A stretch of DNA of 64,000 bases from Verrucomicrobiales bacterium (GTDB lineage Bacteria > Verrucomicrobiota > Verrucomicrobiia > Limisphaerales > UBA11320). Positions 1 to 64,000 of this stretch are shown here, in pieces (position 1 is the first letter of the stretch; each line of letters opens with the position of its first letter). Location of the stretch: NCBI GenBank assembly GCA_016793885.1, contig JAEUHE010000249.1, forward strand, positions 1 to 64,000, in the 5' to 3' direction. The position numbers and the translations under genes are program-made. The notes below the pieces were generated by a model, which saw only the letters and a program-made list of their open reading frames with translations, did no database searches and was not told where the DNA came from.

Positions 1-97
1 ACGGGCTTCGTCGAACGCCCATTGGATGCTACGGCTTGGCAAGCCAGCGAAAGAACGGGGAGCTTAATCCGTCGGGAATCGAGGAGACTCAAACACC

Positions 98-241
98 GTG
101 TCCGGGTTTTATTACGTCTACATTCTAGAAACCGTGGAGGAGCCACGATCCTATTATGTAGGACTCACCCAGGATCTGGCCGAGCGACTCAAATACCACA
201 ACGCGGGCCGAGTTCCCCACACTTCACGACCAAACTCGTGA
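98..241 (+). pseudogene. Truncated GIY-YIG nuclease-domain fragment
   Basis: A 47-codon frame opens at a GTG about a dozen bases after GAGGAG. It encodes the front half of a single-domain GIY-YIG protein: the YYVYILE strand, then YYVGLTQDLAERLKYHNAG, which is the YIG-like strand and following Arg/His helix. It stops after HTSRPNS. Small UPF0213-type GIY-YIG proteins normally run 80-100 residues and continue with a beta strand and a Lys/Arg-rich helix. I see no convincing continuation in any frame up to the convergent kup gene. The piece is therefore probably a broken gene, although a sequencing frameshift near 236 is possible. No function should be assumed. Confidence 0.55.
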
Positions 242-340
242 ACGTACGTTCACCGAATTGGTCATCGCTTGCCCATGGGCGGAGGAGCCGGGTGACCACC
301 TCAGCCAGTTAGGTCCTGGAAATAGCCTCCGTGATCTGAA

Positions 341-2215
341 CTAGATCTCCACCTGCATGCCCAGTTCGACGACGCGGTTGGCTGGGAGTCGGAAGAAGGT
401 GGTGGCCTGCTGGGCATTTCGCGACATGAAGGCGAACAGCCGTTCGCGCCAGAAACTCATTCCGGCTCCCTTGGTCGGCAATATCGTCTCCCGGCCCAGG
501 AAGAAGGTGGTCTCCATGGGTTTGAAGTCCAGCTGGTACTCCGAGCATCGACGCAGGATGTGCTCGACATTCGGCTCTTCCATAAATCCATACCTGGCTG
601 TCACTTGATAAAAGCCATTGGATAGATCGGCTACCTGGAGCCGCTGGCTGGAACTGACATGGGCGGCATCGTCCGTCGCGATATGCAGCAGCACGGTGCG
701 ATCGTGGATGATCTTGTTGTGCTTCAGATTGTGGAGCAGGGCCTGCGGGGTGCCCGCCGAGCTGCCGCACAGGAACACCGCGGTGCCGCGCACCCGCACT
801 GGCGGGTTGAGCTTCACGTCCTCCAGAAATAATTCCAGGGGAAGTGAACCTTGGCTGAGCTTTTGATAGACCAGCTGGCGGCCTCGTTTCCAGGTGGACA
901 TCAGGGTGTAGGCGCTCACTCCGATCAGGATTGGAAACCATCCGCCCTCCAGGAACTTGACCGCGTTTCCGCAGAAGAAGGCCAGCTCGATCACCCCGAA
1001 GCAGGCCACCGCACCCCAAGCTTTGAGTTTGCTCCAGCCCCAAAGGCGTCGGGCGGCGACTCCGAAGAGCAGGCTCGTCACCAACATCGTCAGCGTGACC
1101 GCGATGCCATAGGCCCCCGCCAGTTTGTCGGAGGAGCGGAAGCCGAGCACCAGCCCGATGCAGCAGACCATCAGCGCCCAGTTCACCGGCGGAATATAAA
1201 TCTGGCCACGTTCTGTCGATGAGGTGTGCAGGATGTTCAGCCGCGGAATATACCCCAGCTGGATTCCCTGCATGGTCAGTGAGAACGCTCCCGAGATCAG
1301 CGCTTGGGAGGCAATAACAGCCGCCATGGTGCTGAGGGCCACCAGCGGATAGAGCGCCCAGCCGGGTGCCAGCTTGTAGAAGGGGTTTTCGACCGCTTCC
1401 GGGTGAGTGAGGAGCAGGGCTCCCTGTCCCAGGTAATTCAGAACCAAGCCGGGGAACACCGCCAGAAACCACGCGCGGCGGATCGGAGGCAAGCCAAAGT
1501 GGCCCATGTCGGCATAGAGTGCTTCTGCACCGGTGACGGCGAGGAACACCGAACCAAGAACGAGGAAGGACGTGAGGTTGCCGGTCAGCAGGAATTGGAT
1601 CGCCCACCAGGGATTCAGGGCGTTGAGGACGGAAGGAGCCTGAACGATGCCATGGATGCCCAGGGCGGCCAGGGTGGCAAACCAGATGGTCATGACGGGC
1701 CCGAAAATCTTGCCGACGTTCCCGGTGCCGATGTGTTGAAAGGAGAAGAGTCCGATCATGATCACGACCGCGATCGGCACGACCCAGGATTCGAACTGGC
1801 TGGTGGCTACCTTCAGTCCTTCCACCGCGCCCAGGACCGTCACCGCCGGTGTGAGCATTCCATCTCCGTAGAGCAATGCCGCGCCGAAGACTCCGAGGAA
1901 GACCAGAGGACCTTTGGATTGATTGACCCGGCTTCCGATCGCCAAGGCCAGCAGAGCCAGGATGCCACCTTCGCCGTGGTTGCTCGCCCGCATGACGGTC
2001 AGCAGATATTTGACCCACACGATGAGGATCAGAGCCCAAAAGATTAGCGACAGCACACCCAGCAGGTTGTCGCGGTTCAGCGGCACACCATGGACTCCAT
2101 GGAAGCATTCCCGCAGCGCATAGAGCGGGCTGGTCCCGATATCGCCGTAGACCACACCCAGGGCTCCCAACACCAAACCCGCCCGCGGGCGGGAGACGGT
2201 CTCGGTATAACTCAT
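341..2215 (-). CDS. kup: Kup-type low-affinity potassium transporter
   Basis: This 624-residue protein is a K+ uptake permease of the KUP/HAK/KT family and imports potassium across the inner membrane, probably with protons. The family hallmark GALGVVYGDIGTSPLYALRE is at the N-terminus (about residues 17-36). About twelve hydrophobic segments follow up to residue 430, including GEGGILALLAL and YGDGMLTPAVTVLGAVEGLK. A C-terminal soluble domain of about 190 residues completes the usual 620-630 residue length. The gene stands alone. It is preceded on the same strand by a c-di-AMP riboswitch, so expression should fall when c-di-AMP is high, the usual logic for potassium importers. The start at 2215 puts the hallmark motif at its normal distance from the N-terminus. 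Identification is very secure. Confidence 0.97.
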   Translation of the reverse strand: MSYTETVSRPRAGLVLGALGVVYGDIGTSPLYALRECFHGVHGVPLNRDNLLGVLSLIFWALILIVWVKYLLTVMRASNHGEGGILALLALAIGSRVNQSKGPLVFLGVFGAALLYGDGMLTPAVTVLGAVEGLKVATSQFESWVVPIAVVIMIGLFSFQHIGTGNVGKIFGPVMTIWFATLAALGIHGIVQAPSVLNALNPWWAIQFLLTGNLTSFLVLGSVFLAVTGAEALYADMGHFGLPPIRRAWFLAVFPGLVLNYLGQGALLLTHPEAVENPFYKLAPGWALYPLVALSTMAAVIASQALISGAFSLTMQGIQLGYIPRLNILHTSSTERGQIYIPPVNWALMVCCIGLVLGFRSSDKLAGAYGIAVTLTMLVTSLLFGVAARRLWGWSKLKAWGAVACFGVIELAFFCGNAVKFLEGGWFPILIGVSAYTLMSTWKRGRQLVYQKLSQGSLPLELFLEDVKLNPPVRVRGTAVFLCGSSAGTPQALLHNLKHNKIIHDRTVLLHIATDDAAHVSSSQRLQVADLSNGFYQVTARYGFMEEPNVEHILRRCSEYQLDFKPMETTFFLGRETILPTKGAGMSFWRERLFAFMSRNAQQATTFFRLPANRVVELGMQVEI

Positions 2216-2377
2216 AATGAACGATGATCGGTCATCTCTCTCACTTCACCGCCTGCCTCGCCAACGAGGAATCCGTCCGTGAGTTCTTCCACGGAATGGC
2301 CAACGCGACTCATTGGAGGGGATCTTGCGAGACCCGGCTGCTGACGCCGCGGCTCTGAAGGAATCGCCCTTTCAATT

Positions 2378-2521
2378 GCCTACGAGGTTAGCTGACGGGC
2401 TAGGCCTTGAAAGTGACCTCAACGGCTTTCCGTTGCTCGCCCCAGCTTCGGATGAGCGACTTTCGCCACCGAAGCGATTGGTTCCCCCGCGCGGCATCTT
2501 TGTCACGATGCCCGCTTAGGC
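2378..2521 (-). promoter_or_regulatory. c-di-AMP riboswitch (ydaO/yuaA type) upstream of kup
   Basis: On the minus strand the leader of kup carries, in order, the conserved blocks of the ydaO/yuaA motif. P1 pairs GCCTA (2521-2517) with TAGGC (2382-2378). GCGGGGGAACC follows a GGCATC/GATGCC hairpin at about 2490-2480, and a GGGGCGAGC block is near 2440. The diagnostic 3' stretch CCCGTCAGCTAACCTCGTAG is at 2399-2380. I matched these by eye to the published consensus. The class binds c-di-AMP and usually turns off potassium transport or cell-wall genes. About 160 bases separate the aptamer from the kup start; I could not assign a terminator or a masked ribosome site there. Confidence 0.88.
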
Positions 2522-2655
2522 TGCGCTGCTAATTTCTCCCTAGCTAATGGGACATCGTCCGTGGAAAGTCAATCGGGTTCTGCTTGGTTTGTGACTTGCT
2601 ACCTTCTTGTAAATCATTTGCTTCCAAATGATTGTGCGGTTTGAAATTCCTCGCT

Positions 2656-3357
2656 TCAGAACCGCAATCGGACCGTCACTGCAGTGCCCCGGGCGGGGAC
2701 GCGGCGCAGATCAGGAAAGTGGATGTCGTCGTTGTCCCGATCGATCCCCGCGTTGTTCATCAACGCCACCGGATCACGAATCAATGAGATGATGGAACCT
2801 TCCTCTTGAGCCACGAAAAGACCTTGGTGCAGAAACGAGCCATTGTAAGTCCACTGTCTTGAGCTCATGCGCTGGGGCTTTGCTCCTTCCTTGGACGGAT
2901 GCAACACCACCAGGCGCTCCAAGGGAACGTTTCGTTGCCGACCGGCTGGTTTCCAGCAGATTTCGATTCTGACGGTTGAATTTCGCTGGAGCCGGATGGG
3001 GGAGTTCGTGTCGCCCAGATCGTCTGATGGCTGAATCCCCAGGAGGAGCACCGCTACATGTAGATCGGTCGGAGAGACCTCCGTGGTGAGCAGGCTTTCA
3101 TGGGTCTTGCCATCGGTCGTCACCAATGCGTATTCGATCACCTCATTCGTTATTCGGACCATGGCGGGAAAGCTCACGCTCCGCTCGGCGCGGTTCAACT
3201 CGATCAAGCCGATCTGGAACGTTTGAGGACCAGTCTGCACTACCTGATTGGTGGAGGGGTTTGCCGAAGCCTTTGGAACAAACGCCAGGAGGAGTAGGCT
3301 TTGGAGGCAGCACCTAAGCCAAAACTGGCTTCGCTTTAAGTGGCGAAGAATGTTCAT
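2656..3357 (-). CDS. Secreted YdjY-domain protein
   Basis: Starting at ATG 3357 gives 233 residues beginning with a positively charged signal peptide (MNILRHLKRSQFWLRCCLQ, then LLLLAFVPKASA). The mature part has the YdjY signature: IGLIELNRAERSVSFPAMV, then EYALVTTDGKTHESLL and LHVAVLLLGIQPS. The longer open frame up to 3687 is rejected as start because it would run into the divergent peptidase gene and bury the signal peptide. YdjY-domain proteins are exported and have no firmly known function; they recur in Planctomycetes and Verrucomicrobia. The rest of the protein is unremarkable and ends VTVRLRF. The fold assignment is good; the role is unknown. Confidence 0.8.
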   Translation of the reverse strand: MNILRHLKRSQFWLRCCLQSLLLLAFVPKASANPSTNQVVQTGPQTFQIGLIELNRAERSVSFPAMVRITNEVIEYALVTTDGKTHESLLTTEVSPTDLHVAVLLLGIQPSDDLGDTNSPIRLQRNSTVRIEICWKPAGRQRNVPLERLVVLHPSKEGAKPQRMSSRQWTYNGSFLHQGLFVAQEEGSIISLIRDPVALMNNAGIDRDNDDIHFPDLRRVPARGTAVTVRLRF

Positions 3358-3469
3358 GAAAGAGGAGGTTGCCTGGGAGTTGCGGCGATGGGTAGCTCCA
3401 AAATAAGCGGCCCGAAATAATTTGGTTTCAAATTTATTCAGTTTTGCAAAAGTGGCCTTACCGCGACCC

Positions 3470-4597
3470 ATGAACGACCCTTTGCTGATCGTTGCTGATT
3501 CCGAACATGACGCCAATATGCTGTATGCTGTTGGCATGTTTGTCCCCGATCCGTTTATTTTTTTCCAAGTAGGAAAACGCTCGACGATCATCATGAGTGA
3601 TCTGGAAGTCGATCGAGCGCGTCGGGAGGCGTCGCATTGTCGAGTGGTGGCCAGAAGTGAGGTGGTGCGTCGGTTGGTGCGCGACAAGGTTCAGCCTCCC
3701 GACACCGCCGCGGTGATCGCCTATGCACTGAAGAAGGCAGGGGTCCGCAAGGTTCGCGTGCCGGACAATTTTCCGATGGGGCTGGCTCAGCGATTAGAAC
3801 GCCTTCGCATCAAGGTGAAGCCGCGCGCTGGAGATTTTTTTGCGGAGCGCGCCAAGAAGACCGCGACCGAGGTCAAGAAGATCAGCGCCGCATTAACGAT
3901 GGCTGAAGTGGGTTTGGCGGAAGGGATTCACGCCATCAAGAATTCACGAGTCGGCAAGAACCGCCGCCTGATGTACCGCAACGTCCCGCTCACTTCGGAG
4001 AGATTGCGCGGCATCATCGGAACGGCGGTGATCCAGGCCGGTGGCATCGCTGCCAACACGATCGTGGCATCGGGCCTGCAGACCTGTGATCCGCACGAAC
4101 GGGGACACGGAGTGCTCAAGGCGGGAGAGCCCATTATTTTGGACGTTTTCCCGCGATCCGAACAGACGGGCTATTTTGGAGACATCACGCGCACGGTAGT
4201 GAAAGGTCGGGCTTCCGAAGCGGTCAGGCAGCTCTATCGGGCGGTGGAGGAGGGGCAGGATCTTGCTTTTTCCCTGCTCTGTCACGGGGCCGACAGCCGG
4301 GAGATTCACTTGAAGGTGCAGGCTCACTTCACCAGCTTAGGGTATCGGACCGGCCGTTCGCGCGGCCGCATGCAGGGGTTTTTTCATAGCACAGGGCATG
4401 GCCTGGGATTGGATCTTCATGAATCGCTCAGCATCGGCCCCAACTCCCAGGATCAGCTTCAGGAGGGGCATGTGGTGACGATCGAGCCTGGACTCTATTT
4501 CCCCAATCTCGGTGGCGTTCGGCTGGAGGATGTGGCCCTGGTGACCAGGCGCGGAGCCCGCAACCTCACGCGTTTCGAGAAGGTTCTCGAGGTCTGA
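3470..4597 (+). CDS. M24-family metallopeptidase (Xaa-Pro aminopeptidase-like)
   Basis: This 375-residue protein has the two-domain layout of prolidase and aminopeptidase P enzymes: an N-terminal creatinase-like domain (about 1-150) and a C-terminal pita-bread domain. Metal ligands are visible as the Asp pair in LDVFPRSEQTGYFGDITRT, the His in HSTGHGLGLDLHES, and the Glu residues in EPGLYFPNLGGVRLED. Such enzymes release an N-terminal residue ahead of proline in the cytoplasm. ATG 3470 (MNDPLLIVADSEHDAN) is preferred to the earlier in-frame start at 3422 because conserved-looking sequence begins there. The gene is divergent from the YdjY gene (about 110 bp gap) and converges on the oxidase gene with 33 bp between. 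Exact substrate is unknown. Confidence 0.85.
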   Translation: MNDPLLIVADSEHDANMLYAVGMFVPDPFIFFQVGKRSTIIMSDLEVDRARREASHCRVVARSEVVRRLVRDKVQPPDTAAVIAYALKKAGVRKVRVPDNFPMGLAQRLERLRIKVKPRAGDFFAERAKKTATEVKKISAALTMAEVGLAEGIHAIKNSRVGKNRRLMYRNVPLTSERLRGIIGTAVIQAGGIAANTIVASGLQTCDPHERGHGVLKAGEPIILDVFPRSEQTGYFGDITRTVVKGRASEAVRQLYRAVEEGQDLAFSLLCHGADSREIHLKVQAHFTSLGYRTGRSRGRMQGFFHSTGHGLGLDLHESLSIGPNSQDQLQEGHVVTIEPGLYFPNLGGVRLEDVALVTRRGARNLTRFEKVLEV

Positions 4598-4630
4598 CGT
4601 CAGTACGTCTGGGGCGCGTGGTGGGGTAGC

Positions 4631-5755
4631 TCACTTAACGAAGCGGCTTCGGAACAGGCTGAGATCGAAGGCGGGCTTTCGGCGCATGACCAGGTCGGCC
4701 AGCACCTCACCCAACACGCTGGCGAACTTGAACCCATGTCCGGAGCAGGGGCTGGCGATCCAAACCTGCGGGTGTTCCGGGTGGCAGTCGATCCAGAAAT
4801 GTGAATCGGGAGTATTGGTGTAGGTGCAGACGGTAGCCGATCGGAGTGGACCGTTGGCATCAGGAGTGAAGCGACGCATCTGTCTCCTCAGGGCCACCTC
4901 ATCAGCCGGCTGGACTGTGCGATCCAAGGTCTCCAGCGTCGTGGGAGCCCCGGAGTGGTGCAGGGCCAGCTTCACTCCGTCGCCCAGGTCCGGGAATCCG
5001 TAGAAGAAGTCCCCCTCGTTGGTTTCCCACAAGTGAACGGGACAGCGATCGGGTGCAAAATATTGGGGGTTTTGTAGCGCTGAGAACCAGAACAGGATTT
5101 GACGTTCGAGGGAGAGGGGTAGGGACAGTTCCGGCAGCAGAGAGCTTACCCAGCTTCCGGCGGTGAACAGGAGGTTTTGGGCGCTGTAGGTTCCACGCGA
5201 AGTCCTGACCTCGCAGCCCTGAGCGGAGGCTTTCCATTCCAGGACCGGCTCGTCGGTGCGCAGGGTCGCGCCGCAGGCGTGCGCGAGAGCGAGGTGAGAG
5301 GCGATGCACGTTTCTGGGAAGAGAATTCCCGCCCGGGGCTCCCAGAGGCCCAGGAGATCCTCCGACGGCCGCAGTGCGGGAAACCGACGGCTGATCTCGC
5401 TCGCGGTCAGGACTTCGTGGGGCAGGTGATGTTGCTCGGCGCTGGCCCTCGCGCCTGGGAAGATCACGCCTTTCTCTGGGCCTAGCATTAACCCCCCGGT
5501 GGTTTGGAGCAACCGTTCCCCGCTGCGTACCTCCAGATCCCGCCAGAGGTCGAACGCTCGTTGGAGAAGCGGGACGTAGAGAGGATGCTCGAAATAAGCC
5601 TCGCGGATGATGCGAGTCTGTCCGTGGGAGGAGCCCATCGCGTGAGGGGGCGCGAAGCGATCGAGGCCCATGACATTGTGGCCGCGGCAGGCCAGGTGGT
5701 ATGCGGCCGCACTCCCCATGGCTCCCAAACCAATGACTAGGGTGTCGAAGATCAT
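4631..5755 (-). CDS. Monomeric sarcosine oxidase / N-methyltryptophan oxidase family flavoenzyme
   Basis: The product is a 374-residue FAD-dependent amine oxidase of the SolA/monomeric sarcosine oxidase family, which oxidatively demethylates N-methyl amino acids and yields hydrogen peroxide. It begins with the Rossmann FAD motif VIGLGAMGSAAAYHL, followed by DRF and the family stretch GSSHGQTRIIREAYFEHP. The Cys in ATVCTYTNTPDSHFW matches the position of the covalent 8-alpha-S-cysteinyl-FAD link. HGFKFASVLGEVLADL is the usual C-terminal motif. Start at ATG 5755 puts the FAD strand at the very N-terminus; the six-residue longer form from 5773 would enter the terminator hairpin. L-pipecolate or another N-alkyl amine are possible substrates. 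Confidence 0.87.
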   Translation of the reverse strand: MIFDTLVIGLGAMGSAAAYHLACRGHNVMGLDRFAPPHAMGSSHGQTRIIREAYFEHPLYVPLLQRAFDLWRDLEVRSGERLLQTTGGLMLGPEKGVIFPGARASAEQHHLPHEVLTASEISRRFPALRPSEDLLGLWEPRAGILFPETCIASHLALAHACGATLRTDEPVLEWKASAQGCEVRTSRGTYSAQNLLFTAGSWVSSLLPELSLPLSLERQILFWFSALQNPQYFAPDRCPVHLWETNEGDFFYGFPDLGDGVKLALHHSGAPTTLETLDRTVQPADEVALRRQMRRFTPDANGPLRSATVCTYTNTPDSHFWIDCHPEHPQVWIASPCSGHGFKFASVLGEVLADLVMRRKPAFDLSLFRSRFVK

Positions 5756-5773
5756 CTGGTGTTTCTTATCCAC

Positions 5774-5808
5774 AAAAAACGACGCCGAACTTTGCAGTTC
5801 GGCGTCGT
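5774..5808 (-). terminator. Rho-independent terminator
   Basis: A perfect 13-bp stem (ACGACGCCGAACT at 5779-5791 with its complement at 5796-5808) closes a four-base loop. Read on the minus strand it is followed by six T (5779-5774). It lies 30 bp past the stop of the minus-strand gene ending at 5839 and just before the start of the oxidase gene, so it should end that transcript and insulate the oxidase. Confidence 0.9.
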
Positions 5809-5838
5809 GCGATCAAGCTTTGTACTGTGGCTGGAGGC

Positions 5839-7881
5839 TTACTGAGCGGGGGGGGCTTCGACTAGGCGGAAATAGCCTGCCTTGTCGCCCGGAACCGCCG
5901 CTTTATCCAGCAGCAGGACTCGACGTGCTCCGACCTGCCGAGGGTCTCCGGTGGCCGACCAGGGCCCAGCCAGGCTCGGGGCGGCATTGAGAACGAATCC
6001 GGTGTCCGGAAGGTTCCAGCTTACCAAGAAGCCGATGTCCGGGGAGAGGGGGAACACCCCGCCAGCATCCTGAGCGCGAGCTGCCCACGATTCCGGAGCG
6101 AGCTCGGAGCCTTGGAAATTGTCGTCCACAATGGTGGAGGCGCCTTTGACAATTGTGATGCGAGTGATGAGGGCCGACTGACCAACGCGCGCGTCCGAGT
6201 TGGGTTGCACTCCGAAAAGGGCGCTGATACCCGCTGATGACGGCTCGAAGGCGGCGACTTCCTCGGTCGGGATCGTAATGTCCACCGTCTTGTTGTCGGC
6301 GGAGGTGATGGTGATGTCGGTGTCGTTCTTGAACGTGATGGTCCAGGTGCCGAGCATCGATTCTGCCCAGACCTCGCCCAGCACGCCAACCGGACCTTCC
6401 GCAGCGCGGTCCGGGGTGCGATAGAGCATGGCGTTGCCGGCCGGCTCGTTCACCTTGTGGAGGAAGCGGGCGCGGGCCATGGTGCGGCCGTTCTCGGCTG
6501 GATTGCCGGCATACTGGAATTCGACAAGGATCACGTTGGCATCATTCCAGTCCGGAGTGCTGCTTTTGCCTGAATCCTTCGACAGAATGATGTGCCCCTG
6601 GAAACCGGCCTGCGTCGCCCTGTCCGGGAAATCTCCCCAGGTGACCGAGTAGGAAAGGGCTTCCCCTTGGTTGACCCACCACAGGTTCTGGTCGAGCTGC
6701 TCGGAAGGAACGTAGATGACGTTCTGACGCTGGTAGGCTTGGCCCGGTGCGCTGGCGATCAGCTTGAGGCCGGGCTGGGTGTTCTTGGCGATGGCCAGAG
6801 TGGGCGGTTGGACGCCGCCGGTCTTTTGAGTGAACACGAAGTTATCCAGGTAGTAGGTGATCGGACCTTGGAAGGTCGAGCTTCCGTTCTGGATCAAGAT
6901 GGCAGATAGAGTGCCTTCGGTCGCGGGTATGGAGAAGGTGATCGTCGTCCACGACTTGCTGGTCAGGTTGACGCCCCCCAGCGGCGTGCCATCCGAGCTG
7001 CGCTTCAATTCGAAATATCCGTAGTTTCCATCGGAGTTGGCCACGGAGTCTTCTCCGACCTTGACGTCGACGGAGACTGAAACGTGGTCGGTTCCAACCA
7101 CTGGCTCAGGGAAACTGCGGGTGATCACCATCTGTTCCCATCCATTGCCGCCATCGGGCGTGAAGTACTCCGCCGTCACCTTGAGCGATCCTGAATCCGG
7201 CGAACCTTTCGCGTCCTGCGGATCCCAGGTGATGACCGGTGATGAACCCCAGGTGGCGGTCCAGCCGGCTGCGGTCTCTTCGGTGTCGAAGGTGTCGATC
7301 GTGGTCAACGGGGCGGGCGGGGCCACGAAGCGCAGGTTGTCGATCTTGAAGCTAACGGGCCCTTGGAAAGTGGAACTGCCGTTTTGGATCAGAATGCCGG
7401 CGAGGGTTCCTTCGGTCGGCGCGATGGGGAAGGAAATGGTCGTCCATTCCTTGCTCGTGATGTTCACGCCTCCCATGGCCGTTCCATCTGAGGTGCGCTT
7501 GAGCTCGAAATATCCGTAGTGGCCATCCGTGTTAGCCACGGAGGATTCGTCCACCTTGACATCGATGGCGATGGCCTCGTACTGCGAGCCGATCACCGGA
7601 GCGTCGAAATTGCGCGTAATCACCATCTGCTCCCAGCCATTCCCGCCATCTGGGGTAAAGTATTCTGCGGTGACCTTGAGGGATCCAGAGGCAGCTGAAC
7701 CCTTCGCGTCGTCGGCATCGAAGGTCAGCACCGGGGCGGTACCCCAGGTGGCGGTCCAGGTGCCCGCCGTAGCGTCAAACGAGTCAATGACCAGATCGGC
7801 CTTCAGGCTGGAAGGCGAGGCGCAGGTAAATCCGGCGACTGCGAGGGCGACCAGCGCTCCACTAGAGTTTAAGAATTTCAT
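5839..7881 (-). CDS. Secreted protein with two tandem beta-sandwich (carbohydrate-binding-like) modules
   Basis: This 680-residue protein has an N-terminal signal peptide (MKFLNSSGALVALAVAGF..SLKA). Two nearly identical modules of about 165 residues follow (about 30-190 and 192-355). Both carry GSLKVTAEYFTPDGGNGWEQ, a YGYFELKR strand and ILIQNGSSTFQGP, and end in a DN-F strand. This pattern of Trp and Gly-rich strands is typical of jelly-roll carbohydrate-binding modules of family CBM4/9/16-like folds, but I cannot assign a family. The C-terminal 300 residues form an unrecognised region ending in a segment (GFLVSWNLPDTGFVLNAAPS) like the closing motif common in verrucomicrobial secreted proteins. 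It is a single gene closed by the terminator at 5774-5808. A role in polysaccharide binding is inference. Confidence 0.75.
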   Translation of the reverse strand: MKFLNSSGALVALAVAGFTCASPSSLKADLVIDSFDATAGTWTATWGTAPVLTFDADDAKGSAASGSLKVTAEYFTPDGGNGWEQMVITRNFDAPVIGSQYEAIAIDVKVDESSVANTDGHYGYFELKRTSDGTAMGGVNITSKEWTTISFPIAPTEGTLAGILIQNGSSTFQGPVSFKIDNLRFVAPPAPLTTIDTFDTEETAAGWTATWGSSPVITWDPQDAKGSPDSGSLKVTAEYFTPDGGNGWEQMVITRSFPEPVVGTDHVSVSVDVKVGEDSVANSDGNYGYFELKRSSDGTPLGGVNLTSKSWTTITFSIPATEGTLSAILIQNGSSTFQGPITYYLDNFVFTQKTGGVQPPTLAIAKNTQPGLKLIASAPGQAYQRQNVIYVPSEQLDQNLWWVNQGEALSYSVTWGDFPDRATQAGFQGHIILSKDSGKSSTPDWNDANVILVEFQYAGNPAENGRTMARARFLHKVNEPAGNAMLYRTPDRAAEGPVGVLGEVWAESMLGTWTITFKNDTDITITSADNKTVDITIPTEEVAAFEPSSAGISALFGVQPNSDARVGQSALITRITIVKGASTIVDDNFQGSELAPESWAARAQDAGGVFPLSPDIGFLVSWNLPDTGFVLNAAPSLAGPWSATGDPRQVGARRVLLLDKAAVPGDKAGYFRLVEAPPAQ

Positions 7882-8063
7882 AGTTGGTTTCTGTTTTTAG
7901 GCCCCGAAACGCAACGTCGCGACGATCGATGCGTCATCGCACGGGGTGCCCATCGGGGTTAGGTGAAGTATTACATTACCAAACAACTCTCTGCATGTCA
8001 TCAAAAGTGATTACACGCCGGCAGTTGGAGTTGTGTGATGTAAGCTGTTGATAGCCTATAGGA

Positions 8064-9062
8064 TCAGTCTAAATCGGTCGACTTTTGCCGGCGCCTCATG
8101 AGTTCCTTCCAGGTGGTCAGCTGGATGCCCCGCGCCTGGATGAGTTCGCGGACTTTCGGGTCGGTAAGCGCGGAGAGGTCAGCCTTTCGAGATTCGCTGG
8201 ACCCCGTAATGATGGGAAAGTCTTCCGTCGGCCGCGAAGCATGGAACAGGATTTCCGTCACCCCTGGTTTGAGATCGGAGAGCAAAGTCACCAGTCGTTC
8301 GGTTTTCTCGTTGGGCTTCCAGCCGTAGGATCCCGTGTGGAGGTCATCCAGTACCGGGAGCCCCCCATTCCATATCTTTCGGATCCATGGTTTGAGTTTG
8401 ATGGTCGCATCGGCGTTTTCGATCAGCGTGTGAGTCGAATGGCCGCCGACGGCAAGGATGGGAATCTTCTTCTCCAGGCCGACTTTCACGAACCGTTCAA
8501 AGTAATCGGGCCGCGCGAAGAGCGTGCCCATGTGGGAGTCCAGGTGGGTGATGGGCAGGCCCATGGTTTCAGCTCGATCCACCTGAGCGCGAATCTCTCG
8601 CTCGACCTCGTCGGCCGATGCCTTGGCTGCGACAGCAACGACGCTACGCCAGAGACAACCCTCGGGGTCCACCAGCCCCGGAACGGCGGGTTTGCCGGCC
8701 ACAGGACCCCAGCGGTACGGCGCCCACTCAGAAGTCAGCGTCAGGTGGAGTCCGCTGTCCACGTCGGGGTGATCCCGAAGGTAGCGGGCGATATCAGGCA
8801 CCCACGGGCAGGGCATCATCACCGCCCAGGAGGTCGCGACACCTTTCTCGACGGCTTCCACGGCTCCCAAGTTGGAGGGGCGAGACATGCCTACATCGTC
8901 CACATGCAAAATCACCACCACGGAGCCCGGTTTCCAGCCCAGACGCTCGGCAAACGTCATCTCCGCGGCGTGGGATGCGAGCGTGGTCCAGAGCATCATT
9001 AAGCAGGAGAATAGGCGGCTGCCACAAAAGGGTCGGACAGTCTTGGGACGGATGGTGCGCAT
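8064..9062 (-). CDS. Secreted YdjC/ChbG-family carbohydrate deacetylase
   Basis: The product is 332 residues with a leader (MRTIRPKTVRPFCGSRLFS..LASHAAE) that looks like a signal peptide. The core matches the YdjC/ChbG/HpnK deacetylase fold: VVILHVDDVGMSRPSN supplies the Asp-Asp metal site, SGLHLTLTSEW and THLDSHMGTLF the His ligands, and ILFHASRP a C-terminal conserved His. Family members remove acetyl groups from N-acetylated oligosaccharides such as chitobiose. ChbG itself is cytoplasmic, so a leader suggests work on extracellular sugars. The gene is divergent from the TetR operon with about 150 bp between. The exact substrate is unknown. Confidence 0.8.
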   Translation of the reverse strand: MRTIRPKTVRPFCGSRLFSCLMMLWTTLASHAAEMTFAERLGWKPGSVVVILHVDDVGMSRPSNLGAVEAVEKGVATSWAVMMPCPWVPDIARYLRDHPDVDSGLHLTLTSEWAPYRWGPVAGKPAVPGLVDPEGCLWRSVVAVAAKASADEVEREIRAQVDRAETMGLPITHLDSHMGTLFARPDYFERFVKVGLEKKIPILAVGGHSTHTLIENADATIKLKPWIRKIWNGGLPVLDDLHTGSYGWKPNEKTERLVTLLSDLKPGVTEILFHASRPTEDFPIITGSSESRKADLSALTDPKVRELIQARGIQLTTWKELMRRRQKSTDLD

Positions 9063-9173
9063 GTGACAACACTTCGGCAGAGTTCTGATTTGTGCAAGGC
9101 TGAACGCGGCTTACGCTCCGGGGGGTGATTCGAAGTCCGTCCCTTGCTCCTTGGGATCTCCCCGATGGATATT

Positions 9174-9204
9174 TTTTGACTTAGAGTCAAAATATGGCTA
9201 TGAG
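9174..9204 (+). promoter_or_regulatory. Promoter with overlapping palindromic TetR operator
   Basis: TTTTGACT-TAG-AGTCAAAA (9174-9192) is a perfect palindrome with 8-bp arms, of the size bound by TetR dimers. Its TTGACT (9176-9181) also serves as a -35 box with TATGAG (9199-9204) 17 bp downstream as a possible -10. The regulator's start codon is at 9214, so the transcript would be almost leaderless. Binding here would block the promoter and autorepress the exporter operon. The site is about 110 bp from the divergent deacetylase gene. Confidence 0.6.
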
Positions 9205-9213
9205 TTTCGACCA

Positions 9214-9993
9214 ATGGGTGTCAGCGAGCGCAAAGCACGGGAACGGAGCAGCCGGGAGGAGTTGATCCTCGAGCAGGCTCGGCTCATTTTACTTCGGGAA
9301 GGCTATCAGGCGCTCAACCTCGATCGTTTGGCGGAAGCGGTGGAGTATTCCAAGGGTACCTTGTACCAACACTTCGAGTCCAAGGAGGATATCGCCCTGG
9401 CCGTGGCGACTCGCGCTTTGGCGGAACGAGCTGATCTTTTTGAGCAGGCGGAGCGTTTTCAGGGAAAGACCCGTGAGCGCATGCGGGCGGTGGGATTCGC
9501 CTGCTGCGAGTTCGCGATGCGACATCCTGATTACTTCAAGGTGGAGATGATGTTGAAAGGCCTTTCGTTCTGGGAGAAGGCTTCCGCCCAGCGTCGTTCC
9601 GCGCATGGACAGCAGGCCATGCGAGCGTTTCAGGTGGGACACGGAATTGTCCAGGCAGCCTTAAGGCAGGGGGACCTTCCCCGATCCAGCCTTGGATCGC
9701 AGCAGATCACCTTCAGCCTCATCGCCGTGACGGTGGGCAGTCATATCATGGCCGCGGAGCCTGACCTTTCGGCGCTGGCCGGGATCCGCAATCCGATCGC
9801 GACGGTGCGCGAGAACCAAGATTTGATGTGCGATGGTCTCGGCTGGAAGCCGCTGGCTGGACACTGGGACTACGAGGCTACGGATCGTCGCATCCATGCT
9901 GAAATCTTTCCGACCTCTACTTGGTACGACGCGCGAACCTCCCCGCGTCCCGCCAAGAAAACCGCGCGCGTTCCCCGCCGCTCCTCGCCATGA
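9214..9993 (+). CDS. TetR/AcrR-family transcriptional regulator
   Basis: This 259-residue protein has a classic TetR helix-turn-helix at residues 15-65: ILEQARLILLREGYQALNL, then LAEAVEYSKGTLYQHFESK. The remainder is a helical ligand-binding domain, longer than usual, with a Pro/Arg-rich tail. ATG 9214 was chosen because it follows the operator/promoter directly and removes a non-helical extension from 9151. It is the first gene of an exporter operon. Its stop overlaps the permease start (ATGA at 9990), so translation is coupled. It probably represses the operon and releases on binding an exported compound; the ligand is unknown. Confidence 0.85.
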   Translation: MGVSERKARERSSREELILEQARLILLREGYQALNLDRLAEAVEYSKGTLYQHFESKEDIALAVATRALAERADLFEQAERFQGKTRERMRAVGFACCEFAMRHPDYFKVEMMLKGLSFWEKASAQRRSAHGQQAMRAFQVGHGIVQAALRQGDLPRSSLGSQQITFSLIAVTVGSHIMAAEPDLSALAGIRNPIATVRENQDLMCDGLGWKPLAGHWDYEATDRRIHAEIFPTSTWYDARTSPRPAKKTARVPRRSSP

Positions 9994-11126
9994 ACTACAT
10001 CGCCATCCAGATGCTCACGGGGGATCGAGCGAAATATCTCGGCCTGATCTTTTCTATCGCCTTCAGCACCTTTTTGCTCGAGAACCAAACCTCGATCTTC
10101 GCGGGCATCCTGCGTCGCTCGGGAAACCAGATTCTCGATGTGACCGATGCGGATGTCTGGGTGATGGATCCGCGGACGCAATATTTCGAGGAGACCAAGG
10201 CGCTTAAGGAGACCGATCTCAACCGTGTGCGTGGAGTGGCCGGAGTCGACTATGCGGTCCGGCTGTTCAAAGGAAATCCCGTCGCGCGCACCGAGGCCGG
10301 CCACTACAATGTTTGCACCGTCCAGGGCTTGGACGATGCGACCTTGGTCGGCGCGCCCAGGTCCATGCTTTTGGGCTCTTGGGAACGACTCCGGGAACCT
10401 CGGTCGATCGTCATCGACAAAGCTGGCTACCTTCTCTTGTTCCCCGGCGAGCCTTTGCAGATCGGACCCACCCTCGAGCTGAACGATCACAAGGTCCAGA
10501 TCGTTGGCATCTCCGATGCGCTTCCGGCGTTCGTCAACTTTCCCATCATCCACGCGCGCTACAGCGAGGCCATCCAGTTTCAAGGACGGGAGCGGAAGCA
10601 GCTTTCCTTTGTGCTAGTTCGGCCCGTGCCGGGAATTTCCCCGGAAACTCTGGCGCGTCGAATCGGCGAGCAGACAGGTCTGAGGGCGCGAACCCGCGAT
10701 GAGTTTCGTTGGGATTGTATTCGCTACTACCTCAAGAACACCGGCATCCCGGTCAACTTTGGCATCACGATTGGGATCGCGGTCATCGTCGGGCTGGTGG
10801 TGTCCGGCCAGACCTTCTATCTCTTCACGGTGGAGAACCTCCGGCAGTTTGGTGCGCTCAAAGCGATCGGGGTGACGAATCTCAGGCTCATGGGAATGAT
10901 CGTGCTGCAGGCGCTGATGGTGTGGTTCGTCGGGTTTTCCCTGGGCACCGGCTTGGCGGCCGGCTTTTTCGAAGCCACACTGAACAACATCCCGACCCGA
11001 CATCTGGTGCTCATGTGGCAGAACGTGTTGGGCGTGGGCGCTCTGATGATGGGAGTCGTGCTGCTTGCCAGCCTGCTGAGCATTCGTCGCGTGATCGTGC
11101 TCGAACCCGCCATTGTGTTTCGATGA
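9990..11126 (+). CDS. ABC transporter permease, DevC/FtsX-like
   Basis: This 378-residue protein has the MacB/FtsX/DevC topology. One N-terminal membrane segment (YLGLIFSIAFSTFLLENQ) is followed by a periplasmic domain of about 200 residues and three C-terminal membrane segments (FGITIGIAVIVGLVVSGQ; the MGMIVLQALMVWFVGFSLG region; NVLGVGALMMGVVLLASLL). The stretch VENLRQFGALKAIGVTNLRL is the cytoplasmic coupling loop of the DevC family. It overlaps the regulator upstream and the ATPase gene downstream by 4 bp each. With its neighbours it should form a DevBCA-like exporter. Members of this class export glycolipids or other hydrophobic compounds in cyanobacteria; the cargo here is unknown. Confidence 0.87.
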   Translation: MNYIAIQMLTGDRAKYLGLIFSIAFSTFLLENQTSIFAGILRRSGNQILDVTDADVWVMDPRTQYFEETKALKETDLNRVRGVAGVDYAVRLFKGNPVARTEAGHYNVCTVQGLDDATLVGAPRSMLLGSWERLREPRSIVIDKAGYLLLFPGEPLQIGPTLELNDHKVQIVGISDALPAFVNFPIIHARYSEAIQFQGRERKQLSFVLVRPVPGISPETLARRIGEQTGLRARTRDEFRWDCIRYYLKNTGIPVNFGITIGIAVIVGLVVSGQTFYLFTVENLRQFGALKAIGVTNLRLMGMIVLQALMVWFVGFSLGTGLAAGFFEATLNNIPTRHLVLMWQNVLGVGALMMGVVLLASLLSIRRVIVLEPAIVFR

Positions 11127-11875
11127 AACCAGCGTCTTCCATTTCCGACGTTACGGCTCCAGGACGCACTGCGGTTCGGTGTCAGGAGTTGCACAAGCAT
11201 TTCGGCACTGGCGACGCGCGGGTGGAGGTGCTGCGGGGGGTCAACTTCGCCGCCGAACTGGGGCAATTGACATTTCTGGTCGGACCTAGCGGGTGCGGTA
11301 AGACGACGCTGATCTCGGTGATTGCCGGGCTGTTGGACAGCACCGCCGGTGAGGTGGAAGTGTTTGGCGTGCGACCCGAAACCATGGCCGCGCGGGAGCG
11401 AATTGAGTTCCGGCGTCGGAACCTGGGGTTCGTGTTTCAACAGTACAATTTGCTGCCGGCCTTGACTGCCGCCGAGAACGCGGCGGTTCCGTTGATGGTG
11501 GCCGGAATGCCGCGGCGCGGGGCTCTGGATCGTGCCCGTGATTTGCTGTCGCGGTTGGGCCTGAATAATCGGTTGGACGCGCTTCCGCGAACTCTCTCCG
11601 GCGGGCAGCAGCAGCGGGTCGCCCTTGCTCGAGCGCTGGTCCACGAGCCTCGCCTCGTGGTGTGTGACGAGCCTACGGCCGCGCTCGATCACGAGACCGG
11701 CAATGATGTCATGGAGCTGCTGGCTTCATCCGCGGTGCATCCCTCTCGCGCCGTGATCGTGGTCACTCACGACAGCCGGGTGTTTCAGTTTGCCGACGCC
11801 ATCGCCCACATGGACGATGGTCGCATCGTTCGGGTACAAGGGCGACCTTCGTCGTCCAGTGGAGATCAATCTTGA
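11123..11875 (+). CDS. ABC transporter ATP-binding protein, DevA/LolD-like
   Basis: This 250-residue ATPase has all nucleotide-binding motifs: Walker A GPSGCGKTT, Q-loop VFQQYNLLPALTA, signature LSGGQQQRVALARAL, Walker B LVVCDEP and a switch His in VVTHDSR. The LolD/MacB/DevA group is recognisable from NLLPALTAAENAAVPL. The start ATG 11123 overlaps the permease stop (ATGA); longer upstream frames only shadow the permease gene. It energises the permease at 9990-11126 from the cytoplasmic face. Confidence 0.92.
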   Translation: MKPASSISDVTAPGRTAVRCQELHKHFGTGDARVEVLRGVNFAAELGQLTFLVGPSGCGKTTLISVIAGLLDSTAGEVEVFGVRPETMAARERIEFRRRNLGFVFQQYNLLPALTAAENAAVPLMVAGMPRRGALDRARDLLSRLGLNNRLDALPRTLSGGQQQRVALARALVHEPRLVVCDEPTAALDHETGNDVMELLASSAVHPSRAVIVVTHDSRVFQFADAIAHMDDGRIVRVQGRPSSSSGDQS

Positions 11876-12879
11876 TGAAAAAGATGCTCATGCCGTTGTT
11901 GGGGGTGTTGGTGCTTTGTCTCGCGGCGGCCTCCATCGTGCGCACCCAGCCGGCGGCCCACCGCAACGACCCGCCGTCCGCACCGCCGCGATCCACCTTT
12001 ACCTCACGCGTGGCCGCCGTGGGCTTGGTCGAAGCCAATACGGAGAATATCTCCATTGGCTCCCATCTGCCGGGGGTGGTGGAGCAGGTGTTCGTGCAGG
12101 TGGGGCAACCGGTGAAGAAGGGGGACCCCCTGGTGAAGTTAGACACCCGACGTCTCGAGGCCGCGAGGGCGGAGGCGGAGGCGGCGGTCGCGGTTCGTCA
12201 GGCTTCGCTCGAAACGGCGAAGGCCGATGCCCAATCCGCGGAGGCGTCACTGTCCGATGTGCAGCGCCTGTTAAAGATCGCCGAAGCGACCGATCCCCGC
12301 AGCATCAGTGTCGAGGAAGTGACCCGGCGTCGGAGCGCCGTGGAAATCGCTCAGGCCCGGCTGGCCGCCGCCCGATCGAGCATCGGTGCTGCCGAGGCTG
12401 GAATTCGAGCGGCCGAAGCGACCCTCGCATCCACCCGGGTGGAGATCGAACGCAGCACGGTCCACGCGCCGATCGAGGGACAGGTCCTGCAAGTGAAGAT
12501 TCGCGTCGGCGAGTTTGTGCCCGCGGGAGCGACGCCGGAGGCCTGGCTCCTGCTGGGAAACGTGACACCCCTTTACCTGCGGGCCGACGTCGATGAGCAT
12601 GAGGCCTGGCGCGTCACGTCCCAGGCCAAGGCCGAGGCCCAGGTGCGAGGGAACGCCGCGTTGGCGAGCCCGTTGGAGTTTGTGCGGTTTGAGCCTTATG
12701 TTCTGCCCAAGCGATCCCTCACTGGGGAGGCGGTCGAGCGGGTGGACACTCGCGTGTTGCAGGTGATTTATCGGATCACGAACAAAGACCTACGGCTGTT
12801 CGTCGGCCAGCAGATGGATGTCTTTATCGAAGCTGAGGCATCGGAGCGGGCGGGGAGCGTAACCCCGGTGACTCAGTAG
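11875..12879 (+). CDS. Periplasmic membrane-fusion (HlyD/DevB-like) protein
   Basis: This 334-residue adaptor has a short cytoplasmic N-terminus and one membrane anchor (MLMPLLGVLVLCLAAASIV). A split lipoyl/barrel domain follows (VAAVGLVEANTENISIGSH..GVVEQVFVQVGQPVKKGDPL and STVHAPIEGQVLQVKIRVGE). A long Ala/Glu-rich coiled-coil hairpin lies between the halves at about residues 90-190. ATG 11875 overlaps the ATPase stop by one base (TGATG); a TTG one codon earlier is an alternative. It should bridge the permease to an outer-membrane TolC-type channel, which is not encoded nearby. The periplasmic coiled coil supports a tripartite efflux system. Confidence 0.87.
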   Translation: MKKMLMPLLGVLVLCLAAASIVRTQPAAHRNDPPSAPPRSTFTSRVAAVGLVEANTENISIGSHLPGVVEQVFVQVGQPVKKGDPLVKLDTRRLEAARAEAEAAVAVRQASLETAKADAQSAEASLSDVQRLLKIAEATDPRSISVEEVTRRRSAVEIAQARLAAARSSIGAAEAGIRAAEATLASTRVEIERSTVHAPIEGQVLQVKIRVGEFVPAGATPEAWLLLGNVTPLYLRADVDEHEAWRVTSQAKAEAQVRGNAALASPLEFVRFEPYVLPKRSLTGEAVERVDTRVLQVIYRITNKDLRLFVGQQMDVFIEAEASERAGSVTPVTQ

Positions 12880-12893
12880 TGGTGGATCACCTT

Positions 12894-12991
12894 CGACCCC
12901 AGACCCCGTCGGGGTCATAGAAATTAGCCGGGTGATCGAAGATCCCCGGAACCAATGTCTAGAAGAATAGCGCATCGCTCAGCGATGCCAC
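12894..12991. repeat. Three-palindrome dispersed repeat, copy A
   Basis: GACCCCGTCGGGGTC at 12903-12917 is followed by ATTAGCCGGGTGATCGAAGA and TCCCCGG, then by GCATCGCTCAGCGATGCCAC ending at 12991. The same three elements recur in the same order at 26230-26319 and 59034-59120, with sequence changes that preserve pairing. It sits between the exporter operon and the beta-helix island. Confidence 0.75.
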
Positions 12992-13073
12992 TTCCTGGTC
13001 CAGACAATGAACACAGCCGTAGGGGGCAACTCTCAGAGTTTGGACGTTCGTGAAATAAACGCCGAAAACTCTA

Positions 13074-13105
13074 TTGACAATCCCCTGGGGGGGGGGGGGT
13101 AGATT
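13074..13105 (+). promoter_or_regulatory. Promoter with G13 homopolymer in the spacer
   Basis: A perfect -35 TTGACA (13074-13079) and a plausible -10 TAGATT (13100-13105) are separated by 20 bp, of which 13 are an unbroken run of G (13087-13099). The optimum spacing is about 17 bp, so losing two to four G by slipped-strand mispairing would strengthen the promoter. This is the architecture of phase-variable promoters such as Neisseria porA. It lies 27-70 bp ahead of the possible starts of the first beta-helix gene. The tract is seen directly; the switching is inference. Confidence 0.6.
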
Positions 13106-13173
13106 CAAAGCAGATAGTGAGGTATTAGTGCATGAGCTGGACATCAATAGTCCGCTCACAAATTCAAACGCAC

Positions 13174-15774
13174 ATGTCGCTCTTACAATCATTGCTTCAA
13201 GATCCTGCGCCGATGGACGTCTACATCGCGCTTCGCGATGATGGCGCGATGGGATCTGGAGTCGAGGCTGATCCCTGGAATGGCGGTCTCCAGAATTCGG
13301 TCGAGTATTCCCTTTCTGCGGGAGGTTTCTCGGTGGATAAGGTGACAAGCGCTCCGAGCACGATTGTGACGGTGACACTCACCAATCATCCATTCCTGAC
13401 CAACGATATAGTGTTGATCAAAGGCATTGAGGGAGGGGATGGCGAGCTCTACAATGGGTCCTTCATCGTCACCAAACTGGGTGCCAATTCCTTCAAATAC
13501 ACCGTGCTGAGTGTCGCTCCGGGCAATACCCAACCAACCGGATCCCCTACGGGGTCGAATATCAAATGTCAGTTGGACCCCTATCGGTTCGATGCGCTGA
13601 TGCGCAGTCTTCCGACCGATAAACCAGTCACGGTCCACTTAGGACCGGGTGTCTTTCTGACTAAGGGCTATGAGGAAACCTTTCGAGGACAAGTCAGCTG
13701 GAAGCCATTTAGTGGTCTGAAGATTCGGGGTTCCGGGATGGCGTTGACCACACTAAAACTGGCCAGTGCAACGTACCGTTATCTCCACTACTATGTGGTT
13801 GGCATGCCGGGGCTCTTTTCGTCGTCCCCTGTGCTTGAAAATTTTGAAATTACTGAGTGTTCGATTGACTGCGATATCTCAAATCAGCCTGCACAGAATA
13901 TTACCTGTGGCGCTGTCTTTATTCGAGGTAGTTATACCTTGGTGCGTCGAGTCCGATGCATCAACTTTGGGCGGCAGGGAGTCCCGGCTTACACACCCGA
14001 GTGCTTTGTCATCAACGTAGGAGGGGCTAGCTACCAGAACGCTGGGGGCAAATACATTACTCAGGGTTGTGTCGTTGAGGAATGCATGATCGAGAGCCCA
14101 GGCCTCAACAACGTCAAAGAGGCCACGCTCATTAATACGGCGGGAGGCGATACCCCTGCGAACGCAACGTCCGGCTTTCTCTTCGCTCGGTCGATAGGCA
14201 CGGTGATCCGGAATAACTATATCAACTGCGAATATCAGACCAATCCGGTAGCGATCGCAAGCATCACCAAAGGTATTTTTTCTGGAGGTTCTGTTGAGAT
14301 GACCGTCATCACCTCAAATCCTCATGGTCTGAGTGCGGGAAAGTTTGTTCGAATCGCTGGGGTTGCCGTCACGTCTGGTGCTCCTGCCGGAGACATCTAC
14401 AACAATCCCTACAACGGCTCCTTCGCCGTCACCTCGTCCAGTGGGCTCTACCAATTCAAGTATGAGACCGAGGTCGCTTCGGACCCTACCAGCCCTGATG
14501 TCATTCAACTTGGGTTGTGGGTGGGTAGGTTTTCGAGTCACTACGTCAACATCAGCAGTCTTGCTGGGCTCACCAATCCGAGCGGCACTGTGTGGCAGAT
14601 GACTGTGACCACGGCAACGCCGCATTTCTTGATTCCGTGGGACCGACTCACCGCTCCATCTCCCGTGCCAGGAAGCGTGGTGGTGATCAGTGGATTCAGT
14701 GTGGCGTCCAATCTCAACGGTGTATGGTATGTTGACTCACGCTCGACAGCCAAGTCATTCGTCTGTTCCCGCGACTACTCAGGGGGCTCGCCTCCTTCCA
14801 TCGCCGGCAGCATCGGGGATGGGATCATCGGGATTAGGCTCCAGGGCGTAGGGGACGGGGCAATTGTCGAGGGCAACCAGATCCGAAACTGCACTTTCGG
14901 GGGACCCTACATTGATACTTATGGCGTTCCCGAGATTGTCATCCGGAACAATCTTTATAGCGGCGTGCGGAGAGGTCCATTCCAGTCCCTCGAGCAACCG
15001 GTGGGGACTGTGGTGAGCCAGCGGATCACTTTAACTTGGGTGAGCCGGACTTCTGGAACTCTGGTGACCTTTACCACCAAATCGGGTCTCCCCCATGGAT
15101 TGGGAGTTGGTCAGGGCTTATTGGTCCAGGATACCAAAAACTCGCTTGGCGGGTTGATCGACGAATACAACCGCTCCTTTAAGGTTTTCGAAGTGATCAG
15201 CGCCACTAATTTTACGATCGTTTTGGATGCTGTTCCTCTAACAGATCCCGACAATAGCAAAACTCCGACGATCTCGATGGAGTATCTTTGGGAAACCGTT
15301 CGCTGTGTTGTCGAAAAAAATGTCATCGAGCTTGTTCCGGGCGTCAAGGGGGCAGGTGGAGCAAGCCATGGGATTAATTTTGATGGGACAATCCCCGCGC
15401 GATACTTCAACTCCCCCCCTTGGCCCCCGGCAAATCGAGTGTTCTGGAGATTTCGTCAAATCGAAGTCAGGAACAACACGATTCGGTATGCCTCCGATGC
15501 ATTCGGCAATCCTTTACCAGGAGATGCGGTTTACGAAAGCGCTGTCTCCAACGTTCTGGCGCAAACGGCTCGTGTGTTTGACAATATCGTGGACATCAAA
15601 TTGGATGCCGCTCCCGACACACCTCTCAAGCACTTGAACTGCGGCAGTGTTACCTACTTTAACAACCGAACCTCCGCCGGCGAGCTCGTCCAAGGCTGGC
15701 TGCAAGGTTCAGTTCAGAGACTGCCGGAGTTATCCACCCTCATCGATGATGCCCTTACCATGTCCTTTTTATGA
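13174..15774 (+). CDS. Tailspike-like right-handed beta-helix protein with four HGL modules
   Basis: From ATG 13174 the protein is 866 residues; an ATG at 13132 would add 14. The later start is preferred because MSLLQSLLQDP..VYIALR aligns with the N-terminus of the paralogue at 16802 (MSLLDALLLDP..VWVALR). After it comes a pectate-lyase-like beta-helix (KIRGSGMALTTLKL, FEITECSIDCDI, IRNNYINC, VIRNNLYSG). Four copies of a small module interrupt it, of the form (P)HGL-x-G-x-V-x-I-x-G..YNGSF-x-V, at about 13357-13510, 14290-14485, 14575-14780 and 15040-15280. This module type occurs in phage tail and surface proteins. There is no signal peptide. The C-terminus (YFNNRTSAGELVQG..DDALTMSFL) is also shared with the paralogue. 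A carbohydrate-binding or cleaving spike is inferred. Confidence 0.7.
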   Translation: MSLLQSLLQDPAPMDVYIALRDDGAMGSGVEADPWNGGLQNSVEYSLSAGGFSVDKVTSAPSTIVTVTLTNHPFLTNDIVLIKGIEGGDGELYNGSFIVTKLGANSFKYTVLSVAPGNTQPTGSPTGSNIKCQLDPYRFDALMRSLPTDKPVTVHLGPGVFLTKGYEETFRGQVSWKPFSGLKIRGSGMALTTLKLASATYRYLHYYVVGMPGLFSSSPVLENFEITECSIDCDISNQPAQNITCGAVFIRGSYTLVRRVRCINFGRQGVPAYTPECFVINVGGASYQNAGGKYITQGCVVEECMIESPGLNNVKEATLINTAGGDTPANATSGFLFARSIGTVIRNNYINCEYQTNPVAIASITKGIFSGGSVEMTVITSNPHGLSAGKFVRIAGVAVTSGAPAGDIYNNPYNGSFAVTSSSGLYQFKYETEVASDPTSPDVIQLGLWVGRFSSHYVNISSLAGLTNPSGTVWQMTVTTATPHFLIPWDRLTAPSPVPGSVVVISGFSVASNLNGVWYVDSRSTAKSFVCSRDYSGGSPPSIAGSIGDGIIGIRLQGVGDGAIVEGNQIRNCTFGGPYIDTYGVPEIVIRNNLYSGVRRGPFQSLEQPVGTVVSQRITLTWVSRTSGTLVTFTTKSGLPHGLGVGQGLLVQDTKNSLGGLIDEYNRSFKVFEVISATNFTIVLDAVPLTDPDNSKTPTISMEYLWETVRCVVEKNVIELVPGVKGAGGASHGINFDGTIPARYFNSPPWPPANRVFWRFRQIEVRNNTIRYASDAFGNPLPGDAVYESAVSNVLAQTARVFDNIVDIKLDAAPDTPLKHLNCGSVTYFNNRTSAGELVQGWLQGSVQRLPELSTLIDDALTMSFL

Positions 15775-16760
15775 CTCGTTTGTTCTGCAGAATAGAATTA
15801 CTGGCGGGCCTCTTAGCAGGTTCCCTAGTATATAGTAGCCAAGCGCGGCCTGCTGTACCCGACCTTCACTTGTTTGCCGTACCTGAGCTATGGGAGACCA
15901 ATAAGTCGCGGCAAGTTTCAAGGACTCCTTTCGGAAATGTCAAATCGGGGGTTGGGTTAACCTCGGTGCGGTATCAGCAGGTTTACGCCGCGTCGGAGTT
16001 TGGTAAAGTGCCCGAAGGTGGCGCCTTTCTCAGTCGCATCGACATTCGAGGAGGCTGCGGTGGCGCGAATGCAGCCTTCATCACGAACCTTGTGGTAAAA
16101 CTTTCGACCACGCATCGTGGCCCTGATCAGCTAAGTTCGATATTTTCAGAGAATTCTGGTTCTGACGAGGTTGTGGCTTTTCGGGCGGAGACCTGGCTTG
16201 CTCGGGGGGACACTGGCCCTTGTGATTTCATTCCGCCCAGAGGAGAGCCTGGCGTAGATTGGGTTTCACCAATGTACTTTAACCCCGCTCTATTCTATGA
16301 TCCACGCAAAGGCAACCTCCTGCTCGACCTCACTGTTCCTGAACCGCGACTCGACGTGGAGGACTACAACGAATTTCCCCTCTTTAGTGAGGTGGTTGCA
16401 ACGGCAGGGGACGCATTGTCTCGGGTCGCGGCGGCGGACATGAACGCTGTCGAAGCTGATCTTGTAGATTCAGCTGGACTCGTGGCTTTGTTTTGGTTTG
16501 CTCCGCTGCCCCAGCTCTATGTCAGTTCCGAGACCAACGGCATCCAACTGGTTTGGAGCACCGATCCCCGCCAAAGCCGTCTCCAGGTGAGCACACAAGT
16601 CGGAGCTGAGTCCGTTTGGAAGGATTTCCCTGCTGATCACGGCAATGATCAGTTTTGGCGTGTAGTGACTGTCCCGTCTGACCAGTTGACCAAGCAGCAA
16701 TTCTTCCGGCTCTGCTTAGAGACTACCAGCTCCGGAGGCTCTGCCGCTGGTTTGAAATAA
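15771..16760 (+). CDS. Secreted protein of unknown function in the beta-helix island
   Basis: This 329-residue protein begins with a signal peptide (MTRLFCRIELLAGLLAGSLVYSSQARPA). Its start overlaps the stop of the beta-helix gene (ATGA at 15771), so the two are translationally coupled. The body has the segment RYQQVYAASEFGKVPEGGAF and a beta-rich domain, and the last 90 residues (LYVSSETNGIQLVWS..FFRLCLE) resemble the closing segment seen in other secreted proteins of this genome. I do not recognise a catalytic motif. It is the only member of the island with an obvious export signal, so it may be the partner that meets the beta-helix proteins outside the cytoplasm (inference). Confidence 0.65.
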   Translation: MTRLFCRIELLAGLLAGSLVYSSQARPAVPDLHLFAVPELWETNKSRQVSRTPFGNVKSGVGLTSVRYQQVYAASEFGKVPEGGAFLSRIDIRGGCGGANAAFITNLVVKLSTTHRGPDQLSSIFSENSGSDEVVAFRAETWLARGDTGPCDFIPPRGEPGVDWVSPMYFNPALFYDPRKGNLLLDLTVPEPRLDVEDYNEFPLFSEVVATAGDALSRVAAADMNAVEADLVDSAGLVALFWFAPLPQLYVSSETNGIQLVWSTDPRQSRLQVSTQVGAESVWKDFPADHGNDQFWRVVTVPSDQLTKQQFFRLCLETTSSGGSAAGLK

Positions 16761-16801
16761 CGCAGCGCAAAACAACCCAATCCCGTCTCGAATCTTAAGG
16801 T

Positions 16802-18235
16802 ATGTCATTGCTCGATGCTCTGCTACTCGATCCTCCACGCTTGAACGTTTGGGTAGCGTTGCGAAATTATTCCATAAGCCTTGGGATTTTAGGGAGTGGA
16901 ACCCAGACGGATCCATATACGGTGGTCACGGCTTCCGACTTCGATTCGCTCATGCGGGATACCACCCGAATTCCGAACACAACGTGTGTGCACCTCGGAC
17001 CTGCTCCTGCAAACGCTCCTTTCCTTACAGCGGGTTATTACGATGGGTTGACCGGTTCCGGTTGGCAGGCCAGGCCAGGGATGCGCATCGTGGGTTCTGG
17101 GATCGACGTGACGGTCCTCAAACTCGTGAATACCACTGCTTCGAAGAACATTTATGCCGTTGCCCATGACTCGACGACTGGAGCCACGGTGGATTTTTTT
17201 GAGATCAGTGAGTTGACAATTCACGCCAATTTTTCCGGAGCAGGTACCAGCGCCAGTTCGTTCGGCGCCGTTCGAATTATGGGTAGCCATTCCCGCATCG
17301 TGCGCGTCAAAGCGATAGACTGGGGGAACAAGTGGACGGGTGGCCGTGTAGGCTACGTTTTCGCGATGCTCAGTGGAAACGGGACCTTAACTCCTGCAAA
17401 CCCGGTGGTCAATTGCGGCATCCAAGAGTGCATTGCCGTCAACCCGGCATCATCGGCAAGCTGGACAAATCACATGGCGGTCTTCCACGTCGGCAATACC
17501 GAGTTGCCCGGAGGGACTCCCGCCTATTGTGCGGCCCCGTATATCCGTAACAACTTTGTGGACGCAGGTCAGAACCCGTTGACGGACGGGGCTCCCGCCA
17601 ACTATTTTCGGGGCCTTTCGATGGCGTGGTGCAAGGCCGGGGTTGTCGAAGGCAACTTGGTTCAAAATATCTACTACGGCGGTCCTTACAATGCGTATCC
17701 CGCCCAAGACGTCACCATAAGGTTCAACACCTATCGAAATGTGGCGGTGGGTCCGATCTACAACTTCGGAACCGCTGGAAGCATGAGGTTGCTCATCGAA
17801 GGTAACCAGATCGAGCTCACCAAAGTGAATGTGACACCAATCACCGGCGTAGGCTCCGTCTTCGGATATGGTGTCATCCTCTACAACGCTTCGACCGGAT
17901 CAATGCCATATGGGAGTGTCGTCGTCCGGAACAACTGGATCAAGAACTTCGATGAGGGTTCTCTCGGTTTAAATCCCGCTGGTGGCACTTTCCTGTACGG
18001 GGCTTCCAATCTGCTGGTTCGAGAGAATGTGTTGGACGTCAGCGCCGCAGTCACACAGCAAATGATGAATCGTGATTGTACGAATGTGCAGTATTTCGAG
18101 AACCGAAATCCCGCTGGTGTCCTCATTCAAGGGGTGCGGGCTACGGGTGCGGTGACTTATGACAAAGTCTACACGGAACTTGCGACCGACGCGGATGATG
18201 CCTTGATATTGTCGCTTTTGCGTCACCGAGCCTGA
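16802..18235 (+). CDS. Tailspike-like beta-helix protein, short paralogue
   Basis: This 477-residue protein is a paralogue of the one at 13174. It shares the N-terminal MSLLDALLLDPPRLNVWVALR, the FDSLMRD..VHLGP block, the MRIVGSGIDVTVLKL rung and the C-terminal YFENRNPAGVLIQG..DDALILSLL. Its helix rungs include FEISELTIHANF, VVEGNLVQNIYYGG, TIRFNTYRNV and VVRNNWIKNF. It lacks the four HGL modules of its larger relative. No signal peptide is visible. It follows the secreted protein by 41 bp, with AAGG just before the ATG. The common ends with variable middles suggest modular evolution like phage tailspikes; a lyase or hydrolase activity is possible but no active site is identified. Confidence 0.72.
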   Translation: MSLLDALLLDPPRLNVWVALRNYSISLGILGSGTQTDPYTVVTASDFDSLMRDTTRIPNTTCVHLGPAPANAPFLTAGYYDGLTGSGWQARPGMRIVGSGIDVTVLKLVNTTASKNIYAVAHDSTTGATVDFFEISELTIHANFSGAGTSASSFGAVRIMGSHSRIVRVKAIDWGNKWTGGRVGYVFAMLSGNGTLTPANPVVNCGIQECIAVNPASSASWTNHMAVFHVGNTELPGGTPAYCAAPYIRNNFVDAGQNPLTDGAPANYFRGLSMAWCKAGVVEGNLVQNIYYGGPYNAYPAQDVTIRFNTYRNVAVGPIYNFGTAGSMRLLIEGNQIELTKVNVTPITGVGSVFGYGVILYNASTGSMPYGSVVVRNNWIKNFDEGSLGLNPAGGTFLYGASNLLVRENVLDVSAAVTQQMMNRDCTNVQYFENRNPAGVLIQGVRATGAVTYDKVYTELATDADDALILSLLRHRA

Positions 18236-18337
18236 TCGAATAGTCGCTGGCCAGCGGGCACGGCCTTTGGTCGCTGGATCGGATTTGCAGCGGTGCAGAA
18301 CTCTTTCTTTCATAAACAAACCATCCTAGAACAGCCT

Positions 18338-18679
18338 ATGGCAACAAATATCAAAATTCTCAACGCGCTGACACCCGGAGTGATGACCCTGACCACTTCG
18401 AGTAGTACGACCGTATACACGGCCGCCTCCCCGAAATCAGCATTGGTGTCTGGAGTCGCCATTTATAATAACTCGACAACAGCTGTGAATGTGAGCCTGC
18501 TGCGAGGGACTGCCACGATCTTCAAAACGAAGACAATTCTGCAACCCTCAACCTCAGAGCTTATGAGTGACGTGGTGGAACTGGCCTCGGGGGAGGCGTT
18601 GAATGCTCAAGCTTCTCCAACACCTTCGGGTGGCAATGCCGCGGTCACCGTATTGCTGTTTGGTATCGAAAGAGACTAA
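18338..18679 (+). CDS. Small phage-virion-like beta protein
   Basis: The frame gives 113 residues from ATG 18338 (MATNIKILNALTPGVMTLTT). The layout is a short N-terminal K-I-L-x-x-L-x-P start, a T-x-Y-T-A strand, a VSGVAIYNNSTTAVNVSLL strand and a final aromatic strand (VTVLLFGIERD). This matches small accessory virion proteins of tailed phages that sit near tail-fibre genes. It lies 102 bp after the second beta-helix gene and pairs with the similar protein at 18711. An upstream in-frame start at 18293 would add 15 residues without a clear reason. Homology is by pattern only; the structural role is inference. Confidence 0.55.
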   Translation: MATNIKILNALTPGVMTLTTSSSTTVYTAASPKSALVSGVAIYNNSTTAVNVSLLRGTATIFKTKTILQPSTSELMSDVVELASGEALNAQASPTPSGGNAAVTVLLFGIERD

Positions 18680-18710
18680 CTTTGCGAAAGAATCCCCCCC
18701 CTTCTATACC

Positions 18711-19031
18711 ATGCCATTTATCTTCAAGACCCTTGGGACACCGCTTACCGGTGCGTCAGGCCTGAACACCATCTATACTGTCCAGGCACCTGCGACATCC
18801 GCGATCGTAAGTAATATTCGACTTTATAGCGCCGCTGGAACCAATGTGGATCTGTATTTTCTTAAGGACGCAGCCGCTACACCTGGAGTGCCTTTTGCAC
18901 GGGTATCGTGTGGTGCAGCTGCCTCAGGAATTTTTCAAGGCGAAATCACTTTGAGTCTTGGTAACATTATTAAAGCGAGCTCCTCAGCGGCGACGTATGA
19001 CGTTACGGCCTTTGGAGCTGAACGCGTTTAA
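18711..19031 (+). CDS. Small phage-virion-like beta protein, second copy type
   Basis: The product is 106 residues (MPFIFKTLGTPLTGASGLNT) with the same order of strands as the protein at 18338: T-x-Y-T-V, then AIVSNIRLYSAAGTNVDLYF, and a closing VTAFGAERV. The two are distant relatives, not copies. A run of eight C (18694-18701) lies ten bases ahead of the ATG where a ribosome-binding site would be expected, which may affect translation. It is likely a surface or particle component working with the beta-helix proteins; this is inference from similarity to phage proteins and from position. Confidence 0.52.
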   Translation: MPFIFKTLGTPLTGASGLNTIYTVQAPATSAIVSNIRLYSAAGTNVDLYFLKDAAATPGVPFARVSCGAAASGIFQGEITLSLGNIIKASSSAATYDVTAFGAERV

Positions 19032-19085
19032 GCAGGCATTTCAGTTTGCTCGGCATCAAACGTACGGAGTTAACTCTATACTGGC

Positions 19086-19274
19086 GTGAGCGGGACCATT
19101 GAGACTTGCACTGTTCAACTCTATCTCCCCGAGGCCACCATCAAGAGGCTCAGGTCTGTTGCATCCGATCCCCAAGAGTCGACCGTGTCTTGTGAGATGC
19201 CTGAAGCAGGTTGGTGGGAGGGCTGTCACATCAGTTCCTACGAGCCTGTGAACCTTAGGACCCAACGCGTTTGA
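19086..19274 (+). CDS. Possible small protein coupled to the glycosyltransferase
   Basis: A 62-codon frame from GTG 19086 ends in TGA at 19272-19274, overlapping the TTG start of the glycosyltransferase (TTGA), a typical coupling arrangement. The product (VQLYLPEATIKRLRSVA near the start, CEMPEAGWWEGCHI in the middle) has three Cys and no recognised domain. It could be a real small subunit or just leader sequence. Nothing else supports it. Confidence 0.3.
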   Translation: MSGTIETCTVQLYLPEATIKRLRSVASDPQESTVSCEMPEAGWWEGCHISSYEPVNLRTQRV

Positions 19275-20446
19275 ACCGCACTATCAGGATCTTGTGGGTC
19301 AGTGATAGCCCCCTTTTAGCGACCGGATTCGGCCGAGTGAGTCGTGAGTTGACCACAAGGCTTTCGAATAAACGGAGGCTTGAGGTAGCTGTGGTTGGAG
19401 TTGGGTACGATGGGTGGCCATACCCAACCTCGTCATATCCTCTCCGGATTTATCCTTCCTCCGCTGGTAGCCATGGTCAGGATGCCTTCGAGCGAGCTGT
19501 CAACGAATTCCAACCGCACCTTGTCATTAGTTTGGGTGAGATATGGATGTTACAGTGGATCCACACCCACGCCACAAGAAAAGGATTCAAATGGATTTCA
19601 TACCTTCCCCTGGATGCCGGGCCGCTTTATCCACCGTGGGAGTCCGTCCTGATGGGCATGGATGAAATCGTCTGCATGTCCGATTTTGGAAGGAACGTGT
19701 TACAAGCAGGCATTCCCTCCAAGCGATCTCACCTCATCTATCACGGCGTTGACACCGAGATCTTTCAACCCCTTCCAGACCGAGGTCAGATCAAGGCTCA
19801 TCCACGATTCCGGGACAAGTTCGTAATCGGCTGCGTGGCACGCAACCAACCGCGAAAGAATATCCCAGCGCTGGTGAAGGCTTTTGCGATGCTGGTAGAG
19901 AATTATGAGGATATGCACCTCTATCTCCACATGAATCCGTGCGATGTAGGACATGATATTGTGACGCTGTTTCGGAGGTATGGTTTGGAGGGAAAGGCAG
20001 ACGTGTGCGGCCCTGATTTCTCTTTGGATCGAGCGATACCAGACTCTCATCTCAATCGCATCTACAACCTGTTCGACATATTTGCACTGCCAAGCAACGC
20101 TGAGGGGTTTGGCCTTCCCATCATTGAAAGCCTTTCGGCCGGTATCCCCGTGGTTGCGACTGACTATAGTGCCTGCCCTGAACTGGTCAGGGGGAGAGGA
20201 GAACTGGCGAGGGTTCTAACAACTATCACCACGGGAATGAACATCGTGGAACACGCGGTGATCGACACTGACGACTTGGCGCGCTGCATCGAAAAGTTAT
20301 ACCTTGCCCCCGACTTGGTGCAAACCTACGGCAGAGCGGGGCGAGAATTTGCGCGGAAGTTGACGTGGGATAGTTTAGTCCCACAGTGGCTAGAAGTGAT
20401 AGGCCTGGCTTTAGGAGTCGACATGGATGAGCCGTCTACGGGATGA
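19271..20446 (+). CDS. GT4-family glycosyltransferase
   Basis: This 391-residue GT-B enzyme has the N-terminal ILWVSDSPLLATGFGRVSRE strand and glycine loop. The donor-binding half shows GCVARNQPRKNIPALVKAF, LPSNAEGFGLPIIESLSAG (the E-x7-E retaining motif region) and PVVATDYSACPELV. Retaining GT4 enzymes transfer a sugar from a nucleotide-sugar. The N-terminal SxSPLLATGFGR type is one I associate with phage and surface-glycosylation enzymes. The start codon is TTG, overlapping the small frame upstream. As the last gene of the island it may glycosylate the beta-helix or small beta proteins, or the cell surface they contact (inference). Confidence 0.85.
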   Translation: MNRTIRILWVSDSPLLATGFGRVSRELTTRLSNKRRLEVAVVGVGYDGWPYPTSSYPLRIYPSSAGSHGQDAFERAVNEFQPHLVISLGEIWMLQWIHTHATRKGFKWISYLPLDAGPLYPPWESVLMGMDEIVCMSDFGRNVLQAGIPSKRSHLIYHGVDTEIFQPLPDRGQIKAHPRFRDKFVIGCVARNQPRKNIPALVKAFAMLVENYEDMHLYLHMNPCDVGHDIVTLFRRYGLEGKADVCGPDFSLDRAIPDSHLNRIYNLFDIFALPSNAEGFGLPIIESLSAGIPVVATDYSACPELVRGRGELARVLTTITTGMNIVEHAVIDTDDLARCIEKLYLAPDLVQTYGRAGREFARKLTWDSLVPQWLEVIGLALGVDMDEPSTG

Positions 20447-20494
20447 GAACTTCCCCAGAACCTGGCCTTGTTACGGCTCCTACAATCAGGAAGT

Positions 20495-20520
20495 GGAGGG
20501 GGCGGACGGTTTCCGCCCTC
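20495..20520. terminator. Hairpin between convergent genes
   Basis: GAGGGGGCGGA pairs with TCCGCCCTC around a CGGTT loop (20496-20520). It lies between the convergent glycosyltransferase and debranching-enzyme genes, 14 bp past the end of the latter. The downstream tract is only CT-rich, so it is a weak intrinsic terminator in either direction. Confidence 0.45.
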
Positions 20521-20533
20521 TTCCTCACCCCTC

Positions 20534-23500
20534 CTACCCATTCAACCAGCGCCACACACGCAAGGCCTCGGTGCTTCCCCACGCCTGGGCATCGCAACCC
20601 CGCTGAGCGTGGGGGAGATCCCCGTCCACAATCTCGGGGAGATGACCCAGACATCCTTCCCGGAGCAGAGCGGAGACGCTTCCCAGGTAGGCTTTCGCGG
20701 CAGCGGTGGCTTCGGGCTGACGGTCCCAGGCCAAGGCCAGGGCTTCGCAGAGGCTGGGGAAAGTCCAGGTCCACGCCGTCCCGTTGTGATAGGCCGGCTT
20801 CCGTCGCGTGTCTTCGTCGCCGGCGTAGTGTCCCCAATACGGGTGGTTAGGATCGTTCAACAGCTGACCCTGGTTGCCATGAATCGCCAGCGGAGGATGC
20901 ACGGGCAATGGAGCGAGGGTGCGGAGGGCTCCCGGAACTGCGAGATAATTCAAGGCCGCCTCGACGGTTCTGCGGGCCCGTTCTCCATGAGCCAGACCGA
21001 GGGTGATGACGAACAGGCCGTTGCTTCGCAGCGCTCCATCCACCACAGCGGCCGACGCCGGTGTGCCCGGCGGTGCGATCAGAAGATCCGAGAAATACCC
21101 CGGTCCCGGCAGCCAGAACCGTTCCTCGAGGCTGGATTGAGCCTGATCCGCTAGAGCCTGCCAGTCACGGCCACTTTGTGCATCGGAAATGCGGGCCAGT
21201 TGCCGCAGAAGGCGAATCCAGAGGGCTTGGATTTCCACCGGATACCCCTCGCGCGGTGTCCCCGCCGGGTAGTTGGTATCCATCCAGGTGAAGTGAGCCG
21301 GGCTCCAAATCAGGCCAGACTCAGGGTCCATGCGAATGCCATTGGGCGTGCCCTGGCGATATCCGGTCGCGATGCTGCTCAGCACGGACGCAAGCGTACG
21401 GCCAGAACCATCCACCGCCAGCGAATACACCTGTCGGCCCAGCTTGGCGGCCAACTCCTCGCAAACCACCCCAAACCACAGGGGCGCGTCGGACGTGTCA
21501 CGGTTCGAAGCGTTCTCGCCGTGGATGGTGTTGGGCAGGGTGCCGTTGGCTTCCCATTTTCCAAATACCAACAGCAGCTGCTTCACCTCGTCGACCAGCC
21601 CAGCAGCGAGCAGGCCCCGAGCAGCGATCAAGGAATCGCGGCCCCAATCCAAGAACCACGGGTATCCGGCAATGACCGTTTTTCCATCATCACGACGAGT
21701 GACGAACGCCTGGCACGACTGGACGAGGGTGCGGCTGAGCTTGTCGCTCTTGGCCACGCCAGCACGTTGGAACGCGACTTCTTGGCGATGCTGACGATCC
21801 TTCTGGAACTGCTCGACCACCGCGGGCGAGGGCAATGATTCGTCGGCGCTCAGGACCAGATGTACAGACTGGCCTTCATGAACCGGCAGGCTGAACCAGC
21901 CCGGGCTAAACGCATCGCCATGACCTTCCTGACCGCGTTCCTGTTCGACCACTTGGGCGATGTCCATCGACCACTCGGCTTCAGGATGGTAGGTGCCTTG
22001 GGTGCTGTAGACGCTGAGACGTCGATTCGGATCGGGAGTGAAACTGAAGCCGGCTCGATCGGAGAACGGACGCGAATTGCTGGCGAAGTGACGGTCGGCC
22101 TCCTCGTTCCGCTTGGTCTGGGAGTGAAAGTTCCGATCTTCGAGATCGACTCGCACCGTAATGCTCACCTCGCAGCGCTTGGGCAGCGGTTGGGAGGCTT
22201 CGGCGGGCATGGGTTGTCGCGATAACCTAAAGACAGTCGCATTCCGGCCCTCGAGCATGTCGGATTCGAGCTCGATGCGCACCCGTCGTCCGTCGCCCGC
22301 ATTGACCTCAAATCGCCAGCGGCAAGGAGGGCCGGCGACAAAATCGACAATCGAGTCGGCATTGAGCGCGCTGATAAACCCATCGGCCACCACCCACATG
22401 CGCAGTCGTTTTACCAGCACATGCCGGTCCACAGGCACCGATGGATGTAGGTTCGCTCCGAGCGCGCAGTCATACTTGGACCGGATGTTGCCGAGTCCAA
22501 CGGCCATACGGGCCATCCCGCCGCGTCCGTTGGTGAGCAACGCGATGTGCTGGGGATTGAGTTTTTCCACCGCCGTGAGGTGGGGGTTGCTGGCAAGCCA
22601 GCGGATCTTCCCAACGACTTGGTTTTCGCTGGCACCATATCGCTCCACGGTGAGCCCGAGATCGCGCTCGGTTTCGGTCGCATGATAGAAGCAGGCGATG
22701 TGTCCGTGGCGAGTGGGGATGGATTCGAGATGCTGAGCCGGAAGCCCATCCGCGCTCTGGAGATGGGCTCGGAAGGGATGATCGTCGCGCAGCAACAGCC
22801 AGTGGCGGGGCGGGACCATCGAGATTCGATTGGCATGACTGTGATTCCACTCCACGACGTTCGTATAGCTGGCGGTTCCGGCGGCCGCGTTTAAGGCCAG
22901 GAGAGTTCCGGCCTGCAGCCCTTCGCGTCCCGCTCGGCTAACCGCCGCCAGAAAGAGGACCGGGTCCTCGTCGACTAACTCGGATAGCTGCTGCCATTCG
23001 AAGTGGCCCAAGGTTTCGGGCGGATACAGCACAGAAAGCTGCTGCACGGCCCACGCCGCACGGCCGCGCGCATTGCGGTAGTCCGCTCCCTGGAGGCCGA
23101 TTGGCTGTGGTGTGGGCGAGAGACAGAGGCAGGCGCCCGGCAGTAGGGAAAACTGGATCTGATCGGGGCCGAGGGCCTCGACCGATGGTCGTGCGTGTCC
23201 CAGTAACTCAAACTGAGGCTCGCCCAGTTCGGCGTGGAGATCCCGACTGATGGCGAAGTGGCGCTGATGATAGACGTCCGTGTTGATCAGCACCAGCAGG
23301 CGGTCCTGGCCGGTGGCGGATACGCGGCTCAGCGCATACACGGCCGAGTCGTCCGGGCTCAGACGTCGTACGACCGCGCCATCGAAGAAGCAGGGGTGAT
23401 CACAGAGCAGCCGATTGAGCCGGGTCAAGGTGGGAACAATGTTCTCACCCGCTTCCCAGTTCAGCCCTCCGCAGTCGTGCACCAGAATCTTTTCCGCCGC

Positions 23501-24865
23501 CAACCACTCCACCCCGGCCGTGATGCCGAATCCGCCGCGGCTGCTGGTCAGGGCGCTGAGCTGGTTTCGAAGGAGCGACCAAGTGCCGCTGTTGCCGGCC
23601 AGCCGGTTGTTGTCGTGAGTCTCGCTGTAGTGCACATAGGTGCCGACGCGCTCACTTTGCCGATGAGAGTAGTCCAAATAACCCGAGACCTCGCGTCCGG
23701 AGAAGTTCTGGAACAGTTCGGAATAGGCCCATTGCATGCCGCCCTCGGTGAGCAGTTGCTCGGTCACGTCCCAAGGTCCGCCTAAGCCTTCCAGAAGGAA
23801 GACGGTGTTGGGAAACTCTTGGCGCACCGTCGAAATGATGTATTGCCAGGCCGCCAGAGGCACCTTGTATCCGGCGTCGCAGCGGAATCCATCGACGCCG
23901 CGACGGCACCAGGTCAGGAACATTTCCGCGAGATGCATCCACAGCTCGGGGTAGCGATGCTCGAGTTCCGCGAGATCCTCCCAGGTGACCCCCCAGGCTC
24001 CGGGCGAGACGAATTTGCCATCCGGCCCGCGGAGGTACCATTCCGGGTGATCCTCCTGCAATTTCGCTCCCCATCCGGTGTGATTGATGACCACGTCGAT
24101 GAACACCCGGCCGCCGCGTTCATGGGCGGCATAAGCTAGTTCCTTGAACTGATCGATGCCCGTGGTGCGGCGATCGAACTCCACCAACGCCGGATCGATG
24201 GCAGTGAAGTCCAGACACGCGTACGGGCTGCCGAAGCGTCCGTAGCGGGCGAAGGTCGTGGGGGTGGGGTGAATCGGAAGCAGATGCAGCACGCGGAACC
24301 CCAGGGTTTCCATGATGTGGGGCATCTCCCGGGTTAAGTCGCGGAGCTTTCCCGATGGTGGAATGACGGTATAACCCAGTGCATCCAGTTGCTTGAGTTG
24401 GTCCCTCAGGCCCTCGTTGGCGGTGGCCGACGCGAAGCGGGTGGGGCCGAACTGCCGGGGCCAGGCGCAGTAAATGGTGTTACCGGTTCGAGCGAGATCG
24501 GGATGCACTGACAGACCGAAGTCCGGCCCGTCGGGCCATTGCTGATGTCCGTCGGCATCGGTGGCGTAAGCCTTGGCTCGGAAGAAGCCCACCTCAGCCA
24601 AAGTCACCTCGATTTCCCAGCCATCCGGAGTCGGATGCATGGGGATGTCGTGCCAGGAGTCGCCCGCCGGAGGAACCTGATGAAAGTGGGCACGGATCAC
24701 TTCCTCCCGTATACGGGCTCCACGACCCAGGTTGGTCCGCAGACTCGCCCTCCAGTTTGGCGGGGGGGCTTCGTTTCGAGCCAGCTGGAGAGTGAACCGA
24801 ATACGATCCCCCACAAAACGCACGAGGCGCTCACCGGGAGCCGGTGTCATGATCAAGGCAGCCAT
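20534..24865 (-). CDS. Bifunctional alpha-amylase (GH13) and amylo-alpha-1,6-glucosidase fusion
   Basis: This 1443-residue enzyme joins two glycogen-degrading activities. Residues 1-130 are a beta-sandwich like the DUF3416/CBM48 start of maltosyltransferases. A GH13 barrel spans about 140-590, with DVVINHTGWG, the nucleophile region GVDGFRCDAGYK, a general-acid Glu in VFLLEGLGG and the YSETHDNN Asp. The C-terminal third is a glycogen debranching (GDE, GH133-like) domain marked by VIAGYPWFLDWGRDSLIAAR, NTIHGENASNRDTSDAPLW and AYHNGTAWTWTFP. Together they would shorten chains and hydrolyse 1,6 branches of glycogen or starch, as the two-domain eukaryotic debranching enzyme does by other folds. 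There is no signal peptide, so it is cytoplasmic. Confidence 0.87.
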   Translation of the reverse strand: MAALIMTPAPGERLVRFVGDRIRFTLQLARNEAPPPNWRASLRTNLGRGARIREEVIRAHFHQVPPAGDSWHDIPMHPTPDGWEIEVTLAEVGFFRAKAYATDADGHQQWPDGPDFGLSVHPDLARTGNTIYCAWPRQFGPTRFASATANEGLRDQLKQLDALGYTVIPPSGKLRDLTREMPHIMETLGFRVLHLLPIHPTPTTFARYGRFGSPYACLDFTAIDPALVEFDRRTTGIDQFKELAYAAHERGGRVFIDVVINHTGWGAKLQEDHPEWYLRGPDGKFVSPGAWGVTWEDLAELEHRYPELWMHLAEMFLTWCRRGVDGFRCDAGYKVPLAAWQYIISTVRQEFPNTVFLLEGLGGPWDVTEQLLTEGGMQWAYSELFQNFSGREVSGYLDYSHRQSERVGTYVHYSETHDNNRLAGNSGTWSLLRNQLSALTSSRGGFGITAGVEWLAAEKILVHDCGGLNWEAGENIVPTLTRLNRLLCDHPCFFDGAVVRRLSPDDSAVYALSRVSATGQDRLLVLINTDVYHQRHFAISRDLHAELGEPQFELLGHARPSVEALGPDQIQFSLLPGACLCLSPTPQPIGLQGADYRNARGRAAWAVQQLSVLYPPETLGHFEWQQLSELVDEDPVLFLAAVSRAGREGLQAGTLLALNAAAGTASYTNVVEWNHSHANRISMVPPRHWLLLRDDHPFRAHLQSADGLPAQHLESIPTRHGHIACFYHATETERDLGLTVERYGASENQVVGKIRWLASNPHLTAVEKLNPQHIALLTNGRGGMARMAVGLGNIRSKYDCALGANLHPSVPVDRHVLVKRLRMWVVADGFISALNADSIVDFVAGPPCRWRFEVNAGDGRRVRIELESDMLEGRNATVFRLSRQPMPAEASQPLPKRCEVSITVRVDLEDRNFHSQTKRNEEADRHFASNSRPFSDRAGFSFTPDPNRRLSVYSTQGTYHPEAEWSMDIAQVVEQERGQEGHGDAFSPGWFSLPVHEGQSVHLVLSADESLPSPAVVEQFQKDRQHRQEVAFQRAGVAKSDKLSRTLVQSCQAFVTRRDDGKTVIAGYPWFLDWGRDSLIAARGLLAAGLVDEVKQLLLVFGKWEANGTLPNTIHGENASNRDTSDAPLWFGVVCEELAAKLGRQVYSLAVDGSGRTLASVLSSIATGYRQGTPNGIRMDPESGLIWSPAHFTWMDTNYPAGTPREGYPVEIQALWIRLLRQLARISDAQSGRDWQALADQAQSSLEERFWLPGPGYFSDLLIAPPGTPASAAVVDGALRSNGLFVITLGLAHGERARRTVEAALNYLAVPGALRTLAPLPVHPPLAIHGNQGQLLNDPNHPYWGHYAGDEDTRRKPAYHNGTAWTWTFPSLCEALALAWDRQPEATAAAKAYLGSVSALLREGCLGHLPEIVDGDLPHAQRGCDAQAWGSTEALRVWRWLNG

Positions 24866-25031
24866 ACGCTATAGTTCGGGAGCGGCAGAAGAGCTACTCC
24901 ATCATCTTTACATCGGCGCATCCTTCGTGCCGCTGCACTGTCGTCCCGTTTTGGGACAGGATCGGTCTCGGGCGGGCAGGGGGGCTATTCGGCCGCACTG
25001 GCCTAGCCCTGCGTTCGGACCGAAACTTCGG

Positions 25032-26120
25032 TTACACGAGCCGGTACCAGTTGTCCCTCTGGCGCGGCTCGTAGCCCAACTCTTGAATGAGTCGCTTCAT
25101 GTCGGCCACCTCCATATGAAAGACAGTGCCTGCCTGCGAGACAACATTTTCTTCGATCATGATGCTCCCGAGATCGTTGGCGCCGTATTTGAGCGCGACT
25201 TGGCCGATTTCAAGTCCTTGCGTCACCCAAGAACTCTGGATGTTCGGGATGTTGTCCAAGTAAATGCGGCTCAGGGCCTGCATTCTCAGGTATTCATGCG
25301 CCCCAACCGTCGGGGCCTTGAGCTTCGTGTTCTCGGCTTGGAAGGTCCAAGCTATGAAAGCGGTGAATCCTTTCGATCGATCTTGTTGCGCGCGCACCCG
25401 TTCCAGGTGTTCGATGCGGTCGTCGAGGGTTTCCACATGACCGAACATCATCGTGGCGCTGGAATTGAGGCCCAGGCGATGGGCAGTGTCCATCACCCCG
25501 AGCCACTCGTCGGTCATGGCTTTGAGGGGGGAGATGCGTTTGCGAACGCGATCTACCAGAATTTCGCCGCCGCCGCCAGGCACCGATCCGAGCCCTGCTG
25601 CCTTGAACTGGCGCAGAATCTCCTCGACCGGCATTTGGAACACTTCTTGGAAATGGATGAACTCGCTCGGGCTGAAGCCGTGGATGTTGACCTGGGGGAA
25701 CCGGGCCTTCATGTGGCTGAGGAGATCTAAATACCACTGGAGGGAGAGCTTGGGATGGTGTCCCCCTTGCATCAGAATCTGGGTGCCGCCTAGGGCGACG
25801 GTCTCCTCTATCTTTTGGTCCATCTCGGCCAGGCTGATCACATACGCGTCGCTGTCCTTCTCGGTTCGATAGAAGGCGCAGAACTTGCAATACACATTGC
25901 AGACGTTGGTGTAGTTGACGTTACGATCGATAATGTAAGTCACCAGGTCGTTCCCTCGACCGTCATAAGCCGCGGCGTTCGCGAGCTGACGGCGTCGATC
26001 GGCGAGAGAGCCGAGCTGTTCCAGAGGCAGAGTATAGAGTCGCCTCGCGTCCGCCGCATCGATGCGGCGACCGTCCCAAACCTGCTGGATTAGATCGTCC
26101 AGAGAAGCGTCGTAGATCAC
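25032..26120 (-). CDS. mqnC: Cyclic dehypoxanthine futalosine synthase (radical SAM)
   Basis: The 362-residue protein is a radical-SAM enzyme with the cluster motif CNVYCKFCAFYR (CxxxCxxC) after NVNYTNV. The MqnC-specific stretches LMQGGHHPKLSLQWY, GFSPSEFIHF and GSVPGGGGEILVDRVRK are all present, and the length is typical. MqnC cyclises dehypoxanthine futalosine in the alternative route to menaquinone. This distinguishes the organism from those using the classical men pathway. It also resembles MqnE and CofH, but the Cys spacing and HHPK motif favour MqnC. No other futalosine gene is in the window. A C-terminal iron-sulfur independent tail (ELGYEPRQRDNWYRLV) is normal for the family. Confidence 0.93.
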   Translation of the reverse strand: MIYDASLDDLIQQVWDGRRIDAADARRLYTLPLEQLGSLADRRRQLANAAAYDGRGNDLVTYIIDRNVNYTNVCNVYCKFCAFYRTEKDSDAYVISLAEMDQKIEETVALGGTQILMQGGHHPKLSLQWYLDLLSHMKARFPQVNIHGFSPSEFIHFQEVFQMPVEEILRQFKAAGLGSVPGGGGEILVDRVRKRISPLKAMTDEWLGVMDTAHRLGLNSSATMMFGHVETLDDRIEHLERVRAQQDRSKGFTAFIAWTFQAENTKLKAPTVGAHEYLRMQALSRIYLDNIPNIQSSWVTQGLEIGQVALKYGANDLGSIMIEENVVSQAGTVFHMEVADMKRLIQELGYEPRQRDNWYRLV

Positions 26121-26229
26121 GCCTTCAATGTAGGAGGAATTCGGCCGGGGACAAGCGGGGAAAATGGGTGGGGTTGGCCACCCCAGACTGGGATGGGACG
26201 CACCCTTGGTGTTCCAGAGCGGATTTACA

Positions 26230-26319
26230 GACCCCCGGTGAGGTCCTAAGGATTAGCCGAGTGATCGAAGATCCCCGGGGCAGATCCCCAAAAAATAGAG
26301 CATCGCTCAGCGATGCCAC
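26230..26319. repeat. Three-palindrome dispersed repeat, copy B
   Basis: GACCCCCGGTGAGGTC, GATTAGCCGAGTGATCGAAG followed by ATCCCCGG, and GCATCGCTCAGCGATGCCAC appear in the same order as in copy A. The segment from ATTAGCC to CCCCGG differs from copy A at only about one position. The first palindrome is degenerate in this copy. Confidence 0.72.
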
Positions 26320-26380
26320 AACATGAGAAGCGAAGGGTGGCACCCCAATCGGGGGTGCTGGGTTTGGGCCCCCCCCGAAG

Positions 26381-26409
26381 CGGTGGTCGACGCGAGCGGT
26401 CGACCACCG
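26381..26409. repeat. Perfect 11-bp hairpin
   Basis: CGGTGGTCGAC (26381-26391) and its reverse complement (26399-26409) flank a 7-base loop. No T run follows on either strand. It lies inside the repeat-rich gap and may be another repeat-family stem. Confidence 0.6.
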
Positions 26410-26518
26410 GCTAATCTCTGGGAACCCTACGGGTTCGGGGACCGTCCCGTGCGCCTCCGCCTCTCCTCGTAATCGTAATCGTCCCGGGTGCGAATTAAGC
26501 TGGGTGGGATGGTCTCTA

Positions 26519-26598
26519 GTATGGAGTTCCTGCTTCAGCAGGTCCCCACGCGCGATCTCACTTCGTTGCCACCTCCGCCTGAAGGCGGAACTCCGTAC
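26519..26598 (+). repeat. 80-bp palindromic element, copy 1
   Basis: The element starts GTATGGAGTTCC and ends GGAACTCCGTAC, forming terminal inverted repeats with one mismatch. Inside are two hairpins, CTGCTTCAGCAG and CCGCCTGAAGGCGG, separated by about 30 bp (CCCCACGCGCGATCTCACTT...). Exactly 80-bp copies recur at 39161-39240 and, inverted, at 62181-62260. Confidence 0.85.
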
Positions 26599-26616
26599 GG
26601 GGGACGTGGCCTTGGG

Positions 26617-26735
26617 GTATGGAGTTCCTGCTTCAGCAGGTCTCCACGCACGATCTCACTTCGGTGCCCCCTCCGCCTGAAGGCGGACGAATGAACTATA
26701 AACCTCATCGGATCGCTGCGCGATCAACTCCGTAC
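26617..26735 (+). repeat. 80-bp palindromic element, copy 2, interrupted
   Basis: The first 70 bp (26617-26686) match copy 1 closely, through both internal hairpins. The right terminal repeat AACTCCGTAC is displaced to 26726-26735 by about 39 bp that contain a GATCGCTGCGCGATC palindrome. It lies 18 bp after copy 1 in the same orientation. Confidence 0.75.
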
Positions 26736-26969
26736 AAAAGACCAAGCCTGGCCAGGAAATAATCATATTCGGCCGGCTGGGGCACCCATCGGTGCATTTT
26801 GTCTCTAGACACAATGCACCAATCAATCATTTTCCGACTGTCTCCCAACCACTGCATATTAACTTGCTTGAGTTTGGCTTGAAAGGCATCGCTGGTTTGG
26901 CTACGTTTCTCTGGGCCTGCAGTGAACTACCAAAGTGTGAAGTTTTTCCGTAAATCGGGGGGGATAGAG

Positions 26970-29900
26970 ATGCCGCATCGGTGGTATCACCGTGTGAGGG
27001 AATCAAGGGTACAGACGACTCTCGCCCTTGCGACCGCAGCACTTTCCATTTTTCTGACGGCCCTGTTGGGCAACGACTGTTGGGGGCACGAGCTATCTGG
27101 AGGATATTCGGCGCAGGCGTCTATCCGTGCCATTTCTGTGAATGAGGGGGATGCTGCTCTGCCCGGCCAACCTGCGTTGCGTGTTGAGAATGACGTTATG
27201 ATGGGGACATCCTCGGTTGAAGACGTGCTCTACTGGGGAACTCCGGAAGAGGGCCCTTGGACCACCCCGAAGGAAGCCACGAACCTTGTCGACATCGCGC
27301 ATGCTGGTACTCACGTTATCGGACTCACAGCGGCGGGGAGGGTCATTGAGTGGAATAGAACCGGGCTTGTGCTAAGAGGCCAGCCTCAAGATCTGACAAA
27401 CGCGATCTCCATCTATGGCAGGAATGGGATCAGCGGGTCACTTTGTGCCAATGGAAAGCTGTCAATTTGGAAGCCCATTGTCCCTGGTTCCTCGGTGTTT
27501 CAAACCAACTTCTGGGGTCCCTACCGTTCCTTGGGTTTTTACAATGGGATGGGATTGTTTTTGCGACCTGACCAAACCATCGACCTCATTCCTTACCGAT
27601 CCGGAGGGCCTCGCGAGGATGCGGCCAACAGGATGCCGTCCGGGTTAGCAAATGTTGTTAAGGTGACCTCGGATGGATTTAGGTCCGGGGCATTGCTGGG
27701 GGATGGCCACATCGTGGTGTGGGGAGATTTACACCAGCGCTATTTTGCCAACACCAATTATTTGGGAGACATCGTCGACCTCTGGTTTCGGGAGTGGACA
27801 GGTCTGGCTTTACGGCGGAACGGCGATGCTGTTGAGTGGGATACAACCGCGTCCGGAATTCAGCAACCGCCGGTGAAATACCGGGACGTCGTGAGGCTCG
27901 GGGAGGGCGTGGAACGGTGTCTGTTGAAGGATGACGGGACACTTGTTCATTTTCGGCCGCCCACACTTGATTGGGACGAACCTGGCCACCGGGGAAACCC
28001 TGTGGAGACCGGGAACATCATAGCGTTCGCTGCGTATTGGGGTGAAGGGGTTGCCCTGCGCCAGACTCCGATGCCTACCCGGGTTTACGCTCAACCAAGG
28101 TCCGCGCGCGCGAGGCCTGGTGGGAGCGCGGAATTTCACGCTCGGGTACTTTCAGCCCGTCCGGTTGGGTTCAGTTGGAAGCGCGATGGGGAGACGATTG
28201 TTCCGTTCGATCGGGGGACCGCAAGTCTGATCCTCACAAACGTATCGAGTGAGCACGCAGGCAACTACACCCTTTGGATCACCAACGCTCAGTATCCAGT
28301 ACCCCACCAAATGACCACCCCGGCCGAACTACTCATTGACGCGGGTCTTCCGCCGGTGGTCGTAGCCCACCCCGAGCACGCATTTCCACGCACTGGATCT
28401 GACTTGACTCTTCGTGTTGCAGTGGAACATTCCGGAAGCGTGGCCTATCAGTGGATGCGCGATGGTGTGCTCATTCCTGGAGCCAACCGTTCGACGCATA
28501 CACTACTCAGTGTATCCAACGCGACTTCCGGAGCCTATTCCGCCAGCGCGTCAACAGAATCTGGCATTACTGAGAGTGAGGCGGCGATCGTTTCTGTGCT
28601 CCCTGAGGATGCGCCTAAAGCCGCCTGGATGGTAGCTGGAGACCCCTTGCTGCTGCGTGATGTGAAGCATGCCGCCACCGACGCCCAAGGCCGGTCATAC
28701 GTTGCGGGTGTGATGGCAGGCCCTGTGCAACTTCAGGGTCAGCCAGTCCTCAACGGGGCGAATACTGCGGTGTTGGGACAGGCGGAGAAGGATGGACGAT
28801 GGACTTGGATCCGGGCGCTTGCTAGCTCGGGTTCACTTGTGATCAGCGGCGTTGCCGCGCATGACACGCATGGGGTTTGGCTCTCGGGCGGTTTTTCAGG
28901 CCAGCTCTCATGGGGACCCATCCATTCGTCGTCGACCGTCGTCACCAACGCGTTCGTCGCTCGGTGGAACCAAGACGGTGGGCTCATGTGGATTGATGTT
29001 CGTCCTGTATCGGGATTCGAACCTCCGAGTCATGGGGTCAGCGTCGACAACAGCGGCAATGCATTCATTGTCAACCGTGAAGAAATTATCAGGTACTCGT
29101 CTGACGGTAGGATGCTTTTCGCCTGGAGCAACCGCAGCGAGGGTTTTCTAGTGCCAGATGGTGTCGGAGCGCACCGCGCCGGATTTAGCCTCTTCGGCCA
29201 GCCGAGAGATTTCTACGGGGGCTCCTACTTTCTGGCTTCTTACTCGTCCGGAGGGAGGAATTTATGGTCGGTCAGGTCTCCATTTGAGATTTCATACATC
29301 GCCCAAGTGGAGGGTAGCCCGATCTTTGCTTACGGATGGCATTTTGCCTATGAACCCGGCTCCATTCTGGAGGGGGGTGCCAAAAGCATCGGAGGTCTGG
29401 ACGCAACCATTAGTCTGCATTCCTCGGATTCCGGCGTTCATCGGTGGTCGCGTACCCTGGGGGGCAGAGGAAATGATCGTATCATGGCGTCGACTGCTGA
29501 TCGAGCAGGGAACACCATCCTCTCTGCCAGTCTCGCAGGGACTGGCGAGTGCGATGGGGTTCGTATGGGCAATTCAGAAAGCCGGGTCGGTATCCTCGGG
29601 AAGATGAACTCTCAGGGAAGGCTTCAGTGGGCCAGGCACTTAGGGGATGCCGAAGTGCTGAGCGTTTCTTACGACTCTTCATCGAATCTCTTTCTAGTGG
29701 GGAGGTTCGCCGGACGATTTCGGCTGGATTCCCTCGAATTGCAGAACGATGGGGTGAGGCAGGCCTTCGTTGCCTGCCTGGCTGCCTCGTCGGGCTCTCC
29801 CCGCATACTTAAGGAGCCTGAGGATGTGTTCCTCGCTGTCGGGGTGCAGGGGGCACTGCAGGTCGGCTTCGCCGGCTCGTATCCGATCCAGATCCAATGG

Positions 29901-32045
29901 TTCAAGGATGGTGTCCTGCTGGCAGGGCAATCCCACAGTGTGTTGGATTTCGGCAAGGTTCAGACAGCGGACTTGGGCCACTACTGGACTGTGGCAAGCA
30001 ATGCACTCGGATCCATCACCAGCCGTGTTGCAAGCGTTCGGCTTGGATATCCAGTAGTCGTCAAAGTGCAGGGGAACGGCAGAGTGATTAAGTCGGATTC
30101 ATCCTTGAACTTCGAGGCAGGCGCCGAGTTGACACTTTCCGCACTTCCAGACCGTGGATCGAGGTTTCTCGGGTGGAGTGGGGATGTGGAGTCAACGAAT
30201 TCGGCGATCAGACTGATTGTGGATTCCGATAAGCACCTGACTGCTCGCTTCTCACAGGACAATGGAGTGATCCGTGTCACTTCGTTTCAGGATCGCGGGC
30301 CGGGGACTTTAAGGTCTGCGATCGAGGAGCTAAATCGCATCGGAGGCGGCACAATCCGGTTTGCTGACGAAACCGGGCGGAGCATGGTTCGATCCGTCCT
30401 TCCGACGATCACTTCGGACTGCGAAATCATCGTTCCCGCCGAACAGTCTGTGGCGCTTACCGGAAGCCTCGAGGGTGCGCTGCTGAGTGTGGCGCCAGGT
30501 GTGACTTGTTTGATCCGCGGGTTGCAGTTCCAGGGGATTCAGGCGATAGGGTCCCAGACCGGAGGAGCGATTTCCAACGCTGGGACCTTGTTTTTGGATC
30601 GATGTACGTTCAATGGCAATACCCACATTGGGCTCGGCGGAGCCATCTTCAGCCGGGGTGTGCTGAATGTTCAGTACTGTCGGTTTGAGGGGAATCACGC
30701 CGGCATGGGGGGAGCACTTTTTCTGCTGGAGGGTGAAACTCGGATGGAACGGTGCCTATTCATCGGAAACACGGTTTCGGGGTTTGAGCTTACGGATGCA
30801 TTTCGCCAGTTGTTGGTCCTGAGCAATGGGGTCTACACAGCAAACTCGGGAGGCGCTGTGTGCCAATTCGGCGGTCGAGCTGAGATCCTCGATTCTGAGT
30901 TTCTCAGCAATGGCGCTGTTGGGACCAAGCCGTCCGGCGTTGGTCATGGAGCGGGCCTGAGCACGGTGCGCGGAGAGACCCACGTGGTGCGCGGCCGATT
31001 TTTCGGAAATTTCATCTCGGGCGTCCTCAATTACTACGCGGTTCATCCATTTTACAGCACCGCTGGAAGCGCCGGCTTTGGTGGCGGTATTTTTTCCCAG
31101 GATGCGTCCTTGCTTGTTTCCAATAGCCTCGTGGCTAGCAATATTATCAAGGGTGTGAGCGGATCCGTATCCTCCGAGTACATCAGCTCTGCGTCCCTCG
31201 TTGGAGGTGGTGGGATCTCTGTGATCGGTGGTGCCGCGACGCTGGAAGGCTCCACCATCACGGGCAATTCGGTGCAAACAGGCAATGATGCCTATTCGGT
31301 CATCTCCCCACTCCTTTACAGGGGTGGCTCTGCTCTTGGTGGAGGCCTCCATGCCCAATCCGCAACGCTCTGGATCAGATCCTGCACCATCGTTCAGAAC
31401 CGCGCCTTCGGTGGAATGGGGAGCTACGTAGATGGCTTGCCCCACACTTACGATTCGCTGGGGTTTGGGGCAGGTGGAGTGGTCAATGACACTAGCACTG
31501 TTCGTTTGCTGGAGACGCTCGTTGCTGATAACCTCGGCGGACCCTCGACCAACAGCAGTCCCGACTTTCATGGAGTGATCAGCAGTTTGGGAAGCAACCT
31601 GGTAGAGAGCACCAACGGCAATCACGGGTGGTCCGTTACAGACCTTCTACTCGTTGATCCTAAGCTGGGGCCGCTCCAGCACAACGGAGGTCCCACCGAA
31701 TCTCATGCATTGCTGCCAGGAAGCCCTGCAATTGACGCGGCAGATGCAGAGCCGCTCAGCGTGGACCAGCGAGGTTTTGATCGTCCGATCGCAGCCCGGG
31801 GTGACATTGGCGCCTACGAGTTCGGCAGTGCAGGGATCGCCATGATTCAGATCTTCGGCTCTCCAGCTCTTGAGCTTTGGCGGGAACCCCAGCGGGCCCT
31901 GACTATCGAGTTCAGCGCCGACCTGGTGAATTGGAACTTTGAGCGGGAGGTAGCGTCCGGGCCGGATCGGCACGTGATGATTCCATTGACGCCGATGAGA
32001 GTCGGCACCTCGGGCATTTACTATCGACTCAAATTCCAACGCTGA
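26970..32045 (+). CDS. Giant secreted mosaic protein: RCC1-like, Ig-like, beta-helix, choice-of-anchor Q
   Basis: From ATG 26970 (after GGGGGGGATAGAG) the protein has 1691 residues; a GTG at 26922 would add 16. A basic leader and hydrophobic stretch (TTLALATAALSIFLTALLG) look like a signal peptide. RCC1-like repeats follow (IAHAGTHVIGLTAAGRVIEW; VVKVTSDGFRSGALLGDGHI), then two Ig-like domains (about 28080-28600), a beta-propeller-like region and a third Ig. Next comes a WSGDVESTNSAI..LTARF module of the InlB_B/Listeria-repeat type, then a polymorphic-outer-membrane-type beta-helix (GGAISNAGTLFLDRCTFNGN). A choice-of-anchor Q segment (HNGGPTESHALLPGSPAIDA) closes it. It is probably a surface adhesin or sensor-like scaffold; the partner is unknown. 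Confidence 0.8.
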   Translation: MPHRWYHRVRESRVQTTLALATAALSIFLTALLGNDCWGHELSGGYSAQASIRAISVNEGDAALPGQPALRVENDVMMGTSSVEDVLYWGTPEEGPWTTPKEATNLVDIAHAGTHVIGLTAAGRVIEWNRTGLVLRGQPQDLTNAISIYGRNGISGSLCANGKLSIWKPIVPGSSVFQTNFWGPYRSLGFYNGMGLFLRPDQTIDLIPYRSGGPREDAANRMPSGLANVVKVTSDGFRSGALLGDGHIVVWGDLHQRYFANTNYLGDIVDLWFREWTGLALRRNGDAVEWDTTASGIQQPPVKYRDVVRLGEGVERCLLKDDGTLVHFRPPTLDWDEPGHRGNPVETGNIIAFAAYWGEGVALRQTPMPTRVYAQPRSARARPGGSAEFHARVLSARPVGFSWKRDGETIVPFDRGTASLILTNVSSEHAGNYTLWITNAQYPVPHQMTTPAELLIDAGLPPVVVAHPEHAFPRTGSDLTLRVAVEHSGSVAYQWMRDGVLIPGANRSTHTLLSVSNATSGAYSASASTESGITESEAAIVSVLPEDAPKAAWMVAGDPLLLRDVKHAATDAQGRSYVAGVMAGPVQLQGQPVLNGANTAVLGQAEKDGRWTWIRALASSGSLVISGVAAHDTHGVWLSGGFSGQLSWGPIHSSSTVVTNAFVARWNQDGGLMWIDVRPVSGFEPPSHGVSVDNSGNAFIVNREEIIRYSSDGRMLFAWSNRSEGFLVPDGVGAHRAGFSLFGQPRDFYGGSYFLASYSSGGRNLWSVRSPFEISYIAQVEGSPIFAYGWHFAYEPGSILEGGAKSIGGLDATISLHSSDSGVHRWSRTLGGRGNDRIMASTADRAGNTILSASLAGTGECDGVRMGNSESRVGILGKMNSQGRLQWARHLGDAEVLSVSYDSSSNLFLVGRFAGRFRLDSLELQNDGVRQAFVACLAASSGSPRILKEPEDVFLAVGVQGALQVGFAGSYPIQIQWFKDGVLLAGQSHSVLDFGKVQTADLGHYWTVASNALGSITSRVASVRLGYPVVVKVQGNGRVIKSDSSLNFEAGAELTLSALPDRGSRFLGWSGDVESTNSAIRLIVDSDKHLTARFSQDNGVIRVTSFQDRGPGTLRSAIEELNRIGGGTIRFADETGRSMVRSVLPTITSDCEIIVPAEQSVALTGSLEGALLSVAPGVTCLIRGLQFQGIQAIGSQTGGAISNAGTLFLDRCTFNGNTHIGLGGAIFSRGVLNVQYCRFEGNHAGMGGALFLLEGETRMERCLFIGNTVSGFELTDAFRQLLVLSNGVYTANSGGAVCQFGGRAEILDSEFLSNGAVGTKPSGVGHGAGLSTVRGETHVVRGRFFGNFISGVLNYYAVHPFYSTAGSAGFGGGIFSQDASLLVSNSLVASNIIKGVSGSVSSEYISSASLVGGGGISVIGGAATLEGSTITGNSVQTGNDAYSVISPLLYRGGSALGGGLHAQSATLWIRSCTIVQNRAFGGMGSYVDGLPHTYDSLGFGAGGVVNDTSTVRLLETLVADNLGGPSTNSSPDFHGVISSLGSNLVESTNGNHGWSVTDLLLVDPKLGPLQHNGGPTESHALLPGSPAIDAADAEPLSVDQRGFDRPIAARGDIGAYEFGSAGIAMIQIFGSPALELWREPQRALTIEFSADLVNWNFEREVASGPDRHVMIPLTPMRVGTSGIYYRLKFQR

Positions 32046-32366
32046 ATTGTCGATATAGGATGGTTCGTTGGGGCGGGGAAGACAGGAGAAGGAGAGTTGA
32101 ATCGCCTTGGACGGTGGGAAACGCGATCTGGTTAGGAAGCCCCGGGCGCAGAAGAAGAGAACCCTCGTGACCTTCCCCCTCGCCGAGGCTCCTCCCTTAC
32201 AGTTGAGAATGTAGGAGCCGCCCTGAGAGCTGCCAGCGGAGGCGGGCCGTCAGCAGGCTTTGGTCGTCCGACTCTATCCGAGATGCCTAGGCCTGTTCTC
32301 GCCCAGGCCACGTGACCTCATCCCCGTTTCGACAAAGTTTCCGACGAAGCTTCCGACAAAGGCGAA
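32046..32366. other. Gene-free stretch before the heptamer array
   Basis: No coding frame or RNA gene is recognised. Near its end (about 32326-32361) three imperfect tandem copies of TTCCGACAAAG occur directly ahead of the heptamer array. Confidence 0.5.
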
Positions 32367-32492
32367 CACCTAGCACCTAGCACCTAGCACCTAGCACCTA
32401 GCACCTAGCACCTAGCACCTGGCACCTGGCACCTGGCACCTAGCACCTAGCACCTAGCACCTGGCACCTGGCACCTGGCACCTGGCACCTGG
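32367..32492. repeat. Heptanucleotide tandem array, 18 units
   Basis: Eighteen uninterrupted 7-bp units, CACCTAG or CACCTGG, run in the order seven A-type, three G-type, three A-type, five G-type. The blockwise pattern points to expansion by slippage or unequal exchange. It lies about 85 bp ahead of the DUF1549/DUF1553 operon. There are no spacers, so it is not a CRISPR. Confidence 0.95.
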
Positions 32493-32577
32493 CAGCCCCC
32501 CAGAACCCCCTCGAATGCATTTGACACCGTGGGCGTCCATGTCGTGTGCTTAGTCTAGCAATTAGCCCCCTTGTCTC

Positions 32578-35500
32578 ATGACGATCCTCTCAAAAGGTCT
32601 CTGGTTCGAATGCCACAGGAGTCACTTGTGGGTTTTTCTGGTTTTAGCCAGCGTGGTTGCCGGGCCTCAGTTTCTTCCCGGCGCCGACAGCCGCCGGCCG
32701 ATTGATTTCAATCGCGATATCCAACCCATCCTGTCCGACAACTGCTTCGCGTGCCATGGTCCCGATAAACATAAGCGGAAGGCCGGGCTCCGGTTGGATC
32801 GGCAGGAAGGAGCCACCGCACGTTTGGAGTCCGGGGAACGGGCCATTGTCCCGGGGAACGTGGAGGCGAGTGTGCTGCTCAAAGTGGTCGTGGCGCAGGA
32901 CGATGACGAGCGCATGCCACCCGCCAAAACGGGCAAGCGGCTTACTTCTGCACAGGTCGGCTTGCTACGCGACTGGATTGCCGCTGGCGCGCCGTGGAAG
33001 GAGCATTGGGCCTATCTGCCGGTTGAGAAGCCTACGTTGCCGGAGGTGCGGAAGATGGACTGGGTCAAAAACGACATCGACCGGTTCATTCTCGCCCGGC
33101 TGGAGTCCGAGGGTCTTGCTCCTGCGGGCGAAGCGACCCGCGAAACCCTCATTCGCCGGGCGACCTTGGACATCACCGGTCTGCCTCCATCGATCGCAGA
33201 AGTGGATGCGTTCTTGGCGGACGCCAGTCCGAAGGCCTACGAAAAAGTGGTGGACCGCCTGCTCGCCTCGCCCGCGTTTGGGGAGCGATTGGCCCAGCAT
33301 TGGCTCGATTTGGCACGGTATGCGGATTCCGATGGATACCATTCCGATAACCCCCGTTCGATGTGGCAGTATCGCGACTACGTCATCCGGTCCTTCAACG
33401 CCAACAAACCCTGGGATCAGTTTACCATCGAGCAGTTGGCCGGCGACCAGCTTCCCAATCCGACCCTGGACCAGCGGATTGCCACCGGATTCAACCGGAA
33501 TGGCATGAGCAGCACGGAAGGCGGAGCGGATCCCGACGAATACATGAACAAGTATGTCACGGATCGCGTGAATACCTTCGGTACGGTGTACCTGGGATCT
33601 TCGATTGCCTGCACCGAGTGCCATGACCACAAGTACGACCGCTTTACCCAAAAAGAATACTACCAGCTCTACGACTTCTTTAATCGCATCCCTGAACGTG
33701 GATTGGATTCCGATCCCGCGCCGCCGTTTGTGAAGGTGCCGACTCCGGAGCAGAGCGCAAAGCATGCTCAACTGACGAACGACGTGGCTCGACTTGAACT
33801 GGCGACGCGCGCGCTCCAGGACCGGGTTGATCCCGATCTCGATGGTCGGCAGTCGACCTGGATACAGGCTCACCGAGCCACGGTGCTGTCGGATTGGCCG
33901 GTGGCATCGGTTCTCTCGGCCCGATCCACCGGAGGAGCCGACTTGCAGGCCTTGGATGATCACAGCTGGCGAGTTTCGGGCCAGAGTCCGGATCAGGATG
34001 TCTATGAACTCCAGTTGAAAGCCGGCCCCGGACAGCGGGAAGTATCGGCGCTTCGGCTCGAGGCGCTCACGGACTCGGTTCTGCCGGGGGGAGGACCTGG
34101 GCGCGGAACCAATGGAGCGTTCTTACTGACCGGTGTTGAGGTAGAGGCGGAAAGCGCTGATCCGGCGCGCGAACCATCGCCCGCCTCGGGGCTGACCTGG
34201 GGACGGTGGTCGGTGCTCGGCCCCTTCAAGGCCGCCTCGGCGAAGGAAGCCTTGGAGAAAGCGTTTGTCCCGGAGGGGGACTCCGATTTGGGCAAGACCT
34301 ATGACGAAGGGAAGCTGAAGTGGCTAGCCCGTGCGTCGTGGAAGGAGCGGGTGGAGATCCCGTTGTGGGGAGAAGGCTTGGCCACGTATCTTCACCAGAC
34401 CATTCGATCCGATGTGCCCCGGTATCTGGCCTTCGCTCTCGGAAGTGATGGCGGAGCGCAGGTTTGGCTGAACGGCGCCAAGATGGAGGGAGGAAAGACC
34501 TTCAAGGGAAAAGCCGGCGAGCCCGATCGTCTTGTGGTTCGTCTCAAGTCAGGTGAGAACGTTCTCCGGATCAAAGTTCATCACGGAGACGGTAGTCAGG
34601 GTTTCTTGTTTGCGCCTGAGGATCGGGCGGTTACTTCGGTTCCAGTGGCGATCGGTGTTGGTCTGGCCGACTCCGCTGCCAAGGACCACGCCATTGCGTT
34701 GGCCTTCGACGATAAGCCGGAGACGGGTTGGAAGCCGATGGACGCGGTGGACGGGAAGCCGGTCTCATCGCAGGCTGTCTTGGTGTTCAAGTCGCCGGTC
34801 GGATTCGCGGGAGGAACCTTCCTGAAGGTTCGGCTGAAGTTTCAGGGCAAGGCAGCCCAGCAGACCCTGGGCCGATTCCGCGTGGCGATGACTGATCGCA
34901 CCTCGGGCTGGAAGGAGTTCGCGGCGCTTCCGGCTCCGGTCCAGGCGGCGTTGTTTGGAGGCAGCGCGGGACTGTCCGAGGCGGGGCTCAAGCAGGTGAA
35001 GGAGTATTATCGGGGTGAGTTTTTGCCGGAGCTCAAGGAAACCCTGGCGAAGCTGGCCGAAACGAAGAAAGCCGAACGAGATCTTTATAATCAGATTCCC
35101 ACGACCCGAGTGATGGAGGACATGCCCGAACCCCGCCCCACGCACGTGCGGGTGCGTGGAGACTATCGCAGCAAGGGAGAGCAGGTGTTCGCCTCGACGC
35201 CGGCCATTCTCCCCGCATTGCCGTCCGGAGGGCCAACCAATCGCTTAGCTCTGGCGAAGTGGCTGGTCGATCCCAAGCATCCCCTCATGAGCCGGGTGAC
35301 GGTCAATCGCTTCTGGGCCTTGCTGTTTGGCAACGGGCTGGTCAAGACCGGGAATGAGTTTGGCGTGCAGGGTGAATTGCCGTCGCATCCCGAGCTGCTC
35401 GACTGGCTGGCTCGGGACTTCATGGACAGCGGATGGAATCTCAAGGGCTTCTTTAAGCAATGTGTGCTGTCGGCCACTTACCGGCAGTCGTCCAAACCCA

Positions 35501-36186
35501 CTCCGGAGCTATTGGTCAAAGATCCGGCCAATCGGCTGCTGGCTCGGGGTCCGCGGTTTCGGCTCAGCGCGGAAATGGTTCGGGATTGCGCGTTGGACTA
35601 CGCGGGGCTTCTCGACCGCAAGCGCGCTCTGGGTGGGCCCAGCGTGCGCCCCTATCAGCCGGCCGGGCTGTGGGAAGAGAAGATGTTCGGGGGAAATCGC
35701 TACGAGGAAAGCAAGGGCGCGGATCTGTATCGGCGCAGCCTGTACACCCTGTGGAAACGCACGGTGTTGAACCCGACCTTGATGACGTTTGATGCGCCCG
35801 ATCGGGCAATCTGCACTGAACAGCGCAGCATGACCTGCACTCCCTTGCAGGCCTTTGTCACCCTCAACGAAAAAGGGTTTGTGGAGGCGGCCCGCGTTCT
35901 GGCGGCCCGCGTCATGCAGGAAGGGGGAAGCTCGGTGCAGGATCGTCTGACCTTTGCCTATCGGACCGTGCTGGCCCGCAAACCCAGTGCCCGGGAGTCC
36001 GAGGTCTTGGTGAAAGTCTATGAGGATTTGAAAGAAAGCTATCAGCATGATCTGAAATCGGCCTTGGAGTTGATCGCGACCGGCGAGTCCAAAAAGGCGG
36101 AGAACGTGAACGAGCTGGAGTTGGTTGCCTGGACCGGAGTAGCCAACGCGCTACTGAACTTGGATGAAACCATCACAAAAGAGTAG
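32578..36186 (+). CDS. PSCyt1-DUF1549-DUF1553 secreted cytochrome-c-like protein
   Basis: This 1202-residue exported protein has a signal-like leader and then a planctomycete-type cytochrome c domain with the haem motif CFACH (C56, C59, H60) and a distal MPPAKTG segment. DUF1549 follows ([35 protein letters not shown], then an [11 protein letters not shown] block). A region of about 300 residues (roughly 440-800) resembles a carbohydrate-binding-type insert ([20 protein letters not shown]). DUF1553 closes the protein ([43 protein letters not shown]). Family members occur in large numbers in Planctomycetes and Verrucomicrobia beside DUF1501 and sulfatase genes, and are thought to act in polysaccharide turnover; the reaction is not established. 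Confidence 0.9.
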
Positions 36187-36200
36187 GAGCGAAGCGAACC

Positions 36201-37664
36201 ATGAATGAACGAGAACAATTATTCGCCGCGTTGAGTCGCCGTCACTTCTTTGGGCGCTCCGCTCGTGGGCTCGGAGGACTGGCGCTGGCCTCGCTGCTCA
36301 ATCGGGATCGCTCCTTGAGGGCTGCGCCGGCCGGCGGCGATCGCAGCCCCATCGCCACGTCGGCCGGGATCCTGAATCCTCTGCACCTGGCGCCGAAGGC
36401 CAAGCGCGTGATCTACCTCTTTCAGTCGGGCGCCCCGAGTCAGCTGGATCTTTATGACTACAAGCCGAAGCTGATCGAGCTGAATGGGAAGCCGATGCCG
36501 GAAAGCTACACCAAGGGGCAGCGGATCGCCCAGCTGGCCGGTCAAAAGCTCACCTGTGTGGGAACGAAGTTTAAGTTTAAGAAGCACGGGCAATCGGGCG
36601 CCGAGCTTTCTGAGCTGTTGCCGCATATCGCCGGTGTCGCCGATGACATCGCGGTCATTCGCTCACTTCACACCGAAGCGATCAACCATGATCCGGGTGT
36701 CACGATGATGCAGACCGGCAGCACCCAGGCGGGCCGGCCTTCGATGGGGTCCTGGATCTCCTATGGGCTGGGCAGCGAGAATGATCAGTTGCCGGCTTTT
36801 GTGGTGCTGGCCTCTGGCTTTGGCCAGGACCAGCCGCTGCTAACCCGCTACTGGGGAAGCGGGTTCCTGCCCAGCAATCATCAGGGCGTCGAGTTTCGGT
36901 CGCAGGGTGAGCCCATTTTGTTTGTGTCCAATCCCAAAGGTCTCAGCGACAAAGTGCGTCGACGCATTTTGGATGGCGTTCGGGATATCAACCAAATGAA
37001 GCTGGAGGCGATAGGAGATCCCGAGATCAACACGCGGATCCAAGCCTACGAGATGGCTTACCGCATGCAGACCAGCGTTCCGGAGCTGATGGATCTCAAA
37101 CAGGAACCGCAGCATATCCTGGAGAGCTATGGAGCCGAGCCGGGCAAGTCGTCTTTTGCCAACAACTGCTTGCTCGCCCGGCGGTTGGTGGAGCGCGGAG
37201 TCCGGTTCGTGCAGTTGTATCATCGCGGATGGGATCATCACGGCAGCCTGCCTTCCGAGATCACCCGGACTTGCCAGGCGGTGGATCGGCCGTCGGCAGC
37301 GTTGATCCATGACCTCAAACAGCGCGGTTTGTTGGAGGACACCCTGGTTATCTGGGGTGGCGAGTTCGGCCGAACCCCCATGAACCAAGGCGATATGGGC
37401 AACGGCAACTATGGTCGCGACCATCATATGAAGTCGTTTACCGTCTGGATGGCGGGAGGCGGGATCAAGCCGGGCATCACCGTGGGTGCCACCGATGAGC
37501 TTGGTTACAACGTCGTGGAGGATGCGGTGACGGTCAATGATTTCCAAGCGACCGTCATGCATTGTCTGGGAATCGAGCACACCCAGTTGACCTATCGCTT
37601 CCAAGGTCGGGATTTCCGCCTGACCGACGTGTCGGGGGATGTCGTGAAGCGGATCCTGGCGTGA
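36201..37664 (+). CDS. DUF1501 protein with Tat signal
   Basis: The 487-residue product starts with a twin-arginine-type leader ([20 protein letters not shown]). DUF1501 follows, an alkaline-phosphatase/sulfatase-fold relative: [36 protein letters not shown] and [15 protein letters not shown]. It begins 14 bp after the DUF1549/DUF1553 gene and ends in a GTGA overlap with the sulfatase, so the three form one operon. DUF1501 proteins almost always travel with DUF1549/DUF1553 genes. A hydrolase role on sulfated or phosphorylated substrates is suggested by the fold, not proven. Confidence 0.92.
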
Positions 37665-39121
37665 GCTCACTGCGACGCTGTTTACGCGGGGCATCGGCCT
37701 TGACGCCGGTTTGGGGACTGGGAGTTGCCCTGTTCCTCGGCGCTCTCAGCGGTGCGCACTTGAGCCTTTCGGCGGCCAGCCGTTCTCCGAATATCCTTGT
37801 TTTGGTGGCGGACCAATGGCGGGCTCAAGCCTTCGGCATTGAAGGCGATCCGAACGCCCGGACGCCTCATTTCGATCAACTGGCGCGCGAAAGCGTCCGG
37901 CTGGTCAATGCGGTGAGTGCGCTGCCGGTGTGTTCTCCGACTCGAGCCAGTCTTCTCACGGGGCAACGTCCCTTGCGGCACGGAGTGTTCGTGAACGATG
38001 TGCCGCTGGCCACCAACGCGGTCACGATCGCCAAGGTTCTTTCCGCGCAGGGCTACGACACCGCTTACATTGGGAAGTGGCATGTCGATGGACGAGGGCG
38101 GTCCAGTTACATTCCTCCGGAGAGGCGGCAGGGGTTTGACTATTGGAAAGTCCTCGAGTGCACCCACGACTACACCAACTCGGCCTACTACGGCGATTCG
38201 CCGCAGAAGCAAGTGTGGCCGGGTTACGATGCCGTCGCTCAAACGCGGGATGCCTGCGAGTATCTGCGGGGCAGGGGGGCTCGCTCCAAACCGTTCCTGA
38301 TGTTCCTCGCTTGGGGGCCGCCGCATGATCCCTATTTCACCGCGCCGGCGGCGTATCGCGAGCGCTTTAAGCCTGAGCAGATGCTGGTGAGGCCCAATGC
38401 GCCCGAAGCGATGCGCACCGAGGTGCGCAAGATTCTGGCGGGCTATTATGCTCATTGCAGTGCGTTGGACGATTGTCTGGCGGAGCTACGTCGCACCTTG
38501 AAGGAGACCGGGTTGGGCGAGGACACCATCCTGGTCTTCACGGCAGATCACGGGGACATGTTGGGATCTCATGGTCTTTTTAAGAAGCAGAAGCCCTACG
38601 ACGAATCCGTGCGCGTTCCGCTGTGGTTTCATTGGCCGAAGGGCTTTTCTCGAGACGGGACTACGCTGCCTGCACCGATGAACACGGAGGACTTGATGCC
38701 GACGCTACTGGGACTCAGCGGCGTGCCTATCCCTACCTCGGTGCAGGGAATTGATTACTCCGCCTACCTCAAAGGTGGACCGAATCCCGGCGACAACGCT
38801 GCGATGATCCTCTGCGTGTCTCCGTTTGGAGAATGGGAGCGTCGGGTGGGTGGAAAGGAATATCGCGGACTTCGAACCCCCACGCACACCTATGTGCGGG
38901 ACCTCCAGGGACCCTGGCTTCTGTTCGACAACGTGGCCGATCCTTACCAGACCAACAACCTCATTGCTCGCTTGGAGAGCCGAGCTGTGAAGGAGGCTTT
39001 GGACCAGCGGCTCCTCCGGAAACTGGAGGAGCAGCACGATGCTTTCGAACCGGGCAAGGCGTATCTGGACCGGTGGAACTATCGCGTGAACGCCTTTGGG
39101 ACGATGCCCTACGCACCCTGA
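37661..39121 (+). CDS. Type I sulfatase, secreted
   Basis: From GTG 37661, overlapping the DUF1501 stop, the protein has 486 residues with a hydrophobic leader. The formylglycine signature is [14 protein letters not shown] with Cys91 as the residue to be oxidised by the maturation enzyme. Other active-site stretches are [23 protein letters not shown] and [20 protein letters not shown]. It cleaves sulfate esters, most likely from polysaccharides, in or beyond the periplasm. The longer frame from 37562 is rejected since it lies inside the DUF1501 gene. The operon context supports use of sulfated glycans; the exact glycan is unknown. A formylglycine-generating enzyme is not in the window. Confidence 0.9.
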
Positions 39122-39160
39122 GGCCTACGGGCGGGCGAGTTAAGTCGGTGAGGCCTTGGG

Positions 39161-39240
39161 GTATGGAGTTCCTGCTTGAGCAGGTTCCAGCGCGCAATGT
39201 CACGTTGGGGCCGCCTCCGCCTGAAGGCGGAACTCCGTGC
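39161..39240 (+). repeat. 80-bp palindromic element, copy 3
   Basis: It begins GTATGGAGTTCC and ends GAACTCCGTGC, with both internal hairpins (CTGCTTGAGCAG and CCGCCTGAAGGCGG). The central 30 bp are more diverged than in the other copies. A second partial right end (GAGGCGGAACTCCTTAC) follows at 39244-39260. Confidence 0.8.
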
Positions 39241-39507
39241 CAAGAGGCGGAACTCCTTACCAGGACGCCCCGCCTTGAAACAGATTTGACTTGCGCAGAA
39301 ACCGGTCCAAGAGCAGCTTATTAAACGTTCCACAAGCTGACGTAAGCGACCATTAAACCTGCAACCGCAAGCCACTGACGACCAGATGTTCTGCCCCTGT
39401 GCTAAAGCAGTGGGGGGCAATAGTGGACGGATGTTAGGCCGACAACCCAAGCTCGGCCTGAGGGAATTTCCGTTCGGATTTTAGGGTCTCAGCTGCCTAG
39501 TTAACCC
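39241..39507. other. Leader region of the subtilase gene
   Basis: Apart from the partial repeat end, this stretch holds a small hairpin, AGGCCGA (39436-39442) with TCGGCCT (39453-39459), about 50 bp before the subtilase start. I see no gene and no clear promoter. Confidence 0.4.
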
Positions 39508-42500
39508 ATGAAACGCCTCCCCTTTCTCTTAAGTCTTCTCTCCCTCTTGTCCTGCCTGAGCCTGGGGGCCGATACCGTGCCGCTGCGTCTGGAGTTGCCC
39601 GCCGGTACCAGCCTCTTCGGGAATCCGATGGATGTGACGGATGGCAAGGAGACAAATACCCTGAACCAGATCTTCGGATTGCCCGCCCGCAAGGATCTGA
39701 AGAGCGGCTTTTTTCAGAAGTTTAACAATGCCTCGGCTTCCTGGGAGACGTCACGGTACGAACCGCTTCGGAACAGCTGGGCGCCTAATCTCGTGTTGAA
39801 CCCGGGGGAGGGAGGCGTGTTGGTTCTGGATCAGGGATTAGCCCTGGATCTCATCGGTACTCCACGGACTCAGGTCGTTCCCCTTTCACTCCTTACCGGT
39901 CCCCAGCTGCGCAGTCGACAGATTCTCCCACGTTCCGATGTGGTGTCGGACTCCGGGCTCCGGCTCGTGGATGGCTTGAGCCTCACATTCCTGAGAAAGG
40001 GCAGCTATGTGGTTTTCCAATTCGAGTTGCTGAGCGATGAGGGGTGGAGTCCCGTGGCACCCGAGGCTCAGATTGGAGAGGCATTTTGGGTCAATGGGAC
40101 ACCGGTCCTGGGGTTGCGACTTGTGGGGCCGACTCCGCTAGAATCCAAGGTTCTCTCGGGCCAAACGATCACTCTCTCGGTGCGTGTCGTCACGATCGTG
40201 CCTGATGCGCTGGTCCAACTGCAGTGGTTTCAGAACGACGTAGCCATCCCGGGTGCGACCGGGGAAAGCCTCACCGTTACCCTCGCCAACGGTAAGCCTC
40301 GGGATGAGCGGTTTCACGTCGTAGCCCGATCCTTGCTGGACCAGGCCAGGAGCGAGACCGCCGTGGTCCATGTGAGCGATCCCCTCCAGATCATCGAGGC
40401 TCCCGTCGCTCAAACGGTGTTCGAAGGGGAGCCCGCTCGTTTTTGCATTCGAGTCGCCGGGCAGGAAGACGACCTCTTTCAATACCGATGGCAGCGCCTA
40501 GGTGCGGTCGAACTCGTGGATCAGACCAATGCCTGTCTCGAAATCGCGTCGGCCAGTCTGGCTGACGCAGGGCAATATCAGGTCACGGTGGTTCACTCCA
40601 CCAGCGGTCAGACTCTGACCAGCGAACCGGTGGAGTTGAAGGTGCTGCAGCGCGTCCAGATTACGCGTCACCCCTCGTCTCAAACCGTGGTGGCCGGTGC
40701 GTCAACCGAGTTCTGCGTGGAGGCTACGGGTGCCCCGCCTTTGGAATATCAATGGTTGCACAACCAGGAAGTCATCCCGGGAGCTGTTGGCGCTTGTTTG
40801 AGGCTCGACGAGGTGCAGTCCCTGAACGCAGGTGACTACCAGGTCGTGGTTTCGCAGCCAGCCTCGGAAACTTCGGTGAAGAGCCAAGTGGCCAAGCTGG
40901 TCGTCGGGGCGCGACTCCAAATCGTCCAGCAGCCCCCTTCGACCAATGTGCTCGAAGGGACGCCGGTTCAACTCTGCGTTCAGGCCGTGGGTATGGAGCC
41001 TCTTCAATACCGATGGTTCCACAATCGGCAGCCCATTCCCGACGGCACCAACGCGTGCCTGCGGTTGCGGCCGGCGCGGTTGAACAGTGCGGGGGACTAT
41101 CGGGTGCAGGTGACGGATTCCAGCGGTGTGGTCGTGAGCGACGTCGCTCGGGTGGAGGTGCGACGCAAACCGATCGAAATCGACCCGGACGCTCCCGGAT
41201 ATGTGCGCGGCGTGCTGGTCCTTCGTTTCATCGAGGACCTGGCTCGCCCGCTCAGCGAAGCCCTTCAAGCGGGGGTGCCTTTTGCCCAGCTTCCATTCCC
41301 GGAGGAAATGCGCGCTCTCCATCGGATCTATCAAGCCACCGCGATCCGACGCGCCCATCCTCGCATCGAGAAGTCCGCTCAGCAGCTGGAGCATATCTTC
41401 ATTCTGACGCTGAATCGCAACCTGGATATGCGGCAGGCGGCCAAGGATTACCAAGCACTGCGCTGGGTTGACTTCGCTGAGCCCGATCCGATCGTCAAAG
41501 CCTTTCTGGCGCCGAACGATACTCTCTACCCCATGCTGTGGGGCATGCAGACCATTCGCGCGGATGTGGCGTGGAACACGGCGAACGGCGCCGGGGTCGT
41601 GATTGCCGTGATCGATAGCGGCGTCGACTACACTCAGTGCGATCTTCAGCCCAACATCTGGCAGAATCCGGGCGAGACCGGTTTGGATGGCATGGGCAAC
41701 AATAAAGCGACGAACGGGATCGATGACGATGGCAATGGGCTGATCGACGATGTGCGGGGATGGGACTTCGTGGACAATGACAACGCGCCCTTGGATGGAG
41801 CGGGTCACGGCACTCACGTGGCTGGAACTGTCGCCGCGGTCGGCAACAACGCCGAGGGCGTGATCGGCATCGCTTACGGAGCGAAGATCATGGTGGTGCG
41901 AGGATTGAACGATACGGGCGGTGGAGACTTTGCCGATCTCATGAACTGCATGGTCTACGCGGCCGACAATGGCGCGCAGATCATCAACAACAGCTGGGGT
42001 GGTCCTTTCACCACGGCCTGGGGCGATGCGGTCGTGGACTACGCTCATAGCAAGGGCGTGCTGATCGTGTCGGCCGCCGGCAACGATGGCAGCCAAACTT
42101 GCGGAAACTTTCCGGCGAACTCCGAAAACAGCATGGCGGTCGGAGCGGTGGAACCTTTCGACGTGCTTTCCTATTACTCCAACTATGGTGTGAAGACGGA
42201 TGTGGTCGCGCCGGGCGGAGACAACTTTGGACCGCCCAACGACATTGTGTCGGTCCTGGCGCCGACGTCCGCCGAGGCCACCTCGGGCGCTCCCACGTTT
42301 CCCGGGGGTTGTGGCAGCTATCTTTCCCTGGCTGGCACCTCGATGGCCAGTCCGCACGTGGCCGGGTTGGCCGCCCTGGTCTGGCAGTTGCATCCCACCT
42401 GGTCCGCCGAGGAGGTGAAGCAGGTGCTCCGACAGGCGTGTGTTCCGCTGGGCGCCGCCGGAGCCAATGGCTTCGACTCCACATTTGGGTTTGGACGGAT

Positions 42501-45500
42501 CGATGCTCCTAACGCCCTCTTGCCCGTGACTCCTCCCCCGATCGCTTCGCTGATCTACCCGCGCAATTGTTCCAGCGTGATTTGCGGGCCCTCGGCGCCC
42601 ACGGTAGATCTCATCGGACATGCCGGCGGAGTTGGATTCACTCACTATGACATTCAAGTCGCCCCGGGACTGGACCCTTCACCAGGAACCTTCACAACGC
42701 TGTTCACGTCGGCCACCCCGGTGGCTGGGGGAATCCTGATGAACAATCTTCAGCTGCAAACCTTGTCCAGCGGGACTTACACATTGAGGGTGGTCAGTTA
42801 CAATAATCTGGGACAGCGCAGCGAAGACCGCAATGAGGTGGTTTTTCGATCCGTATTTCTGAGTCTCCCCACTCCCAAGCAATACGTGCGCGAGGCCAGC
42901 ATTCCGGTGCACGGCGAAGTGCCCGCCGCCTTGCAGCGGGTGGTGGCGGGTAGCCTGGTGCCGGATCCCATCGTTCAGTATTCGCTCTACTGGAAGACTC
43001 CCTCCGGATCGCCGCAGCTCTTCCACAGTGCGGCTTCGGGCGTTTCAGGCTTCATGGCCAACTGGACCACCACGACGGTGCCCGAGGGCGACGTTTACAT
43101 TCAACTCAAGGCGGAATATGCAAGCGGCGCGGTCTTCACTGACGAAGTGTTGGTGTTGGTGGACAAGCTGATTCGGGACGGATGGCCGGTGACGCTGAAC
43201 GAGACGCTCACCTTGAAGTCTCCCATGATGGCGGATCTCGATGGCGATGGTGCCAATGAGGTCATCTATGGGGCTTCGGTGTTCCAGGCCGACGGCTCCA
43301 TCCGGCCCGGATGGGACAATGCACCGGGCTTGGGTCGGTCCAATCCTGCGGTGGTCGATGCCGTCAATCAGGACGGAAAACTCGAAGTCGTAGCGGCTAT
43401 CTTCAGCGAGTATTTTCATTCCGACACCAACGCTCCGAATTGCGGCGGACCAGTCATCTACTGCTACCCACATACGGGAAAAGCCTCTCCCTATTGGAGC
43501 TTCGCTGCCCAGCATCCGACGTTTCCGGGAGGATGCGACAATATTGGGATTCCTTCCACGGTCTCCGCCGGAGATCTGGACGGCGATGGAAAGCTGGAGA
43601 TTGTTTTCTCGGTCAACTACATCCTGCCTCCGACCCCGCAGACCACCGTTTACGTTCTGGATGCCGCCACCGGCGTGCTGAAGTCGAGCCGCACCGTGAT
43701 TGGCTATTCGGCCAGTTCCATCGCCCTGGCCAATCTGGACGCGGCTATGGATGTATCGCTGGAGCTGGTGATAAGCCGGTTTTACAGCCTGGGCAGCGCC
43801 ACCTACGTCATGAAGTTGGTGGGGGGTAACCTGGTGGACATTCCTGGCTGGCCGATCGCCGTTGGAAATGATTCTTCCGACCCCGTTGTCGCGGATGTGG
43901 ATCATGACGGCCGGTTTGAGATTTTGCTGGGTGACCGCCTCTGGCACGCCGATGGAACGGCTTTTGCCGGCTGGCCCATCTCGGGATCTCTGCACACCAC
44001 CGGAGCGTTGGTCCCGGTGTGTGACGTCGATTGTGAACTCGATGTGGTTCTGGGGACCGACTTTGACACAGCGATCCGGATTGTGGACGAGGACAAGAGC
44101 TTACAGACCGAGGTTCCGGTGACCGATGAAGACATGCTTACGATCTTGATTCCCGAGAACTCGAGTCAGGGCGTGCCCATTGTGGCGGATGTGACTGGTG
44201 ACGGCTGCGCCGAAGTGATCCGGCCCGGGCCGCTGGGGTACAGCGATGGACGTCCGAATCGTTTGTATGCCACCACGACCAACCAGTTTCCCCGCCACGT
44301 ATTCGAATCGCGGGGCACTTTGCGATCCTCGGCGCTGGTCGAGGATTTGGATCAGGACGGTAAGACGGATCTGTTGATTGCGGGCGGTGGTAAGCTCTAC
44401 GCGTGGAATCTCAAGACGACCTACTGTCCCAAAAACCCCTGGCCGATGTTCCAGCACGACCTCGCGCACACCGGAACGCTCCCGCTTCCGGCAGGAAACG
44501 CGCGGGATCTGTACATCGAGGATACGCCCTACAGTTGGAAGGGAGCGCCTGACACCGGGGCCGAGCCGGATCCCGGCATGACCGGCTTGCACATGTGGTG
44601 CAGCCGCGGCATTTGGCTGCTGAAGGACTGTGATCCGGTGGAAGGTAACAATTTTCGGATGCACCAGAACCCGGAGTTTGGTCAGCAGAACTGTGTGTAT
44701 GCGAAGGTGTGTAACCGTGGCTGCATTGCGGTGACCAATGGTATTGTGGAGTTCTATTACACGAAGGCGAGCGCCGGACTCTGTTGGCCGGGGGCCTGGA
44801 CGCTGGCGGGTAGTGTGGCGATAACCAATGTCCCGGCCTATGGATGGAGCTTGGCGGCCCTGCCTTGGTTCCCGCCTGGTCTGGGCCACTACTGCCTCTT
44901 GGCTCGGGTCATCAGCCCCGATGATCCCATCGGCCTGACTACCCCCGCGTGCATTGATGACTATGTGCGGCTCAACAACAACATCGCCTGGCGCAACGTG
45001 AACGTGCTGGATCTGGAGCAGGCCACTACGGCGAGCTTCGAGTTTCGGGTGCACAACATCGAGCTGGTTCCCAAGTTCGCCACGTTGCGCCTCACGGCCG
45101 ATGGGGACTTTTTTGGCAATGGCGGCTTGGCGGAAGTGGATCTGCGAACCTTGTTCCACCGCTGGGAGACCAATGGCTTCGCCGGGTCGAACGTCACGCC
45201 GATTGGCGGCACCCATGTTAAACTGCTCGGCTCGCCGGCGGATATGGCAGGCATCTACCTCGGTCCGGACGAGGAGCGAGTGGTGCAGGTGACGATCACG
45301 GTTCCTCATCCCGTTCCGGTGGCCGGGTTGAAAGCGATTTTCAATCTGGAGGTGCTGCAGATCGTGGATGCGGTGGTCGTGGGCGGAGTGGCTTACGAAG
45401 TCAGCACGCGCGGGGAGGATACGGACACGGATGGCGATGGCATTCCGGATGTCTCTGATCCTGACGATGACAACGATGGGATTCCCGACAACGTCGATCC

Positions 45501-47547
45501 CAACCCGTTGATCTCGGATCTACCGGTGCCGAACGCCGCTTGCGTGGCAGGCAAGCCCTATATTTTCCGCGGAGGGTTGCGTGATCTGGCGGCGCTGCCG
45601 CTCGATTCGGTTTATCGTGGATACTGTCTGGGAACCGCGTATCCGGAGGCGCACTGGAAGCAGTTCGACGAATCTCTGCACTCCTATGTGTTCGGCATGA
45701 CTCTCAACGGTCTTCCTTCGGGCATCGCCAAGGGTGAACTGTCACTCGTGGCTCGGCCGCTCAGTTCGTTTGCCACCAACAATTCCCTCGGATTGGGGAT
45801 TATTCCGCCCTGCGCTACGCCGGCCTTCGCTTGGTACAGTCCGTTCCGGTCATTACCGGAGGCGGGCTCGACCTGGGAGCTGAACCCCCTGACGCGCTTC
45901 CAACTCGATTTAGGCGGGCTTCCTCCGAATGGAAACCTCGCGACCAATCTTCTGACCAAACTGAACGCCGATCATGCGCTGGATCTTTATGTCCAGCGTG
46001 AGACGTTGCTCGATTGGCTGGAATTGCGGGTTTGGACTTGCCCGGCCGCGGTTTTCGCGCAGGGATTGCCCCACCGAGCCCTGGGCGTCGCTTCGCTGAC
46101 GAACAGTGTGGACGGCCATTTGCTGATGAGCAACTTGGGCAATACCGGAGGTGACGGTGCTTACGCGCATCTGGGCCAGGCCCAGGGCTGGAGTGTGACC
46201 CCAGAGCCCCTCGATCCGGCCGCGCTTTCGACGGGCGCTTTCGTGCAATTCATGACGGCTGGAGCGGCGACCGGGGATGGCAACCGCCTGCTGGGCCGTG
46301 CCCGGGTGGAGGACACGGGGACCGAACTGGCGGCCAGCTTTGATTTCAATACGCTGGGCGCTTCGCACTACACCCTGTGGGTGAAGAGTAACGGGGTGGT
46401 GTTGGCCACGCTGACGAACCGATCGGGTGTGGCCGCTTCCGTGTCGGGAGTGCAGACGGTGACTGCTAGCGACTCGGGCGCGATTCTGGGTCTGACCGGA
46501 GGCGACAATGCGGCGGTGTTCCGGTTGCGACTCGCAGCATCGGGCAACTTAAGCGTTCCCGGTGTCGGCAGCTTTACGGGCGACGAGCTGTGCGCCGTGC
46601 CTGAGCTGGGAACCATTGTGTTGGTCATCGACTACCGTCAGGGTGTCTTCGTCAATACCGCTAAGTTGTCCTCACTCGCACTTTCCAACGAAACAGTTCA
46701 AGTGCTGAATCATGGTTTTGTGGCCGAAGGCGAAGCGACTTTGAATGCGAGTGGCTCGTTCCTCTTGGTCTCTGGACTGGGCAACGGGGGTGGCGACCGC
46801 GTTCGCGCCTCACTTACTCAGCCGTCCTCGAGTGTGACGATCGGATTGGGAGAGTTGCGCGACAGCGTTTCGTCGGAGACTTGGGAGACGGTCAATGGCT
46901 CGTGGGTGGAATCAACCCTAATCGGCTCGCTGAACTCGGTGGCCGACACCGAATTGGCCAAGGTCAAGGTCAGCCTGATCAATCCGGGGGGCGGGCTGCC
47001 GTTCCAGGTCGATGCGGCGGCGTCGGCTTTGGGCGTTGTCTCCTTCCAGGCGAATGTGGTCAGCAACGGCATCACCGTCGCCTCGACCTCGGTGCCGACC
47101 GGCACGCCGATCGCCACCTCCGGCCAAGCACCGCGCTCCGTGGGTCATGTCTGGGGCACGGAAGCGATGCTCCTGGATTTCCCGCCGGGCACCGCGTTCC
47201 TGCTGAACGGAAGCCCGGTGAACGGCGACCATTTGGAAATCGTTCCTTCCGGTGTGGTGGGAACCATCAACGCCCATCAGTCCGTTCAGTTGGCGTCGTC
47301 TGGGCTGCAGGAGTTGGTGATCTCGAGTCTGTGCGAGCGGGTGGGGAATGTGTGCGATCCGACCTCGCTTCAGGTAGCGACGTCGGGTGACGGAACGGCG
47401 GTTTTGTATTGGGAAGGCTGCGGATACCATCTTCAGGCTTCGAGTTCCATCGAGTTGCCCGGTCAGTGGGTGGATCTGTCGAGTTCGTCGCCGGTGGCGT
47501 TGGCCGCTGATCAACCCTATCGCTGGTTCCGTCTCGTTTGCCCGTAA
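39508..47547 (+). CDS. Giant secreted subtilisin-family (S8) protease with Ig-like, FG-GAP and TSP3 regions
   Basis: The 2679-residue protein opens with a signal peptide (MKRLPFLLSLLSLLSCLSLG). Four Ig-like domains follow (about residues 200-550, each with a YRW or YQW core and DAGDYQV-type strand). An S8 catalytic domain spans about 670-1010 with Asp703 (AVIDSGVDYT), His767 (GHGTHVAGT) and Ser945 (GTSMASPHVAG), plus the oxyanion region INNSWGG. Five FG-GAP/VCBS-like calcium repeats come next (DLDGDGANEVIYG, DLDGDGKLEIVF, DVDHDGRFEILLG). Then come adhesion-type beta domains and a thrombospondin type-3-like Asp-rich stretch (DTDGDGIPDVSDPDDDNDG). It should be an extracellular or cell-surface protease. 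It is a single gene, flanked by repeats and a hairpin. Confidence 0.9.
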   Translation: MKRLPFLLSLLSLLSCLSLGADTVPLRLELPAGTSLFGNPMDVTDGKETNTLNQIFGLPARKDLKSGFFQKFNNASASWETSRYEPLRNSWAPNLVLNPGEGGVLVLDQGLALDLIGTPRTQVVPLSLLTGPQLRSRQILPRSDVVSDSGLRLVDGLSLTFLRKGSYVVFQFELLSDEGWSPVAPEAQIGEAFWVNGTPVLGLRLVGPTPLESKVLSGQTITLSVRVVTIVPDALVQLQWFQNDVAIPGATGESLTVTLANGKPRDERFHVVARSLLDQARSETAVVHVSDPLQIIEAPVAQTVFEGEPARFCIRVAGQEDDLFQYRWQRLGAVELVDQTNACLEIASASLADAGQYQVTVVHSTSGQTLTSEPVELKVLQRVQITRHPSSQTVVAGASTEFCVEATGAPPLEYQWLHNQEVIPGAVGACLRLDEVQSLNAGDYQVVVSQPASETSVKSQVAKLVVGARLQIVQQPPSTNVLEGTPVQLCVQAVGMEPLQYRWFHNRQPIPDGTNACLRLRPARLNSAGDYRVQVTDSSGVVVSDVARVEVRRKPIEIDPDAPGYVRGVLVLRFIEDLARPLSEALQAGVPFAQLPFPEEMRALHRIYQATAIRRAHPRIEKSAQQLEHIFILTLNRNLDMRQAAKDYQALRWVDFAEPDPIVKAFLAPNDTLYPMLWGMQTIRADVAWNTANGAGVVIAVIDSGVDYTQCDLQPNIWQNPGETGLDGMGNNKATNGIDDDGNGLIDDVRGWDFVDNDNAPLDGAGHGTHVAGTVAAVGNNAEGVIGIAYGAKIMVVRGLNDTGGGDFADLMNCMVYAADNGAQIINNSWGGPFTTAWGDAVVDYAHSKGVLIVSAAGNDGSQTCGNFPANSENSMAVGAVEPFDVLSYYSNYGVKTDVVAPGGDNFGPPNDIVSVLAPTSAEATSGAPTFPGGCGSYLSLAGTSMASPHVAGLAALVWQLHPTWSAEEVKQVLRQACVPLGAAGANGFDSTFGFGRIDAPNALLPVTPPPIASLIYPRNCSSVICGPSAPTVDLIGHAGGVGFTHYDIQVAPGLDPSPGTFTTLFTSATPVAGGILMNNLQLQTLSSGTYTLRVVSYNNLGQRSEDRNEVVFRSVFLSLPTPKQYVREASIPVHGEVPAALQRVVAGSLVPDPIVQYSLYWKTPSGSPQLFHSAASGVSGFMANWTTTTVPEGDVYIQLKAEYASGAVFTDEVLVLVDKLIRDGWPVTLNETLTLKSPMMADLDGDGANEVIYGASVFQADGSIRPGWDNAPGLGRSNPAVVDAVNQDGKLEVVAAIFSEYFHSDTNAPNCGGPVIYCYPHTGKASPYWSFAAQHPTFPGGCDNIGIPSTVSAGDLDGDGKLEIVFSVNYILPPTPQTTVYVLDAATGVLKSSRTVIGYSASSIALANLDAAMDVSLELVISRFYSLGSATYVMKLVGGNLVDIPGWPIAVGNDSSDPVVADVDHDGRFEILLGDRLWHADGTAFAGWPISGSLHTTGALVPVCDVDCELDVVLGTDFDTAIRIVDEDKSLQTEVPVTDEDMLTILIPENSSQGVPIVADVTGDGCAEVIRPGPLGYSDGRPNRLYATTTNQFPRHVFESRGTLRSSALVEDLDQDGKTDLLIAGGGKLYAWNLKTTYCPKNPWPMFQHDLAHTGTLPLPAGNARDLYIEDTPYSWKGAPDTGAEPDPGMTGLHMWCSRGIWLLKDCDPVEGNNFRMHQNPEFGQQNCVYAKVCNRGCIAVTNGIVEFYYTKASAGLCWPGAWTLAGSVAITNVPAYGWSLAALPWFPPGLGHYCLLARVISPDDPIGLTTPACIDDYVRLNNNIAWRNVNVLDLEQATTASFEFRVHNIELVPKFATLRLTADGDFFGNGGLAEVDLRTLFHRWETNGFAGSNVTPIGGTHVKLLGSPADMAGIYLGPDEERVVQVTITVPHPVPVAGLKAIFNLEVLQIVDAVVVGGVAYEVSTRGEDTDTDGDGIPDVSDPDDDNDGIPDNVDPNPLISDLPVPNAACVAGKPYIFRGGLRDLAALPLDSVYRGYCLGTAYPEAHWKQFDESLHSYVFGMTLNGLPSGIAKGELSLVARPLSSFATNNSLGLGIIPPCATPAFAWYSPFRSLPEAGSTWELNPLTRFQLDLGGLPPNGNLATNLLTKLNADHALDLYVQRETLLDWLELRVWTCPAAVFAQGLPHRALGVASLTNSVDGHLLMSNLGNTGGDGAYAHLGQAQGWSVTPEPLDPAALSTGAFVQFMTAGAATGDGNRLLGRARVEDTGTELAASFDFNTLGASHYTLWVKSNGVVLATLTNRSGVAASVSGVQTVTASDSGAILGLTGGDNAAVFRLRLAASGNLSVPGVGSFTGDELCAVPELGTIVLVIDYRQGVFVNTAKLSSLALSNETVQVLNHGFVAEGEATLNASGSFLLVSGLGNGGGDRVRASLTQPSSSVTIGLGELRDSVSSETWETVNGSWVESTLIGSLNSVADTELAKVKVSLINPGGGLPFQVDAAASALGVVSFQANVVSNGITVASTSVPTGTPIATSGQAPRSVGHVWGTEAMLLDFPPGTAFLLNGSPVNGDHLEIVPSGVVGTINAHQSVQLASSGLQELVISSLCERVGNVCDPTSLQVATSGDGTAVLYWEGCGYHLQASSSIELPGQWVDLSSSSPVALAADQPYRWFRLVCP

Positions 47548-47557
47548 AAAGTGTAGT

Positions 47558-47601
47558 GAGGGCCAGCCTGCCCCGCACCGCAGGTCGGGGTGGCGGCCCT
47601 C
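47558..47601 (+). terminator. Strong hairpin after the subtilase gene
   Basis: GAGGGCC (47558-47564) pairs with GGCCCTC (47595-47601), enclosing an inner CCCCG/CGGGG stem. It starts 11 bp after the stop codon. There is only a short CCCTTTCTT tract downstream, so intrinsic termination is plausible but not certain. Confidence 0.55.
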
Positions 47602-47903
47602 GCGGAGTTGCTCCCTTTCTTATCCTGAACCTGGGGCAGGAGTGGGCTCGAGTGGAATCTCGCCCTACCTTAGTGACGATTTCCCTTCGAGTCTTCTCTG
47701 CGCTCTTCCCGTCTCTGCGGTGCAAATCCGTCCGGTGCTTGGTTCGTTCTGGGGAATCCTCGAGAGTTTTGTCGGTAATGCTCAGGACCCGTTTTGGATT
47801 TGCCGTTTATTAAGCCGGCGGTCTTGAAAAGCTGTAGAGGGCTCTCAGCATTACCCACAAGTTCGGACCTAAACAGGGGAGCGTTACCCGTGGCCCCCGA
47901 AAC
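47602..47903. other. Gene-free stretch with an inverted repeat
   Basis: Apart from the inverted repeat at 47774-47855, no gene or RNA is recognised. A CT-rich segment, TCTTCTCTGCGCTCTTCCCG near 47690-47710, has the look of dispersed intergenic repeats but no second copy is in the window. Confidence 0.4.
47774..47855. repeat. Inverted repeat, 17-bp arms
   Basis: GGTAATGCTCAGGACCC (47774-47790) and GGGCTCTCAGCATTACC (47839-47855) are inverted repeats matching at 14 of 17 positions, the outer 9 perfectly. About 48 bp lie between. This could be a short miniature element or a decayed repeat. Confidence 0.5.
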
Positions 47904-48260
47904 TTACCACCGAGGCATCACGAGCCGATAGGTAAGATTGGTTTGTAGGCTGGCACTCGTGGCAAGGAATTGGGGCCACAGAGCGGCGTTCAACTGATGG
48001 GCACTCCCATCCGCAAGTCCAAGGTTTGCTCCGCCTCCGGGATGCCATCCCCCTGTCCAACCGACGTTGGTTTGAGTGACGCTCGGTGGATCCGCCATGG
48101 TTGCGCCGATAGATTTTACTAGGCCACTCCGGCCCGCATCCCCAAGACCGGTCGGTAGGCCGGACCCTAGAAATCCAACGCGATGAGCAGCCCGAGGACG
48201 AGCAGAATCACAGCCAGTTCCAGTCGCGTGAAGCCCCGCGACGATATCCACCGATCTTCC
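47904..48260 (-). pseudogene. Remnant of a prepilin-like (type II pseudopilin) protein
   Basis: On the minus strand around 48235-48167, one frame encodes SRGFTRLELAVILLVLGLLI, a prepilin cleavage/methylation motif (G/F-T-x-x-E plus hydrophobic helix), and then hits a stop. In another frame, ending at 47904, NVGWTGGWHPGGGANLGLAD-GS is the H-x-DG-type C-terminal signature of the same protein family. The two ends are closer than in an intact protein of about 260 residues (compare 56306-57088), so the middle is deleted and the frame broken. No valid start is visible. Confidence 0.7.
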
Positions 48261-48438
48261 GGGGCGCGTTGCCTTAACGAGAATATTCTTCGGGTTATGC
48301 TCACTGGATGGGGCGATTTCTTGTGCTCTCTCCCCTATTAGACCAAGCAATCGGAGGAATGTCCCTGGCTTTCATCGTTCGCCCGGCTCGGTTTAGCGTT
48401 GATCGGGAGCCTAGAATCCTCGCAAGCTCGCCCTGTCA

Positions 48439-49725
48439 ATGAATGCTCCATCTCGTTCTCAGGTTCTGTTCACGGAAGCGCTGAAGTATATCCCGGGCGG
48501 TGTTAACTCCCCGGTGCGTGCTTTTCGCGGAGTGGGCGGCCAGCCATTCTTCGTGGATCGCGCCTCCGGTGCCCGGGTCTGGGATGTTGATGGCAATGAG
48601 TACCTGGACTATGTCGGAACCTGGGGGCCAGCCATTCACGGCCATGCACACCCGCGCATCGTCAAAGCCATTCAGCACGCCGCTGAGTTGGGAACCAGCT
48701 TTGGCATTCCCAACCCGCTGGAAGTCAAGATGGCCGAACTCATCTGGGAACACGTTCCCAGCGTGGAAAAGATCCGCATGTGCAGCAGCGGCACCGAGGC
48801 GACCATGTCAGCCATCAGGTTGGCGCGCGGCTACACCCAGCGCGACAAGATCATCAAATTCGAGGGCTGCTATCACGGCCACGTCGATTCCCTCCTGGTT
48901 AAGGCCGGGTCCGGCGGGCTCACCTTCGGCACCCCGGACAGCGCGGGGGTTCCGGCTGCGTTTACGCAAGAGACTATCGTGCTCCCGTTCAACGATCCGG
49001 ATGCGGTTCGCGCCGCCTTTCATGCCAATCTGGGCCAGATCGCCGGAATCATCCTGGAGCCAGTTCCCGGCAATGCCGGCCTCTACCTGCCCAAGCCAGG
49101 CTACCTCGAGTTCCTTCGGGAGATCACCGAGCAGCACGACACCGTGCTTATTTTTGACGAAGTGATGACCGGGTTTCGCTTGGGCATCAGCGGGGCGCAG
49201 GGCATCTATGGGATCACTCCCGACCTCTCGTGCTTTGGCAAGGTGATCGGGGGCGGGTTGCCGGTGGGAGCGTTTGGGGGGCGCGCCGAGATCATGGACT
49301 GTCTGGCACCTCTAGGGCCGGTTTATCAGGCGGGAACCCTGAGCGGCAATCCGGTCGCGATGGCTGCCGGTCTTGCGTCCCTGGAGGAGTTGGTCAACGG
49401 CGAGGCTTATGTTACCCTCGAACAGCGGGGTGCCCAGTTGGAGGCCGGCATGATGGAGGCGGCGCAGGCGGCGGGAGTCCCGGTCACCTTTAATCGGATC
49501 GGATCCATGTTCTGCGGCTACTTTACCGACCAGCCGGTGCACAGCCTCGCCGATGCGATGCACAGCGACCGCGAGAAATTCGCCCGCTATTTCCACGCGA
49601 TGCTGGCCGAAGGCATCTACTTTGCGCCCTCGCAGTTCGAAGCTGGGTTTATCTCGACCGCCCATACAGCCGAAGACATTGAAGCGACGGTCACCGCCGC
49701 TGCGGCAGTGATGAAGCGGCTCTAG
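48439..49725 (+). CDS. hemL: Glutamate-1-semialdehyde 2,1-aminomutase
   Basis: This 428-residue PLP enzyme converts glutamate-1-semialdehyde to 5-aminolevulinate in the C5 route to haem. It opens with the characteristic ALKYIPGGVNSPVRAFRGVG. It also has CSSGTEATMSAIRLARGYT, KFEGCYHGHVDSLLVKAGSG, DEVMTGFR and the PLP lysine in CFGKVIGGGLPVGAFGG (Lys268). The length is normal for HemL. It is monocistronic as far as I can see, with a large inverted repeat following. The C5 pathway implies a GluTR (HemA) elsewhere in the genome. Confidence 0.97.
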   Translation: MNAPSRSQVLFTEALKYIPGGVNSPVRAFRGVGGQPFFVDRASGARVWDVDGNEYLDYVGTWGPAIHGHAHPRIVKAIQHAAELGTSFGIPNPLEVKMAELIWEHVPSVEKIRMCSSGTEATMSAIRLARGYTQRDKIIKFEGCYHGHVDSLLVKAGSGGLTFGTPDSAGVPAAFTQETIVLPFNDPDAVRAAFHANLGQIAGIILEPVPGNAGLYLPKPGYLEFLREITEQHDTVLIFDEVMTGFRLGISGAQGIYGITPDLSCFGKVIGGGLPVGAFGGRAEIMDCLAPLGPVYQAGTLSGNPVAMAAGLASLEELVNGEAYVTLEQRGAQLEAGMMEAAQAAGVPVTFNRIGSMFCGYFTDQPVHSLADAMHSDREKFARYFHAMLAEGIYFAPSQFEAGFISTAHTAEDIEATVTAAAAVMKRL

Positions 49726-49867
49726 GGAGTTTCTGGACAGGGGACTTATTGCCCACGGATCACGGGATCTGAACAGGGACTTGCCGGAGCCGGGCCCACT
49801 GACGCTGCTGCTCTTCTCAGGGAGGGGAGTTGGCTTTGATCCTTCGGTTCTCACTGACTTAGTGCTC

Positions 49868-49960
49868 CTCCGCGTTCTCCGCGCCTCCGCGAGAAAAGAT
49901 CCCTCCCCTGACTCGGAAAGGACTGCCGGAATCTCTCGCGGAGGCGCGGAGAGCGCGGAG
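49868..49960. repeat. 27-bp inverted repeat (26/27)
   Basis: The left arm (49868-49894, CTCCGCGTTCTCCGCGCCTC..) and right arm (49934-49960) are reverse complements with one mismatch, around a loop of about 39 bp. The stretch lies between convergent hemL and the RNase H-fold gene, where it may act as a shared terminator, or it may be a repeat element. No T run follows. Confidence 0.7.
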
Positions 49961-49990
49961 AGGAAAGAGTTCATGAAGAGGCCGTGTAAC

Positions 49991-50524
49991 CTACCACGAC
50001 ACGGGAACCGTCTGCGTTTTGCCGAAACGGTTGGTGTAGTGAAGTTGCTTATGCTGGGCGCCGTATTCGTAGACCAGCTTCGTGATTTTCACATCGAAGC
50101 AGCAGTACTCGGCGATCTCCATCAGCTTCCCTTCCCGGAACCACCTGATCGCCTGGAGCCCTTCCGCAGTCTTTTCGACTCCCAGAGTGGCTGTGGCGAT
50201 GGAATCCAGGGACAGCCGATGCGGGAGCGTCTTCTGCAATTCGACCAGCATGTCGAGGCTGGGTAGCTGGGTGAGATCGAAGACGGTGTAGCCGTGCAGC
50301 ACTTCGTAATCGAACCGGATATGGTTAAAGCCCACCACCAGGTCGGCTCGTTGCAGCTCGGTTAGCAACGCATTGACGTCCTGTTCTCCGTAGATTTGAT
50401 ACTCGCCCCGAGCGGTGTTGTAGGTGACACCGACACTCATTCGCATGTCGCGAATCTTATCCCATCCGCCGACCTCGTCCGCGGACTTCTGGGTTTCCAA
50501 ATCAAAGTAAACAATGTTCTTCAT
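49991..50524 (-). CDS. RNase H-fold (DEDD-type) exonuclease-like protein
   Basis: This 177-residue protein has the DnaQ/DEDD exonuclease layout. YFDLET supplies the first Asp-x-Glu, VVGFNHIRFDYEVLHG the second acidic motif, and AEYCCFDVKITKLVYEYG the third with a Tyr-Cys-Cys-Phe-Asp. It is closest in pattern to the YprB ribonuclease-H-like group often fused to helicases, but here it is free-standing. The conserved acids suggest nuclease activity on DNA or RNA; the substrate is not known. It is followed in the same direction upstream by the small Cys-rich gene at 50567-50866, only 42 bp away. Confidence 0.75.
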   Translation of the reverse strand: MKNIVYFDLETQKSADEVGGWDKIRDMRMSVGVTYNTARGEYQIYGEQDVNALLTELQRADLVVGFNHIRFDYEVLHGYTVFDLTQLPSLDMLVELQKTLPHRLSLDSIATATLGVEKTAEGLQAIRWFREGKLMEIAEYCCFDVKITKLVYEYGAQHKQLHYTNRFGKTQTVPVSW

Positions 50525-50566
50525 GGGGCAGTTCAGGAAAAGGGGGGAAGGGGAAGGGGCGGAGGG

Positions 50567-50866
50567 CTAATCTCCGAACAACTTCTTCAACTGATCCCGG
50601 GCAGACTCCTCGCGTTTGTCGGTCTGAGTACCGGCCCATTCGCGACGAATGAAGTCAAAATACTCGCAGAAATTGGCCATGTGCTTTTCCAGGACCGGGT
50701 CGGTTCGGCGATCGCGGCATTGATAGGCCGCCTTGATGTCATAGCTGACACAGTTCAGGCAAACCTTGATGTCCGACCCGCATTGATGGCAGCTGTCGTT
50801 GCGACCGGGAAGCGTGTTGAGTGGCCAATTCCAGCCGCATTTGTGGCAATGTTTTGTCTGAGCCAT
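50567..50866 (-). CDS. Small zinc-ribbon-like Cys-rich protein
   Basis: The 99-residue protein carries three Cys pairs: CHKCG, CHQCG and CLNC, plus single Cys and His residues before an acidic helical tail (EYFDFIRREWAGTQTDKREE). The spacing suggests one or two zinc sites. I do not recognise a named family. Being 42 bp ahead of the RNase H-fold gene on the same strand it is likely in the same transcript, and may be a nucleic-acid-binding partner (inference). Confidence 0.65.
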   Translation of the reverse strand: MAQTKHCHKCGWNWPLNTLPGRNDSCHQCGSDIKVCLNCVSYDIKAAYQCRDRRTDPVLEKHMANFCEYFDFIRREWAGTQTDKREESARDQLKKLFGD

Positions 50867-50996
50867 ATTCAGAGTACCATCGTTTGGGGAGGGAGCCTAG
50901 CGATTGGATTGAGTTTGTGAAGTCCCGAAGTCGAAGGCGGATTCTTTCGTTTGTCCATTGATCGGTCACCCGGTTCTCTCGTAATCTGATCCCACT

Positions 50997-52076
50997 ATGA
51001 GCACGACGTACCTTTTGCGTCGAAATCCAACGCAGTTGGGCTACCGCATGCCGGCCGAATGGGAGCCGCATGAAGGTACCTGGTTCACGTGGCCTCGTCC
51101 GGAAGGTATCAGCTTTCCCGACAAGTACGACACGGTGCCTCCGGTCTATGCCGAGCTGATCCGCCATTTGGTGGGGGTGGAGGACGTGAACCTCAATGTC
51201 TGGAACGCGGACATGGAGAACTCAGTGCGTGAGATCTTGAAAGCGCATCAGGTGCCTCTCGAACGCGTGTTCTTTCACCATTTTCCCGCCTACGAACCTT
51301 GGTGTCGGGATCATGGACCCATTTTTCTGGTCCGAGAGCGGGACGGCGCCCGCGAGCGTGCGGTGGTGGATTGGGCCTACAACGCCTGGGGGGGGAAGTA
51401 CCCGCCCTATGACCTGGACGACATCGTGCCTCAACACGTCGCCGCGCTGCGGAAACTCCCGTTATTTGCGCCGGGGATCGTGATGGAAGGCGGCTCGATC
51501 GAAGTGAATGGTCGGGGAACGTTACTGACCACCGAAGCCTGCCTGCTGAACCCCAACCGCAACCCTGGCTTGTCGCAATCGGAGATCTCCCAGTATCTGC
51601 GCGATTTTTTAGGCATCTCCAAGATCATCTGGCTGGGTGAGGGGATTGTGGGGGACGACACCGATGGCCATATCGATGACCTTTCCCGCTTCGTCAGTCA
51701 CAACACGATCGTGACCGTGGTGGAGGAGGATATCGAGGATGCCAACTATCACCTGCTCCAGGAGAACTATCAGCGTCTGCGCAAAGCCAGCGACCAGGAT
51801 GGCCACGTGTTCAATATAGTCAAGCTGCCCACGCCCGGGATCGTGGAATACCAAGGTCAACGACTCCCGGCGAGCTACGCGAATTTTTACATTGCGAATC
51901 AGCTGGTGCTGGTGCCCACCTTCCGACACCGGAATGATGCCCGGGCGGTGGAAATCCTCCAGCAGGAGTTCCCCGACCGCAAGGTGGTGGGCGTTGACTC
52001 CACCGAGCTGATCTGGGGTTTGGGGTCCTTCCACTGCATCACTCAGCAGGAGCCCGCCGCCACCGGTGGGGGCTGA
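50997..52076 (+). CDS. aguA: Agmatine deiminase-family enzyme
   Basis: This 359-residue protein belongs to the agmatine deiminase/PPAD fold, which converts agmatine to N-carbamoylputrescine in polyamine synthesis. Motifs include MPAEWEPHEGTWFTWP, PWCRDHGPIFLV, GGSIEVNGRGTLLTTEACLL and the catalytic Cys347 in LGSFHCITQQEP; DDTDGHIDDLSRF supplies the His-Asp pair. The N-terminal start at 50997 adds 17 residues ahead of MPAEWEPHEG, which is the usual beginning. The gene is divergent from the Cys-rich/exonuclease pair and converges on the diguanylate regulator. No other polyamine gene is nearby. A related peptidylarginine-deiminase activity cannot be excluded. Confidence 0.88.
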   Translation: MSTTYLLRRNPTQLGYRMPAEWEPHEGTWFTWPRPEGISFPDKYDTVPPVYAELIRHLVGVEDVNLNVWNADMENSVREILKAHQVPLERVFFHHFPAYEPWCRDHGPIFLVRERDGARERAVVDWAYNAWGGKYPPYDLDDIVPQHVAALRKLPLFAPGIVMEGGSIEVNGRGTLLTTEACLLNPNRNPGLSQSEISQYLRDFLGISKIIWLGEGIVGDDTDGHIDDLSRFVSHNTIVTVVEEDIEDANYHLLQENYQRLRKASDQDGHVFNIVKLPTPGIVEYQGQRLPASYANFYIANQLVLVPTFRHRNDARAVEILQQEFPDRKVVGVDSTELIWGLGSFHCITQQEPAATGGG

Positions 52077-52104
52077 TCCTCCGCGCCCGGGGACCGGCTC
52101 TCAG

Positions 52105-54195
52105 CTAGAACGAGACCCCATCGATGGCAGCCTGTTGACGTGATCGTGGCTCAGGTGGGGTCTTGTCGAGGGAATGCTTCTCGAGATACTTATATAGATC
52201 TGGGGCGGCCAGCGGCTTCGAGTAGAAGTATCCCTGAATCTTGTGGACCCCGATCTCGCGGAGCGTGCGCACGTCCTGCTCGCTCTCTACTCCTTCGGCA
52301 ACGACCGTCAATCCGAGGGAATGACCCATTTCCACCACCGCCTGGATGATGCCCCGCCCGCGCGGTTGGCTCATGCGTTGGACCAGTCCGCTATAGATCT
52401 TTAGCTCGTGGAAGGGCAGCTCGCCCACCAAGTCAAAGGACGAATACCCTGACCCAAAATCATCGAGCGACAGCCGGTATCCGTCATTGGCCATTTCTTC
52501 CAGACGCTGCCTGCCCAGCGCATGGCCGAGAATCGACTGCCGTTCAGTCACTTCAAAAATGATGCGCTGATGCGGAAGCTGCAGCTCGTCCACCTGGGAT
52601 CGGAGATCGGACAGGAATTGCGGCTCCACCAGCTGCCGTTTGGACAGGTTGACGGAAAGCGTCAGCTCAAACCCGAGGTCTCGCCACGCCTTCATCGTTT
52701 CGAGACTGATACGCAGCACCTGCTTGCTCAAGGGGATGATCAATCCTTTGGCTTCCGCGACCGGGATGAATTGATCCGGCGGGATGAAGCCTCGCGCTGG
52801 ATCGGGCCAGCGAGCCAGCGCTTCCACCCCGGCGACCTTGTTGTTAACCACGTCCCAGACCGGCTGGAAATGCGCCGTGAGGCGTTTTTCCTGCAAGGCC
52901 ACAGTCAGGTGCTGGAAGACGTTTTGAATTCCTTTCAACTCCTGGGATTCCCCTTTGAACTCCCGCCAGCAGTCCCGCCCGTCCGCCTTGGCCTCGTACA
53001 AGGCATGGTCGGCCTTTTGCAGCAGGCCCTCCCCATTCTGGGCGTCGTCCGGGTAGATCGCGAACCCCATGCTCAGCGAAACACTGGTCGGCAGGTCCGA
53101 CTCGGTGGCCCCGCGTTTGACGGCGTCGCGCAGTCGCTCGCAGATTGGCCCCATCATATTGCGATCGGGAAGGTCCGTGATGAGCAGCACCAGTTCATCG
53201 CCACCCCAGCGACAGACGCAATCCTTTCCCTTCAAACGATCGCGGAGCGTGTGCCCGACGTGAATGATTACCTGGTCGCCAACCTTGTGCCCGTAGCTGT
53301 CGTTGATCTCCTTGAAGTTGTCGATGTCGATGAGCACCAGGGCGAGTTTGCGTCCGCTGGCTTCCACCGATTCTAAGAGCTCGGGCAAGCGTTGCTGAAA
53401 GAGCACGCGATTTCCGATTCCGGTCAGGGCGTCCTGCAGAGACTGAGAGACGGCCTGGTTCCGCATCGCGATGAGTTCCGCCTCGGCCCGCTTGCGCGCG
53501 GTGATTTCGTGTCCATAGAGATAGACATCCCCATCCTCCGAAACGGAGGTGGTGGCGAAACTGAACACCCGATGCTGGCAGCTCAGCTCGGTCTCGCGGG
53601 CTGGCCCCGATGCCAGCCGGGATTCCAGAAGACCTTGAAGTGAGTTGGGCAGAGGGGCCCCCACTTCGCACGACCAATCCTTGAGCAGCGGAAGACTCGC
53701 CTTGTTGGCGTAGACAATCTTGCCGTCCCGGTCCGCTTGGAGCACCGGGTTGGGGTTGTCCGCCGGAAAATGTGCCAGCGAACGAATTTTGGACTCCGCT
53801 TCCCAGCGTTGCCGGATGATGCGCTCCGCCACCCGAAGCCGGATGTAGAGATCGTCGCGCTTGAAAGGCTTCACCAGGAAGTCGTCCACCCCGCTGTCCA
53901 TCGCTTTGCGATAGTTCGCCTGCCCCGCATTCGCGGTCAGCATGATGAAGTAGGTGTATTGCGGAAGGTTGAGAGCTCGGACTTGTTCGCAAAAGCCCAC
54001 GCCATCCAGCTGAGGCATCATCCAATCGCTGATGATAATAGGCGGCTGGTGAGCCTTGAACCACTCGAGCGCCTCGGCCCCATTGGGATAGCCGAACGCG
54101 GTGTATCCCAGCGATTGCAGGGTTTTCCCCAGAATCCTGGAGGACACCGGATCGTCTTCGGCGTACAGAATGGTGATAGGCTTGCCTTCTTCCAC
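52105..54195 (-). CDS. REC-PAS-GGDEF-EAL c-di-GMP regulator
   Basis: This 696-residue cytoplasmic protein is a response regulator with a c-di-GMP output. The N-terminal receiver (about 1-125) has the acidic pair EDD and phospho-acceptor Asp57 (SDWMMPQLDG). A PAS-like domain follows (LAHFPADNPNPVLQADRDGK), then a GGDEF domain with CRWGGDELVLLI and an EAL domain with GVEALARWPDP and LDDFGSGYSSFDLVG. Both catalytic signatures look intact, so it could make or break c-di-GMP, or one domain may regulate the other. The start follows VEEGKPITILYAEDD. No histidine kinase is adjacent. Confidence 0.93.
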   Translation of the reverse strand: MEEGKPITILYAEDDPVSSRILGKTLQSLGYTAFGYPNGAEALEWFKAHQPPIIISDWMMPQLDGVGFCEQVRALNLPQYTYFIMLTANAGQANYRKAMDSGVDDFLVKPFKRDDLYIRLRVAERIIRQRWEAESKIRSLAHFPADNPNPVLQADRDGKIVYANKASLPLLKDWSCEVGAPLPNSLQGLLESRLASGPARETELSCQHRVFSFATTSVSEDGDVYLYGHEITARKRAEAELIAMRNQAVSQSLQDALTGIGNRVLFQQRLPELLESVEASGRKLALVLIDIDNFKEINDSYGHKVGDQVIIHVGHTLRDRLKGKDCVCRWGGDELVLLITDLPDRNMMGPICERLRDAVKRGATESDLPTSVSLSMGFAIYPDDAQNGEGLLQKADHALYEAKADGRDCWREFKGESQELKGIQNVFQHLTVALQEKRLTAHFQPVWDVVNNKVAGVEALARWPDPARGFIPPDQFIPVAEAKGLIIPLSKQVLRISLETMKAWRDLGFELTLSVNLSKRQLVEPQFLSDLRSQVDELQLPHQRIIFEVTERQSILGHALGRQRLEEMANDGYRLSLDDFGSGYSSFDLVGELPFHELKIYSGLVQRMSQPRGRGIIQAVVEMGHSLGLTVVAEGVESEQDVRTLREIGVHKIQGYFYSKPLAAPDLYKYLEKHSLDKTPPEPRSRQQAAIDGVSF

Positions 54196-54340
54196 CTCTA
54201 GAACATCGTCACAAATGGGGGTTACTTGAACGGAGACAGCGGTTTGCGTCTATTTAGTGACCGAAAAGTGTTAGGAAAGTTTTCAGGATTTTACCTGCCG
54301 GTCATTCAATCGGAACCTTGGAGAGGTATATCCCTTAGCT

Positions 54341-56275
54341 ATGCAAACTCAGAGCGCGCAAGATGTCTTCGGTTTTAACTCTGTGACTCGGTTTTGGTTA
54401 GGACTTTACTTTGTTCTGATGGTGGGAGCCCTTTCCGGGCCTGAGCGGGCCGTTGCGCGGCTGGCGATCACGGAGGCGATGTCCTCCGCTGCCACGACTC
54501 AAGGGAGTGCCACGGTGGTTCAGAACTCGGACTGGTGGGAGTTGACCAATTTCGGGACGAACACGATCGACCTGACAGGCTACAAGTGGAATGACAATCA
54601 AGGTGGACTGCTGAGCGCTGATCCGACGCCGTTCGCGGGATTGAGCATCGCGCCGGGGCAATCCATTCTCTTCTTCCAGAGCAACTCTCCGGCTTCCATG
54701 TCCCCGGATCAATTCAAGACCTGGTGGGGACGCGCCTTTGAGCCCTCGGCTCAAGCGGTTATTTATGAAGGAAATGGGTTGAGTTCGACCGGGGATGGAA
54801 TTCGGCTTTGGGGTCCCGATGCCATCAACGATTCGGACTGGGTTGATTCGGTCGACTTCGGTGCGGCGATTCGGGGGGCCTCATTCGTCTACGATCCCTC
54901 GACCGGGGTGTTCGGCTTGCTCAGTACCAATGGGGTGCTGACGGCAGCCCAAGCGGCCACGGCCGATGATGTCGGATCACCTGGGCGTACTTCTGGTCCG
55001 GTTCCGTTGGTCATTTCCCAGCATCCCACCAACACGGCGGTGAATCCGGGCGACACAGCGGTCTTTTCCGTAACGGCTCGAGGGCTACCCCGGCCTTCGT
55101 TCCGCTGGTTTTTCGGCGACGAGCCGCTATCCGGTGAGCGTTTTGACACTCTCAGAGTCACGAATTCGACCCCAGACAAAACCGGCCTTTATCGCGTGGT
55201 GTTGGACAACGGCTTTCAATCCCTCACGAGTGAGGTAGCTCGTCTCACTTTGAATGCGGCTCCCGAGGCTCCTGTGGTTACACTTCAACCTCAGGACCAG
55301 AATGCCTTTACTGGCCAGAGCGTCGTGTTTCGATCCATGGCTTCCGGAGTTCCTCAACCGGCCTATCAGTGGTTTTTTGGCACTCGAGCGATCGAGGGGG
55401 CGACCCAGGACGCGCTGACCTTACCGGCCGCCCAGCCGGAAGACTCCGGTTTGTATTCAGTTCAGGCGAGCAACGCCAGTGGAACGGTAACCTCGCGGGA
55501 GGCTCGTTTACTGGTGACCCGCAAGCCGCGCTTGGTCATTACGGAAATTCTGCCCGCCTCGGATACCAATGGACCCGTGCGTGGGCACAATGACTGGTGG
55601 GAGCTGTCCAATCTCGATACCTTCGCAGTGGATCTCTATGGCTATCGATTTGATGATGGCTCCGCGAGCCTCGCTGCGGCGATCACGCTCACCAACCGAG
55701 TTTCCATTCTCCCCGGAGAATCGATCGTGTTCGTGGAGAACATGACTCCTGAGGAGTTCCGTCGCTGGTGGGGTGACTCGAACTTTAAGCCGGATCAGAA
55801 GATCATTACCTACCGGGGCGGCGGACTCAGCCTCAGCTCTCTGGGCGACGCCATCAACCTCTGGAACGGGGTCGCTTCCGAAGACTTTGATACTGTGGCC
55901 AGCGAGGTGTTTTCGACGGCTACCAATGGCGTCAGCTTCGGGTGGGATGCCGCCAGCCAAACGTTCGGCGGGTTGAGCGTGGCAGGCCTCGGCGGAGCCT
56001 GGCGGTCCTTGGAGAACGCTGACTATGGATCCCCCGGATTTCTTACCAATCCCCCATATCCGCGGATTCTTGATTTCCAGCGTGTGGGAAATACCTATCG
56101 CATCACTTGGAATACGGAGCCAAATCGTCGCTATGTCCTTCAGTCCGGTGAATCCCTGGACGGCTCGGTTTGGACAGCTGTCGAGACGCTCACGGCTACC
56201 GGTAACGTCCTGTCGCGTGAGGTGCCCATGGCAACAGTCCGCTCCACATTCTTCCGCATCCTACTCGAGCCGTGA
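54341..56275 (+). CDS. Secreted lamin-tail and Ig-like protein
   Basis: The 644-residue product has a leader with a hydrophobic core (FWLGLYFVLMVGALS), then a lamin-tail domain (RLAITEAMSSAATTQGSATV, WWELTNFGTNTIDLTGYKWN). Two Ig-like repeats follow (PLVISQHPTNTAVNPGDTAV and VTLQPQDQNAFTGQSVVFR) and then a second lamin-tail domain (RLVITEILPASDTNG, WWELSNLDTFAVDLYGYRFD). The end (RYVLQSGESLDGSVWTAVE) is of the type seen in other verrucomicrobial exported proteins. The prepilin-like gene follows 30 bp later, so the two may be cotranscribed. A cell-surface or matrix role is likely, but no activity is evident. Confidence 0.8.
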   Translation: MQTQSAQDVFGFNSVTRFWLGLYFVLMVGALSGPERAVARLAITEAMSSAATTQGSATVVQNSDWWELTNFGTNTIDLTGYKWNDNQGGLLSADPTPFAGLSIAPGQSILFFQSNSPASMSPDQFKTWWGRAFEPSAQAVIYEGNGLSSTGDGIRLWGPDAINDSDWVDSVDFGAAIRGASFVYDPSTGVFGLLSTNGVLTAAQAATADDVGSPGRTSGPVPLVISQHPTNTAVNPGDTAVFSVTARGLPRPSFRWFFGDEPLSGERFDTLRVTNSTPDKTGLYRVVLDNGFQSLTSEVARLTLNAAPEAPVVTLQPQDQNAFTGQSVVFRSMASGVPQPAYQWFFGTRAIEGATQDALTLPAAQPEDSGLYSVQASNASGTVTSREARLLVTRKPRLVITEILPASDTNGPVRGHNDWWELSNLDTFAVDLYGYRFDDGSASLAAAITLTNRVSILPGESIVFVENMTPEEFRRWWGDSNFKPDQKIITYRGGGLSLSSLGDAINLWNGVASEDFDTVASEVFSTATNGVSFGWDAASQTFGGLSVAGLGGAWRSLENADYGSPGFLTNPPYPRILDFQRVGNTYRITWNTEPNRRYVLQSGESLDGSVWTAVETLTATGNVLSREVPMATVRSTFFRILLEP

Positions 56276-56305
56276 CTTGAAAACGTCGGAGAACGAGCAG
56301 CCACT

Positions 56306-57088
56306 ATGAGACGATTTCCGTTTGCGAGATCCCGAGCTGCGTTCACGCTCATCGAACTGTTGGTGGTTATCGCCATCATTGCCATCCTGGCCGGCATGTT
56401 GTTGCCCAGCCTCGCCAAGGCCAAGAACTCTGCCAAGCGCACGGCCTGTCTCAACAACATGAGGCAATGGGGGGTGGGGCTGACGCTCTATTTTCACGAC
56501 AACGAGGATCGGCTCCCCCGCGAGAGCTTTGGCGCTGGGACTGTGCTCAACAACTGGGCGCAGGTGAAGGATCCGAACAACAACGATGTGTGGTACAACG
56601 CCATTCCTCCGTTGATGGGGCAGCCCCGCGCAGGAGATTATTTCAATAAGCGGGCGGGCTTTTACGAGCGGGAGAGTTTCTTTCATTGCCCGGCGGCGCG
56701 ATTTCCCAGGGGACATACCCTGGGCAATAACCCGTTGTTCAGCCTGTCGATGAACTCAAAACTCATCGAAGCTCCTCGAACCACGTTGAGGGTGGTAGAG
56801 ATTCGCCAGCCAGCCAGCACCGTCATGTTCCTGGAAAATCTCCTCCCGGATGAGACCCCGGTGGACATCGCCCAGGCCACCACCGATCTCGGGCAGCCCA
56901 GTAGCTATGCCAGCCGGTTCGTCGCCCGGCATGATCGGCGAGGAAATCTCGTGTTCGTAGACGGGCACGTCGAGACGTTCGCGGGCGACGAGGTGGTCGA
57001 GACCGCCTCCGGAGCCTCTCGGGGCAAGGCCAAAGTTCCACAGGATCGCATCGTCTGGACGCCGGTTCCGACGCAGAACCCGAACTAG
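56306..57088 (+). CDS. Prepilin-like type II pseudopilin protein (H-X9-DG family)
   Basis: The 260-residue product has a prepilin N-terminus, AAFTLIELLVVIAIIAILAG, with the cleavage/methylation site before Phe-Thr-Leu-Ile-Glu. Downstream are the conserved ACLNNMRQWGVGLTLYFHDN segment and the C-terminal H-x9-DG signature (RHDRRGNLVFVDGHVE). Planctomycetes and Verrucomicrobia encode many of these proteins, thought to be exported by a type II secretion-like machine and placed on the cell surface. It starts 30 bp after the lamin-tail gene. It is an intact relative of the pseudogene at 47904-48260. Confidence 0.88.
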   Translation: MRRFPFARSRAAFTLIELLVVIAIIAILAGMLLPSLAKAKNSAKRTACLNNMRQWGVGLTLYFHDNEDRLPRESFGAGTVLNNWAQVKDPNNNDVWYNAIPPLMGQPRAGDYFNKRAGFYERESFFHCPAARFPRGHTLGNNPLFSLSMNSKLIEAPRTTLRVVEIRQPASTVMFLENLLPDETPVDIAQATTDLGQPSSYASRFVARHDRRGNLVFVDGHVETFAGDEVVETASGASRGKAKVPQDRIVWTPVPTQNPN

Positions 57089-57141
57089 CGTGCTCATTCA
57101 CGGTTGCCCAAGGCGGGGGTTGCCCCTTAACATGGCGACCG

Positions 57142-57822
57142 ATGATTATTGCGCCATCCCTTTTGGCGGCGGATTTTACCCGCTTTGGAGCCGAGACCCT
57201 TCGCGCTGACCGCGCGGGGGCTGACTGGCTTCACCTCGACATCATGGACGGACATTTCGTTCCGAACATTTCCTTTGGTCCTGAAGTCGTGCGCCGTCTG
57301 CGTCCGCTGAGCAAAATGACGTTTGATGTGCACCTGATGTGTTCGCGCCCCGAAATCCTCTTGGAGCCCTTTGCCCGCGCTGGCGCAGATCTGATGACCG
57401 TTCACGTCGAGTTGAGCGACCAGGTGGAGCCGCTGATCTGGAAGATCAAGAGCCTCGGTAAAAAGGTGGGTCTGGCGATCAATCCTCCGACCAATGTCAA
57501 TCTGGCGATTCCCTATCTCGACAAGATCGACCTGCTGCTGATCATGACGGTAAATCCCGGTTTTGGCGGGCAGCCGTTCATTGCCGAGATGCTGCCCAAG
57601 ATCCAGCAGGCGCTGAGCTGGCGTCGCGAACGCGGACTCGCCTATCGGATCGAGGTGGATGGGGGCATCAACTTTGACACCGCTCGCGATTGCGCCCAGG
57701 CTGGTGCCGACACCTTTGTGGCCGGCACGGCGTTGTTCGGACATCCCCGGCTCAAGTCCGCGGTGCAGCGCATGCGTAAACTCGTCACCCAGGCTGGCGC
57801 TTCGACCTCTCATGTTCTTTGA
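57142..57822 (+). CDS. rpe: Ribulose-phosphate 3-epimerase
   Basis: The 226-residue enzyme interconverts ribulose-5-phosphate and xylulose-5-phosphate in the pentose phosphate pathway. Family motifs are clear: APSLLAADFTRFG at the N-terminus, HLDIMDGHFVPNISFGPEVV, MTVNPGFGGQPFI and EVDGGINFDTA. The stop overlaps the tgt start by 11 bp, so translation is probably coupled. There is a short gap after the prepilin-like gene and no obvious promoter between them. Confidence 0.96.
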   Translation: MIIAPSLLAADFTRFGAETLRADRAGADWLHLDIMDGHFVPNISFGPEVVRRLRPLSKMTFDVHLMCSRPEILLEPFARAGADLMTVHVELSDQVEPLIWKIKSLGKKVGLAINPPTNVNLAIPYLDKIDLLLIMTVNPGFGGQPFIAEMLPKIQQALSWRRERGLAYRIEVDGGINFDTARDCAQAGADTFVAGTALFGHPRLKSAVQRMRKLVTQAGASTSHVL

Positions 57823-58972
57823 ACTTCTGGCAACCGCCTCGCAATCCCGAGCGAGGCTGGGCCGTATCCACACCACGCGCGGGACCATCGAAACCCCGGT
57901 GTACATGCCGGTGGGCACCCAAGCTTCCGTCAAGGCTCTGGACCCCCGGGAGTTGGTCGAGATGGGGACCCAAATCATCCTGGGAAACACCTATCACCTG
58001 AGCATTCGGCCGGGGATGGAGATCATGCAGGCGGCAGGAGGGCTGCACCAGTTCATGAATTGGCATCAACCGATCCTGACCGACAGCGGCGGATTTCAGG
58101 TGTTCAGCCTCGCGAAGATTCGGAAGATCAAGCCGAACGGAGTCGAGTTTCGATCGCATCTCGACGGCTCGCTGTTGTTCCTGGGGCCCAAGGAATCGAT
58201 GGAGATTCAGCGTCACATCGGTTCCGATATCGCCATGGTGTTCGATGAATGCCCCCCGCACACGGCGACGCATCGCGAGGTGCGCGGCGCGGTGGAACGA
58301 ACCATCGAGTGGGCCAAGGAATGCCGCGAGCAGCCGCGCGCCCGGGGGCAATTCGTATTTGGCATCACGCAGGGCGGGAAGTTCGCGGATCTGCGTGAAC
58401 GATGCGCCCGCGAGCTGGTGGCCATGGATTTCGATGGCTATGCGGTCGGTGGAGTCAGCGTTGGCGAGCCGGAGCCCGAGATGATGCAGGCGGTCGAACT
58501 CGCCGAGCCGCATCTCCCCGCGAACAAACCCCGATACGCCATGGGGCTGGGAACGCCGGCGCAGATGGTCGAGCTGATTGCCCGAGGCATCGACATGTTC
58601 GACTGCGTGCTTCCGACCCGGGTTGCTCGCAATGGAACGGCCTATACCCGCAAGGGCGCGGTGAGCATCAAGGGCGGATTCAACAAGGCCGATTTCGGGC
58701 CCATCGAGGAGGGGTGCGAGTGCTTCGCTTGTCAGCGCTTTACCCGCGCCTACCTGCGACATCTGCTGAACGTGAACGAGATCCTTGGGCTGCGCATGCT
58801 CAGCGTGCATAACTCGCACATGTATCTCAAGCTCATGGCCGATGTTCGGGAGCACCTGCGAGCGGGCACGTTCGATGAATTTCGAAAGGAGTTCATCGCG
58901 ACCTTCATCCCCAGTAAACGGATTCGAGATGCTCGGGCCAAAGAAGCCCATGCGACTCCCCCAGAGGGCTGA
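57812..58972 (+). CDS. tgt: tRNA-guanine transglycosylase
   Basis: The 386-residue enzyme swaps guanine 34 for preQ1 in tRNAs with GUN anticodons, towards queuosine. Catalytic regions are LTDSGGFQVFSLAKIRK, FDECPPHTATHREV and FDCVLPTRVARNGTAYT. The zinc site is CECFACQRFTRAYLRHL with the downstream His in VHNSHMY. ATG 57812 (MFFELLATASQSRARLG) overlaps rpe by 11 bp; the longer frame from 57659 just shadows rpe. The assignment is secure. Confidence 0.97.
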   Translation: MFFELLATASQSRARLGRIHTTRGTIETPVYMPVGTQASVKALDPRELVEMGTQIILGNTYHLSIRPGMEIMQAAGGLHQFMNWHQPILTDSGGFQVFSLAKIRKIKPNGVEFRSHLDGSLLFLGPKESMEIQRHIGSDIAMVFDECPPHTATHREVRGAVERTIEWAKECREQPRARGQFVFGITQGGKFADLRERCARELVAMDFDGYAVGGVSVGEPEPEMMQAVELAEPHLPANKPRYAMGLGTPAQMVELIARGIDMFDCVLPTRVARNGTAYTRKGAVSIKGGFNKADFGPIEEGCECFACQRFTRAYLRHLLNVNEILGLRMLSVHNSHMYLKLMADVREHLRAGTFDEFRKEFIATFIPSKRIRDARAKEAHATPPEG

Positions 58973-59033
58973 GTTCAGGGCAGCAACCAAGCTGGGTAGC
59001 ACGGCAGTTTGTCACCCTGGTATTGGGGAGCTC

Positions 59034-59120
59034 GAACCCGCAGGGTTCAAAGATATTTAGCCGGGGGTGCTCGCACCCCCGGAATTGTCAAAAGTAAGGA
59101 GCATCGCGCAGCGATGCCAC
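59034..59120. repeat. Three-palindrome dispersed repeat, copy C
   Basis: GAACCCGCAGGGTTC (59034-59048), TTAGCCGGGGGTGCTCGCAC followed by CCCCGG, and GCATCGCGCAGCGATGCCAC ending at 59120 correspond in order to copies A and B. The first two palindromes differ in sequence from copy A but keep perfect pairing. It lies after tgt. Confidence 0.72.
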
Positions 59121-59223
59121 CGGCTTCTGAGACTTGCGTTACCCGACTCAAGGAACCTAATGAGGTCGTGCCACTGGAGATCAGAACTATAAACCTGGTC
59201 CGGCTTCCCCGCACGCAGTGCCT

Positions 59224-59313
59224 GCTAGCCGCAAACACCGCCGGCGCGATTGACAGGGCTATTGCGAGATAGGGAAACCTCATGTCATCGCGCCGGCGGT
59301 GTTTGCGGCTAGC
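59224..59313. repeat. Perfect 27-bp inverted repeat
   Basis: GCTAGCCGCAAACACCGCCG and its continuation (59224-59250) are repeated as an exact reverse complement at 59287-59313, with a 36-bp centre that has further TGACA/TGTCA pairing. On the plus strand GGGGCTTTTT follows, so it could terminate tgt transcripts. The right arm runs into the last codons of the minus-strand TPR gene. It may equally be a miniature mobile element. Confidence 0.75.
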
Positions 59314-59815
59314 GGGGCTTTTTCTGGATCTCGGCGTGGAGCAGTTTGAGGTCGGGATCTTGGAGCGCCTGGACCTTCAAGACTTTGGGATCCTCACTCC
59401 GCGCGAAGGCCTTCTCCAACCAATCCCGAGCGGCATCGAGTTGGGCGAGCTGGGCGTGGTAGCAGGCCAGATTATAGGGAATGGTTGTGGATCGAGGAAA
59501 CCGGGCCGAACATTCTGCCAGCATTTCCAATGCTTCTCGGGTACGCTGCAGCTCGTGCAGGGCATAGGAGCGATGAATCCAGCCAGCTTCATGCTCCGGA
59601 AAGTCCGCTATCAGTTCATTCGCCAACGCGACACAGCGTTCCCAGTTCTTTAGTTTGGCGTTCACCCCCCACGAGATCTCGAGCACCGCCGGGTGTTTAT
59701 CCCAGGGAGGCTTGATGGCGGCCAGTTCGTTCGCCGCTTCTGCGGCAGTCCCCAATTCCAGCCAGCCCTGGGCCGCGCTCAAATGGTGGGAATAGGGCAA
59801 CGGTATCGGGTCCAT
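59309..59815 (-). CDS. Small TPR-repeat protein
   Basis: The 168-residue product is built of helical TPR units: QGWLELGTAAEAANELAAIK, WERCVALANELIADFPEHEA, GWIHRSYALHELQRTREALE and YNLACYHAQLAQLDAARDWL, each with the usual small/aromatic spacing. TPR proteins mediate protein-protein contacts; no partner is indicated. There is no signal peptide, so it is probably cytoplasmic. Its stop lies inside the right arm of the 27-bp inverted repeat. Confidence 0.8.
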   Translation of the reverse strand: MDPIPLPYSHHLSAAQGWLELGTAAEAANELAAIKPPWDKHPAVLEISWGVNAKLKNWERCVALANELIADFPEHEAGWIHRSYALHELQRTREALEMLAECSARFPRSTTIPYNLACYHAQLAQLDAARDWLEKAFARSEDPKVLKVQALQDPDLKLLHAEIQKKPR

Positions 59816-60015
59816 GCTTTATACCAACGACGATTGGATCTTCAGTGATAACCGTCTGGAACTGATTGGGTTCATGATCTGGTTACGGTCAAAGCCCAAA
59901 CATAGTACAAGCGCCCTCACCGCGGCAAGCTCAAGGACGGGGAAGGCGCTGCCTGAAATCGAGAGGTGTTTTTACGTGGGTAAGATCACGGCAGCATCCG
60001 GAGGCAGGATCCAGG

Positions 60016-60204
60016 GATGTCTCGGGCTTTCAGCCCTTAAACTGTCCGGTCGTGGAAAAACCTGGGGTTGCCACCCCAGGCGGGGATGGTATTGGGCCTG
60101 TGGCCCGTTGGAATTCAGCGCCACGGGCGCGCTATATACCAGCCTGGGGTGGCAACCCCAGGTGATGATTCCCCAAACGATGAGGGCTGAATGCCCGAAA
60201 CATC
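60016..60204. repeat. Nested inverted-repeat element, 189 bp
   Basis: The outer arms (60016-60039 and 60181-60204, GATGTCTCGGGCTTTCAGCC..) match at 21 of 24. Inside, CCTGGGGTTGCCACCCCAGG (60061-60080) is repeated as an exact reverse complement (60143-60162), and each arm is itself a palindrome. The middle has GGGCCTGTGGCCC and CGCCACGGGCGCG. The gene-free stretch 59816-60324 holds this element and no other recognisable feature. Confidence 0.8.
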
Positions 60205-60324
60205 GCTGCCCAACTCGGTGCCGCTCTTCAGGAGTTGTGGTTAAGTTGCGGCTTTCCACATATTCACCTCCCCCTCAAAAACTGCTTCAGCCGGCGAAAC
60301 TGTTCTGCTTTATTGGACCCACAC

Positions 60325-62133
60325 ATGCGCACGTTCTTCCCGAATAGCCGTCGCCCGCGACGTTCGCCCCAAGCCTTCCTTCTGGGCCTTGGCCTGTTCC
60401 TTGGCGCCTTCGGAACCTCCGCCCAGTTCGTTGGGCAGAAGACCTGGTGCAATCCGGTCGACATCAACTACCAATACAATTTTGAGCAGAAGGCGCGCGG
60501 GATCTCCTTTCGATCCGGCGCAGACCCCGTGATCGTGAATCATCGGGGCGAGTACTACATGTTTGTCACGATCTCGGGCGGCTGGTGGCACTCCAAAGAC
60601 TTGGTCAACTGGCGGTTCATCAAACCCGACGTGACGCCACATCACTGGCCCAAGGAGGATATGTGCGCTCCAGCTGCGCTCAGCGTGGGCGGAAAACTTT
60701 ACCTCTTTCAATCCACCTTCGAACGTCGTCCGATCTGGGTGACCAGCGCTCCCGAGACGGGCCGACTCGAGCAGCTCAACCCGCTGCTGCCGCAAGTGCC
60801 CGGCGGCGCCGGCCCTTGGGATCCGGCGATTTTTCATGATGACGATACCGGTCGGTGGTTCATGTATTATGGGTCTTCGAATGTCTATCCCATCTACGGC
60901 ATCGAATTGGATCCCTCCCAGCAGTTGACCTACGTCGGCACTTCGAGCGAGCTGATCAAGCTGCATCCCGACCAACATGGTTGGGAACGGTTTGGTCCCA
61001 ATCATATGAGCTCGATCACTCCCTTCATGGAGGGAGCTTGGATGACCAAGCATCGAGGTAAGTACTACCTTCAGTACGGTGCTCCCGGGACGGAATACAA
61101 CGTCTACGGGAACGGGACCTACATCGGCGACGGTCCGCTCGGACCGTTTGTGTATGCACCCAACAATCCGGTGGCCTACAAACCCGGAGGCTTCATGACC
61201 GGCGTCGGACACGGCAACACCTTTCAGGACAATTTTGGAAATTTCTTTAACACCGGCACCCCTTGGTGGGCGGTGAACTTCGATTTCGAGCGCCGCATTT
61301 CCATGGTGCCGGCGGGGTTTGACGACGACGGTCTCTTGTTCGCCAGCACTCGGTTCGCCGATTTTCCGCACTTCCTGCCCACTCGGAAGTGGAGCCGACG
61401 CGATGAATCCTTCACGGGATGGATGCTGCTTTCCTATCGCAAGCCCGTCACCAGTTCGTCGTTTCGCAGCGTGTACGGAGCTGCCAACGTTACGGACGAG
61501 AATCCGCGCAGCTATTGGGTGGCCGATTCCAACCGGGCTGGAGAGTGGGTGACGGTCGATCTCGGGCGGCCGAGTGAGGTGCGGGCGATTCAAGTGAACT
61601 ATACCGACTACAAATCCGGGATCTATGCCAGCGATGCCTCGGTCTACACCCAGTTCAAGTTGCACACCTCGCTGGATGGCAAGAAGTGGGATGTTGTGGT
61701 GGATCTCACCTCGGAGAAGCGGGATCGGCCGAACGCGTATCTCGAGCTGTCCCAACCGGTGAAAGCACGCTATGTGAAGTATGAGCATGGCTACGTCGCG
61801 TCGCCGCATCTGGCCATTAGTGACCTCCGCGTGTTCGGTCATGGAGGCGGCGCGGCACCTTCCACACCTTCCAACCTCACCGTTCGCCGGGACGGAAATG
61901 ACCCGCGCAACGCCTTTTTGAGCTGGGAGGATGTTCCTGGCGCGGTTGGCTACAATATTCTCTGGGGCATCAGAGATGATAAGCTGTATCAAACCTACCA
62001 GGTGTTCGCTGACCAACGGCCTGCGTTGGAGCTGCGTGCGTTAAGCATCGGACAGCCCTACAGTTTCGCGATCGAGGCGTTCAATGAGAACGGCGTTTCG
62101 ACCGTGAGTCCCGTGGTGCGCGTGGAGCGGTAG
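60325..62133 (+). CDS. Secreted GH43-like glycosidase with discoidin and Fn3 domains
   Basis: From ATG 60325 the protein has 602 residues with a basic leader and hydrophobic core (PQAFLLGLGLFLGAFGTSAQ). The catalytic part is a five-bladed GH43-type propeller: GADPVIVNHRGEYYMFV (base Asp), GPWDPAIFHDDDTGRWFMYY (second Asp) and FMEGAWMTKHRGKYYLQY (acid Glu). A discoidin/F5-8C domain follows (YWVADSNRAGEWVTVDLGRP to the LRVFGHGG end), then a fibronectin type III domain (PSNLTVRRDGND..YSFAIEAFNENGVS). It most likely removes arabinose or xylose residues from plant polysaccharide. The longer frame from 60235 is rejected because the leader begins at 60325. Confidence 0.87.
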   Translation: MRTFFPNSRRPRRSPQAFLLGLGLFLGAFGTSAQFVGQKTWCNPVDINYQYNFEQKARGISFRSGADPVIVNHRGEYYMFVTISGGWWHSKDLVNWRFIKPDVTPHHWPKEDMCAPAALSVGGKLYLFQSTFERRPIWVTSAPETGRLEQLNPLLPQVPGGAGPWDPAIFHDDDTGRWFMYYGSSNVYPIYGIELDPSQQLTYVGTSSELIKLHPDQHGWERFGPNHMSSITPFMEGAWMTKHRGKYYLQYGAPGTEYNVYGNGTYIGDGPLGPFVYAPNNPVAYKPGGFMTGVGHGNTFQDNFGNFFNTGTPWWAVNFDFERRISMVPAGFDDDGLLFASTRFADFPHFLPTRKWSRRDESFTGWMLLSYRKPVTSSSFRSVYGAANVTDENPRSYWVADSNRAGEWVTVDLGRPSEVRAIQVNYTDYKSGIYASDASVYTQFKLHTSLDGKKWDVVVDLTSEKRDRPNAYLELSQPVKARYVKYEHGYVASPHLAISDLRVFGHGGGAAPSTPSNLTVRRDGNDPRNAFLSWEDVPGAVGYNILWGIRDDKLYQTYQVFADQRPALELRALSIGQPYSFAIEAFNENGVSTVSPVVRVER

Positions 62134-62180
62134 GAGACGGACCGTGAGAAGGCTACGGTGGGCGTAGGAATGGTTTCCTT

Positions 62181-62260
62181 GTAGGGAGTTCCGCCTTCAG
62201 GCGGAGTCGGCAACGAAGTGAGATCGCGCGTGGGGACCTGCTAAAGCAGGAACTCCATAC
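62181..62260 (-). repeat. 80-bp palindromic element, copy 4, inverted
   Basis: Read on the minus strand it begins GTATGGAGTTCC and ends GGAACTCCCTAC with the hairpins CTGCTTTAGCAG and CCGCCTGAAGGCGG. It matches copy 1 over nearly its whole length. It lies between the GH43 and metallo-beta-lactamase-fold genes. Confidence 0.85.
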
Positions 62261-62432
62261 CCCCGAACCGTCCGCTCCCCGTACGGAGTTAACTATTCAG
62301 CTTTCTCGGGGGTAGCTTGTGGCTCGCAACCCAGTGCCTTGAACTGCCTCACCCGTTTTGCAGCATAACCCCAACGAGCCTCTCCCGCGTACCGCATTGA
62401 CATTTCAAACGGCCCAGCGACGATTCGACCTC

Positions 62433-63482
62433 ATGCGCTCCATACTCGTCTCTCTTGCTTGGGCTGGGTCTCTGACCCTGCTGCTAGGTGCGGTCCCCGG
62501 CTTCGCCGAAGTCAATAAAGTCGAGACGGTAGCTCCGGACGTCTATTTTCATGAAGGCGACCTGGGCCGGCGCGCCCATTGCAACAATGGGTGGATCGTG
62601 TTCCAGGATTATGTCCTCGTGGTCGATGCCAATTTTCCATCGGGAGCCAAGGAAGTCATTCCGAAGATTCGCGCGATCACCGATAAGCCGATCCGCTTCG
62701 TGTTCGATACCCACCACCATGGAGACCATGCCTATGGGAACCAGATCTGGGCGGACAGCGGGGCGGTGGTGGTGGCCCACGAAGGCGTGCTCGCCGAGAT
62801 GAAGCGCTATGAGACGGGGCGTTACGGAGACAAGCCCGGCCGGTGGGAAGACGCAGCCAAAGGTCGGGAAGACGTTCGCGCCAGTCAGTTGAAGGCGCCG
62901 AGCCTGCTGTTTCGCAAGGATCTGGTGTTCGATGACGGAACCCATCGCGTCGAGCTGCTGCATCTGGGCGTCGCCCACACCCACGGGGACGGTTGGGCCT
63001 GGCTGCCTAAAGAACGTATCTTGTTTACCGGCGATGCCTGTGTGAATGGACCTTTCAATTATGTGGGCGATGGCAGCGTCGAAGCGTGGATCCAAACGTT
63101 GCAGGCCGCTCTCAAACTCGAACCGAAGTTGATCTGCCCCGGCCATGGCCCCGTCGGCGGGCCGGAGGTATTGGAGGACCAGTTGAACTTCTTCGTGACG
63201 CTCCGGCGCGAGGTCAAAGCGCTCGTCGATCAGGGCAAGGGCTTGGAGGATGTGAAGGCGAAGGCCTCAATCGACGCCCTGAAGCGCACGATCCGCTCCC
63301 AGGAGCGTCTGGAGCGCTATCTCGGGGGCATGTTTGAAGCGCAGGTTCAGAAAGTTCACGAGGAGCTTTCCGGAAAGCCGCCGGCGGAGAAGTCGGCGGC
63401 CCTGCGTCCGCTGGAGCAGTTGCGTCAGCGCACGCGGGAACTGGCCAACGACGTGGTTCTCGAGCGGGTTTCCCGGCGCTAG
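62433..63482 (+). CDS. Secreted metallo-beta-lactamase-fold protein
   Basis: This 349-residue protein has a signal peptide (MRSILVSLAWAGSLTLLLGA..GFA). It then has the MBL fold with the zinc motif THHHGDHAYGN (the usual HxHxDH), a third-ligand His in LGVAHTHGDG, the Asp in FTGDACVNGP and the His in ICPGHGPVGG. The fold covers beta-lactamases, glyoxalases and other hydrolases, so the substrate cannot be named. A helical C-terminal tail is rich in Lys/Glu/Arg. ATG 62433 is preferred to 62358 because the leader begins there. It precedes rhaA by 59 bp. Confidence 0.85.
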   Translation: MRSILVSLAWAGSLTLLLGAVPGFAEVNKVETVAPDVYFHEGDLGRRAHCNNGWIVFQDYVLVVDANFPSGAKEVIPKIRAITDKPIRFVFDTHHHGDHAYGNQIWADSGAVVVAHEGVLAEMKRYETGRYGDKPGRWEDAAKGREDVRASQLKAPSLLFRKDLVFDDGTHRVELLHLGVAHTHGDGWAWLPKERILFTGDACVNGPFNYVGDGSVEAWIQTLQAALKLEPKLICPGHGPVGGPEVLEDQLNFFVTLRREVKALVDQGKGLEDVKAKASIDALKRTIRSQERLERYLGGMFEAQVQKVHEELSGKPPAEKSAALRPLEQLRQRTRELANDVVLERVSRR

Positions 63483-63541
63483 CCTCGCGACTAATTCCTT
63501 GGCAGAGCCACGACTTCCCGACGTAATACGCCCACAACTCT

Positions 63542-64000
63542 ATGGCGGATTCTAAGCGGATGTCACAGGCGTTTCGGCGTGCGGAAGAGCAATATGCGGC
63601 TCTGGGGGTGAATGTGCGATCTGCACTCAACCGAGTCCGGCGCATATCCATCTCTCTCCATTGCTGGCAAGGCGACGATGTGGGGGGATTTGAGGCCCAA
63701 GGCACGGAACTGGGGGGTGGACTGGCGGTCACGGGAAACTATCCTGGCAAAGCGCGAAACCCGGACGAGCTGCGACAGGATTTGGATCAAGCCTTGGCTC
63801 TCATTCCGGGCTCTCACCGCTTGAATCTGCACGCCTCGTATGCCGAAACCGGAGGCCAGCGCGTGGAGCGAACGGATCTTGAGCCGCGACATTTCCGCTC
63901 CTGGATGGATTGGGCATCCCGTCGCGGCCTGGGACTCGACTTCAACCCCACCTACTTTTCGCATCCCCTGGCGGCCGATGGTTTTACTCTCGCACATCGC
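63542..64000 (+). CDS. rhaA: L-rhamnose isomerase, truncated by the window end
   Basis: From ATG 63542 the frame runs open to the end of the window (153 codons, no stop). It encodes the N-terminal part of Rha[52 protein letters not shown] and [14 protein letters not shown], the last with the metal-site region. RhaA isomerises L-rhamnose to L-rhamnulose, the first step of rhamnose use. With the preceding glycosidase and MBL gene it points to plant-polysaccharide sugars. The rest of the gene and any rhamnose operon lie beyond the window. Confidence 0.94.

Follow-up and report, generated by a model that had tools for sequence, protein, structure and literature searches.

A conserved multi-copy operon of Limisphaerales with beta-helix and virion-like proteins and a candidate phase-variable promoter

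Promoter switching through tracts of G or C is best known from host-associated pathogens. At the Neisseria fetA and porA promoters, a G or C tract lies between TTGACA and a -10-like box before a surface-type gene, the spacers scatter around a working length, and transcription of fetA is varied through the -35/-10 spacing (PMC5320596). The length of a C stretch also affects transcription from the Bordetella fim promoters (PMC1891110). Among proteins, the MAT fibres of Bdellovibrio bacteriovorus are a multi-copy bacterial family related to phage tail fibres, with a signal peptide and with beta-helix parts and beta-sandwich tips in one chain (PMC10769870). Tailed phages have beta-helix tailspikes and small jelly-roll virion proteins (PHROG 529, 1276 and 16194; the phage KHP40 cement protein), with a PHROG 2170 glycosyltransferase as a neighbour, and the AlgE and AlgG epimerases and the RbmB lyase have the same beta-helix fold. 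The locus described here resembles each of these in part, and a search of the open-access literature returned no description of such an operon.

The locus is an island in the window (the whole stretch of 64,000 nucleotides that was analysed, from a Verrucomicrobiales bacterium) and runs from a promoter to the end of a GT4 glycosyltransferase gene (Table 1). An earlier note on this DNA listed six genes, all of which are found where it placed them, and its start coordinate is exactly the TTGACA of the promoter. Added to its list are the small ORF G, the G13 tract in the promoter and further copies in the same genome. Genes A and B overlap by 4 bp, as do G and F, and the remaining intergenic gaps are 31-102 bp, giving a layout as in an operon. 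The GC content of the island is 52-55% against 59-64% in its flanks, and its GC3 runs at 0.43-0.62, compared with 0.72-0.79 for four further genes in the window. A C8 run at 18694-18701, between D and E and 9 nt before the start of E, is a possible further slippage site.

Table 1. Features of the island at 13074-20446, in window coordinates
Feature	Position	Strand	Remarks
Candidate phase-variable promoter	13074-13105	+	upstream of A
-35 element TTGACA	13074-13079	+	followed by ATCCCCT
G13 tract	13087-13099	+	between -35 and -10
-10-like element TAGATT	13100-13105	+	spacer to -35 of 20 nt
Gene A, large beta-helix protein, 866 aa	13174-15774	+	ATG at 13174, in a frame that opens at 13132; signal peptide absent
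Gene B, secreted protein, 329 aa	15771-16760	+	family with PEP-CTERM in sister cassettes
Gene C, beta-helix protein, 477 aa	16802-18235	+	paralogous to A, with both ends alike; signal peptide absent
Gene D, small jelly-roll-like protein, 113 aa	18338-18679	+	
Gene E, second member of the D family, 106 aa	18711-19031	+	
Small ORF G, 62 aa	19086-19274	+	GTG start; conserved GWWE motif; precedes F
Gene F, GT4 glycosyltransferase, 391 aa	19271-20446	+	PHROG 2170-like

Upstream of A the window reads TTGACA-ATCCCCT-G13-TAGATT, that is, TTGACA-N7-G13-TAGATT. The tract position, the surface-type gene behind it and the scatter of spacers around a working length are as at fetA and porA; unlike those cases, the candidate switch here would act on a seven-gene operon that is present in several copies in an environmental bacterium. 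A generic promoter scan covered spacers of 16-18, and the promoter at 13074 is missing from its list because a spacer of 20 falls outside that range. The same layout stands before A in copy C233 of the same genome (G12) and in copy C46 of the same-genus genome G002 (G13); in the genome's own copy C149 a G10 tract precedes A, with a less clear -10 box (spacer about 15). A pattern search of five family genomes (about 31 Mb) for TTGACA-N(2-14)-G9 returned exactly these four sites, each directly upstream of a cassette A gene, and the reversed control pattern had no site in the same genomes. In 475 kb of loci there are nine G or C runs of at least 10. Seven of these fall no more than 200 nt upstream of an A gene (binomial 4e-15, for a hypothesis formed post hoc), and the remaining two are near cassette fragments. 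Further tracts occur as C12 behind a common CCAGAGCTCTT sequence in copies C53 and C54 of G002 and as G12 in copy C56 of G256. The same promoter, but with a non-repetitive spacer of 18 nt (TTGACT-N18-TAGCAT), stands in one G256 copy, and a tract was not found before A in the genome's own C178, in G002 C18 or in G256 C103. A search for structured RNA gave no Rfam match.

The homopolymer thus stands in promoter position, and across the five family genomes the TTGACA/poly-G form is restricted to these operons. Tract length varies between loci from 10 to 13. Slippage at the tract would move the -35/-10 spacing into or out of its working range and so turn the whole operon on or off, and most cassette copies are probably switched at random in this way. 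Found here in Verrucomicrobiota MAGs, one of them from groundwater, and directed at a single operon, such a restricted layout suggests that the product is under strong, fluctuating selection. Two side observations concern the tracts. The G256 contigs C56 and C103 (starts of L102 and L103) both end in poly-G followed by CAG, and the two cassettes may therefore be tandem neighbours that the assembler split at the tract. In G002 C30 (L061:8556-9395), the Gly-rich gene of the cassette goes out of frame at a G9 run (8601-8609) and its conserved C-terminus continues in another frame, which makes the run either a candidate second switch, acting at translation, or a sign of decay.

The island is one copy of a conserved multi-copy operon. 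The cassette order is A (beta-helix), B (signal peptide), C (beta-helix), D/E (small jelly-roll), in some copies Gly-rich, TPR or GT2 genes, and F (GT4), and it recurs between ordinary genes at about five places in the genome itself, in same-genus genomes and in two other Limisphaerales families. In its own genome (8.7 Mb), C233 carries A-B-C-D-E-F and another glycosyltransferase, C178 carries A-B-C-D-Glyrich-TPR-F, C154 carries C-D-E-F, broken off where the contig stops, and C149 carries A-B with a truncated C, so that some copies are decaying. Cassettes or parts of them are found in the same-genus genomes G001, G002 and G004, and G003 holds only more distant beta-helix relatives. Outside the family, G095 has B-C-D-E-F on a short contig and G256 has A-B-C-D-Glyrich-GT2-GT9, the GT9 being a putative label read from sequence. 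A sample of 388 genomes across the phylum gave, past 1e-20, only the genome itself and one weak match, so the cassette seems confined to the order Limisphaerales.

Two old cassette types can be told apart, type I with the window and C233 and type II with C178 and the G002 copies C53 and C54, whose B proteins have PEP-CTERM-like tails. C178 groups with C53 and C54 at 100% support in both the A and the C tree, and this agreement indicates joint inheritance of A and C. The gene after the neighbouring glycogen-debranching gene in G002 and G004 is a different conserved one, a transporter to judge by its sequence, so the cassette is absent from this place in both genomes. Joining C149 and C154 into one cassette was considered and rejected, since C149 has a truncated C of its own and no 15-mer is common to the contig ends. 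What look like similar IS-like ends adjoin C in both (3' end of L010 for C154, 5' end of L012 for C149). Terminal repeats of a mobile element were also rejected, there being only weak repeats around the island and no common sequence downstream of the cassettes.

The genes of the set occur together. All 14 matches of a D profile in the five family genomes are in cassettes, as are all 8 matches of an F profile at 1e-60 in 320 genomes of the order. Strong matches to C and to F overlap across 313 genomes with a hypergeometric P of 2.5e-10, or 4e-4 by genus, neither value being corrected for phylogeny. The copies are under purifying selection (dN/dS 0.08-0.17): D, E and F have ratios of 0.08-0.09 between the window and C154, and A and B have 0.14 and 0.17 between two G256 copies, all of them rough because dS is high. 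In the window and C154 pair the beta-helix is the fastest-diverging part, with 59% identity for C and 85% for F.

The pairing of A and C that the earlier note saw is borne out by an N-terminus common to both, MSLxxALLxDP, and by a common C-terminus. In fold, both resemble alginate epimerases and tailspikes. The model of C (pLDDT 76) has a right-handed beta-helix fold, with AlgE4 and RbmB as its top structural matches (Z about 30) and the Dettilon, Sf6 and HK620 tailspikes at Z 25-28, in a fold that is common to many enzymes. AlgE4, RbmB, the adhesin PfbA and the Dettilon tailspike lie within 2 Z units of one another, so the fold suits an enzyme, an adhesin and a tailspike alike. By tblastn against 50,697 phage records, C has no relative and A matches only a 170-residue tail-fibre segment, and IMG/VR scans with profiles A1, A7 and A2 gave no relative and no viral contig with relatives of A or C. 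The closest sequence relatives of both are bacterial. Signal peptides are present on more remote homologues in the same genus, and a bacterial origin of the beta-helix part is therefore possible; phage descent is not supported for A and C.

The small proteins tell a different story, and here the earlier note's likeness to virion proteins holds. D and E are homologous small beta-proteins. In BFVD the matches of the D model (pLDDT 82) are to proteins of tailed phages, several of which bear the name virion structural protein (E about 1e-6 to 1e-5, TM mostly 0.7-0.8). Its best match among solved structures is the phage KHP40 cement protein (Z 9.3, rmsd 2.8 over 105 residues), which stands only moderately above unrelated rows, the PDB fold matches being moderate in general. 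Small proteins of sister cassettes match PHROG 1276 and PHROG 16194, the latter a tail family. Another sister-cassette product, a GT2-TPR protein, shares 48% identity with one in jumbo phage Tunturi_5. The GWWE motif of ORF G also ends the TPR protein in sister cassettes. F is a phage-type GT4 enzyme, as noted before, matching the PHROG 2170 glycosyltransferase at 1.7e-41; an IMG/VR scan with profile A3 found distant phage glycosyltransferases only, and the examined stretches around PHROG 2170-type enzymes in phages (TJE1, S-CBS4, Mae-JY09, S-EIV1) hold no gene like B, C or D. B has the hydrophobic, signal-like N-terminus expected of a signal-peptide protein and is always found between A and C; PF07589, the PEP-CTERM family, is above cut-off in the C178 protein, weaker in L060 and absent in the window copy.

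The earlier note called the locus a phage-tailspike-like surface island without a phage. The virion-like D and E stand, and the set proves to be conserved with no phage gene in the tested flanks, an outcome that the note had named as support for a system. A surface location stays conditional because A, C, D and E show no signal peptide, the N-termini of A and C being without a hydrophobic signal core. No phage was found either, for PHROG scans of flanking proteins at the window (seven proteins), C178 and both G256 loci gave no terminase, portal, capsid, tail or integrase. None of the five family genomes, which are incomplete, has Baseplate_J, and a control search detected it in 3 named genomes. 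We give very little probability to a decayed prophage, reduced to its tail module by loss of the head, packaging and lysis genes. The virion-like small proteins, the PHROG 2170 glycosyltransferase, the GC content below that of the flanks and the truncated C in one copy would fit such a remnant, but the same gene order persists across three families, dN/dS is far below 1 and neither the tested flanks nor, for Baseplate_J, the five genomes hold a structural phage gene. A decayed prophage was rejected on conservation, selection and flanks; the island is a conserved operon and not a phage remnant.

Two further readings take the operon as functional. It is unlikely that it modifies exopolysaccharide, in which case A and C would act as epimerases or lyases on the cell's own matrix polysaccharide, the glycosyltransferases would make the glycan, B would be a matrix protein and switching would vary the matrix. 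The AlgE4 and RbmB matches of C, a weak AlgG match and the PEP-CTERM of some B copies, a type that accompanies exopolysaccharide loci (PMC1569441), speak for this. Against it, C is 12-17% identical to AlgE, AlgG and RbmB, no A or C row of alignments A1, A2 and A7 holds DPHD/E, the active-site motif of alginate epimerases, polymerase, flippase and export genes were not found in the cassettes, A and C are without signal peptides, and D and E are left unexplained. Quite improbable is a device directed at phages, whose cytoplasmic virion-like parts would disturb an infecting phage, coat it or redirect it, or serve as decoys on lysis, with switching to limit the cost. It would make sense of virion-like D and E, of A, C, D and E without signal peptides and of glycosyltransferases related to ones among phage structural genes, and phage pressure is a known driver of phase variation (PMC8224891). 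It sits poorly with a secreted B that is always between A and C, with the lack of any PADLOC match to a known defence system and with the IMG/VR result for A and C.

The explanation we favour, at close to even confidence, is a multi-copy operon, probably phase-variable in most copies, for a glycosylated, spike- or fibre-like assembly that probably binds glycans. The beta-helix subunits A and C, the jelly-roll subunits D and E and the secreted partner B would come together in one assembly, which F, joined in sister cassettes by further glycosyltransferases, would glycosylate. B would be exported by Sec, with a PEP-CTERM tail in some copies. We infer that the products form one complex, that the assembly lies outside the cell and that it binds glycans; the export of A, C, D and E, for which a route was looked for and not found, is the weakest step of the proposal. 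Given several independent copies whose beta-helices diverge fast, each with a beta-helix surface of its own, the combinations of glycan-binding spikes on display in a population would change.

Compared with what is described, the cassette is a variant of phase-variable surface-type operons, and its virion-like content is the unusual part. In the way proposed for it to work, it resembles phase-variable adhesin loci as well as the MAT fibres. It is like the MAT fibres in being a bacterial multi-copy family with a tail-fibre relationship, and the D model weakly matches the Bd2133 tip (PMC10769870). It was not filed with them because A and C lack the MAT signal peptide, and it differs further in having its parts on separate genes, in an operon with glycosyltransferases and a poly-G promoter. 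Unlike tailed phages, it has no virion, packaging or lysis genes. That it represents a new class of bacterial contingency system is a more doubtful proposition: operon copies that switch independently, partly virion-like and partly host-derived, would make and export a glycosylated spike complex as a variable glycan-recognition or decoy surface. With this operon, the retention and diversification of virion-like proteins by bacteria can be put to the test.

Relatives of the cassette proteins also occur away from the cassettes. At L064, L070 and L071, in the same genus, paired large secreted beta-helix proteins with signal peptides flank a third secreted protein; the pairs are distant relatives of A and C and form a sister gene set. 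Four B-like domains lie in a 1673-aa open frame at G000:C103:57096-60044, and another relative of B is found at C179:148017-148880.
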